From: Nitrospirota bacterium | GTDB lineage: Bacteria > Nitrospirota > RBG-16-64-22 | Direction: 5' to 3' | NCBI GenBank assembly: GCA_016195465.1 | Contig: JACPZO010000135.1 | Coordinates: 1 to 40,717, forward strand | Length of the DNA stretch: 40,717 nucleotides | Part shown: one piece after another, positions 1-40,717 of the stretch | Layout of the letters: each line of letters starts with the position of its first letter | Numbering within the stretch: position 1 is the stretch's first letter | Program-made: the position numbers and the translations under genes | Notes under the pieces: model-generated | Database searches by the model: none | Seen by the model: only the letters and a program-made list of their open reading frames with translations | Told to the model about the DNA's origin: nothing

Positions 1-42
1 ACCAATAACGATTGACGATTAACCAATAACGATTGACCGATT
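1..42. repeat. Degenerate heptamer array, right-hand part
   Basis: Six consecutive 7-bp units fit the consensus [CG]A[AT]T[AG]AC. They end three bases before the stop codon of the oxidoreductase gene. The same family fills 38060-38164 and 40430-40633, where an oppositely oriented left arm is also present. Here that arm, if it exists, lies beyond the window edge. No gene is seen in this stretch. Confidence 0.85.
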
Positions 43-44
43 CT

Positions 45-1007
45 TTAGCCAATTTTCTTCTCGATCTCGTCGGCCACTTCCAGGGCCTTGAGACCGTCCC
101 AGCCGCTCACGATCGGCGCCTTGCGCTCCCGGACCGCGTCCAGGAACGCGATCAACTCCTCGCGCAGCGATTCGCCCTTTTCCACGTGGACCGTCTCCCG
201 CACGATCTGCGCCCGTCCACCCGGCGCGAGCGGCGGCTGCTTTCGGTAGACTTCGATCTCCTGCCGGGCGTAGTCGAGCGCCATGTACGCGTCCGGCTCG
301 AAGATCCGGATCTTCCGTTGCTTCTCCGGAGAGACCCGCGACGCGGTGACGTTCGCCACGCACCCCGAGTCGAATTCGATCCGCGCGTTGGCGATGTCGA
401 CGTGGTCGGACACGACGCGCGTTCCCACCGCCAGGATCGACCGAATCTCCCCCGGCACCATGGCGAGGAGAATGTCGAGGTCGTGGACCATCAGATCGGT
501 CACGACGGAGACGTCGGCCGCCCGTTCGACGAAAGGGCCCAGCCGGTGCGCCTCGATAAAGCGAGGCTCCCGGACGAGCGGCACCAGGGCACGGACGGCC
601 CCGTTGAATCGCTCCAGGTGGCCGACCTGGAGAATCCGGCCGCTAAGGTCCGCGGCCTCGACGATCTCTCGCGCCTCCGCCACGCTCGCGGCGAGCGGCT
701 TCTCCACGAGGAGATCGATCCCGCCGCCCAGGAGCGGAATGGCGACGGAGGCGTGGTCGCGCGTCGTCACGACGACGGACGCGGCCTCGACCTCGCGGGC
801 CAGCTCGGCCGGCGACGGAAACGCCCTCGTGCCGTACTTCTTCGCCACCGCCGCCGCCCGGTCCGCGTCCAGGTCGCAGACGCCCACAAGCTCCGCGCCC
901 GGTAGATCGGCGTATAGCCGCGCGTGGTGCTCACCCAGGTACCCCACGCCCACCACGCCGACGCGGACTTTCTTCAGGCGGCTTTCGATCTTCCCCGATT
1001 CACCCAT
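45..1007 (-). CDS. Gfo/Idh/MocA-family NAD(P)-dependent oxidoreductase of the lpx operon
   Basis: The protein has 320 residues. A Rossmann motif starts near residue 16 (GVVGVGYLGEHHARLY) and the family signature VEKPLAA lies near residue 100, with the nucleotide-binding domain first and the alpha/beta dimerisation domain second. Family members oxidise or reduce sugars or sugar nucleotides. Related genes sit between lpxA/lpxI and lpxB in several diderm lineages, where some supply amino-sugar precursors for lipid A. The substrate here is unknown. It is the last visible gene of the minus-strand envelope operon. The ATG at 1007 lies inside an octamer repeat and has no good ribosome-binding site. 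No ATG, GTG or TTG lies between it and the Rossmann strand, so I kept it. Confidence 0.85.
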   Translation of the reverse strand: MGESGKIESRLKKVRVGVVGVGYLGEHHARLYADLPGAELVGVCDLDADRAAAVAKKYGTRAFPSPAELAREVEAASVVVTTRDHASVAIPLLGGGIDLLVEKPLAASVAEAREIVEAADLSGRILQVGHLERFNGAVRALVPLVREPRFIEAHRLGPFVERAADVSVVTDLMVHDLDILLAMVPGEIRSILAVGTRVVSDHVDIANARIEFDSGCVANVTASRVSPEKQRKIRIFEPDAYMALDYARQEIEVYRKQPPLAPGGRAQIVRETVHVEKGESLREELIAFLDAVRERKAPIVSGWDGLKALEVADEIEKKIG

Positions 1008-1017
1008 TCACTTTGGT

Positions 1018-1101
1018 CCGCAGATCCCGCAGATGACCGCAGATTTCTCCCTGCCTTTTCGAAGACCCGGAGCCTTGTTGGGAATCTGCGGATTCCTCCG
1101 C
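1018..1101. repeat. CCGCAGAT repeat with inverted arm
   Basis: Three copies of CCGCAGAT occur at 1018-1025, 1027-1034 and 1037-1044. One reverse-complement copy, ATCTGCGG, lies at 1084-1091. About 40 bp of unrelated sequence separates the arms. It sits in the gap between the oxidoreductase and lpxI, next to the octamer element. No coding sequence is seen here. Confidence 0.75.
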
Positions 1102-1107
1102 CTCGCC

Positions 1108-1204
1108 GATTCACCAAGATCCAGCCACCGATCGCTCTTTGTGCCTCTGTGCCTCTGTGCCTCTGTGGCATTCTTTCCCATTCACCCATTCACCGATTCA
1201 CCGG
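1108..1204. repeat. Composite octamer element, copy 1
   Basis: The order is ATTCACC, a spacer of about 20 bp (AAGATCCAGCCACCGATCG), three perfect CTCTGTG[CG] units at 1145-1168 after a degenerate one, a short linker (CATTCTTTCC), then ATTCACC[CG] octamers. The same order and nearly the same spacer and linker recur twice at 26204-26433. It lies between the oxidoreductase start and the lpxI stop. Confidence 0.85.
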
Positions 1205-1209
1205 TTTTT

Positions 1210-2010
1210 TTATCGTCCCACCACGGCCACGCCGGCCTTGTCCGCCTCGCGGACCAGGGTCTCGCGCTCCAGGACGATCGTCCGCCCCGCCTCGACCGCC
1301 AGGCACCCTCCGCCAAACTCCGCGATGGCCCCGATCGTTCCCGGCCCGACCGCCGGAAGATCGAAGCGGGCGTCCTGCCCCGGCTTCGAGACCTTGAGGA
1401 CGACGAGTTCGCCCCTCGCCAGTTGTCCCGCGCGCCGAATCATCGTGTCCGTCCCTTCGATCCCCTCAATCGCGACGACGACCTTCTCCTTCACGGCGAT
1501 CGCCTGGCCGACGTCCAGCCGGCCGATCTCCCGGGCGATCGGCCAGCCGAACTCGATGTCGGCCGCCTCGCGGGCCGTCGGCTTCCGCCGCGAGAGAACG
1601 CCCTTCGGGGCGAGGAGCCGGCCCAGGTACTGGGTCGCCGGCCGCACATCGAGCCCTTCGCTCTCAAGGTCCTCGGCCAGCGCGCGGAGAAGAGCGTCGT
1701 CGCTCCGGCTCTTCATCCGCGCCAGGAGGCGGATGGCCCGAAGATCGGGACGCGCCCGGCCGAACATCCCCTTCTTGGCGATGCCGCCCGCCAGGACGAT
1801 CTCGGCCGCGCCCTCGCGCTTGAGGGCCTTGATGATCTTCGAAAGCTGACCCAGCTTGACCCAGTGGATCGCGTCGACGCCAGACGCCAGACCGGGATCC
1901 GTCTCTCCCTCGTGACCCACCGCCACGACGCGGAACCCCGCCTCCCGCGCCGCCTCGGCGACCACGCGGGGAAAGACCCCGCCCCCGGCGATGATTCCGA
2001 TTGTCTTCAT
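1210..2010 (-). CDS. lpxI: LpxI, UDP-2,3-diacylglucosamine diphosphatase
   Basis: The protein has 266 residues and begins MKTIGIIAGGGVFPRVVAEA. LpxI (DUF1009) hydrolyses UDP-2,3-diacylglucosamine to lipid X and UMP, replacing LpxH in many non-enterobacterial diderms. Visible family blocks are the N-terminal GIIAGGG nucleotide-binding strand, VLAGGIAKKGMF near residue 75, and the C-terminal KPGQDARFDLPAVG containing the conserved Asp region. The longer open frame to 2148 translates repeat DNA. The ATG at 2010 is chosen because homology starts there. It is separated from lpxA by a heptamer array. Confidence 0.92.
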   Translation of the reverse strand: MKTIGIIAGGGVFPRVVAEAAREAGFRVVAVGHEGETDPGLASGVDAIHWVKLGQLSKIIKALKREGAAEIVLAGGIAKKGMFGRARPDLRAIRLLARMKSRSDDALLRALAEDLESEGLDVRPATQYLGRLLAPKGVLSRRKPTAREAADIEFGWPIAREIGRLDVGQAIAVKEKVVVAIEGIEGTDTMIRRAGQLARGELVVLKVSKPGQDARFDLPAVGPGTIGAIAEFGGGCLAVEAGRTIVLERETLVREADKAGVAVVGR

Positions 2011-2070
2011 GTCCGAAGCCCAAGATCCGACGTCAGAGGTCCAGCTTGCAAGGTCAGGCACCCAAAGCAA

Positions 2071-2171
2071 GGCGTCGAAGGTCAAAGATCGAAAGTTGAA
2101 ACACAACACCGAATCCCGGACCTTCGACCTTCGACATTCGACCACCAACCATTGACCTTGAACTCCGGACG
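2071..2171. repeat. TTCGACC heptamer array with inverted left arm
   Basis: The right arm (2116-2171) consists of eight exactly spaced 7-bp units around TTCGACC, with variants such as CCGGACC and ATTGACC. The left arm (about 2075-2100) carries the reverse-complement type, GGTCAAAG and GATCGAA. The array ends two bases before the lpxA stop codon and fills most of the lpxA-lpxI gap (2011-2172). No separate gene is seen. Confidence 0.8.
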
Positions 2172-2172
2172 T

Positions 2173-2985
2173 CTACCGGCAAATCCCCCGTTCCGATCCA
2201 CGAACGAACTCAACGAAGTGACGAATCTCCGGTGTCTCTCCATGCTCCGACATGATCTTCTCCAGGGCTTCCTTCAGCGTCGCCCCCTCCCGGTAGACCG
2301 CCTTGTAGGCCTTCTTGAGCTTCGCGATCGTCTCCTCCGAGAAGCCCTGCCGCCTCAGCCCCACGAGGTTGAGGCCGAACGGCTTGGCCCGGTTCCCCGC
2401 GACGGAAAGGTAGGGGGGAACGTCCTGAGAGACGGCCGACCCTCCGCCGATCATCGAATACGCGCCGATGCGCGTGAACTGATGGATGGCGGAGAGTCCC
2501 CCGATGATGGCGTGGCTCTCGATCAGGATGTGCCCGCCCAGGGCGACCGAGTTCGCCATGATGACGTGGTCGCCGATCCGGCAGTCGTGGGCGACGTGGG
2601 AATAGGCCATGAAGTAGTTATGGCTCCCGATCACGGTGATCCGGTCGCCCTTCGTCGTCGCGCGGTGGATCGTCACGAACTCGCGGAAGACGTTGTCGCT
2701 CCCGATCTCCAGGTGCGTCTCTTCACCCCGGTACGAGAAGTCCTGCGGGGCCGCCCCCACCGACGCGAACTGGAAGATCTGGCAGCGCGGCCCGATCCTC
2801 GTCCATCCCTCGATCACGGCGTGGGACCCGATGACGCAGTCCTCCCCGATCTCCACGTCCGGGCCGATGACGGTGTACGCTCCCACGGTCACGCCCCGGC
2901 CGATCGTGGCCGACGGCGGCACCACGGCCGTAGGATGGATCCCCGGCGCCGGGATCTCCGTCTTGACGACGGTCTCTTTCTTCAT
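2173..2985 (-). CDS. lpxA: LpxA, acyl-ACP--UDP-N-acetylglucosamine O-acyltransferase
   Basis: The protein has 270 residues. It catalyses the first lipid A step, transfer of a 3-hydroxyacyl chain from ACP to UDP-GlcNAc. Hexapeptide repeats of the left-handed beta-helix run from about residue 16 ([15 protein letters not shown]) to about residue 195, followed by the helical C-terminal domain. The catalytic His is in HVAHD (residues 130-134, H133), matching H125 of E. coli. The start ATG overlaps the fabZ stop as ATGA, indicating translational coupling. The length is typical of the family. Confidence 0.97.
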
Positions 2986-3425
2986 GCCCCCGCTCCGGTC
3001 TTCCGATCGACGATCGTCGCCGTCAACTCGGCTTCGCACACCAGCTTCCCCTCGACGGAGGCGTTTCCCTGCAGGCGCCAGATGCTGCTCCGGTGCTGAA
3101 CGACCGAGATCTCGAAGCGCAGGGTGTCCCCCGGAAACACCGGCTTCCGGAACTTGGCCTTGTCGATCCCCATGAAGTAAACGAGTTTCTCCGCCACGTC
3201 GGCCGATTTGAAGGCCAGGACGCCGCCCACTTGGGCCATCGCCTCGATGATGAGCACGCCCGGCATGATCGGGTGGTTCGGAAAGTGCCCCTGAAAAAAA
3301 GGTTCGTTGATCGTCACGTTCTTGATTCCGACGATCCGCTTTCCGACTTCGATCTCCTCGATCCTGTCCACGAGGAGAAAGGGATACCGGTGCGGAAGAA
3401 CTTTCATGATCTCGTTGATGTCCAT
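2982..3425 (-). CDS. fabZ: FabZ, 3-hydroxyacyl-ACP dehydratase
   Basis: The protein has 147 residues and a hot-dog fold. It dehydrates 3-hydroxyacyl-ACP in fatty acid elongation and competes with LpxA/LpxD for the same substrate, so its place inside the lpx operon is meaningful. The motif [11 protein letters not shown] with catalytic H47 is followed by E61 in IIEAMAQ. The start [16 protein letters not shown] matches the family. The upstream in-frame extension to 3476 is not conserved-looking. The gene overlaps lpxA by four bases. Confidence 0.96.
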
Positions 3426-3438
3426 CCGATCGTCCTCC

Positions 3439-4491
3439 TCAGGACTCCTTCTCGCCTCGGCGCAAGGCGCGCTCAAGGACCTTCACTCTTTCTTCCAGCT
3501 CGGCGATCCGCTTTCGCATCTCCGGGATCTTCGGGATCGACGCCTGGGCCCGGAGCCACTCCCCATGGGGGACCGGCGGGAACCCCGTCACGCGGCTGTC
3601 CGCCGGGATGCTCTTCGTCACGCCCGACTGGGCGCCCACGATCGTGCGGTCCCCGATCTTCAGATGCCCCGCCACGCCGACCTGCCCCGCGAGCGTCACG
3701 TGGTTCCCGATCTCGACGCTTCCCGAGATGCCGACCTGGGCCACGATCAGGCAGTCCTCGCCGACCGTCACGTTGTGGGCGATCTGGACGAGGTTGTCGA
3801 TCTTAGTGCCCCGCCGGACGACCGTCTTTCCCAGCGTCGCCCGATCGATGCAGACGTTGGCGCCGATCTCGACGTCATCCTCGATGACCACCCGGCCGAC
3901 CTGAGGAATCTTGTGATGCCGACCGGCCTCTTCCACAAAACCGAAGCCGTCCGCCCCGAGCACCGCCCCCGCGTGAACGATCGAGCGCGCCCCGACCGAG
4001 ACGTCTTCCCGGAGGGTCACGTTCGGATAGAGGATCGCGTCGTTCCCGACGTAGCAGCGATCTCCGACGCAGACCCCCGGGTAAAGGACGGCGCGGTCGC
4101 CGATCTCCGTTCCGTCGCCGACGAAAACATGGGGATAGACCTGCGCGTCGCGGCCCAGCCGCACTCCGCGTCCGAGAACGGCCCGGTCGCTCACGAAACC
4201 GGGCCCGCGTGGTCGATCGTACATGAGGCCGAGCACCTTCGCCAGCGCGAAGTGAGGGTTCTCGACCCGGATCACGGGGATGGAAAAGGCCTCGACCTCC
4301 AGGGGCACGATCGCCGCCGACGCCCGCGTCCCCCCCAGGTCCGGAAGGCTCCGGGAGGCGGCAACGAACGTCAAGTCCCCCGGCCCGGCCTCCCGGAGCC
4401 CCGCCACCCCCGTTACGACGACGGAGCCGTCCCCCGCCAGGACACCGTTAACCAGAGCGGCGATTTCGTCCAGCCGCCGGGCCTCTCTCAT
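3439..4491 (-). CDS. lpxD: LpxD, UDP-3-O-(3-hydroxyacyl)glucosamine N-acyltransferase
   Basis: The protein has 350 residues. An N-terminal uridine-binding domain occupies about residues 1-95 ([13 protein letters not shown]). A hexapeptide beta-helix occupies about 100-310, and a C-terminal helix (about 315-350) is rich in charged residues. Catalytic His 239 sits in [13 protein letters not shown], the same number as in E. coli. The enzyme adds the second acyl chain in lipid A synthesis. It lies 13 bp upstream of fabZ and 15 bp downstream of skp. The ATG at 4491 follows a G-rich ribosome-binding stretch. Confidence 0.96.
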
Positions 4492-4506
4492 TCCGCGACC
4501 CCCCCG

Positions 4507-5076
4507 TCATTTTCCTTCGGGCGATTTCGGCGCCGGCGCGGGGCCGGATGAAGCCTTCTTCCCGTTGATTCGGTCGATCACCTTCGCCGTGATGTCCGTC
4601 TTCGTCGGAGCGTACAGAATCCGCGCTTCATTGAGCTCGAGGACCAGGTCGAACTTCTCTTCCTCGCCGATCTGGGAGACCGCCGCCAGGATTTCCCTCA
4701 CGATCTTGTTCTGGAGCTCGATCTCTTTCTTGCGAAGCTCATCTTGCGTGTCCTTCACCAGGCGCTCGAACTCCCGGATCTCCTTTTCCAGGCGCTCCTC
4801 CTTCTGCTTCCGCGCGTCCTCTTTCAGGATTCTGGCCTGGCCCTCGATCTCCTTCCGGAGCTTGTCGACGCCCGCCTTTCGCTCGTCGAGCGTCTTTCGC
4901 TTCGCTTCGAGCAGGGACTGAAAAGACTCTTTCGCCTTCTTCCCTTCGTCCGACGTGAGAAGGGCGCGCTGCACGTCCACGATGCCCAGCTTGAACTCCG
5001 CCGCCGCCGGCTCGGCCCCAAGCAGAAGAAGCCCCGCCGCCATCCATGCCGCAATTCCAACCGTCCTCTTCTTCAT
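4507..5076 (-). CDS. skp: OmpH/Skp-family periplasmic chaperone
   Basis: The protein has 189 residues. A signal peptide (MKKRTVGIAAWMAAGLLLLG, cleaved after AAA near residue 25) precedes the family opening FKLGIVDVQRALL. A long charged coiled coil follows (about residues 45-130), and the family-like end FDLVLELNEARILYA lies near residue 150. Skp holds unfolded outer-membrane proteins in the periplasm and delivers them to the BAM complex. Its position directly after bamA is the standard bamA-skp-lpxD arrangement. The Ala/Pro/Ser-rich C-terminal tail is probably disordered. Confidence 0.93.
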   Translation of the reverse strand: MKKRTVGIAAWMAAGLLLLGAEPAAAEFKLGIVDVQRALLTSDEGKKAKESFQSLLEAKRKTLDERKAGVDKLRKEIEGQARILKEDARKQKEERLEKEIREFERLVKDTQDELRKKEIELQNKIVREILAAVSQIGEEEKFDLVLELNEARILYAPTKTDITAKVIDRINGKKASSGPAPAPKSPEGK

Positions 5077-5098
5077 CTCACGCCTCCCGCGATGCTTC

Positions 5099-5130
5099 CG
5101 ATTCACCCATTCCCCGACTCACCGATCGAC
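5099..5130. repeat. Short degenerate ATTCACC octamer run
   Basis: About four weak 8-bp units of the ATTCACC[CG] family lie in the 60-bp gap between skp and bamA. Two units are clear (ATTCACCC and ACTCACCG) and the others are mutated. It is a decayed relative of the arrays at 8673-8760 and 26204-26433. Confidence 0.55.
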
Positions 5131-5136
5131 CGTCTC

Positions 5137-7416
5137 TCAAAAGAACGTCCCGATCGAGAACTCGAACACGGTCTTCCGCTCCCCCTCCTTCGGACGGAGG
5201 TTGTACCCCCATTCCAGCCGGAGGGGTCCGACCGGCGAGATCCACCGGAGCCCCCAGCCCGCGCCGTGCCGCAGGCTGTCGTACGCGACCGGATCCTCCG
5301 CGTTGAAGCCGGCGCCCAAGTCATAGAAGAGGACACCCATGAGCTTCGCCTCGGAGACGAGCGGAAAGACGACTTCGCTGTTGAAGACGAGCATCTTCGT
5401 CCCGCCCAGGCGGTTGCCGCTCTCGTCCTTCGGCCCCGCGTCGCCGTAGCGGAAGCCGCGGACCGTGTTGATCCCGCCCACGAAGAACCGCTCGAACACC
5501 GGAAGCTTCTTCCCGTTCAGGCCCCATCCCTGCCCATACTTCCCGTTGATCAGAAAAGAGGACTCCCACGGGAGCGGGAAGTACCATCCCGAGCCGGCCA
5601 CGACCTTGTGAAACTCGTTCGACCCCCCCAGGAATTCTCCCGCAAAGGTGTACGAGAGCGCGTTCCTGGATCCGCGCCGGGGGAGCAGGAAGTTGTCGCG
5701 GGAATCCCGCGTGACGCCGGCCGTCACGGCCGACGTCGTGGCCCGCCCCTCCTGCTCCTTCACGAGCGGCGAGGCCGTCTCGCTCACATCGAACACGTTC
5801 GTCTTCTCGAACTTGTACCCGAGGCTCCCCGACACGTACTCGGTGAACGCCTTGTCCACGCCCAGGCGTACGCCGTCGGAGAGCTGTTTGTAGGAGTCGT
5901 ACTCCGTCTGGTCGCGGTAGATCGAGATCGACCCCCCGATCTGGCGGTCCAGGAGCCACGGCTCCCGGAACGTCAGGTTATAAAGTCTCGTCCGGCTTCC
6001 CATCTGCGCCGAGAGCTTGAGAAGCTGGCCTCTCCCGCCGAAGTTTCCCTCCGAGATCGAGATCGTCCCCGTCAGCTTGTCGAACGAGGAGTAACCGGCT
6101 CCCATCGAGAACTGCCCGGTGGGCCTCTCGGTGACCTTCACCTTCATGTCCATGATGTTGGTCCCGGCCCGGCGGTCGGGCGTAATCTCCACGTTCTCGA
6201 AGAAGTTGAGGTTCATCAGCCGCTGGTGGCTCCGCTTGAGAAGCGCGCTGTTGAACGTATCGCCCTCGTCCTGCCGGAACTCCCGGCGGACCACCTTGTC
6301 CCGGGTCTTCGTGTTCCCCGCGATCCGGATCCGTCCGATTTTCGTCTCGTCCCCTTCGGTCACCTGGTACGTGATGTCCACGACTTTCCGGGCGGCGTCC
6401 GGGAGCACCTGGGGGGAGATGTCGGCGAACGCCCGCCCGCGCTCGTTGTAGAGGTCGGAGATCTGGCCGATCTCCTTCCGGAGGTCGCTCCGCCGGAAGA
6501 TCTCGCCCGGCTTGTGGATCAGGCGGCCCCTCACTTCCTCCTCGCTCGCGACCTTCGTCCCCGTCACCTTGATCTCGCCCACGCGGTACTGACCGCCTTC
6601 CTCGACGGCGACCGACACGGACAGCGACGTCTTCTCGGGAGAAAGAGCGACCTTGGGCTCGCCGACGTTCGCCTCGATGTACCCTTCGTTGTAGTAGAGG
6701 TCCCGAACCGCCTCGACGCTCTTTCGGGCCTCTTCCTCCTTGTACGTCCCGCTGCTGTCGAGCCAGGAGAAGATCCACCATTCCTTGACCGGCATCGCCT
6801 TCTTGATCTTCTTCGCGTCGATCACGTGGTTTCCGGAGATCTCCACGGACTCGACCCAGACTTTCGGCCCTTCCTCGACGTCGAAAATGAGATTGACCTC
6901 GTGGGGAGATATGACGCGCACGACCGGGACGACCCGTGCCAGGTAGTACCCCTCGCTCTGGTAGTGGCGCCTGATCTTCTCGACCGAATCGGACACGGCG
7001 GACGGATTGAGCGCCGCGAAAGCCTTCAGCGTCACCTGTTCCTTGAGCGCGTCGCTCTTGACCTTGTCGTTCCCGGTGAAGAAGATCTCCCGGACGATCG
7101 GCCGCTCCTGAAAGGTGAACGCAAGGCGGATCCCGCCCTCGAACGGCTCCGACTCGGCCTTGATGTCCTCGAACGTCCCCAGGCGGTAAAGCTCCCGGAC
7201 GTCCTCCCGCAGGACCTCGGGCGAGAACGTCCCTCCCTCCTTCGCCTTGAGCTTCGCGCGGACGGTGGCGTCTTCGAGCCGCTTCAGACCGTGAATGTCG
7301 ATCTGCTTGATGACGATCGCCGGAGGGGTTTCTTCGGCGGGAAAGGCCGGACGGCTAACGGTCGGCAGGAGGGCGGCGACCAGGGAGGCGACGGCAATTT
7401 TTCGATGTAGTGTCAA
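5137..7416 (-). CDS. bamA: BamA, outer-membrane protein assembly factor
   Basis: The protein has 759 residues counted from a TTG start. A signal peptide (about 1-27) precedes five POTRA domains (about 30-400; the first begins IVIKQIDIHGLKRLEDATV) and a C-terminal 16-strand barrel. The barrel contains the conserved loop-6 motif VRGFRYG and a terminal aromatic beta-signal ending FSIGTFF. BamA inserts beta-barrel proteins into the outer membrane. An open frame to 7497 also exists, but the strong promoter at 7456-7484 would start transcription near 7449. That excludes the longer start and favours TTG 7416, which begins a good signal sequence. Confidence 0.96.
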   Translation of the reverse strand: MTLHRKIAVASLVAALLPTVSRPAFPAEETPPAIVIKQIDIHGLKRLEDATVRAKLKAKEGGTFSPEVLREDVRELYRLGTFEDIKAESEPFEGGIRLAFTFQERPIVREIFFTGNDKVKSDALKEQVTLKAFAALNPSAVSDSVEKIRRHYQSEGYYLARVVPVVRVISPHEVNLIFDVEEGPKVWVESVEISGNHVIDAKKIKKAMPVKEWWIFSWLDSSGTYKEEEARKSVEAVRDLYYNEGYIEANVGEPKVALSPEKTSLSVSVAVEEGGQYRVGEIKVTGTKVASEEEVRGRLIHKPGEIFRRSDLRKEIGQISDLYNERGRAFADISPQVLPDAARKVVDITYQVTEGDETKIGRIRIAGNTKTRDKVVRREFRQDEGDTFNSALLKRSHQRLMNLNFFENVEITPDRRAGTNIMDMKVKVTERPTGQFSMGAGYSSFDKLTGTISISEGNFGGRGQLLKLSAQMGSRTRLYNLTFREPWLLDRQIGGSISIYRDQTEYDSYKQLSDGVRLGVDKAFTEYVSGSLGYKFEKTNVFDVSETASPLVKEQEGRATTSAVTAGVTRDSRDNFLLPRRGSRNALSYTFAGEFLGGSNEFHKVVAGSGWYFPLPWESSFLINGKYGQGWGLNGKKLPVFERFFVGGINTVRGFRYGDAGPKDESGNRLGGTKMLVFNSEVVFPLVSEAKLMGVLFYDLGAGFNAEDPVAYDSLRHGAGWGLRWISPVGPLRLEWGYNLRPKEGERKTVFEFSIGTFF

Positions 7417-7455
7417 TCGGTTCGGCCCCCAGGCAGTGTCAAGATAAACGGCGAA

Positions 7456-7484
7456 AGTATAACCCCTGACCCTCCCACTGTAAA
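7456..7484 (-). promoter_or_regulatory. Sigma70-type promoter of the bamA-lpx operon
   Basis: On the minus strand, TTTACA (7479-7484) and TATACT (7456-7461) are separated by exactly 17 bp. The predicted transcription start is near 7449, about 33 bases before the TTG start of bamA. No other good promoter is seen before the downstream lpx genes, so it probably drives the whole operon. Confidence 0.75.
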
Positions 7485-7526
7485 GCCTCAAAAACATCTC
7501 GGGGCATACGGATCGTCGGTCCTATC

Positions 7527-7668
7527 AGGTTGCTGAAAAACCCCCTCTCCCTTCGGGAGAGGGCGGGGGTGAGGGCGATCTTGCTTTCATAAACGTTTGT
7601 TTTTCGAATATCCCCCTCATCCTGACCTTCTCCCGGAGGGAGAAGGGAAAAGACTTTTTCATCAACCT
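7527..7668. mobile_element. MITE-like element with terminal inverted repeats and two internal hairpins
   Basis: A 14-bp terminal repeat AGGTTGCTGAAAAA (7527-7540) is matched 13/14 by the reverse complement of 7655-7668. Inside are two perfect 9-bp stems, 7543-7563 (CCCTCTCCC arm, TTC loop) and 7626-7646 (CCTTCTCCC arm, GGA loop). TCCTA occurs at 7520-7524 and 7668-7672 and could be a target duplication, though it is offset by two bases on the left. The element has no coding capacity and abuts the stop codon of the site-2 protease gene. The rest of the 7417-7669 gap holds only the bamA promoter. Confidence 0.6.
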
Positions 7669-7669
7669 C

Positions 7670-8605
7670 CTAGACGACGGTGAAAGGAACGGGAATGAAC
7701 GTCAGGACAAGAAGGACAAGGGCGCCGGCCGCCTTCCACCGGTCGTCGGCGTAGAGAGGAATATGGGGATTCCGGACCGGCGGATGCGCCACCCCGAGAA
7801 ACGAGGCCAGCACGGCCCAGAACAGCCACCCCGGCCAGAAGAACAGTCCCATCGCCGCGAGGACCGGCACCAGGCCGAGCGAAACCGCCCGATGGCGCCT
7901 CTCGCCGGCGACGGCGTACAAGATGTGCCCGCCGTCCATCTGGCCGATGGGAATCAGGTTGAGGGCCGTCACGAAGAAGCCGAGCCACCCGGCGAACGCC
8001 ATCGGATGGAGAAGAACGTCCATCCCCTCCGGGATCGGGCCGAGGACGATCCGCGTCAGGACCGCGAAGATCAGCGATCCGCCGAGCTTGAGACCGTGGA
8101 CCCCCGTCTCGGCGGCCATTGTTGAATAGCCAAGACCCACGACGGCGGCCAGGACCGCAAAGACGAATCCCACGGCCGGCCCCGCCAGGCCGATGTTCAG
8201 GATCGCCGAGCGGCTCCCGATCGGCGGAACCATCTTGATGAACGCCCCGAACGTTCCGATGGAAGGGAAGAAGAACGGGGGAACCGGAATGAAATACGGA
8301 AGCGTCGCCATCACGCCGAAGCGGCGCGAGGCGAAGTAGTGCCCCATCTCGTGCGCCGTCAGGATCGTCATGAGAGAGACGGAGAACGGAAGGCCGCGGA
8401 CCAGGAAGTGGATATCTTCCAGCGGATCGACGCCGGCGTAAAACGCGCCGGCCAGCGTCGTGGTGAGAAATGTCAACGCGAACAAGACGGCGTGGAGGAG
8501 ATAGTTCGGGCGCAAGGCCGGCCCGCCTTCGGCGGCAACCGGCTCTTCCTGAAAATCGCGCCGCTCCCGCCGGACCGGATCGAAATATTCGGAAGGAAAC
8601 TTCAT
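7670..8605 (-). CDS. Site-2 protease (M50) family membrane metalloprotease
   Basis: The protein has 311 residues with several transmembrane segments. The zinc motif HEMGH lies at residues 85-89 inside a membrane helix, and the third ligand region LNLIPIGQMDGGH (about 216-227) supplies an Asp. These are the hallmarks of M50 intramembrane proteases, here without an obvious PDZ or CBS domain. It belongs to the short group found widely in bacteria and resembles plant EGY-type enzymes more than RseP. The substrate is unknown. It is transcribed toward bamA but separated from it by a MITE-like element and a promoter, so it is not part of that operon. Confidence 0.88.
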   Translation of the reverse strand: MKFPSEYFDPVRRERRDFQEEPVAAEGGPALRPNYLLHAVLFALTFLTTTLAGAFYAGVDPLEDIHFLVRGLPFSVSLMTILTAHEMGHYFASRRFGVMATLPYFIPVPPFFFPSIGTFGAFIKMVPPIGSRSAILNIGLAGPAVGFVFAVLAAVVGLGYSTMAAETGVHGLKLGGSLIFAVLTRIVLGPIPEGMDVLLHPMAFAGWLGFFVTALNLIPIGQMDGGHILYAVAGERRHRAVSLGLVPVLAAMGLFFWPGWLFWAVLASFLGVAHPPVRNPHIPLYADDRWKAAGALVLLVLTFIPVPFTVV

Positions 8606-8672
8606 CGGTGCAATTTATCACACGGCCTCAGGCTCGCACAACCCGCCGCGCACGCCCTTCCGCCATTCCCTT

Positions 8673-8760
8673 GTTCACCCATTCACCGATTCACCCATTC
8701 ACCCATTCACCGATTCACCCATTCACCGATTCACCGATTCACCCATTCACCCATTCACCC
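8673..8760. repeat. Perfect ATTCACC[C/G] octamer array, 11 units
   Basis: Eleven consecutive 8-bp units are present. The first begins GTTCACC and the other ten are perfect ATTCACC followed by C or G. Along the plus strand the eighth base reads C, G, C, C, G, C, G, G, C, C, C. The array ends two bases before the stop codon of the AsmA-like gene. It fills the gap 8606-8762 together with about 65 bp of plain sequence upstream of the site-2 protease gene. Confidence 0.95.
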
Positions 8761-8762
8761 TT

Positions 8763-9974
8763 TCAACGCTTCTTCTTCGACAAGAACTTGGCGATCTCCT
8801 CCGTAATCACGATCGCCGCGTCGGCCCCTTCGATCTTGTAGCTGGGATTGTTCGCGGGGCCGGTCACGGCGAACCGGATGGCCCTTCCTCCCGACTCCCC
8901 CTTGAGCCGGAAATCGAGCCGCTCGCGGCGCAGGTCGTATGTCCCGGCGCCCGTCACGACCAGTCCGGCCCCCTGGTAGCGAAGCGGGGAAATGGACAGG
9001 ACGCCGCCGCTCATCCTGAAGTCCGCCGCGATCTCGTCGACCGCGCCGACCGGCCGCGCCGCATCGGCGGCCCGAACGGACATCTTGACCGCCTGGACGA
9101 TCGTCTCCCACTTTTCGGCCCCCACCAGCCGCCCCGAACCGACGCGGATCTTACCTTCCCCCTCGATCCGTTCCGAAAAGGACCCTGTATGTTTCTCGTC
9201 CGCGCGCCACTTCGACTCGAGCGACACCGGCGCGTCGATCCCGAATCCTCCCGACGAGAAAGCCCGAAACAGCGGGAGAGCATCGACGTCCTTCGCGCGC
9301 AACCCAGCCTCGAAGGGCACGGGCACCGTCCTTGTCTCACGAACCAGCGGTCCGACCCTTCCGTCGAGAGACACGTCCCCTTTCTTTCCCGACCGGGCCT
9401 CCGCCGAAAGGCCGACGACCGAGACGGCGGACACGTCCGCAATCGAGGCGCGAATGTCGCGCAGGACCGCGACGCCCTGGGACTCGACGACCCCTCCGGT
9501 GATGTCGACTCGCTCAACCAGGAGCGCCCCGACAAGGAAAGCCCCCGCTCCCCCCCTTGCCTGACTCCCGCCCGACGGGGCCCCCGAGGGGAGATTCCAG
9601 CCGCCCTGACGGGCCGGGGCCAGCGAGACGCGGGGATCCTCCAAGACCACCCGGCCGACGCGGACCTCCCCTTTTAGAAGGGGAAGAAGATGGACGCCGA
9701 ACCTGAGACTCTTGAGAGTCAAGAACGGCCCCTTGGCGCCGGATCCCCCGGGAGACCCGACTTCGATCGACCTGGCCTGAAACCCAGGCGGACACAGGGA
9801 AATCCCCGCGTCACCCACCCGGACGGGGGCGTCCAGGGCGGACGTCAGCCCCTCCTCGACGCGCTGGCGGACGCTCGCCGAATCGAAGCGGGCGGCGATC
9901 AAGACCCCCGCGGCAATGGCGAGGACGGCGAATCCGGCAAGAAGAACCAAGATAACCCGCGTGACCCGGCCCAC
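8763..9974 (-). CDS. AsmA-like envelope protein
   Basis: The protein has 403 residues. One N-terminal membrane anchor (about residues 5-28) is followed by a long beta-rich periplasmic region. The pattern VRVGDAGISLCPPGFQARSI and the following PFLTLKSLRFGVHLLPLLKG and VVLEDPRVSL fit the AsmA/DUF748 N-terminal domain. The C-terminal part (MSGGVLSISPLRYQGAGLVV) resembles the AsmA C-terminal domain. Larger relatives bridge inner and outer membranes and help move phospholipid. The role of this short form is unknown. The GTG start at 9974 follows a strong AAGGAGG site at 5 bp spacing. Confidence 0.75.
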   Translation of the reverse strand: MGRVTRVILVLLAGFAVLAIAAGVLIAARFDSASVRQRVEEGLTSALDAPVRVGDAGISLCPPGFQARSIEVGSPGGSGAKGPFLTLKSLRFGVHLLPLLKGEVRVGRVVLEDPRVSLAPARQGGWNLPSGAPSGGSQARGGAGAFLVGALLVERVDITGGVVESQGVAVLRDIRASIADVSAVSVVGLSAEARSGKKGDVSLDGRVGPLVRETRTVPVPFEAGLRAKDVDALPLFRAFSSGGFGIDAPVSLESKWRADEKHTGSFSERIEGEGKIRVGSGRLVGAEKWETIVQAVKMSVRAADAARPVGAVDEIAADFRMSGGVLSISPLRYQGAGLVVTGAGTYDLRRERLDFRLKGESGGRAIRFAVTGPANNPSYKIEGADAAIVITEEIAKFLSKKKR

Positions 9975-9983
9975 GGCGCCTCC

Positions 9984-10012
9984 TTTTCAGATCGTCCGGA
10001 ATCTGCTAAACT
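9984..10012 (+). promoter_or_regulatory. Possible promoter for the zinc-ribbon/pilB/cheY operon
   Basis: TTTTCA (9984-9989) and TAAACT (10007-10012) have 17-bp spacing. Each matches the sigma70 consensus at four of six positions. It would give a leader of about 110 bases before the ATG at 10130. The divergent gap 9975-10129 contains no other better candidate on this strand. Confidence 0.35.
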
Positions 10013-10129
10013 TTTACCACGTCCATCCGATAAGAAACGCAAATTCTTTCCGAGAAGAGTCGCAAGGAACCCGCTCCCGGGGGAATCGGCTTGGCTCCCG
10101 GCCAGGCCCCCAATCCGCGAGGTCGGCTC

Positions 10130-10483
10130 ATGATCTGTCCCGGATGTTCGGCCGCAAACCGCGAGGAGAGACGCTTCTGCAAGTCTTGCGGAGCGCGCCT
10201 CAAGGCGGGCTGCTCGAGGTGCGGATTCGAAAACGAAGTTGACAGCGCGTACTGCGGCGGATGCGGCGTCAAGTTCGCCGGACCGGCGAACGCCGCCGTC
10301 AATGCCGCTCCCCGGACGCAATCCCAGCCGCCTGGGACCGTCCGCGCGGCGGCCGAGAACCGCATTTCCGAGCAAGACATGGCCGAGCTCCTGGAAAGCC
10401 GGAAGAAGGTCTCCGCCGCGCCCCGGAAAGAGGGTGCAGGACCCTTCGGCCAGGATGACATCGATGCGCTCTTCTCCAGCTAG
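10130..10483 (+). CDS. Double zinc-ribbon protein with two FliM-like EIDALL peptides
   Basis: The protein has 117 residues. Two zinc ribbons come first (C3/C6/C17/C20 and C28/C31/C42/C45). A Pro/Ala/Gln linker follows (about 50-75), then two short acidic peptides, ISEQDMAELL (79-88) and GQDDIDALF (107-115), at the extreme C terminus. Both resemble the FliM N-terminal CheY-binding peptide (consensus LSQxEIDALL). The gene lies 14 bp upstream of a PilB/GspE ATPase, with a CheY-like receiver two genes down. An adaptor role between receiver and ATPase is my inference. The ATG is chosen because it begins the first CxxC. Confidence 0.85.
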   Translation: MICPGCSAANREERRFCKSCGARLKAGCSRCGFENEVDSAYCGGCGVKFAGPANAAVNAAPRTQSQPPGTVRAAAENRISEQDMAELLESRKKVSAAPRKEGAGPFGQDDIDALFSS

Positions 10484-10497
10484 ACCTGGATCGATCG

Positions 10498-12225
10498 ATG
10501 CCGACTGCTGAAGACGTCACGTCCAGGCTCGGACAGTTGCTCGTCGAGGAAGGGCTCCTTTCCAGGAAACATCTCGACGACCTTCTCGGATCCGTCCCCG
10601 AAGCCGTCCTTTCGCGGAAGCGGCCGGGCGAGATCTTTCTCGAAAAGGGTCTCGTCGGGGAAGAGGACCTCACCCGCCTCCTGGGCACCCTCTACAACCT
10701 TCCCGTCATGCGCCTCGACAAGGTCCACATCCGGCCCGCGATCCTCCGCTTGATCCCCGAGGCGCTGGCCCGCCGGCACCGGATGATCCCTCTCTTCCTC
10801 GTCGAGAGCGAACTGACGCTCGCGGTCACCCAGCCGCTCGACCAGAAGACGCTCGACCAGATATCCCGCCAGACCGCCTGCACGATCGCGCCCGTCCTGA
10901 TCAGCCGGTCCGACGCCGACATGGCCTTCGGCCTCTACTATGCGGAGGCAGGCGCCGAGGGGGACGAGTCCCGGGAGAAACCGATCCGCGCCGCGGACCG
11001 CGCGGAAGTCGGAGAGGTTTCCCGAAGCGAAGTCGAACAGCTCATGGCGGCCGGCAAGACGGCGCCCGTCATCAAGATCGTCGACGAGCTTCTCGCCCAG
11101 GCCGCCCGGGAAGGGGCCTCGGACGTCCACATCGAGCCGGGCGCGGAGAACCTGACCATCCGCTTCCGGGTCGACGGAATCCTCCAGACGGTCCGGGAGC
11201 TTTCCGCCACGGCTCATCCGGCCGTCGTCTCCCGCGTAAAGATCATGGCCGAGCTCGATATCGCCGAGCGCCAGAAGCCGCAGGACGGGCGGATCGAGAT
11301 CAAGGTCGGAAGCAAAGAACTGGATCTCCGGGTCTCGACCCTCCCGACCGTCTTCGGCGAGAAAGTCGTCCTCCGTCTCCTGAACCGGCAATCCGTCCAG
11401 GTCGATCTGGACGTCCTCGGGTTCTCGTCCGGAAGCCTCGAGACGATCAAGCGCCTTTCCCGGGAGCCGTACGGACTCATTCTCGTGACCGGACCGACGG
11501 GTTCCGGCAAGAGCACGACCCTCTACGCCGCGCTCAACTTCATCAAGTCGCCGGAGCTCAATATCGTCACGGTTGAAGACCCCGTCGAGTACCAGCTTCC
11601 CGGAATCAACCAGGTCCCCGTCAACCGGAAGAAGGACGTGACGTTCGCGACGGCCCTCCGCTCGATCCTGCGGCAGGACCCGGACATCATTCTCGTCGGC
11701 GAGATCCGCGACCCCGAAACGGGAAACATCGCCTGCGAGGCGGCGCTCACCGGGCACCTGGTCCTCTCCACGCTCCACACGAACGACGCGCCTTCGGCCC
11801 TCACGCGTCTGCTGGAGATGGGAATCGAGCCTTTCCTGGTCGCTCCCTCCCTCCTGATGATCGTCGGCCAGCGCCTTGTCCGGACCATCTGCCCGGCGTG
11901 CGCCGAAGAAGTCCGCCCCTCCCGCGAGTCGCTCGCCGGTCTGGGTCTCGCGGACGTCCCGCCCGACATCACGTTCCACCGGGGCCGAGGGTGCGACGCG
12001 TGCGGACGCCGCGGGTACAAGGGGCGGACGGGCATCCACGAGGTCCTGGTCATGGACGAGACCCTTCGCGAGATGATCGCCGCGCGCGCCACCGCGAACG
12101 CGATCCGCAAGTACGCCCACGAACGCCTGGGGTTCCGCGACATGCGCCTCGACGGACTGAAAAAGGTCTTTTCGGGGATCACGACGATCGAGGAAGTTAT
12201 CCGCGTCACGCGGGACGCGCGGTAG
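10498..12225 (+). CDS. pilB: PilB/GspE-type secretion or pilus-assembly ATPase
   Basis: The protein has 575 residues. The N-terminal region (about 8-68) has two RLG-type half-motifs (RLGQLLVEEGLLS and RPGEIFLEKGLV) of the MshEN fold, known in relatives to bind c-di-GMP. The ATPase core follows: Walker A GPTGSGKST (332-340), Asp box, Walker B DIILVGE (396-402) and His box LSTLHTND. A tetracysteine zinc module is complete (C465, C468, C499, C502). Such enzymes power type IV pilus extension or type II secretion from the cytoplasmic face of the membrane. No pilus genes flank it, so the PilB versus GspE assignment is open. Confidence 0.93.
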   Translation: MPTAEDVTSRLGQLLVEEGLLSRKHLDDLLGSVPEAVLSRKRPGEIFLEKGLVGEEDLTRLLGTLYNLPVMRLDKVHIRPAILRLIPEALARRHRMIPLFLVESELTLAVTQPLDQKTLDQISRQTACTIAPVLISRSDADMAFGLYYAEAGAEGDESREKPIRAADRAEVGEVSRSEVEQLMAAGKTAPVIKIVDELLAQAAREGASDVHIEPGAENLTIRFRVDGILQTVRELSATAHPAVVSRVKIMAELDIAERQKPQDGRIEIKVGSKELDLRVSTLPTVFGEKVVLRLLNRQSVQVDLDVLGFSSGSLETIKRLSREPYGLILVTGPTGSGKSTTLYAALNFIKSPELNIVTVEDPVEYQLPGINQVPVNRKKDVTFATALRSILRQDPDIILVGEIRDPETGNIACEAALTGHLVLSTLHTNDAPSALTRLLEMGIEPFLVAPSLLMIVGQRLVRTICPACAEEVRPSRESLAGLGLADVPPDITFHRGRGCDACGRRGYKGRTGIHEVLVMDETLREMIAARATANAIRKYAHERLGFRDMRLDGLKKVFSGITTIEEVIRVTRDAR

Positions 12226-12239
12226 AGGGAGGAAACCTC

Positions 12240-12617
12240 ATGGCAATTGCTCCGGGAAAAACGGCCCTGATCGTGGACGACTCGCCGATTCTGCGCAAGT
12301 CGCTCCGGACGATCCTGGAGAAGATCGGGGTCACCGTCTCGGGCGAGGCCGCCAACGGCGTGGAGGCGATCAAGCTCTTCAAGGAGAGCAAACCCGACCT
12401 CGTCACCATCGACATCCTGATGCCCCAGATGGGCGGCATCGAGACCCTCCGCTTCCTGAAGGGCCTCGATCCGGACGTCAAGGCGGTGATGGTGAGCTCT
12501 CTCTCGGAAAAAGACAAGGTCGTGGAATGCGCCAAGGCCGGCGCCAGCCACTACATCCTGAAACCGTTCGACGAAGGAAAAGTCGCCGAGGTCCTCGAAA
12601 AAGTCCTCCCGGCGTAG
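12240..12617 (+). CDS. CheY-like single-domain response regulator
   Basis: The protein has 125 residues and is a receiver domain only. The acidic pair is D13/D14, the phospho-acceptor is D58 in LVTIDILMP, the switch Ser is S86 and the conserved Lys is K108 in LKPF. There is no output domain, so it must act by protein contact. It follows pilB by 14 bp with a strong GAGGGAGGAA ribosome-binding site. The context suggests it regulates the ATPase, possibly through the FliM-like peptides of the first gene. No histidine kinase is nearby. Confidence 0.93.
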   Translation: MAIAPGKTALIVDDSPILRKSLRTILEKIGVTVSGEAANGVEAIKLFKESKPDLVTIDILMPQMGGIETLRFLKGLDPDVKAVMVSSLSEKDKVVECAKAGASHYILKPFDEGKVAEVLEKVLPA

Positions 12618-12650
12618 TAACTCGCACGGCAAACAGATCCCCCATCTGGC

Positions 12651-12689
12651 TTGACATCATGACCAATGATGACTATCTTGTGGTCATGA
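12651..12689 (+). promoter_or_regulatory. Promoter and inverted-repeat operator of toxin-antitoxin module 1
   Basis: TTGACA (12651-12656) and TATCTT (12674-12679) have 17-bp spacing. The antitoxin ATG at 12686 begins only six bases after the -10 box, so the mRNA should be leaderless or nearly so. A perfect 9-bp inverted repeat, TCATGACCA (12657-12665) and TGGTCATGA (12681-12689), brackets the -10 box and covers the start codon. A second inverted repeat, CATCAT/ATGATG (12655-12660, 12666-12671), overlaps it. This is the expected layout of an autoregulatory operator. Confidence 0.8.
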
Positions 12690-12949
12690 AGAACGTCCGG
12701 ATCGCGAACCTCAAAGCAAACTTGAGCCGGCACCTGCGCGACGTGCGGCGAGGACATCCGCTCGTCGTGATGGACCGCGAAACACCTATCGCCCGTCTTG
12801 TTCCCTATGCCGGGGAGGGCGAGCCGCTCATCGTCCGACACCCCCGCCGGAAGTACCTGTCCCTCCAACAGGTCCCCCTTCCCGCCCCGCTCGGGCTGAA
12901 CATCGACATCGTGCCCCTCCTGCTCGAGGAGAGGCAGGGAGAAAAGTGA
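12686..12949 (+). CDS. Phd/YefM-type antitoxin
   Basis: The protein has 87 residues and begins MKNVRIANLKANLSRHLRDV. This is the Phd/YefM DNA-binding fold, followed by the family phrase PLVVMDRETPIARLVPY and a C-terminal toxin-binding tail. An upstream ATG at 12659 lies before the predicted transcription start and is rejected. The stop overlaps the toxin start as GTGA. Such antitoxins repress their own promoter and block a partner PIN ribonuclease. Confidence 0.88.
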   Translation: MKNVRIANLKANLSRHLRDVRRGHPLVVMDRETPIARLVPYAGEGEPLIVRHPRRKYLSLQQVPLPAPLGLNIDIVPLLLEERQGEK

Positions 12950-13362
12950 CCGCCTACATGGACTCATCCGCGCTCCTTCGAATCGTCCTCGGCCAGAAGG
13001 ACAAGCTGAAAGAGTGGAAGTCCATCCGCCAGGGAGTGGCGAGCGCCCTGATCGAAGTGGAATGCCTTCGAACGCTGGATCGTTTGGGGCTGTCGCGCGG
13101 ACTCCCGGACGAAGAGCTCGCCGCGCACCGGGAGGCGGCTTTTCGGCTCATCGGGGAAATGGAAATCGTGGAGCCGACGCGGATCGTCCTGAGCCGCGCC
13201 TCGCAGCCGTTTCCGACGCCGCTCGGGACGCTCGACGCAATTCACCTCGCCACCGCCCTCCTGTGGCGGGAACGAAGCCCCGCCGACATCGTCATGGCGA
13301 CCCACGACGCCGCCCTCGCGACCGCCGCCCGGGCCTGCGGCTTGGGCGTCATCGGCGTCTGA
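12946..13362 (+). CDS. PIN-domain (VapC-like) toxin
   Basis: The protein has 138 residues from a GTG start overlapping the antitoxin stop. The acidic metal-binding set of PIN RNases is visible: D in YMDSSALLRI, E in ALIEVECLRTL, D in GTLDAIHLATALL and D in MATHDAALATAA. VapC-type toxins cleave tRNA or rRNA. The length is normal and no frame damage is seen. The start codon pair GTGA implies translational coupling to the antitoxin. Confidence 0.88.
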   Translation: MTAYMDSSALLRIVLGQKDKLKEWKSIRQGVASALIEVECLRTLDRLGLSRGLPDEELAAHREAAFRLIGEMEIVEPTRIVLSRASQPFPTPLGTLDAIHLATALLWRERSPADIVMATHDAALATAARACGLGVIGV

Positions 13363-13459
13363 GAACGCCCCTCGGACGCCTTTCACGGCTCCAGCAGCTC
13401 TTCGACGCGGGGGAGGTTCTCAAAATCCTCGAATCGGAGGCGCCGACCTCGGCGTGCGA

Positions 13460-13474
13460 TCCCGCCTTGCGGGA
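13460..13474 (+). terminator. Possible weak terminator after toxin-antitoxin module 1
   Basis: A perfect 6-bp stem (TCCCGC, CTT loop, GCGGGA) is followed about ten bases later by TTTTT. The distance to the T run is longer than in a classic intrinsic terminator. The surrounding gap (13363-13532) holds no convincing gene. Confidence 0.3.
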
Positions 13475-13532
13475 CTCTTCTCCCTTTTTCCCAAAGCGGG
13501 GCCTTAACAATTGGCCAGCAGCGTCCGCACGC

Positions 13533-13561
13533 TTGACGTTCGTTTACGAATGTAGTATTTT
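13533..13561 (+). promoter_or_regulatory. Promoter and palindromic operator of toxin-antitoxin module 2
   Basis: TTGACG (13533-13538) and TATTTT (13556-13561) have 17-bp spacing. The toxin ATG at 13569 starts seven bases after the -10 box and no Shine-Dalgarno sequence is visible, so the mRNA is probably leaderless. The 18-bp imperfect palindrome ACGTTCGTTTACGAATGT (13536-13553) fills the spacer, where a repressor would block RNA polymerase. Confidence 0.75.
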
Positions 13562-13568
13562 GTAGCTC

Positions 13569-14066
13569 ATGGATGCGGTCTTCGATTCCTCCACGCTGAT
13601 CCTTCTGGCGAAGATCGATACGCTGAGGACGGTCACGGAGGATGTTCATGCATTCATCCCCGAAAGGGTCCGGGCCGAATGTCTGGCGAAGGAGACGTTC
13701 GATGCCGCGATGATCGCATTGATGATCGCGGAAAAAAAGATCACGGTGGAGCGAGCCGGACCGGACACGGCCGTTCGAAAGCTTGCGCGGGACTTCCGGA
13801 TAGAGCGGGGAGAAGCGGAGGCTTTGTGGCTGGCCCGGAGGAAGCAATTTGTCCTCGCGGTCGACGATGGGCCGACGATCAAGGCGTGCCGGATTCTTGG
13901 ACAGCCGTTCGCGACGGCTGTCCACTTTCTGATCCGAATGAGAAACGCGGGACGTTTGAACGCCGAGGCCGCGATGGTCAAGTTCGAGATGCTGGTCAGG
14001 CTCGGCCGTTACGCCGAGAGGATCGTCGAGGATGCGGCGCGGAGGATAAGGGAGGGAACGAGATGA
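13569..14066 (+). CDS. PIN-domain toxin (DUF3368-like)
   Basis: The protein has 165 residues. It begins MDAVFDSSTLILLAKID with the first acidic residue. Further family marks are RGEAEALWLA and VLAVDDGPTIKACRILG, the DUF3368-type arrangement of PIN RNases. The partner antitoxin follows and overlaps as ATGA, so the toxin comes first, the reverse of the more common order for this pairing. The base composition is less G+C-biased than that of the neighbouring house-keeping genes. Confidence 0.82.
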   Translation: MDAVFDSSTLILLAKIDTLRTVTEDVHAFIPERVRAECLAKETFDAAMIALMIAEKKITVERAGPDTAVRKLARDFRIERGEAEALWLARRKQFVLAVDDGPTIKACRILGQPFATAVHFLIRMRNAGRLNAEAAMVKFEMLVRLGRYAERIVEDAARRIREGTR

Positions 14067-14347
14067 GCGTCGTGAGCCTTCGCTTGAAGGAGCGGGATAT
14101 CAAGAGAATCAAGGAGCTTTCCACGATCGAGGGAAAGGACAAGTCCACGGTCGCCCGGGAGCTTCTGGCGTCGGGTTGGGAGTTCCGGATGATCCGGTTC
14201 TATAAGGAAGGCAAACTGTCCCTGTCCGGCCTTGCGGCGAGGCTCGATCTTTCTTTGAGCGAGACCATCGACCTGCTGGCAGAGTTGGGGATCAAGGCTC
14301 CCATTGAGTACGACGACTACATAAAGGGATTTGAAGCCGTTAGATAG
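14063..14347 (+). CDS. UPF0175-like antitoxin
   Basis: The protein has 94 residues. The N-terminal half (SVVSLRLKERDIKRIKELS) looks like a ribbon-helix-helix DNA-binding unit. The C-terminal half (YKEGKLSLSGLAARLDLSL, then LLAELGI) matches the UPF0175 pattern. UPF0175 proteins often pair with DUF3368 PIN toxins, which supports the module. It overlaps the toxin gene by four bases. It is the likely repressor for the palindrome at 13536-13553. Confidence 0.8.
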   Translation: MSVVSLRLKERDIKRIKELSTIEGKDKSTVARELLASGWEFRMIRFYKEGKLSLSGLAARLDLSLSETIDLLAELGIKAPIEYDDYIKGFEAVR

Positions 14348-14392
14348 CCGACACTGCCGGCATTACATTGACCGCGTCGTCGAGCTGCCGAC

Positions 14393-14992
14393 TCAACTCC
14401 GCAGGTTGTTCAATATCGACTTGTTCGGTGACGGCGGGAGCGAAGGTGCCGGCGGTTTCGGCGCCCCGGGTGGCGTCCTCGGCGTCGAGGTGTAGTCCAT
14501 GCCCTCACGACACGCCTGGCGCGCCAACTGCTCGGCGATCTTCTCCGACGCCTTGAAGACATCGTCCCCTGAAGCCGAACCCTTGCTGCCGCCGATGACC
14601 TTGCCGGTTGCCGGGTCGCGCATCTGGAGCGACCAGGCGATCGAGTCCTCCGTGGTCACCACGGTGCCGTCCACGACCGCCGTGGGATCGATGAGCATGC
14701 CTTCACTGGGACAGCGAGACTGGTCGAATTCGCTGGGGTGTTCGCGACAGAGCTTTATTTCTTTCAGGACCAGATCGCGCTTCATCATCTCGACCACCGT
14801 TCCATGGCATTTCTGAAAGGTCTTGTTCGTGAACAGATCGCTGACGAGCATATCCGCCAGCCCCTTGCCCATTTGGCTGTTGGGTCCGGTTCCGCGGAAG
14901 GCATTCACGCCGATGGCGGGCTGCGCGAGGGCGGCCGTGGGGAGCAGCACCGCGCAGAGAACGATCAATGCACCAGGAAGTGTCGGTTTCAT
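14393..14992 (-). CDS. CsgG/FlgO-like secreted protein
   Basis: The protein has 199 residues. A signal peptide (about 1-23, ending TAALA) leads into GVNAFRGTGPNSQMGKGLADMLVSDLF. This is the typical opening of CsgG-related domains (a short strand, a lad-type helix, then an ERxxL-like helix at MMKRDLVLKEI), followed by DPTAVVDGTVV. Four Cys residues suggest disulfides in the periplasm. The last 35 residues are Pro/Ser-rich. The start overlaps the RCC1-repeat gene stop as ATGA. The function is unknown and curli secretion is not implied. Codons end in G more often than in neighbouring genes. Confidence 0.65.
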   Translation of the reverse strand: MKPTLPGALIVLCAVLLPTAALAQPAIGVNAFRGTGPNSQMGKGLADMLVSDLFTNKTFQKCHGTVVEMMKRDLVLKEIKLCREHPSEFDQSRCPSEGMLIDPTAVVDGTVVTTEDSIAWSLQMRDPATGKVIGGSKGSASGDDVFKASEKIAEQLARQACREGMDYTSTPRTPPGAPKPPAPSLPPSPNKSILNNLRS

Positions 14993-16260
14993 AAGCCCCC
15001 TTGGGCCTGAGGCGGCGAGGGCTGCGCCGCCTGCTCCCGGGTGAGGATCACCGTGGGGACTTGAAATAGCTGGTATCGGCTGTAGCGGTGGGTTCCGGCG
15101 GCCGTGACAACGCCATCGCGCCGCACGAAGTAGGTCCGGTTGAGCCCGGTCGCGATCGCCGCAATGCTCGAGACCCGCGGGGTCTGCAGGCCGCGCGGAT
15201 ATTCGGTGCATCGACCCAGGCCCATCGAACAGAAGCCGTTGTACCCCCAGGCGCGCACCGTGCCGTTGGCCAGCAGCGCGATGTTGCTGGCGCCGGCGGA
15301 AATCGCGACGACGTCGCGCAGGCCGGGAATCGCGAAGGGCTTGGCGGTCCACTGATCGTTCTTATGGATCGACGGGTTGCGGGTGCCCGCGAAGTTGTAC
15401 AGAAGTTCAACATCGCCGCCGTCGCCCCAGACGCGCACCGTGCCGTCGCGTCGCAACGCCATCGCGTACCCGATCCCTGCGGACACCGCCACCACGTTGT
15501 CGAGCCCGGCAATGGTGACCGGGACTGCGCTGCGGCTGATCACCTCGTCGCCGATCTGCCCGAATTTGTTGTTGCCCCAGGCCTTAACCGTGCCGTCGTT
15601 CATCAGGGCGAGCGCGAAACGGCTGCCGGCGGACACCGCCTTGACGCCTGTGAGTCCGGTCACCGCCGCCGGAAACGGCACGCGGAACGGCTCATCGCGG
15701 CCGGAGCCGAGAACGCCGTCGAGTTTCCAATCGCCGCAGGCACCCCACGCGCGCACCGTACCGTCCGCAAGCAGGGCGATCACCGACAGGCCGTCGGCGG
15801 CAAGTTGGCGCACGCCGGCCAGCCCCGGCACCGGGGTGGGCGCCGGCACCGGCTTGATCACTTCCCACGACTTGGGCAGCACGCCCGGGATGCCGAGTCC
15901 GAGCTGCCCCGCGTGGTTCTCGCCCCAGGCGAGCACCGTGCCGTCGGCGCGCAGCACGTAGGACGAATCGCCCGCCGCCGCGCCATCGATGGCATCGTAC
16001 GCACCGGGAAGATCGACCAGATCGTCTGAGTACTTCGGATCGTCGATCGCACCCAGCCCCAGTTGGCCACGGTTGTTCGAACCGAAGACCTTGACCACGC
16101 CCGATGGCAGAACGATCAGGCCGTGGCTGGGGCTGGCGGCCACCTTCGGCAGGCGCGGCGCCTGCGCGAACGCGTCGGGCGCCGCCGATAGCAGGACCGA
16201 TAGCAGGAAAAGAAAAGCCGCAAACGCCCGGCACGACCGGCGCAGACACTCTGCTTTCAT
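14989..16260 (-). CDS. Secreted RCC1-repeat beta-propeller protein
   Basis: The protein has 423 residues. A signal peptide (about 1-33, AFA|QAP) precedes about seven RCC1 blades with the recurring phrase DGTVxAWGxNxxGQLG. Most of the repeats come in ALxxDGTV units about 50 residues apart. Such propellers bind partners or ligands, and extracellular bacterial versions are mostly uncharacterised. ATG 16260 is chosen because it is followed by a basic signal-peptide start and preceded by GGAGGAGG. The gene sits only 42 bp downstream of ahcY. Codon choice (GTG, CTG, GCG) differs from the GTC/CTC/GCC habit around it. Confidence 0.85.
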   Translation of the reverse strand: MKAECLRRSCRAFAAFLFLLSVLLSAAPDAFAQAPRLPKVAASPSHGLIVLPSGVVKVFGSNNRGQLGLGAIDDPKYSDDLVDLPGAYDAIDGAAAGDSSYVLRADGTVLAWGENHAGQLGLGIPGVLPKSWEVIKPVPAPTPVPGLAGVRQLAADGLSVIALLADGTVRAWGACGDWKLDGVLGSGRDEPFRVPFPAAVTGLTGVKAVSAGSRFALALMNDGTVKAWGNNKFGQIGDEVISRSAVPVTIAGLDNVVAVSAGIGYAMALRRDGTVRVWGDGGDVELLYNFAGTRNPSIHKNDQWTAKPFAIPGLRDVVAISAGASNIALLANGTVRAWGYNGFCSMGLGRCTEYPRGLQTPRVSSIAAIATGLNRTYFVRRDGVVTAAGTHRYSRYQLFQVPTVILTREQAAQPSPPQAQGGL

Positions 16261-16302
16261 CGTCCGATCCTCCTCCAACGAGGGCCAGTACGACTGCGTT
16301 TC

Positions 16303-17568
<1,266 letters not shown>

Positions 17569-17621
17569 TTAGAGGTTGAGGTCCAAGAGAATGCGGCAAA
17601 CCAAGAGGACGGAGTCCTGGG

Positions 17622-17669
17622 TTAGCTTTCAGCCACAGGGCGAAGCCGGCCGCTGATCGCTGACGGCTC
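17622..17669. repeat. Small GCTGA/TCAGC heptamer dyad
   Basis: The right part (17651-17669) has the 7-bp units GCTGATC and GCTGACG. The left part (17622-17634) carries the inverse TTTCAGCC. It resembles a short, worn member of the heptamer-dyad class seen elsewhere in this window. It lies just after the metK stop codon in the metK-ahcY gap. Confidence 0.45.
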
Positions 17670-17671
17670 GG

Positions 17672-18823
17672 TCAGATGCCCGCGGCGGCCTTGAGCTTCG
17701 GCGCGACGTCGGTCCGCTCCCAGGTGAACTCCGGCTCGTTGCGCCCGAAGTGCCCGTACGCCGCCGTCTTCTTGAAGATCGGCCGGAGAAGGTCGAGCGT
17801 CTTGATGATCCCCTGGGGCTTCATGTCGAAGTGATCGCGGACGAGCCGGACGAGCTCGGCCTGGGGGACCTTTCCCGTCCGGAAGGTGTCGATGAGGATC
17901 GACACCGGATCGGGCACGCCGATGGCGTACGCGAGCTGGACCTCGCACTTCTCGGCGAGACCCGCCGCCACCAGGTTCTTGGCGACGTAGCGAGCCATGT
18001 AGGAGGCGGAACGGTCCACCTTGGACGGGTCCTTCCCGGAGAACGCGCCGCCCCCGTGGCTCCCCACGCCGCCGTAGGAGTCGACGATGATCTTCCGGCC
18101 CGTAAGTCCGCAGTCCCCCTGGGGGCCGCCGACGACGAACCGGCCCGTCGGATTGATGTGGTAGGTCACGGTATCCTCGTCGAGAAGCTCCCGCGGAATG
18201 ACCGCCTTCACGACCTTCTCGATGACGTCCTCCCGCATCTCCTTCATCGTAACGTCGGGGGAGTGCTGGGAGGAGACGACGACCGTGTTCACCTTGTAGG
18301 GCTTCCCGTCCCGGTACTCCACCGTCACCTGGGACTTGCCGTCCGGCCGGAGATAGGGAAGGATGTCGTTCTTCCGGACCTCGGCCAGCCGCCGCGTCAG
18401 CTTGTGCGCGAGCATGATGGGAAGCGGCATCAGCTCGGCCGTCTCGTTGCACGCGTACCCGAACATGAGGCCCTGGTCGCCGGCGCCGCCCACGTCCACG
18501 CCCATCGCGATGTCGGGCGACTGCTGGTCGATCGACGTGATCACGGCGCACGTCTCGTAGTCGAAGCCGTACTTCGCCCGCGTGTATCCGATCTCCCGGA
18601 TGGTGTTCCGGACGATCTCGGGGATATGGACGTAGCACGACGTGGTGATCTCCCCCGCGACGATCGCCATTCCGGTCGTCACCAGCGTTTCCGCCGCGAC
18701 CCGCGCTTTGGGGTCCTGACCGATGATGGCGTCCAGAATGGAATCGGAAATCTGGTCGGCGATCTTGTCCGGATGTCCTTCGGTCACGGACTCGGACGTA
18801 AACAGGTAGTTAACGCGGCTCAT
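17672..18823 (-). CDS. metK: S-adenosylmethionine synthetase
   Basis: The protein has 383 residues. It makes SAM from methionine and ATP. Family signatures are complete: [19 protein letters not shown] near residue 16, [12 protein letters not shown] near 120, and the Gly-rich [17 protein letters not shown] near 260. The start follows a strong GGGAGGA site. A promoter at 18885-18912 overlaps the end of the upstream gene, so metK is probably transcribed on its own, with ahcY downstream. Confidence 0.98.
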
Positions 18824-18884
18824 TCAATTCCTCCCGGAACAGCGACGCCAAGCGGCCGCTCATTGTCGACTAAAGGCGGTGCAA

Positions 18885-18912
18885 ACTATCTTATCCGCCG
18901 AACGATTGTCAA
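18885..18912 (-). promoter_or_regulatory. Likely metK promoter
   Basis: On the minus strand, a perfect TTGACA (18907-18912) is followed after 16 bp by GATAGT (18885-18890), which matches the -10 consensus at four of six positions. The -35 box overlaps the last codons of the preceding gene. The leader to the metK ATG would be about 55 bases. Confidence 0.6.
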
Positions 18913-20723
18913 GGTCGATCCGCGTCCCCCGCCGCGCCCCGCGGCCGGCCGCACTGCGCGCAGAACCGGTGCCGAGCGCCGACGATCGTGCCGCAGCCTG
19001 GGCAGTACGCCGGCCCCCGCGCCGCCGGAGCGGGACGATCGTGCGCCAGCCCCGGCGAGAACGCGCCCGCCAATCGGACGAGGGCGGCGTGAACGTCCGG
19101 CTCCGCCGCGGGACGCACGGTGACGGCCGGGCCGCCGCCCGAACCCTTCCACTCAACCATCCAAAGAGACCGCGGCGTCTCGACGAGAGAGACCGACGAC
19201 GACGCTTCGCCCGCCGCTCCGTGGTCGACCGCCCGCACGACGCCGTACCGCGAGGGCATGACGAAGCCGTCCAGCAGGCGCATGAAGGACGGCGTCATTC
19301 TCCAGCCCGTCCCCTCGGCCGCGATCCAGCCGGCCTGCTCGAACCGTTGGGCCGCCCCGGAATCGATCCCAGCCGGCGCGGTCGAGGCGGAAGGAAGAAG
19401 CCAGCCGACGGTCATCCACCAGCGTGCGTCGGCGGGAGAGGCCCCCTCCCGGGCGATCCGTCCGAGATCGGCCGCCGTGAATGGAAGAGGATCGAGCGTC
19501 CGCCTTTCGAGAAGCGACCGGAGCGACTCGCGCTGATACAAGTCAACCACGGCCAGAAAGAAGACGGCCTCCGAACGCGAGAACGAAAGCGGCGCCGTGT
19601 CCGCCGGAGACGGACCCGGCGGCCGGTCGAACCGGATCGCGTCCCGGAGCGCGGCCGCGATCGCGCCGGGACCGAGCCAGGCCGCCACGCGCCATGCTCC
19701 CCCCCCCGGGCGGTCGCCTGGCCGATCGATCGACACGTATCCGCCCGATGCGCCGCCCGCCGTGAGGAACGCCCTCGTCTCGGCCGCCGCGCCGGTCCCC
19801 CCCCACTGCACCGTGACTTCGTATTCCGGCCGGGCGAGGACGGAGACAACCGGCCGAAGATCCTCCCGGACCGACGGAGGCGTGCCGTCGACGATCCACC
19901 CGGCCTTCGCCAGTTCCTGGATGCAATCGATCACGCGGGGATCTCCCGAAGCGTCGCCGCGGAGAGGCGAATGGGGATAGGAAACCTCGCGCGCGAGCGC
20001 CGCCAGGGCCGCGGCGCACCCTTCGGGAAGGGACATCTGGATGACGCTCGGCGAGAAAGCCGGCCCTTTGTCCCTTCCCCAATCGAAGCGAAACGCCCGG
20101 CCGGCTCCGCCGCGTTCCTTCCCCTGTCCGGGACTTCGTCCGGCCAGAAGCGTCGCGAGATCGTCCAGGGTGTCCCGAATCCGGATCCCGTGCAATAGGA
20201 GGACGCAGACGGCCCCGAACCCGGCCGCGCCCGCCGCCGCCGCGGTCGCGGCCGCGATCCTCCAGTCCGGAACGGGGGGCGGAGCCTCCGCCACGGCCTC
20301 CGGTCCGACCGGCGCCTCTTCCGACGGGTCGGTGACCAGCCCGGGCTTTCTCAGGTCCACCCGCCGGGGGCCGATTTTCAAGGGAAGTCCGATCCCGATC
20401 CGTTGATTTCGCCCGGCGTCGCGCGGATCGAAGACGCTCCCGTACGGGTCGATCCGGACTTCCGCGTTGGTCTGGTTCTCGAGCTCGATGAGGAAGCGCG
20501 AGTACCCGCCCGCGCTCTTGGCCTGGCGGATCCGCACGATTCCCCGATCGACCGCTTCGCCAAGCGACAGCGTTTCGGGCTCGGCGGCCGCCGCGCTTCT
20601 TCCCGAGCCACAGGCCGAGCCACAGGCCGGGCCGCACGCGGCGAAAATCAGCGCGGCGAGGGCCGCCCGCCGCATCCACCCGCGCCGACCCGGCCCCGCC
20701 GACGCGACGGCCGGCGCGCTCAC
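18909..20723 (-). CDS. Membrane-anchored protein with exported N-terminal domain, internal duplication and cytosolic zinc ribbon
   Basis: The protein has 604 residues and is not a family I can name. Residues 1-45 form an export signal. Residues 51-130 (LSLGEAVDRGIVRIRQAKS, then SRFLIELENQTNAEVRIDP) form a small beta domain. One membrane helix (about 154-180) follows. Residues 264-365 and 458-556 look like two copies of one unit (AGWI, then a strand pair, then AALxDAIRF or AALVRLAGAF). The C terminus is a zinc ribbon (C574, C577, C588, C591), which implies a cytosolic C-terminal half. The GTG start overlaps the upstream stop as GTGA. It is the last gene of a seven-gene operon. Confidence 0.75.
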   Translation of the reverse strand: MSAPAVASAGPGRRGWMRRAALAALIFAACGPACGSACGSGRSAAAAEPETLSLGEAVDRGIVRIRQAKSAGGYSRFLIELENQTNAEVRIDPYGSVFDPRDAGRNQRIGIGLPLKIGPRRVDLRKPGLVTDPSEEAPVGPEAVAEAPPPVPDWRIAAATAAAAGAAGFGAVCVLLLHGIRIRDTLDDLATLLAGRSPGQGKERGGAGRAFRFDWGRDKGPAFSPSVIQMSLPEGCAAALAALAREVSYPHSPLRGDASGDPRVIDCIQELAKAGWIVDGTPPSVREDLRPVVSVLARPEYEVTVQWGGTGAAAETRAFLTAGGASGGYVSIDRPGDRPGGGAWRVAAWLGPGAIAAALRDAIRFDRPPGPSPADTAPLSFSRSEAVFFLAVVDLYQRESLRSLLERRTLDPLPFTAADLGRIAREGASPADARWWMTVGWLLPSASTAPAGIDSGAAQRFEQAGWIAAEGTGWRMTPSFMRLLDGFVMPSRYGVVRAVDHGAAGEASSSVSLVETPRSLWMVEWKGSGGGPAVTVRPAAEPDVHAALVRLAGAFSPGLAHDRPAPAARGPAYCPGCGTIVGARHRFCAQCGRPRGAAGDADRP

Positions 20724-21250
20724 CCCGCCTCCCGGTTGCGGACCGGAACGCTCTCGCGCACCATCTGTCCCATGGCGCTCCCCAGGGAAAAGCCGGCCAG
20801 CCATCCCGACGAGCCGGCCAGGAGATAGAGGAGAACTCCCTGGCGCGCGTCTCCGGCGACCAGGAGGGCCTGGCTCAGGACCAGGAACGACAGCCAGACG
20901 ACGACCATCGACGCCATCCCCCTGTGATAGACGCGGCCGGGGTCGACGGGCGCGTCTATCCTCAGCACCGGAACGGAGAATCCGAGGACGAGGCTCGCCA
21001 CAATCACGATCTTCCACCAGGGAGCCGCGCCCGAGAAGCGGGCGGCGCGGAGGTACAACCCCGTCACGGAGAGCGCGGCGAGAGCCAGCGTCAGACGGGC
21101 GGCGATCGTCGCCCCGCGCATTCTCGGCGCGACGATCAGCAGCCATACGAAGGCGAACACGATCGCGACGGCGGACAGAACGATTCCGACACCCAGAATC
21201 CCGATCCCGATGGTCGACGCCACGTACTGCAGGCCGTCCTTGAAGCCCAT
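20720..21250 (-). CDS. Multi-pass membrane protein of unknown function
   Basis: The protein has 176 residues with about five hydrophobic segments. The first three are clear (IGILGVGIVLSAVAIVFAFV, then around LTLALAALSVTGLYL and IVIVASLVLGFSVPVL), and a final pair ends near residue 165. No motif of a known enzyme or transporter was recognised. It overlaps the upstream gene by one base (TGATG) and the downstream gene by four, so it is tightly coupled to both. Its role is presumably structural or scaffold within the membrane complex of this operon. Confidence 0.7.
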   Translation of the reverse strand: MGFKDGLQYVASTIGIGILGVGIVLSAVAIVFAFVWLLIVAPRMRGATIAARLTLALAALSVTGLYLRAARFSGAAPWWKIVIVASLVLGFSVPVLRIDAPVDPGRVYHRGMASMVVVWLSFLVLSQALLVAGDARQGVLLYLLAGSSGWLAGFSLGSAMGQMVRESVPVRNREAG

Positions 21251-22005
21251 CAGACCCTCCGCGACAACACGGACGAAACGAAGCGCGACACCGCCTCCTC
21301 CAGACCGTCCCGCATCAGGCTGACGATCTTGAGGCCCGCGAGGAAGCTCACGCCTCGGCCCCACCGGCCCTGGATGAACGCCTGCGCCAAGCGCGGGCCG
21401 CCGATCCAGGCGAGGCTTCGGCCGACGACGGATACGGGGTCGGGTGTTCCGACCGCGACGACAAGAAGGGCGAAAACGGCCAGCACGAGGTTCGTGAGGA
21501 CGATCGGCCCGAACGCGCCGGCGATTCGGCTCAAGAGGACGACCGGGTTCCAGCGGACGGGATCCGCTTTGCCGGCCGCGGTCTGAACGAAGAGTTGCTG
21601 CTCGGGAGCCAGCGACTCCCACCGCTTGTGCCCTTCCGTGTACCAGATGCCCTGCTGGACGTCCCCCTGTCTCCAGCGCGACGGGTGGGTCAGATACTCG
21701 TCGAAGACCTCTCTCAAATAGGGCCGGAGTCCCGTCGCGCCGGTCCGCGAGAGCGTGTGGGTCTCGCCCGCGCGGGGCGCCGCCCGTCCGTTGTCCAGAC
21801 AGAACGACTCGAACTCGTCGGCCCGCCTTTCGCCTGGGGCAAGCTTCAGCACCGGCGTCACTTCCACGTACCGCATCGGTTTCACGGGAACGGACCGTGA
21901 AATGACGAGGGCGGCGCCGACCGCGGCGGCCGTAACCGACGCGGTCAGGATCGATCCCCAGACGAGAATCCGGCGAACGCGCGCGGAGAGGAGGGGACTA
22001 TCCAT
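21250..22005 (-). CDS. Membrane protein with thioester-domain-like exported region
   Basis: The protein has 251 residues. Transmembrane helices lie at about 12-35 and 167-187. Between them is an exported domain of about 110 residues. It contains FESFCLDNGRAAPRAGETH with C69, and 48 residues later GDVQQGIWYTEG with Q117/Q118. A Cys in a YCxD context and a Gln in a VQxAIW context is the signature of internal-thioester domains known from Gram-positive adhesins. That match is from memory and unverified. The rest of the protein (190-251) has no recognised motif and is predicted cytosolic. It overlaps both neighbours. Confidence 0.7.
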   Translation of the reverse strand: MDSPLLSARVRRILVWGSILTASVTAAAVGAALVISRSVPVKPMRYVEVTPVLKLAPGERRADEFESFCLDNGRAAPRAGETHTLSRTGATGLRPYLREVFDEYLTHPSRWRQGDVQQGIWYTEGHKRWESLAPEQQLFVQTAAGKADPVRWNPVVLLSRIAGAFGPIVLTNLVLAVFALLVVAVGTPDPVSVVGRSLAWIGGPRLAQAFIQGRWGRGVSFLAGLKIVSLMRDGLEEAVSRFVSSVLSRRV

Positions 22006-22540
22006 CCCCCGCCCCCTGCCCCTCCCCCGCCGTTCCGCCGGCCCCCGGGACCGCGGCCGACTCCGCGCGCGCGAGACGGCTCCGCCCGCGGAGGACCCGC
22101 CCGAGAAGCGCCAGGTGAAGGGATGCGACCGCGGCCGTCGCGAAAACCGCCGCGCCGAGCGAGCGGGGGGAGAGGCTCCCCGTGATGACCGCCGCCATCT
22201 GCGTCAGGAGGAACAGCCCGGACCAGAGAAACATCGGGCCCAACGGGGCGGAGATCTCGATCCCATTCGGCGAAGGCGTCACGTCCGCGCCGAAAGACCA
22301 GCCCGCTCCGGCTCCCGCCCCCGCCAGGACGAGCAGAGCCCATAGAGTCCAAGTGAACGGATTCCCGAGAATGGCGGCGTAGCCGGCCAGAGCCGCCGCG
22401 GGAAAAACGGCCCCGAGCAGAAGACCGGGAATCGACGACCTGAAAGCGCGTCGGAACGAAAAGAGGAGCAGGACGGACGCCGCAAGAAAAGTGAGGGACC
22501 CAAAAAGAGCGATCGCCTTCCAAAAGACGGCAACGATCAC
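21998..22540 (-). CDS. Membrane protein of unknown function
   Basis: The protein has 180 residues from a GTG start preceded by AGGAGGAG. Four or five hydrophobic segments occupy residues 5-140 (SLTFLAASVLLLFSF, LLLGAVFPAAALAGYAAIL, LWALLVLAGAGAGAG, MFLWSGLFLLTQMAAVI). A Gly/Ala-rich cytosolic tail follows. The pattern recalls small conserved membrane proteins of the CcdC type, but I cannot confirm this. It overlaps the next gene by eight bases and follows the M48 peptidase by 13 bp. Confidence 0.65.
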   Translation of the reverse strand: MIVAVFWKAIALFGSLTFLAASVLLLFSFRRAFRSSIPGLLLGAVFPAAALAGYAAILGNPFTWTLWALLVLAGAGAGAGWSFGADVTPSPNGIEISAPLGPMFLWSGLFLLTQMAAVITGSLSPRSLGAAVFATAAVASLHLALLGRVLRGRSRLARAESAAVPGAGGTAGEGQGAGDG

Positions 22541-22553
22541 GATGTTCTCCTCC

Positions 22554-24239
22554 TCACAAACCCGACAGGCTCTTGAGGACGGCGTCGATCCCTTCCTGGA
22601 CCTCCTCGCTCCCGCGCGTTCCCCGATCGAAAGAGAAGACGAGGACGAACCCCTCCCCTCCCCCGGCGAAAGAAACGAGGACGATGTCCCGGCGCTTGCG
22701 GCCTTCCTCGACGAACATCTCTTTCACGTGGGCTTTCCGCCCGCCGACGCGGATATCGCGGCCTCGCTCCTTCTTCGCGTAGTGGCCCTTGGAGAGTCCC
22801 TCGGCGAACTCGTCGGCCATCCGCGAGGCATCGCCTCCATGCCGCGCCGGGCCGTGGAAGATCGTGAGGGCCAGCGCCGGCAGGAGGCCCGGGTCCCCGG
22901 GAGGATCGAGCTGACGGACCTCGGCGAGCGCCCAATCCCGCGGGACGCGGAACGAGAGTCCCGCCGAACGCGCGGGCCGGGTCTCCACCCTCGGCATCGG
23001 GGGAACGTCGACGAGGAACTCCTGCTTCGCGACGGGAAAGCCGTCCAGGAGGACGAGGGCCGTCCATTTCCCTGCGAGGCGGTTCACGCCGGCGTACCGG
23101 TTGAACCCTCCCTGGGGCGCGAGGGAGAAGACGGCCGTTCCGGACGCGCTTAGCGCCTCGCCCCGGTTGAAGAACCGTCCCTGTCCGTTCGGGTCGTACC
23201 ACTCCACCCGCGCGCGATGGGCGAACCGGGGGTCGATCCCTTCGAAGAGCACGGCCAGCGCGGCCGAGGGGTCGCGCGCCGTGATCGGCCTGCCGCTCCC
23301 GATGACCGCGCCGTTCCGGAACTCCCTGCCGATCGAAAGACCGACGACGCTCTTCTGCGCGTTCTCGCGGGCGCGGGCCAGGGGCGCGAGAACCTGGGCG
23401 CGATACCGCTCCGCCGTCTCCCGCGAGGTCTCCAGCCGAACGCCCCGCTCCTCCGATTCCGCCCTGAGCCGCGGCGCCATCCTTTCGACCCGGGCGATCC
23501 TCTCGGCCGCCGCCGGGTGATCGGAGAGGACCCAGTGCTCGCCTCCCCCCTGGCCCGCGGAAAGGTCCCGGAACATGCGGAAGGTCTCGGCCATCCCTTC
23601 CGGATCGTATCCGGCCTTGGCCATGTAGGCGGCCCCGACGTCGTCGGCTTCACGCTCATGGTCGCGGCCGTATCCCAGGGCGAAGAGGTTGACGATCCCC
23701 AGGGCCGCTTCGAGAGATCGCACCGCGGACTCCGACTTGACGGCCGCCCCCGCGGCCGCCGCTCCGAGCGAGATCAGGAGCGACGTCTGGACCTTCTTGG
23801 CAATGTGCCGGCCGGACGAATGGCCGATCTCGTGCGCGATGACGGCGGCGAGCTCCGCCTCGGACTTGAGTCGCTCGAGGAGGCCGGTGTAGATGAAGAT
23901 CTGCCCCCCGCCAGTCGTAAAAGCGTTGACCTTCGGCGACGCGATGACGTGGAACGTGTACGGAAGGTTCGGCAGGTGCGTGTGAGGGACAATCCGGCGG
24001 CCGACCCGCTCGACTGTCCGCTGGATGCCGGGATCGGGATAGGGATCCTGGACCTCGAGAACGGCCCGCGCGTTCTCGATCCCCATCTGCGCCTCGGTCT
24101 CCGGCGGGATCAGGAGGAACTCTTCCTTCCCCGTGATGGGACTGGTCGAGCAGGAAAGGACCGCGATCGAGAGAATCGCGGCCAGAACGAGACAGGTCCT
24201 GGTCTTCACGGCCCGGATTATATCATCGAACACTTTCAC
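22554..24239 (-). CDS. M48-family lipoprotein metalloprotease
   Basis: The protein has 561 residues. The signal peptide ends in a lipobox (VLSC, Cys 30), so it is a lipoprotein. The zinc site HEIGH is at 136-140 within AAVIAHEIGHSSGRH, and the third ligand is in HEREADDVGAAYMAKAGYDP. The first 280 residues match the BepA/YfgC-like M48C peptidases, which act in outer-membrane protein quality control. The last 280 residues are an additional region of unknown function containing FRVPRDWALAEV. The GTG start overlaps the upstream flavoprotein stop by four bases, with AAGGAAAGG ahead of it. BepA homologues assist LptD/BAM, fitting this envelope-rich window. Confidence 0.9.
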   Translation of the reverse strand: MKVFDDIIRAVKTRTCLVLAAILSIAVLSCSTSPITGKEEFLLIPPETEAQMGIENARAVLEVQDPYPDPGIQRTVERVGRRIVPHTHLPNLPYTFHVIASPKVNAFTTGGGQIFIYTGLLERLKSEAELAAVIAHEIGHSSGRHIAKKVQTSLLISLGAAAAGAAVKSESAVRSLEAALGIVNLFALGYGRDHEREADDVGAAYMAKAGYDPEGMAETFRMFRDLSAGQGGGEHWVLSDHPAAAERIARVERMAPRLRAESEERGVRLETSRETAERYRAQVLAPLARARENAQKSVVGLSIGREFRNGAVIGSGRPITARDPSAALAVLFEGIDPRFAHRARVEWYDPNGQGRFFNRGEALSASGTAVFSLAPQGGFNRYAGVNRLAGKWTALVLLDGFPVAKQEFLVDVPPMPRVETRPARSAGLSFRVPRDWALAEVRQLDPPGDPGLLPALALTIFHGPARHGGDASRMADEFAEGLSKGHYAKKERGRDIRVGGRKAHVKEMFVEEGRKRRDIVLVSFAGGGEGFVLVFSFDRGTRGSEEVQEGIDAVLKSLSGL

Positions 24240-25432
24240 CGCCCTTTCCTTGCGATCCGGCCTTGCGATCCGGCCTCTTTCAGCGCCGCGAAGAGGCTGC
24301 GGGAGTAGGAAAGCAGCGTCCTCGCCGAGAGGTCGCGATCCAGCCACAGGCTCCGCGAGATCTCAGGGATACCCTTCAGCCCGTGAATGGCGACGAGCTT
24401 CTCGCGCCGGTCGTCGTCCCGATAGAAGAAATCCTGGAGCCGACTCATGACGGCGTACCGGCGGTCGAACGCTCTTTTCCATTCCGCCGCGTAGGCCCGC
24501 CCGATCCGGCCCGGCCGCGCGGAATTGTCGCGGACCGCGCGGGCGGCGATCTCCCCGCTCTTCATGGCGTAGTAGATCCCCTCGCCGGACGTCGGCATCA
24601 CGAGCCCGGCCGCGTCTCCCAGGAATAGGATGGGTCCCACGAACAGGGACGGACGCGTCATCCCAATCGGGCCGATCCGGCCAATCGGGATCGGAAAGAC
24701 TTCTCGGCGGAGGACCGGTTTGTCCGCGAGATCGGGCCCGACCGACCGCTTGAGCGCCGCGAGGAGTCTGGGAAGCGTCCTCGCCCGCGAGAGCGCGGTC
24801 CCCGTCCCAACCGTGAGCGTCTCCTTCTTGGGAAAAACCCAGCCGTAGAAGTCGGGCGACACGTCCGCCCGGAAATGGAACTCGCACCGATCCCCGTAGC
24901 GGGCGGCGAGCGCCGGCGAAAGCTCCATCCATTCCTGTATCCCGAAGCAGGTGCGCTCGACCGCGCGGCCGAGCGATCTGGCGACGACCGAGTTCGCCCC
25001 GTCCGCCGCGAGAAGGACGTCCCCGCCGATCTCCGTCGTCCGGCCTCCGTCCGTCGTGACGCGGACGCCCGGCGAAGGATCGGCCCACGCCCGCGCGACG
25101 TTTCCGTGCAGGATCACGGCGCCGGCCGCGCGCGCCATCTCTCTCAGCGCCGAATCGAACGTCTGGCGGCGGACCATGACGAGAGGGGAATCGTCCAGGA
25201 CGATGTCCGCCCTCGCGCCCCTGGGAGACACGAGGGTCAGCGTCCGGACTGACCGTTCGATCACGGAGGAAGGAATCCCGAATTCGCCGAACGCGGCGAA
25301 TGAAACGGCCCCCCCGCAAGGCTTGGCGCCGTGGGGGGCCCGTTCGATCAGCGTCGTCTCGATCCCCGCCCGAGCCAGGTCGCGCGCGGCGACCGCCCCC
25401 GCCGGCCCCCCGCCCACGATCAGGACTCGCAT
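24236..25432 (-). CDS. FAD-dependent oxidoreductase of the geranylgeranyl reductase family
   Basis: The protein has 398 residues. The FAD dinucleotide motif VGGGPAGAVAARDLARAG is at the N terminus, followed by PCGGAVS, a family mark. The second FAD motif GDAAGLVMPTSGEGIYYAM lies near residue 285. Members reduce isoprenoid double bonds or act on quinone-like and lipid substrates, and the substrate here is unknown. ATG 25432 is chosen because the Rossmann strand starts directly after it. The gene starts one base after the creatininase-like gene stops. Confidence 0.9.
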   Translation of the reverse strand: MRVLIVGGGPAGAVAARDLARAGIETTLIERAPHGAKPCGGAVSFAAFGEFGIPSSVIERSVRTLTLVSPRGARADIVLDDSPLVMVRRQTFDSALREMARAAGAVILHGNVARAWADPSPGVRVTTDGGRTTEIGGDVLLAADGANSVVARSLGRAVERTCFGIQEWMELSPALAARYGDRCEFHFRADVSPDFYGWVFPKKETLTVGTGTALSRARTLPRLLAALKRSVGPDLADKPVLRREVFPIPIGRIGPIGMTRPSLFVGPILFLGDAAGLVMPTSGEGIYYAMKSGEIAARAVRDNSARPGRIGRAYAAEWKRAFDRRYAVMSRLQDFFYRDDDRREKLVAIHGLKGIPEISRSLWLDRDLSARTLLSYSRSLFAALKEAGSQGRIARKGR

Positions 25433-25433
25433 C

Positions 25434-26219
25434 TCACTCCCGAAACCGCTCCAGATCCCGGACGGTCTCCGCGGCCCGCGAAGAAACGCGCTCCAGGATC
25501 TCCCTTCCTTTCGCCGCGGAGGCTTTCGCCGGATCTCCCCAGACTCCGCTCTTCCAATAGCGCATTTTCTTCCGAACAAGGATCGCCTTCGGGAACGTCG
25601 GATACTCTTTTTTGGCCGTCCCCGTCACCAGGCCGGGCGCGATCGCAAGAAGGCACGAAGTCTCCATCTCCCCCGCGTGGCTGTCTCCCTTCGTCTCGAC
25701 GAGATCGGACGTCTCGGACTTCATCAGGTCATACGCCGAGAGGAGCGCGACCCGGATGTCCGGAAGGGCGAAGAGCATCTCCTCGCCCACTTCCCGCATC
25801 GCGTTCACGTGCAGACCGCCGGCATGCCCCGTCAGAAGGACGAAGAAGCGCATCCCCTGGGCGTGGAAGCCGCGAATCAGGTCCCTGAGCAACGCCCGGA
25901 ACGTATCCGGCGAGAATCCCACCGTCCCGGGATGGAGGGCCGTGCTCGTACAGATCCCGTAGGAGAGCGCCGGGGCGACGAGCGCCCCCGTGTCCTCGGC
26001 CGCCCGGCGGGCGATCTCCCGCGCGATGATCGTGTCGGTGTCGAGCGGCAGGTGCGGCCCGTGCTCCTCGGTCGACCCCAGGGGAATGATGACCGTCCGC
26101 TTCTTCCGCCGCGCGCGGGCGAACTGCGTCATCGTCAGGTCCGCGATCTCGGACGAGGCTGGTTTCCGCCGCTCCGCTCTCTTGGAAGGCCGTTCTTTCC
26201 TATTCACCCATTCACCCAT
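25434..26219 (-). CDS. Creatininase-family amidohydrolase
   Basis: The metal-binding pattern is complete: PLGSTEEHGPHLPLDTDT (Glu, His, Asp ligands), TGHAGGLHVNAM and DSHAGEMETS. Family members hydrolyse cyclic amides or peptides (creatinine, formamides, the mycofactocin precursor). No mycofactocin genes are seen here, so the substrate is unknown. Start choice is uncertain. ATG 26219 and GTG 26207 lie within an octamer repeat. ATG 26132 is clean but would remove IADLTMTQF, which aligns with the usual family start. It heads the seven-gene minus operon. Confidence 0.82.
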   Translation of the reverse strand: MGEWVNRKERPSKRAERRKPASSEIADLTMTQFARARRKKRTVIIPLGSTEEHGPHLPLDTDTIIAREIARRAAEDTGALVAPALSYGICTSTALHPGTVGFSPDTFRALLRDLIRGFHAQGMRFFVLLTGHAGGLHVNAMREVGEEMLFALPDIRVALLSAYDLMKSETSDLVETKGDSHAGEMETSCLLAIAPGLVTGTAKKEYPTFPKAILVRKKMRYWKSGVWGDPAKASAAKGREILERVSSRAAETVRDLERFRE

Positions 26220-26433
26220 TCACCAAGGCCCAGCCATTGATCGCTCTGTGCCTCTGTGCCTCTGTGCCTCTGTGGCTCTGTGCCTCTGTGCCTCTGTGCC
26301 TCTGTGCCTCTGTGGCTTTCTTTCCCATTCACCCATTCACCAAGGCCCAGCCATTGATCGCTCTGTGCCTCTGTGCCTCTGTGCCTCTGTGCCTCTGTGG
26401 CTTTCTTTCCCATTCACCCATTCACCGATTCAC
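26204..26433. repeat. Composite octamer elements, copies 2 and 3 in tandem
   Basis: Two successive copies are present of: ATTCACC octamers, a conserved spacer (AAGGCCCAGCCATTGATCG), CTCTGTG[CG] units, the linker GCTTTCTTTCC, then ATTCACC octamers shared with the next copy. Copy 2 has nine CTCTGTG units (26244-26315) and copy 3 has five (26361-26400). In both, runs end in CTCTGTGG. Copy 1 is at 1108-1204. The block fills the gap between the creatininase-like gene and the stress protein. It opens reading frames on both strands that are repeat translations, not genes. Confidence 0.95.
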
Positions 26434-26437
26434 CGTC

Positions 26438-26884
26438 CTACCGCCTGTGCTCCGGAATCCGGACGGTCACGACCGGGCAGGGCGCGTCCCGAACGACGCG
26501 CTCCGCCGTGCTCCCGAAGATCAAGTGGTCCACGCCGCGCCGGCCGTGCGTCCCGATGACGATCAGGTCGGCCTTTACGTCCCGGGCCGTCCGGATGATC
26601 TCCTCGTAGGCCGTCCCGTGGGCGATCCGCGTCTCGATCGCCTTCACGCCGGAGATCTCGGATTTGAGCTTTTCCATCTCCTGGCCGGCGCTTTTCTCGA
26701 GGTCATCGAACATGCGGCTCACGGCCTCCGGGGGAACGTACCACCGGGCCGCGGGGACGTCCGGAACGACGTACAGGAGGACCAGCCCCGCCTTGTAGTC
26801 GCGGGCCAGCGTCTCCGCGTACGAGAGCGCGACCCGGGACCCTTCGGAAAAGTCCGTGGGGTGGAGAACCTTCTCGATCTTCAT
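26438..26884 (-). CDS. Universal stress protein (UspA family)
   Basis: The protein has 148 residues. The single Usp domain opens IEKVLHPTDFSEGSRVALSYA. The ATP-binding signature GTHGRRGVDHLIFGSTAERV matches the G-2X-G-9X-G-S/T rule, so it is of the nucleotide-binding class. The start overlaps the coaX stop by four bases (ATGA), so the two are translated together. The role is general stress survival and the specific trigger is unknown. Confidence 0.94.
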   Translation of the reverse strand: MKIEKVLHPTDFSEGSRVALSYAETLARDYKAGLVLLYVVPDVPAARWYVPPEAVSRMFDDLEKSAGQEMEKLKSEISGVKAIETRIAHGTAYEEIIRTARDVKADLIVIGTHGRRGVDHLIFGSTAERVVRDAPCPVVTVRIPEHRR

Positions 26885-27684
26885 CTTTTCCTCCGCTTTT
26901 TCCCCGCCTCCCGGCTGTCCGAGGCAAAGTTGAGATCGTAGAGAAGACGCAGTCCTTCGAGCGTGAGGTCGGGGACGATTTCGCGGATCGACCGGCAATG
27001 CCGCGCCACGACCCCCGCGAGCCCGCCCGTCGCGACGCCCCGCGGCTTTTCTCCCAGCTCCCGCCCGAACCGGGCCGCCATCCCATCGACCAGCGAAGCC
27101 GTCCCATAAACGATCCCCGACTGCATCGCCGCCACCGTGTTCGTTCCGATGGCCCGGGGCGGCGCGGCCAGCGGAATGCGCGGAAGTTTCGCCGTCCGGG
27201 CCGACAGGGCGTCGAGGCCGACCTCGACTCCGGGGAGAATCGCCCCGCCCTTGTAAACGCCTTCGGCCGTGACGGCGCAGAACGTGGTCGCCGTCCCGAA
27301 GTCGACGACGACGAGCGGCCCCCCGAACCTGCGGAACGCCGCCGCCGCGTTCACCAGGCGGTCGGCTCCCAATTCGTCGGGCCGGTCGATGTCGAGCGTG
27401 AGGCCCGTCTTCCAGCCGGCCTTGACGACCGCCGCCGACACGCCGAAAGACCGGAATACCGCTTCCACCAGGACCGCTTCGAGCGGCGGGACGACGGAGG
27501 AAAGGACGGCCTGACTGACGCGGCGCGTCCGTTCCGCGGCCGAATAGAGGCCGCTCAGGACCAGGGCGTACTCGTCCGCCGTCCGGTCCAGCTTCGTCCC
27601 GATCCGCCACGATCGAGAGAGCGTGGGGCCGTCGAAGACGCCCGCGACGATGTTCGTGTTCCCGATGTCGATGGCGAGAAGCAT
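26881..27684 (-). CDS. coaX: CoaX, type III pantothenate kinase
   Basis: The protein has 267 residues and the ASKHA fold. The phosphate-1 motif is DIGNTNIVAGVFD, followed by DELGADRLVNAAAAF, VVVDFGTATTFCAV and GGAILPGVE. It catalyses the first step of coenzyme A synthesis from pantothenate. The start has an AGGAG site at good spacing. The C-terminal tail is basic (KKRRKR). Downstream it couples to the stress protein, and upstream a heptamer array separates it from birA. Confidence 0.96.
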   Translation of the reverse strand: MLLAIDIGNTNIVAGVFDGPTLSRSWRIGTKLDRTADEYALVLSGLYSAAERTRRVSQAVLSSVVPPLEAVLVEAVFRSFGVSAAVVKAGWKTGLTLDIDRPDELGADRLVNAAAAFRRFGGPLVVVDFGTATTFCAVTAEGVYKGGAILPGVEVGLDALSARTAKLPRIPLAAPPRAIGTNTVAAMQSGIVYGTASLVDGMAARFGRELGEKPRGVATGGLAGVVARHCRSIREIVPDLTLEGLRLLYDLNFASDSREAGKKRRKR

Positions 27685-27716
27685 CGTCTCCTATGCCCCA
27701 GCAAGGTCACCAGAGC

Positions 27717-27849
27717 GATTGTAAATTGAAAATTGTAAATTGGAAATTTCAAAGTGAAAGGCTGGACAAAAAGTGTAAATCGCAAAGCGGGGAACTTCTT
27801 CTCCGTTCTTTCGCTTTACAATTTCCAATTTCCAATTTCCAATTTTCAA
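27717..27849. repeat. AATTGGA/TTTCCAA heptamer array with opposed arms
   Basis: The left arm (27717-27751) has 7-bp units of the AATTG[TAG]A type. The right arm (27815-27849) has five consecutive units of the inverse type, TTTCCAA, TTTACAA and TTTTCAA. The 63-bp centre is A+T-rich and contains the short matching ends TGTAAA and TTTACA. It lies just upstream of the coaX start and its 5' untranslated region may include it. Confidence 0.9.
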
Positions 27850-27868
27850 TGAGCCTTTCGTGGTCCTA

Positions 27869-27975
27869 AAGGCGGGGTTGAAGAACCCCGCCTTGGAAGG
27901 CGGGGATTCTCCGACCTCTAAGGTACTCTTCGTTATTTGCATTCGCGCGCCTTGACCCCGCCCCAAGGGGCGGGG
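27869..27975. repeat. Cluster of three G+C-rich hairpins sharing arms
   Basis: Hairpin 1 is a perfect 11-bp stem (27869-27879 and 27884-27894). Hairpin 2 reuses its right arm (27886-27894 pairing with 27897-27905). Hairpin 3 is a perfect 9-bp stem (27956-27964 and 27967-27975). The repeated core is CCCCGCC/GGCGGGG, followed by GATT both times. No T run follows on the minus strand, so it is not a simple terminator for birA. The paired palindromes recall the ends of IS200/IS605-type elements, but no transposase gene is present. Confidence 0.65.
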
Positions 27976-27998
27976 ATTGCGGCGCACTTTGCGGTTCT

Positions 27999-28835
27999 TC
28001 AAGACGCCCCCGTCCCCGCCTCCGAAGAGGACGCTTCCCCCGCCAAGGAGACGTCCCCGGAGACAACGCGGCTGATCGTCCCATCGGACGCCTCGACCAG
28101 GAGGAAACCCTCGTCGTCGATGCCCCGCGCCACGCCGCGGACGACCCGCTCGTGCTCTCGGACGGTCACCTCCCGCCCGACCATGTCGGAGAGGCTCTCC
28201 CATATCTCGCGGACCGGCTCGAATCCCTCGCTCAGCCAGCGGGCGTAGGAGTGATCGAGGGAATCGATGACCGCCCCGAGAATCTTCTGGCGCGACAGGG
28301 GGCAACCGGCCGCCTCGGCAAGCGACGTGGCCATATGGCGGATCTCTTCCGGAAAACCGGCGGGGTCCGGATTGACGTTGAGGCCGATCCCAATGACCAC
28401 GTGATCGATCGTCCGGCCCGTCGCGGCCATCTCGGTGAGAATCCCGCCGGTCTTGCGCCCCCCGATCCGGAGATCGTTCGGCCACTTGAGCCGGACGGGA
28501 ATGCCCGTCTCGGTCCGAAGACCGGCGGCGAGGGCCGCGGCCGCCACGAGCGTAAGCTGGGGGGCGCGGGCGGGCGGAATCGGCGGACGCAAGAGGACGG
28601 AGAACGTCAGGCTCTTTCCGGGCGTAGAGAGCCAGCTTCGTCCCAGGCGGCCTCGGCCGTGCGTCTGCCTCTCCGCGAGAACGACGATCCCTTCGGGGTT
28701 TCCCTGGCGCGCCAGGGAATGGGCGACCTCGTTCGTCGAGGACACCTCGCGCTCGTAGATGAGCGTGTGCCCGATCGCCTTGCCCTGACGGGACGCCACG
28801 ATCTGATCGGGAAAGAGAACGTCGAGCGGATCCAC
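27999..28835 (-). CDS. birA: BirA, biotin--[acetyl-CoA carboxylase] ligase
   Basis: The protein has 278 residues from a GTG start with GGGAG ahead. Catalytic motifs are GRGRLGRSWLSTPGKSL (biotinoyl-AMP loop), LKWPNDL and KTGGILTE. The C-terminal SH3-like domain starts near residue 225 (VGREVTVREHERVV). No N-terminal helix-turn-helix is present, so this is a ligase-only (class I) enzyme that should not repress transcription. Its place next to coaX groups two cofactor functions. The last 15 residues are Ser/Ala/Gly-rich. Confidence 0.96.
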   Translation of the reverse strand: MDPLDVLFPDQIVASRQGKAIGHTLIYEREVSSTNEVAHSLARQGNPEGIVVLAERQTHGRGRLGRSWLSTPGKSLTFSVLLRPPIPPARAPQLTLVAAAALAAGLRTETGIPVRLKWPNDLRIGGRKTGGILTEMAATGRTIDHVVIGIGLNVNPDPAGFPEEIRHMATSLAEAAGCPLSRQKILGAVIDSLDHSYARWLSEGFEPVREIWESLSDMVGREVTVREHERVVRGVARGIDDEGFLLVEASDGTISRVVSGDVSLAGEASSSEAGTGAS

Positions 28836-28932
28836 GGGCCGTCTCCCTGGTGCGGACTGTCTGGAGGACTCGGACCCTCATTCTACCGAATCGCCCCCGG
28901 AGGCGCAACGACGACAAATGACGAAGTTTTCG

Positions 28933-29016
28933 GATTGGAAATTGTAAATTGGAAATTGTAAATTTTCAAATCGGGCTTCTTGTTCCTTCGTTTTCCAATT
29001 TCCAATTTCCAATGTA
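28933..29016. repeat. AATTG[GT]A/CAATTTC heptamer array with opposed arms
   Basis: Four left units (28933-28960, AATTGTA and AATTGGA types) face three right units of the inverse type (CAATTTC, 28996-29016). A linker of about 35 bp holds A+T-rich sequence. It is the same family as 27717-27849. The gap 28836-29141 also holds a degenerate octamer pair (CCATTCACCGATTC near 29025) and the nfu promoter, and no gene. Confidence 0.88.
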
Positions 29017-29049
29017 CTCAATCGCCCATTCACCGATTCTCCAAACTTG

Positions 29050-29079
29050 TAGACACCTTTCTCCCCGGTGGGATATATT
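29050..29079 (+). promoter_or_regulatory. Likely promoter of the nfu-rmuC operon
   Basis: TAGACA (29050-29055) and TATATT (29074-29079) are spaced 18 bp apart. The matches to consensus are four or five of six for each box. The leader to the nfu ATG would be about 55 bases, and it contains a strong AAGGAGG ribosome-binding site. Confidence 0.55.
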
Positions 29080-29141
29080 GAAACCATCACCTGACCCGTT
29101 TCCGGGGCCGTTTCGGCCGCCGGTTTAAGGAGGATCTACCA

Positions 29142-29360
29142 ATGAAAGAGCAAATTGAGTCCGTCCTCGAAGCGATTCGCCCCGCCCTCATGGCGGACGG
29201 GGGGAACGTCGAGCTCGTCGACGTGGAAGGAGGCACCGTGAAGGTGCGGCTTCAGGGCGCCTGCGGCACTTGCCCGTCCTCGACGTACACGCTCAAGCTC
29301 GGGATCGAGCGGATGATCAAGGAATACGTTCCCGGCGTCGAGGAAGTCGTCGCGGTCTAG
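29142..29360 (+). CDS. NifU C-terminal-domain (Nfu-type) Fe-S carrier
   Basis: The protein has 72 residues, just the Nfu domain. The cluster-binding CxxC is in [12 protein letters not shown], preceded by the family phrase [17 protein letters not shown]. Such stand-alone proteins carry [4Fe-4S] clusters to apo-enzymes. It starts with a very good AAGGAGG site seven bases away. rmuC follows after 12 bp. The pairing with a DNA-repair-type nuclease has no clear functional reason and may only be co-transcription. Confidence 0.94.
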
Positions 29361-29372
29361 CCTCCCGCCGAC

Positions 29373-30470
29373 TTGGACATCCTCACCGCGGCAGTCATCG
29401 CCCTGATCGCCGGAGGCGTCGTCGGCCTCCTCGTCTGGGTTTTGGCCCGTCCCCGCCAGGCCGACCCCTCCGTCGTTCTGCTCCAGGAACAGGTCGACCG
29501 CCTCCGGACGCAGCTCGGCGAGTCCCTCTCCGGGGTCTCGCGCGACGTGGGCGACCAGCTCGGCCGCGTGACTTCGCTCGTCAACGACCGCCTCCGGGAG
29601 AGCGCCGAGCTTCTGCACAAGACCCAGGCCACCCTCGGCGAACGCCTCGACAACGCGGCCCGCGTCGTCGGCACCGTCCAGCAGGGACTGGGACGCCTCG
29701 AGGAGGCGACCCGGCACATCCACGCCGTCGGAAAGGACATCGCCTCCCTCCAGGAGATCCTCAGGGCGCCGAAGCTCCGCGGGGGACTGGGCGAGCTTCT
29801 CCTGGGAGACTTCCTCCAGCAGATCCTCCCGCCCAATCACTACCGGCTCCAACACGCGTTCAAGAGCGGCGAGAAGGTCGACGCCGTCATCTCGGTCGGC
29901 GATGGCCTCGTTCCCGTCGACGCAAAGTTCCCCCTCGAGAACTTCCGGCGGCTGATGGCCGCGACGGACGAGGAGGCTCGAAAGGCATCTCGAAAGGCGT
30001 TCGTGGGCGACGTGAAGAAGCACATCGACGCGATCGCCACGAAATACATCCTCCCGGACGAGGGAACGTACGAGTTCGCCCTCATGTACATCCCCGCCGA
30101 GAACATCTACTACGAGACGATCATCCGCGACGAAGCCTTCGGAAGCGAGAAATCGCTCTGCGAGACGGCCCTGTCGCGCCGCGTGATCCCGGTCTCTCCC
30201 GCCTCTTTCTACGCCTATCTGATGGCCATCGTCCTGGGACTGAAAGGGATGCGGGTGGAGAAGGAGGCCCAGGCGATCATCCAGCACCTCGGACGCCTGC
30301 AGACGGACTTCCTCCGCTTCCGGGACGACATCCGGCTCGTCGGCAAGCACCTCACGAACGCCCAGGCCGCTTTCACGGACGCGGAAAAGAGGATCGATCG
30401 CTTTGGAGAGCGGATGGGAGAACTCGGCTCGATCGACGGTCTCCCGCTTCCTCCGTCGGGGCAGGCGTGA
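29373..30470 (+). CDS. rmuC: RmuC-family putative DNA-recombination nuclease
   Basis: The protein has 365 residues from a TTG start. One N-terminal membrane helix (about 4-24) is followed by a coiled coil (35-125). The RmuC nuclease-like core starts at about residue 135 (LRGGLGELLLGDFLQQILP) with KSGEKVDAVISV, VPVDAKFPLENF and TYEFALMYIPAENIYYE. RmuC limits recombination at inverted repeats in E. coli, which is notable in a genome full of inverted repeats. The C terminus overlaps the next gene by four bases. A good ribosome-binding site is missing, suggesting coupling to nfu. Confidence 0.93.
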   Translation: MDILTAAVIALIAGGVVGLLVWVLARPRQADPSVVLLQEQVDRLRTQLGESLSGVSRDVGDQLGRVTSLVNDRLRESAELLHKTQATLGERLDNAARVVGTVQQGLGRLEEATRHIHAVGKDIASLQEILRAPKLRGGLGELLLGDFLQQILPPNHYRLQHAFKSGEKVDAVISVGDGLVPVDAKFPLENFRRLMAATDEEARKASRKAFVGDVKKHIDAIATKYILPDEGTYEFALMYIPAENIYYETIIRDEAFGSEKSLCETALSRRVIPVSPASFYAYLMAIVLGLKGMRVEKEAQAIIQHLGRLQTDFLRFRDDIRLVGKHLTNAQAAFTDAEKRIDRFGERMGELGSIDGLPLPPSGQA

Positions 30471-31861
30471 AACTGACGTTCTACGGCGCGGCAGAGACGG
30501 TCACCGGCTCGTGCGCGCTTCTCTCCGCCGGCAAAGGCGCGCGGCTCCTCGTCGATTGCGGGATGTTCCAGGGGTCGGCGGCGCTCAGGGACAAAAACGA
30601 CGACCCGTTTCCCTTCGATCCCGGGTCGATCGGCGGCCTGGTCCTCACGCACGCCCACATCGACCACAGCGGCCTTCTCCCGAGACTCGTCCGCGAAGGA
30701 TTCAAGGGGCGCATCTACGCGACCCGGGCCACGTCCGACCTCTGCCGGATCCTTCTCATGGACACGGCCCACATTCAAGCGGCCGACGCGCAGTGGCAGA
30801 ACCGGCGGCGGCTCCGGGCCGCCCGCCCGCCCGTCCGCCCGCTCTACACGACGGAGGACGTCGAGCGGTGCTTTCGCTTCTTCGACGGCGTGGACTACGG
30901 CGAACGCGTCGAGGCCGGCCGGGGGGTCGATCTCACCTTCCGCGACGCGGGGCACATCCTGGGGTCGTCGTTTGTCGAGGTTCGCGCGAGGGCCGGAAAA
31001 TCCTCCAGAACGATCGTCTTCTCGGGAGACCTCGGCATGCGGAACCGACCCCTCCTGAACGACCCCGAACTTCCGGCGGAGGCGGACCTCGTCGTCGTCG
31101 AGAGCACCTACGGCAATCGCCGTCACAAGGACAGGGAAGCATCCCTCGACGAGCTGGCCGCCGCCGTCCGCGAGACGGTGGAGCGGGGCGGCAACGTTCT
31201 CATCCCGGCCTTCGCCGTCGGACGGACACAGGAAGTCCTCTTCGAGATCCAGCATCTCACGCGCGAAGGCCGGATCCCCCGCCTGCACCTCTACTTGGAC
31301 TCTCCGCTCGCGATCGCGGCGACGGAGATCTATCTCCGCCACCGTGAATCGCTCGACGAAGAAACCCGCGCGCTTCTGGATCTGCGCGACGCGCCGGGCC
31401 CGCGCCCGGCGCTCCACCTCGTGGAGTCGGTCGAGGAATCGCGAGCCCTCAATCGGGTCGAGTCCGGGGCGATCATCGTCGCCGCCTCGGGAATGTGCGA
31501 AGGCGGACGGATCGTCCACCACCTCAAGCACAACCTGTGGAGGCCCGAGTGCAGCATCGTTTTCGTCGGGTTTCAGAGCCGGGGAACGCTGGGACGCCAG
31601 ATCGTGGACGGGGCCGAATCGGTCTCGGTCTTGGGGGAGGAGATCGCCGTTCGCGCGCGGGTGCACACGATCGGGTCCTTCTCCGCCCACGCGGACCAGG
31701 CGGAACTCCTATGGTGGCTCGGCCACTTCACGAACCCGGCGCTTCGCGTCCTCGTCAACCACGGTGAACCCGACGCCGCCCGGGCCCTGGCCGGCCAAAT
31801 CCGGAAGGCCCATTCTTGGCGCGTCCGCGTCCCGCGCGCCGGGGAGAGCCTGGAGGTCTAG
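30467..31861 (+). CDS. Metallo-beta-lactamase/beta-CASP RNase (CPSF-like)
   Basis: The protein has 464 residues from a GTG start overlapping rmuC. The metal motif THAHIDHSGLLPRL lies near residue 63, with GHILGSSFVEV and FSGDLG following. The beta-CASP part carries VESTYGNRRHK, ASGMCEGGRIVHHL and GFQSRGTLGRQI, and the last motif is FSAHADQAELLWW. Proteins of this layout are RNA endo- or exonucleases related to CPSF73. No KH domain is present, unlike archaeal forms. It is the last gene of the nfu-rmuC operon. Confidence 0.94.
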   Translation: MKLTFYGAAETVTGSCALLSAGKGARLLVDCGMFQGSAALRDKNDDPFPFDPGSIGGLVLTHAHIDHSGLLPRLVREGFKGRIYATRATSDLCRILLMDTAHIQAADAQWQNRRRLRAARPPVRPLYTTEDVERCFRFFDGVDYGERVEAGRGVDLTFRDAGHILGSSFVEVRARAGKSSRTIVFSGDLGMRNRPLLNDPELPAEADLVVVESTYGNRRHKDREASLDELAAAVRETVERGGNVLIPAFAVGRTQEVLFEIQHLTREGRIPRLHLYLDSPLAIAATEIYLRHRESLDEETRALLDLRDAPGPRPALHLVESVEESRALNRVESGAIIVAASGMCEGGRIVHHLKHNLWRPECSIVFVGFQSRGTLGRQIVDGAESVSVLGEEIAVRARVHTIGSFSAHADQAELLWWLGHFTNPALRVLVNHGEPDAARALAGQIRKAHSWRVRVPRAGESLEV

Positions 31862-31918
31862 GCGGAGAACGATTGGAAATTGGAAATTGGAATGTGACCG
31901 GCCCATCCACCCGGCCGG
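31862..31918. repeat. Convergent-gene gap with a short heptamer run and a hairpin
   Basis: Three ATTGGAA-type heptamers at about 31871-31892 match the left arm of the arrays at 27717 and 28933. No inverted arm follows. A 6-bp stem CCGGCC/GGCCGG spans 31898-31918 and ends at the stop codon of the minus gene. Without T runs on either strand I do not call it a terminator. Confidence 0.5.
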
Positions 31919-32368
31919 CTAGACCACGATCTCTTCCCGCACGCCGGAGAGGATGAACCGCCAAGTCGGGTAGTCGTCGGCCAGACGCCGGAACAGGGGG
32001 CTCTCGCGATGCGCCCCCACCACGCCGTAGAACCGCCTGCCGACGGCGGCGTAGAAATTGATGTCCATCCGCCTCCTCTTGAACGCTTCCGGAAATATGC
32101 CCTGGTAGAAAAGTATCTTGTCCGCGGCCGCCTGGTACGCATCGAGCCCGGAGAGAACGGCTTCGATCTCGCGCACCAGGAGGTCCACGACCCGGTCCAG
32201 CGAGCCGCCGTCCCGGTAAGCGCGAGCCGGATTCACGTACCGGGTCAAGACGTCCGACAAATACTCAAGCTCCAGGAAGCGCGCGTCCGCGTCGATTCCG
32301 CTACGACCGCAGACCATCAGGACCTTCTCCTGGAAAAACGGCTTGGCGTCTCCCAACAACTCGACCAT
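31919..32368 (-). CDS. Hypothetical protein downstream of the MglA-type GTPase
   Basis: The protein has 149 residues, mostly helical and soluble. No signal peptide, membrane helix or known motif is seen. Notable stretches are YLSDVLTRYVNPARAYRDGG and KILFYQGIFPEAFKRRRMDI. A longer TTG start at 32422 is possible, but ATG 32368 has a better context. It follows the GTPase gene by about 70 bp on the same strand and probably shares its mRNA. A role with the GTPase is only a positional guess. Confidence 0.65.
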   Translation of the reverse strand: MVELLGDAKPFFQEKVLMVCGRSGIDADARFLELEYLSDVLTRYVNPARAYRDGGSLDRVVDLLVREIEAVLSGLDAYQAAADKILFYQGIFPEAFKRRRMDINFYAAVGRRFYGVVGAHRESPLFRRLADDYPTWRFILSGVREEIVV

Positions 32369-32440
32369 TTCCCGAACCTCGCCTCCTGTCCGTCGTATCG
32401 TCCCGGTCCGGCCAAAACTCAAGGTCTAACAGGATAGCAA

Positions 32441-33730
32441 TCAGTCCTGGCGGACCCGGCGGCTTAACCCCTTCCCCGAGAACCACGTCTTCCCCGGCTT
32501 TCCTTGCAGTTGGGCCAGGGCGGTTTCGTGCTCCTTGATCGCCGCCTGGATCTGCTGAAAAAGAGCGCTCGCTTCCTCCTGCTGGCTCGTAATGATTCCA
32601 AACAGCTTCTCGTAATTTCGGGCCAGGTCCCCGAACACCGACCGGATCTTTTCGACGTCGACGTTCAACTGGTCGACCCGTGCCGCCACTTCCCGGACGC
32701 CGTCGGCCGAAGGCGTCCCCGCCGTCCTGAGCCGCGCGGCGACCTCGCGTTCGACGGCCTGGCGGATCTCGTCGGCCAAGCGTCCTTGAGCCGTCCTCAC
32801 AATGCTCTCTTCATCAACCACGGCGGGGGGCGCAACGGGCGCCGACGCCGCCGGACCGGGTCCCCATGTCTCTTCGGGCCGCGAGGGAGGAACCGTCGGC
32901 TCGGATGTCCTGTCCGCAACACCCTCCGCCGTCTCGACATCCTCCTCGACCACCTCGCCCTCGAATATCCCCGAAGACGCCTCCGGAGCGCCGGCCGTCT
33001 CCGCCGGGCCGGTCGGGAGCGGCTCCACCGCAATGGACCCTCCCATCGGACCCGGGAGACCATGCTCGGGCGCCGCCCCGCGTGCCTCGCGGGGAGGGAC
33101 CGGCGCCTGGGCAACGGCCGCCGGAGCCGCGGGAACGCCGAACTGGTGCTTCTTTCCCAGCTCCTTGATCATGATCCGGGCGGTCTCCTTGAACGTTTCG
33201 ATCACGCCCCGTCCGGTCGTCGCGACCGCCTCGAAGAAAGGGACCCGGCGGGTGTTGAGCCGCGCTTCCAGTTCTTCGACGAACGAGAGATTGTCCAGGT
33301 CGCGCTTGTTGTACTGCAACACGAGCGGGATCGTGTCGGGGTCGAGGTTGTTGATGCGGAGGTTTTCTTTCAGGTTCTGGAACGACTCGACGTTCCGCTC
33401 CATCATCTCCTTCTGCGAATCGGCGACGAAGATGACCCCGTCGGCCCCCTTGAGCACCAATTTCCGGGTCGCGTTGTAGTAGACCTGGCCGGGCACCGTG
33501 TAGAGCTGGAAACGGACACGAAAACCGCGGATCATCCCGAGTTCCATCGGAAGGAAGTCGAAGAAGAGCGTCCGGTCCGTCTCTGTGGCCAGGGAGATCA
33601 GCTTCCCGCGCGTCTGGGGGTTGAGTTTCTGATGGATATTCTGGAGGTTGGTCGTCTTGCCGCACAATCCCGGCCCGTAGTAGACGACCTTGAGAGTGAT
33701 CTCCTTGGTGGCATAGTTGAACAGAACCAT
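32441..33730 (-). CDS. mglA: MglA-type small GTPase with C-terminal coiled-coil extension
   Basis: The protein has 429 residues. The Ras-like domain occupies about 1-195: P-loop GPGLCGKT (19-26), the MglA-specific TVPGQ (78-82; Thr replaces the usual Asp), and NKRD (141-144). MglA switches cell polarity in gliding and twitching bacteria and is usually about 195 residues. Here a Pro/Ala/Glu-rich linker (about 200-310) and a helical coiled coil (about 315-410) are added. The start has a GGGAGGA site. It lies 21 bp after the GGDEF gene, so both are likely one operon. Confidence 0.92.
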   Translation of the reverse strand: MVLFNYATKEITLKVVYYGPGLCGKTTNLQNIHQKLNPQTRGKLISLATETDRTLFFDFLPMELGMIRGFRVRFQLYTVPGQVYYNATRKLVLKGADGVIFVADSQKEMMERNVESFQNLKENLRINNLDPDTIPLVLQYNKRDLDNLSFVEELEARLNTRRVPFFEAVATTGRGVIETFKETARIMIKELGKKHQFGVPAAPAAVAQAPVPPREARGAAPEHGLPGPMGGSIAVEPLPTGPAETAGAPEASSGIFEGEVVEEDVETAEGVADRTSEPTVPPSRPEETWGPGPAASAPVAPPAVVDEESIVRTAQGRLADEIRQAVEREVAARLRTAGTPSADGVREVAARVDQLNVDVEKIRSVFGDLARNYEKLFGIITSQQEEASALFQQIQAAIKEHETALAQLQGKPGKTWFSGKGLSRRVRQD

Positions 33731-33751
33731 TGAATCCTCCCGGGTCCGGCC

Positions 33752-35170
33752 CTAGCCGTTCCCCACGATGTACACGCTGTCCCGAACCTCGTGTTTCACC
33801 CTGTACATGGCTTCGTCGGCCAGACGAATCAGGTCTTCTTTCGATTTCGCGTGGTCGGGATACGCGGCGATCCCGCAGCTCGCCGTCAGCCGGATCTGGA
33901 GGCCTTCGGACTTGAGGAACGCGTGGGCGGCGATCGAGCGCCGGACGCGCTCCGCAATCTGGAAAGCCGCCCCCGGGTCGGTCTGCGGAAGCACGACGAC
34001 GAATTCATCGCCCCCGTAGCGGGCCACGACGTCGATGCTCCGGATGTTCCGGAGGAGGATCTGCGCCACCTCGATCAGCACGCGGCTCCCCATCAGGTGG
34101 CCGTGCTGATCGTTGATCTCTTTGAAATGGTCCAGGTCGATGAAGACGAGAGAGACCGACGCCCTGTGCCGCCGGGCCCTCTCGATCTCCACCTCGAGCG
34201 TCCGCGCAAGGTGCCGCATGTTGAAGAGGTTCGTCAGGTCGTCGGTCACGGCCAGGTCGGCCATTTTCTGGTAGATTCGGGCGTGCTCGACGGCGATGGC
34301 GGCTTGATCGACCAGCTTGAGCAGGAGATCCAGGTCCTTCCGGCCGAACGATTCCCCGCCTTTCTTGTTGATGACCTCGACGACGCCGATGACCCGTTCC
34401 TTGCTGATGATCGGAACGGCCATGATGGAACGGGTCTTGAATTTCGTCTTCTCGTCGAACCCGGAAAAGAAGCGCGGATCCTTGCGAACGTCGGGCACGA
34501 TGAGCGGAACGCCCTCCTGGGCCACCCAGCCGGCGATTCCCTGTCCCTTCTTCAGGCGCTTCTTCTCGAGTTTCTTGCCCTTCTCGCCCGTGGCCACCTC
34601 GAACACGAGATCCTGCCGCTCCTCATCGACCAGAATGATGGACCACGCTTCGCCATGGATGAGATCCCGCGTCTTGTCCATCACCGTCTTGAGAATAGTC
34701 TTGAGATCGAGCGTGGACGTCAGCGCCCGACCGACATCGACGTAGAAGGCGAGTTCCTCGGCCTTCCGGTTCATTTCCTCCCGCAAGCGATCGATTTCGA
34801 TCTTGTGGCCGGCGAATTCACGGGCGAGACGGGCAACGCGGACGATCTGGCCCGCTCCCGCCTGTCGGCTCGCCAGGAGAACGCCCGGCCGGGCCAGCCA
34901 GGAGGAGAGTCCCCGCGAGTTTCCGTTGTCCGAAAGGATCACGACCGGAAGAGCTTCGATCTTCTTGCGGAAAGAGAGCCAGCCGCGCCTCTTGGCCGTA
35001 GAGACAAGGAAAGACCGGTCGAGAATGACCGCGTCATACGGACCGCGGTCGACGCAACTGGCCGCCTTCGCGACGTCGGTGATGAGGTCAACGCGGTGAC
35101 GGGAGAACCGGAGAAGAGACTCAAGGTCCTTTCCCGCCGTCTCCGGTCGATCGAGAAAAAGGAGGCGCAC
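33752..35170 (-). CDS. Diguanylate cyclase with pseudo-receiver and GAF domains
   Basis: The protein has 472 residues from a GTG start. Residues 1-115 resemble a receiver domain but keep only some residues (D7, D51). A coiled linker follows, then GAF (about 140-295, with GIAGWVAQEGVPLIV) and GGDEF (about 305-465). The active site GGDEF (386-390) is intact. The inhibitory I-site RSID (377-380) sits five residues before it, so product feedback is expected. It makes c-di-GMP in the cytoplasm. The operon partner is the MglA-type GTPase, linking polarity and second messenger. Confidence 0.94.
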   Translation of the reverse strand: MRLLFLDRPETAGKDLESLLRFSRHRVDLITDVAKAASCVDRGPYDAVILDRSFLVSTAKRRGWLSFRKKIEALPVVILSDNGNSRGLSSWLARPGVLLASRQAGAGQIVRVARLAREFAGHKIEIDRLREEMNRKAEELAFYVDVGRALTSTLDLKTILKTVMDKTRDLIHGEAWSIILVDEERQDLVFEVATGEKGKKLEKKRLKKGQGIAGWVAQEGVPLIVPDVRKDPRFFSGFDEKTKFKTRSIMAVPIISKERVIGVVEVINKKGGESFGRKDLDLLLKLVDQAAIAVEHARIYQKMADLAVTDDLTNLFNMRHLARTLEVEIERARRHRASVSLVFIDLDHFKEINDQHGHLMGSRVLIEVAQILLRNIRSIDVVARYGGDEFVVVLPQTDPGAAFQIAERVRRSIAAHAFLKSEGLQIRLTASCGIAAYPDHAKSKEDLIRLADEAMYRVKHEVRDSVYIVGNG

Positions 35171-35220
35171 ACTCCACTCCCTGGGTGGCCGATCAGGGAT
35201 CTACCGGCTGGTCCTGCTGA

Positions 35221-35249
35221 AATATAGCAATTTCAAGGAGAAGTCTCAA
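35221..35249 (-). promoter_or_regulatory. Sigma70-type promoter of the GGDEF-mglA operon
   Basis: On the minus strand, TTGAGA (35244-35249) and TATATT (35221-35226) are separated by 17 bp. The predicted leader to the GTG start at 35170 is about 45 bases and includes a GGAG ribosome-binding site. A heptamer array lies just upstream of it (35268-35344). Confidence 0.7.
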
Positions 35250-35267
35250 GGCGGGAAAAGAAGCGGC

Positions 35268-35344
35268 GAGTTCGGAGCGAGGGGTTCGGAAACGACGAAC
35301 CAAGGTTCTTCATCTCCGAACTCCTGACTCCGAACTCCGAACTC
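35268..35344. repeat. TTCGGAG/CTCCGAA heptamer array with opposed arms
   Basis: Eleven consecutive 7-bp units run without a break in register. The left units are GAGTTCG and GGGTTCG, and the right units are CGAACTC and CTGACTC. The orientation switches near 35300. It lies between the secA stop codon and the GGDEF-operon promoter. It is a fourth consensus built with the same architecture as the other arrays in this window. Confidence 0.85.
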
Positions 35345-35365
35345 CCAGATCTCGTCCTTCCGCAC

Positions 35366-38047
35366 TCACGCGCCGCAGCATTTCTTGTACTTTTTCCCGC
35401 TCCCGCACGGGCATGGGTCGTTTCGGCCCACCTTCTTCTCCCGCCGGACGGAAGCCACCGCGACCGCCTCCTCCTCGCCCCTGTTGTAGCTCATCGGCGT
35501 CCGGGGGGCGGACGGCATCTGCGCCGCCTCCGGCTCGCGCACGACCTGGACTCGGAAGAGGTAGCCGATGACGGCCTCCTCGATGCGGGTCTCCATGTCG
35601 TTGAACAGCGAGAACCCCTCTTTCTTGTATTCCACCAGAGGATCTTTCTGTCCGTAACCCCGAAGACCGATGCCTTCCTTGAGGTGATCCATCGAAAGGA
35701 GATGGTCCTTCCACTGGCCGTCCAGGATCTGGAGAAGGCTCATCCTCTCGATGTACCGCAGCACGTCCGGGCCCGCCTCCCGCTCCTTCTCCTCGTAGCG
35801 CGCCGACACCCTCTCCCAGACGAATTCGCGAAGGGCGTCGCGGGAGTCGGCACGCTCCAGAAGGAGCGCCGGAGCGATCTCGACGGCGAACAGACGCTCG
35901 ACCTCCGTCGAGAGGGCGGCCGTATCCCATTCCTCGGGATGGCGGTCGTCCGGGCAGTGAGCGGCCGCCACCCCGTCGACGAAGGCCTCGGCCATTCCCA
36001 GCACGTCGTCCTTGAGCGACTCCGCCCCCAGGATCTCCCGGCGGCGGCCGTACACCTCCAGCCTCTGCTTGTTCATCACGTCGTCGTACTCGAGCAGGTG
36101 CTTGCGGATTTCGAAGTTGTGGGCCTCGACCTTTTTCTGCGCGTTCTCGATCGCCCGCGTGACCATCCGGGCCTCGATGGGGACGCCTTCCTCCATTCCC
36201 AGGCGCTCCATGAGGCCCTTGATCCGGTCCGATCCGAAGATCCGGAGGAGCTCGTCCTCCAGGGAAAGGTAGAACCGCGACGAGCCCGGGTCCCCCTGGC
36301 GGCCGGACCGGCCCCGGAGCTGGTTGTCGATCCGCCGGGCCTCGTGCCGCTCCGTTCCCAGGATGTGGAGTCCGCCGGCCCCAATCACGATCTCCCGGTC
36401 CGCCGCGCACTGGGCCGAAAGCTCCAATAGCTTCGCGTCCCACTCCGCCTGGGTGTATTCCCGTCCCTTGAAGTGCTGCCGGCACAGCCCCTCCGCGTTC
36501 CCGCCCAGAACGATATCCGTCCCGCGGCCGGCCATGTTCGTCGCGATCGTGACCGCGCCGCTCGCGCCCGCCTGGGCGACGATCTCGGCCTCCATCTCGT
36601 GGTACTTGGCGTTGAGCACCGTGTGCCGGATCCCGCGCTTCTTGAGGAGCGCGGACAGCCTTTCCGATTTCTCGATGCTCGTCGTCCCGACGAGCATCGG
36701 CTGATCCTTTTCGTGACGCTCCACGATCTCCTCGATCGCGGCGGCGAACTTTTCGCGCTCGGTCTTGTAGATGAGGTCGGCGTGGTCCAGCCGGATCATC
36801 GACCGGTTGGTCGGGATCACCGCCACGTCGAGGTTGTAAATCTTGGCGAACTCGGCCGCCTCGGTGTCGGCCGTTCCCGTCATGCCGGCCAGCTTCTCGT
36901 AGAGGCGGAAGAGGTTCTGGAACGTGATCGACGCGAGCGTCTGGTTCTCCTGGGCGATCTTGACGCCCTCCTTCGCCTCGATCGCCTGGTGCAAACCGTC
37001 GGACCAACGGCGTCCGGGCATGAGGCGCCCCGTGAACTCGTCGACGATGAGGACCTCGCCGTCCTTGATCATGTACTCGACGTCGCGGTGGTACAGCGTG
37101 TGGGCCCGGAGGGCCTGCTGAACGTGGTGGACCAGATCGATGTTGGCCGGGTCGTAGAGGTTCTGGACGCCCAGGAGCTCCTCGAGGCGGGCGTTGCCGG
37201 CCTCCGTGACGATGACCGTCTTGCTCTTCTCGTCCACCTGGTAGTCGCCGTGCTCCTCGATCGCCTCGCCCATGACGCTCACCTCGCCCGTCCGGTCGCG
37301 TCCGCGCTTGAGCTTCGGCACGATCTTGTCGATCTTGTAGTAAAGGTCCGTGGATGCCTCGGCGGGGCCGGAGATGATCAACGGCGTCCGCGCCTCGTCG
37401 ATCAGGATGGAGTCGACCTCGTCCACGATGGCGTAGTGCGGCGCCCGCTGGGCGTAGTCCGCGAGGTCGTACTTCATGTTGTCCCGGAGATAGTCGAACC
37501 CGAACTCGTTGTTCGTCCCGTAGGTGACGTCGGCGGCGTAGGCTTCCTTGCGCTGGGCGTCCGTGAGGCCGTGGACGATGACGCCCACGGAAAGCCCCAG
37601 GAAGAGGTAGATCTGCCCCATCCACTGGGCGTCCCGGCGGGCCAGGTAGTCGTTGACCGTCACGACGTGAACCCCCCGCCCGGTGAGAGCGTTCAGGTAC
37701 ACGGCCAAGGTCGCGACGAGCGTCTTCCCCTCGCCCGTCCTCATCTCGGCGATCCGCCCCGTGTGTAGGACGATCCCGCCCATGAGCTGGACGTCGAAGT
37801 GACGCATCTTGAGGGTCCGCTTCGACGCCTCCCGGACGACGGCGAAGGCTTCCGGCAGAAGATCGTCAACCGTCTCGCCCGCCGCCAGGCGTTCCCGGAA
37901 GCGGTCGGTCATCGCGCGCAGATCGGCGTCCGACATGGCCGCGAATCGCTCTTCCAGCGCGTTGATCCGGTCGACCGTCGGCCGCATCCGGCGGATCTCG
38001 CGCTCGTTCTTCGTCCCGAAGATCTTCTTGAGGACCACCTGAATCAT
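35366..38047 (-). CDS. secA: SecA, preprotein translocase ATPase
   Basis: The protein has 893 residues. SecA drives protein export through SecYEG. The Walker A motif is MRTGEGKT (102-109), followed by [13 protein letters not shown], [18 protein letters not shown] helicase motifs near residue 490 and the C-terminal SecB/zinc tail [16 protein letters not shown] full-length protein of the usual size is encoded. No clear Shine-Dalgarno precedes the ATG, and the leader is a heptamer array (38060-38164). No secM-like gene is seen upstream. Confidence 0.98.
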
Positions 38048-38059
38048 TTGTCTGAAACC

Positions 38060-38164
38060 GTCATTGGTTATTGGTTATTGGTCATTCGTTATTGGTTATT
38101 CGTCGATCGCCATTCATCATTGACCATTAACGATTAACGATTGACCATTGACGATTGACCATTA
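38060..38164. repeat. Fifteen-unit heptamer array in the secA leader
   Basis: Fifteen 7-bp units keep one register from first to last base, with ATT at the same place in all but one. The left units are GT[TC]ATT[GC] and the right units AC[CG]ATT[AG], so the arms are roughly inverse in sense. The secA start is 13 bases from the array and the likely secA promoter begins at its other end, so nearly the whole array is transcribed as the 5' leader. Confidence 0.92.
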
Positions 38165-38192
38165 TTATAGACACGAGAAGCGTCCGTGGGAA
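38164..38192 (-). promoter_or_regulatory. Likely secA promoter
   Basis: On the minus strand, a perfect TATAAT (38164-38169) stands 17 bp from TTCCCA (38187-38192), which matches the -35 box at four of six positions. The predicted start near 38157 gives a leader of about 110 bases that is almost entirely heptamer repeat. It is the best promoter in the 38048-38231 gap. Confidence 0.6.
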
Positions 38193-38231
38193 GAGGCCGA
38201 ACGGGGCCGGGGCCGCGAGGCCCGTCGGAGC

Positions 38232-39176
38232 TCAGTTGATGAACTTCTTCGGATTGACCGGCAGGTTGTTGACGTAGACCTCGTAGTGCAAGTGGGGACC
38301 GGTCGTGGAACCGGTGCTGCCCACGTGAGCCACCTTCTGGCCGCGCCGGACGAACTGTCCTTCGGAGACCGTCAAGCGCGAGTTGTGCCCGTACAGCGTC
38401 CGATACCCGTAGCCGTGGTCGATGACGACGTAACGTCCGTATCCGGCGTTCTCTCCCACGAACGACACGATCCCGTCCGCCGTCGCCAGGACCGGCACTC
38501 CGGTTTGCGCCGCGATATCGATCCCCTGGTGAAACTCGATCTTCTTGTCGTGAAAGGGGGACGGGCGATTCCCGTACCCTGACGTCGTCCAGCCGCGCAC
38601 GGGCCAGCCGGAAGGGGTCGCGGCCATGAGCGACCGCCGCGTCTCGAAGTATTCGATCAGCCGCTGGAAACTGACTTCCTGCCGGGACGCCGTCTCCTGC
38701 ATCTCTTTGATCTCTTTCTCCACCGGCTCCGGCAAGCCTCCCGAAGCGCTTCGGCCCTCGTTCGCGAGGGCGGCCAGCGCCGCCTCCGGAGGGGTCTGCG
38801 GGGAGCCGCCGATCCCCACGAGCTGGGCCGCGCGGTCCGTTCCGGAAATGCCGGCCATCCTTCGAATTTTCAGGTCGAGGTCCTTGAGCCGCATCAACTG
38901 CCGGTCCATGTCCCCCAGGCTCATCGTGAAAGACTGAACCTGAAGCTTCTGGGATTTCGTTTCTTTGCGAAGTCCCTCAAGCTCCCAGACGCGGCCCGCC
39001 ATATCGACGTACTGGTAGGCCAGGAATCCGGTCAGGACCGCCACGCCGATGCCCGCGGCCGAGAAAAGACGGAGAAACTTCTTGCGGATTGAGAAGCGCC
39101 GGACCGACCCCTTGGCGCCAGGGACGAGAACGACAGTGACGTATTCTTCAACCTTCTTATTGGCTTTCGAACTCAA
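38232..39176 (-). CDS. M23-family peptidoglycan endopeptidase-like protein
   Basis: The protein has 314 residues from a TTG start. A membrane anchor (about 38-56) precedes a periplasmic coiled coil (about 60-115) and an M23/LytM domain (about 190-310). Metal ligands appear in EFHQGIDIAAQTGVPV (HxxxD) and in HLHYE near the end. The domain is intact, so it may cleave cross-linked peptidoglycan or, as many relatives do, activate amidases. The promoter at 39211-39240 fits the TTG start. It is upstream of secA on the same strand but separated by the array. Confidence 0.93.
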   Translation of the reverse strand: MSSKANKKVEEYVTVVLVPGAKGSVRRFSIRKKFLRLFSAAGIGVAVLTGFLAYQYVDMAGRVWELEGLRKETKSQKLQVQSFTMSLGDMDRQLMRLKDLDLKIRRMAGISGTDRAAQLVGIGGSPQTPPEAALAALANEGRSASGGLPEPVEKEIKEMQETASRQEVSFQRLIEYFETRRSLMAATPSGWPVRGWTTSGYGNRPSPFHDKKIEFHQGIDIAAQTGVPVLATADGIVSFVGENAGYGRYVVIDHGYGYRTLYGHNSRLTVSEGQFVRRGQKVAHVGSTGSTTGPHLHYEVYVNNLPVNPKKFIN

Positions 39177-39210
39177 GGGCGTTCGCTCCGCTGGCCGAAG
39201 AAATCGGGCG

Positions 39211-39240
39211 TTAATACCACACCCCCCGCCGCCCCGTCAA
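39211..39240 (-). promoter_or_regulatory. Sigma70-type promoter of the M23 peptidase gene
   Basis: On the minus strand, TTGACG (39235-39240) and TATTAA (39211-39216) are spaced 18 bp apart by a G-rich stretch. The leader to the TTG start at 39176 would be about 28 bases. It is the clearest promoter in the 39177-39306 gap. The remainder of that gap holds only a small A+T-rich palindrome near 39283-39299. Confidence 0.7.
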
Positions 39241-39306
39241 GCAAAGAAATGATCGTGACGGCCAAATGATTGATTTTTCAAGGTATTTTCAGGCGGAAAA
39301 TCCCGG

Positions 39307-40359
39307 TTAATGGAAAGCAGAACCCTTCGACTCGATCAATTCAAGGAGGGCATCGGTCGCGGCCGGATCGAACTGTTTCCCCCTGTTTTCGCGAAGCTCT
39401 TTAAGGACAACGCCGCGGGACAACGGCGGCCGGTTGGCGCGGGCCCGGCTCATGGCATCGTAAGCCTCCGCCACGCCGATGATCCTCGCCCCATCGGGGA
39501 TATTGTCCCCGGCCAGCTCGTCCGGGTATCCCTTCCCGTTATAGAACTCGTGATGGTGCCGGATCATCGCCCGGACGTTTTCGAACCCCTCGATCACCGA
39601 GACGATCCGCTCGCTCTCCACCGGATGTTTCCGGATATGCTCCACCTCGTACCACGTGAGCCCGTCTTTCTTGGACCAGATCTGGTCGGGAAGGGCGATC
39701 ATCCCGATGTCGTGGAGGATCGAGGCGTATCGGAGCTCCGCCAGACGCCGGGAATCGGTCCACCCGAGCCGGCGGGCGATCCGATCGCTGTACAGGGCCA
39801 CCCGCTCGCAGTGCCCCTTCATGTGCGGGTCCCGGAGCTCGATGAGCGAGGAAAGGATCGAGACCATCCGATCGTGGTTCGTCCGAATGATCTCCCCGAC
39901 CCGTTTCTCTTCCGTCACGTCCATGAATGTCTGAATCGAGCCGGAGGTCAAGCCGGTCTTCTCGGTGAGGGGGGCCATGTTGATCCGGATCGTCCGGGGC
40001 CGGCCCTCGCGGTCCACGATCTTCACGTCCATGTTGCCGATCGGCTCCCCCCGCGAGATCCCCTCCCGGATCCGGGTCTCGCCCTCGCCGTCCATCCGGA
40101 AAGCGCTGAAGTAGTCCTGCCCCAGGACCTCCTCGAACCGGTAGCCGGTGATTTCTTCCGCGCAGCGGTTGAACGACGTGACCTGGCCGCTCGGATCGAG
40201 AATGACCACGCCGGAGGGAACGGTGTCGTAAATCGCCTTCAGGATGGCGCCCTGTTCCTCGACGACTTCCTGCGTAAGCTGAAGCCGCTGGTGCGCTACG
40301 TCGAGCCGCCGAATCGCGTCGTGGATGTCCGCCACGGGGCGATTGTCCGGGGATGGCAT
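39307..40359 (-). CDS. PAS/HD-GYP phosphodiesterase-type protein
   Basis: The protein has 350 residues. A PAS domain (about 35-150, GVVILDPSGQVTSFNRCAEE) is followed by HD-GYP. The HD motif is LHDIGM, HP is in RKHPVESERI, and HHHEFYNGKGYPDEL carries the GYP signature and its metal-binding His residues. HD-GYP enzymes break down c-di-GMP, opposing the GGDEF protein at 33752-35170. A longer TTG start at 40374 exists. ATG 40359 has a clean GGAGG and is preferred. Confidence 0.92.
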   Translation of the reverse strand: MPSPDNRPVADIHDAIRRLDVAHQRLQLTQEVVEEQGAILKAIYDTVPSGVVILDPSGQVTSFNRCAEEITGYRFEEVLGQDYFSAFRMDGEGETRIREGISRGEPIGNMDVKIVDREGRPRTIRINMAPLTEKTGLTSGSIQTFMDVTEEKRVGEIIRTNHDRMVSILSSLIELRDPHMKGHCERVALYSDRIARRLGWTDSRRLAELRYASILHDIGMIALPDQIWSKKDGLTWYEVEHIRKHPVESERIVSVIEGFENVRAMIRHHHEFYNGKGYPDELAGDNIPDGARIIGVAEAYDAMSRARANRPPLSRGVVLKELRENRGKQFDPAATDALLELIESKGSAFH

Positions 40360-40429
40360 TGCCGCCGCCTCCAAGGTCGAGCCATCCGTCCCTGGAGATA
40401 TGGACCCCGCCCCATCCGGAGGCAGGATT

Positions 40430-40633
40430 GTTATTGGTCAATCGTTAATCGTTCGTTAATCGTTAATCGTGAATGGTCAATCGTGAAGCGTCAATGGTCA
40501 ATCGTTAATGGTCAATCGTTAATGGTCAATCGTCAATGGGTCAATGACGAATGGCGATTGACGAATAACCAATAATGATTGACCAATAACCATTGACCAA
40601 TAACCATTGACCAATAACCATTGACCAATAACC
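40430..40633. repeat. Long heptamer array of about 29 units with strand switch
   Basis: Up to about 40530 the units are GT[TC]AAT[CG]. From there they become AC[CG]A[AT]T[AG], the reverse-complement sense. Small register slips occur near 40451 and 40529. The array fills the gap between the HD-GYP gene and the next gene, except for about 70 bp adjacent to the HD-GYP start. It is the longest member of the family also seen at 1-42 and 38060-38164. Confidence 0.93.
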
Positions 40634-40639
40634 GTATTC

Positions 40640-40717
40640 TCACTCCTCGCCGGCTCTCGTCGTTACCTGGCCGATCCAGTCCAGGTACGATTCGGAACCG
40701 GACACGATCGGCAGGGC
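40640..40717 (-). CDS. 3' end of an unidentified gene, cut by the window edge
   Basis: Only the last 25 codons are present. They read ALPIVSGSESYLDWIGQV and then TTRAGEE before a TGA stop. The composition is protein-like and the stop lies six bases from the heptamer array. I do not recognise the family. Reading on the other strand gives no better candidate. Confidence 0.4.
   Translation of the reverse strand, partial: ALPIVSGSESYLDWIGQVTTRAGEE

Follow-up and report, generated by a model that had tools for sequence, protein, structure and literature searches.

The STRR of cyanobacteria are degenerate heptanucleotide tandem runs that lie between genes, usually in one orientation. The arrays reported here resemble them as degenerate intergenic heptamer runs, a likeness of description. 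Bacterial heptamer repeats have been noted for decades, and we know of no mechanism for them.

There are also close precedents. First, the GGGAATC and GGGGAYT repeats of Xanthomonas and Nostoc, as described by Rehm et al. (2015; PMC4692102), are like ours in their 7-bp units, their intergenic location and their placement near the 5' neighboring gene. Convergent pairs of GGGAATC arrays are frequent in Xanthomonas (70 of 186 and 75 of 183 arrays), and lengths differ among relatives, again as in our arrays. The GGGAATC and GGGGAYT repeats differ in having a quadruplex-capable G-tract and a single word per organism, and the portions of the paper considered here do not mention dispersed cores. Our units (ATTGNAA, ATTSGTY, TTCGGAG and GGTCGAA) have no GGG run, so they are not of the quadruplex G-tract type. 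Second, the TAACTGA repeats of Beggiatoaceae, Cyanobacteria and Bacteroidetes are also intergenic tandem heptamers that, read in one of the two orientations, have stops in three frames (MacGregor 2015, PMC4679880). Their patchy distribution suggests transfer, and MacGregor proposed that they are functional signals such as sites for RNA-binding proteins. However, in the Beggiatoaceae genome they lie mostly right before start codons and are almost never inverted (169 direct sets and 1 indirect). Third, the P6b stem of the Nostoc trnL intron carries heptamer words on each of its sides, which belong either to class I (TDNGATT) or to class II (NNTGAGT), and has undergone repeated word swaps at the same site (Kaasalainen et al. 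2015, PMC4476775). This too resembles our arrays, but it is one site within a group I intron.

In view of the Xanthomonas pairs and the Nostoc stem, the background to the original prediction for the DNA studied here, that STRR are normally single-orientation, was too strong. Intergenic heptamer arrays, convergent pairs, a stop-rich orientation and word replacement are already in the literature (PMC4692102; PMC4679880; PMC4476775). The present analysis contributes a combination of features: the presence of many words in one genus, a polarity rule that holds across words, a negative mirror test, dispersed cores, and the gain and loss of whole units.

Repeat arrays in the window

The stretch of DNA that we analyzed (the window) is contig C147, of 40,717 nucleotides, from a Nitrospirota assembly of 2.60 Mb in 198 contigs that is 93% complete. 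The original prediction described six intergenic arrays with 7-bp units and different consensus words, each turning once to its reverse complement. We scored the period-7 self-match and the best inverted match of each array as z scores, with dinucleotide shuffles as the null. All six arrays are present where they had been placed, their words differ as claimed, 7 is the best lag (among 4 to 12) in all six, and the inverted turns are far above chance (z of 7 to 27).

The GGTCGAA/TTCGACC dyad at 2071-2171 (period-7 z of 6.8, inverted z of 7.2) separates the minus-strand genes lpxA and lpxI; Pfam places LpxI at 1210-2010 and an LpxA-type acyltransferase at 2173-2985. The AATTGGA array at 27717-27849 (z of 7.1 and 18.9) is part of a dispersed element of about 162 bp (27704-27865), which has a conserved core between ATTGNAA arms at 27718-27748 and 27815-27850 and has copies at unrelated sites. 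Another ATTGNAA dyad, at 28933-29016 (z of 7.2 and 8.1), has a short unique core. The TTCGGAG/CTCCGAA dyad at 35268-35344 (z of 5.3 and 10.0) adjoins the stop codon of secA, and an ATTSGTY/RACSAWT dyad at 38060-38164 (z of 10.8 and 11.3) separates secA from a peptidase M23 gene. The same word family forms the long dyad at 40430-40633 (z of 12.4 and 27.5), whose first arm has one register shift, from phase 1 to phase 5, and whose RNA fold z is -7.6. Five arrays of the window were folded and have strong predicted structure. The unbroken register across the turn that had been claimed for 35268-35344 and 38060-38164 is not general: across 22 ATTGNAA dyads in the genome, the phase between arms takes 6 of the 7 possible values.

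The list of six was selective. ATTGGAA occurs three times in a single orientation at 31872-31892 (plus strand), and one arm of the word family of 38060-38164 and 40430-40633 is truncated by the contig end at 1-42. Octamer arrays, made of GGTGAATS and GGSACAGA words, lie on the minus strand at 1137-1206 (CTCTGTGC, then CCCATTCA), at 8674-8765 (TTCACCCA/GGTGAATS, in one orientation) and at 26199-26435 (alternating blocks of CCCATTCA and CTCTGTGC). Another dispersed repeat, about 122 bp long and distinct from the 27704-27865 element, lies at 27876-27997; it has 17 copies in 1.69 Mb and, judged by eye, resembles an IS200/IS605 end. At the gathering score, an Rfam 15 search of the window gave no match to any curated family.

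Periods and words across the genome

We scanned 1.69 Mb (65% of the genome) with genes from a codon-model caller written for this analysis, whose stops can be trusted more than its starts. Two periods stand alone, with 149 arrays at period 7 and 167 at period 8; other unit lengths from 4 to 13 have at most 17 arrays each, and multiples of the two periods (14, 16, 21, 24 and 28) also show up. Markov-2 control sequence contained no arrays at period 7 or 8. The period-8 arrays, which the first reading of the window overlooked, are thus as common as heptamers. ATTGNAA is the main heptamer word (about 100 arrays), with smaller families of ATTSGTY, GTTCGGA, GGTYRAA and GCTGA, and the octamer words are GGTGAATN and GGSACAGA. 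A single degenerate consensus for all of the heptamer words, tried by eye, was rejected, since two families have dyads that imply a conflicting orientation.

Almost all of the arrays are intergenic (314 of 324 at periods 7 and 8 together), and 200 of the 869 gaps that span 40 bp or more hold one. Contigs start within arrays (the window, 1-42; L047, 3-52; and L048, 1-24), so the assembly probably breaks at arrays, and our counts of them are probably too low. The same 1.69 Mb also contains other dispersed intergenic palindromes, of the types TAGGTTGGGTT (24 copies), CTCCTCCCCTTTGTAAGG (23 copies) and TGTAGGGCAAGGC (27 copies).

Convergent pairs

The original prediction was that a common process makes dyads whatever the word. 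Genome-wide, arrays are mainly single-orientation, an outcome that the prediction itself had named as refuting it, with one arm in 98 of 123 period-7 clusters, or in 94 if only single-array clusters are counted. By orientation, 54 of the 123 clusters are forward, 40 are reverse, 20 are convergent and none are divergent; the remainder are tandem. The dyads do exceed expectation: with arms from word-specific scans and random placement as the null, we found 22 convergent pairs for ATTGNAA (1.5 expected), 7 for ATTSGTY (0.06 expected) and 13 for TCAGC (0.2 expected). Such pairs include 44 of 107 ATTGNAA arms, 14 of 24 ATTSGTY arms and 26 of 36 TCAGC arms. The corresponding counts are 12 of 123 for the octamer GGTGAATN (1.9 pairs expected), 0 of 26 for GGSACAGA (0.1 expected) and 0 of 10 for exact GTTCGGA (0.02 expected). 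One architecture is therefore shared by ATTGNAA, ATTSGTY and TCAGC, but the octamers and the many single-orientation arrays show that it does not extend to every word. Dyads are a habit of certain heptamer words rather than a universal rule.

Where neighboring arrays are opposed, 57 pairs are convergent and 1 is divergent. Neighbors with identical words are convergent in 45 cases, divergent in none and tandem in 8; for different words, the counts are 12, 1 and 28. The forward direction of ATTSGTY and TCAGC was set from their own dyads, and with both left out, pairs of different words are 6:0 convergent to divergent. In other phyla, the ratio is 15:2 for exact two-unit ATTGNAA arms and 22:5 by a cruder count of arms, and in one Nitrospinota genome it is 10:0 from listed coordinates.

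These counts bear on whether the arrays are ordinary simple-sequence repeats, which would arise by slippage in each gap, be favored at 7 to 8 bp and be kept where harmless, with pairs formed when two arrays meet. Tandem duplication is visible, lengths vary among congeners, and Mrazek's polymerase-footprint bias for heptamers, as cited in Rehm et al. (2015; PMC4692102), would fit as well. However, slippage does not account for the excess of ATTGNAA and TCAGC pairs over random placement or for the 57:1 polarity. The dispersed cores and the recurrence of the single word ATTGNAA in many phyla, both described below, also count against it, and the presence or absence of arm, core and arm together between congeners already suggests otherwise. 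We consider slippage by itself an unlikely explanation.

Formation of the arms

The first mechanism offered by the original prediction was slippage with fold-back (hairpin) copying, in which the second arm is made from the first, whatever the word. That all six listed arrays are good inverted repeats, and that the five we folded have strong predicted structure, is in keeping with this. But fold-back copying predicts that the variable base of ATTGNAA appears in mirror order across the arms, and the mirror score was 1.18 within the 22 ATTGNAA dyads versus 1.43 for swapped partners. Arm lengths within dyads are also uncorrelated (r = 0.07), the variable base often interrupts the predicted stems, 12 convergent pairs combine different words, and octamers seldom pair. 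In foreign genomes the mirror score is raised, a value that is confounded by the word preference of each genome. Hairpin copying seems very improbable, and the facing pairs and whole-unit turnover described here fit small mobile elements better. Protein-guided duplication, the other mechanism in the original prediction, may play a part.

Within arrays, the variable base of ATTGNAA recurs at a lag of two units more often than in within-array shuffles (0.59 versus 0.45), and so does that of the octamer (0.53 versus 0.45), which implies duplication two units at a time.

Another way to obtain two facing arrays would be a template-bound or template-free polymerase that adds the word to 3' ends at breaks. 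Convergent pairs, arms that vary independently and mixtures of words are all expected under this mechanism, but it leaves the dispersed cores unexplained, and we give it very little credence, slightly less than hairpin copying. That the RVT_1 domain was not found in the congeners G001 and G002, both equally array-rich, also counts against it, and synthesis by a reverse transcriptase or telomerase-like enzyme was rejected on this ground.

Dispersed cores

Eleven of 21 ATTGNAA dyad cores fall into three families (of 5, 4 and 2), and the other 10 are unique. The conserved cores align at unrelated genomic sites. Over its length, the window element at 27704-27865 matches sequences in L105 (94%) and L092 (89%), and copies are present in G001 at 91-94% identity. 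In one core family, exact inverted ends of 20 bp (GAATTCAAGAAAGACGGATTG) lie beyond the heptamer arms of some copies; there are six such ends in G000, weak matches in G001 and none in G002, and they are not evident in the core family of the window element.

The dyads are like MITEs in that they are short, carry no protein gene, and have inverted ends, dispersed copies and presence or absence among relatives. Unlike MITEs, their ends are tandem arrays of variable length, and we found no matching transposase or target duplication. In particular, no target-site duplication is visible in alignments of filled and empty sites, whose flanks are strongly diverged, and a comparison of Y1 transposases with arrays in 41 genomes tied no transposase to the arms. 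Y1_Tnp transposases are present in 29 of the 41 genomes, mostly in those without ATTGNAA arrays. A Y1 transposase was rejected as the cause because its presence is uncorrelated with the arrays.

Gaps compared between congeners

Our two comparison genomes, G001 and G002, are about 90% identical to the genome. G002 appears to be Hainich H52-bin057-1, since L191 and G002:C30 give matches with identical coordinates. Long stretches of L245, from Nitrospirae bacterium RBG_16_64_22, share 90-94% identity with the genome, which places the organism in that Nitrospirota lineage. We sorted 19 gaps by eye, each chosen for having an array in at least one species (35268 from coordinates only): 7 have the same word family, 6 have a different family, and 6 have an array in one species alone. 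Given this choice of gaps, and with insertions limited to gaps, the replacement of words at one gap may partly be coincidence.

Whole units come and go. A whole dyad in L150 (G001) is missing from L009, and in the comparison of L092 with L279, a TCAGC/GCTGA dyad is set whole into an octamer array. In the window, 27693-28003, with both the dyad and the 122-bp repeat, corresponds to about 22 bp in G002: the 27704-27865 element is missing from the orthologous gap (L191), together with the 122-bp repeat, which has many copies in both G001 and G002. By coordinates only, the 114 bp of gap content at 35252-35365 have shrunk to about 7 bp in G002. Other gaps have changed in part. The gap of the 28933-29016 dyad holds one arm and another repeat in G002, and the 38060-38164 dyad aligns contiguously in G002 and has diverged in G001. 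L151 and L139 share arms around a replaced core. Words are replaced as well: L155 holds ATTGAAA where L022 holds GTTCGGA, and the gap of 31872-31892 is filled by CTCTGTGC octamers in G002. The octamer blocks of 26199-26435 are short in G001, and there are none in the aligned G002 gap. More broadly, array lengths differ between congeners.

Position and orientation relative to genes

In co-directional gaps, single octamer arrays are sense in 73 cases and antisense in 7, and they start a median of 3 nt from the stop codon. For single ATTGNAA arrays in such gaps the ratio is 32:13, and for single GGSACAGA arrays it is 15:4. Most sense words contain TGA or TAA in every frame. These features would be expected if the arrays were functional RNA or DNA signals after genes, such as all-frame stops, terminators or sites for RNA-binding proteins. 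However, GGSACAGA is mostly sense and has no stop codon, so all-frame stops were rejected as the sole cause of orientation. Also, orthologous gaps lose arrays or exchange one for another, and for genes on the local minority strand the few ATTGNAA arrays divide into 3 sense and 4 antisense, so the orientation of ATTGNAA may follow the neighborhood. A role for the hairpin fails to explain polarity, since a divergent pair folds equally well. Functional signals are, in our judgment, an improbable origin for the arrays.

Two other candidates were set aside. Replication-strand bias as a cause of sense orientation was dropped because too few arrays were informative to separate it from transcription. 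The other candidate, that a word always has its 5' end at the gene edge (the 5' end is the nearer one in 78 of 92 octamer, 41 of 56 ATTGNAA and 19 of 22 GGSACAGA single arrays), is partly a consequence of placement near stops, and foreign antisense arrays break it.

At foreign ATTGNAA loci, sense orientation is not significantly favored (20:9, p = 0.06), and many matches lie inside called ORFs. The two that we checked are in-frame runs inside Patescibacteria genes (L188, 233-1462, and L185, 6873-8000), which by sequence encode MurC and a radical-SAM-like protein; in MurC, ELKIGNCKLKIV precedes SDYGHHPTQ. Others of the in-ORF matches may be due to greedy ORF calling.

Distribution across bacteria

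The exact 4.5-unit ATTGNAA pattern occurs in at least 112 stretches from many phyla. We re-searched 40 foreign genomes, picked for carrying ATTGNAA and hence not representative of bacteria at large, and all 40 have three-unit arrays, some of them dozens; a reversed-string control in the same genomes gave almost none. Desulfonema magnum, which has been cultured, has the word at dozens of sites. The genome of L249 (G080, Moraxella lacunata) has 61 three-unit matches forward and 0 in reverse. Among relatives outside the genus, 2 of 38 have the ATTGNAA pattern. TTCGGAG was found in 2 of the 40 foreign genomes, and a common octamer vocabulary across phyla was rejected, as GGTGAATS is absent from 44 foreign genomes.

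A model for heptamer dyads

The best-supported reading, which we put forward tentatively and at somewhat less than even odds, is that these are MITE-like units with heptamer arms that also undergo local tandem duplication. A heptamer dyad would be a small intergenic element without a protein gene, made of two convergent arrays of the same word around a core. Dyads would be gained and lost as whole units and be partly dispersed through the genome, as MITEs are, and each arm would grow and shrink independently by tandem duplication, often by two units per step. Single arrays would be solo or broken dyad ends or, in the case of the octamers, would consist of non-pairing words, and the sites would be gaps, mostly right after a stop codon, where insertion may be least harmful. 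The comparisons above demonstrate that polarity is convergent, that arms vary independently, that cores are dispersed, that entire units can be present in one species and missing in another, and that words replace each other at orthologous gaps. From them we infer that a putative recombinase uses the arrays as its terminal inverted repeats and that arrays standing alone descend from dyads. Several features count against the MITE-like reading: no transposase was tied to the arms, no target-site duplication was seen, the 20-bp ends are few, and 10 of the 21 cores are unique. In addition, the octamers, which make up more than half of the material, mostly lack a partner and are least well explained, and identical arms flank unrelated cores, which is unusual for MITEs.

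A bolder possibility, which we regard as improbable, is that a widespread new class of mobile element uses heptamer arrays as its functional ends. A putative recombinase would bind the tandem words, need two facing arrays and carry any core; the words would mark different enzymes, with ATTGNAA common to many phyla.

These results carry a warning for genome analysis, in that assemblies probably break at the arrays and that in-frame arrays within genes can pass for protein sequence, as in the MurC of Patescibacteria. More broadly, polarity in several words and several phyla, together with independent arms and whole-unit turnover, makes it possible to ask, in testable form, whether what had looked like strange microsatellites are mobile.
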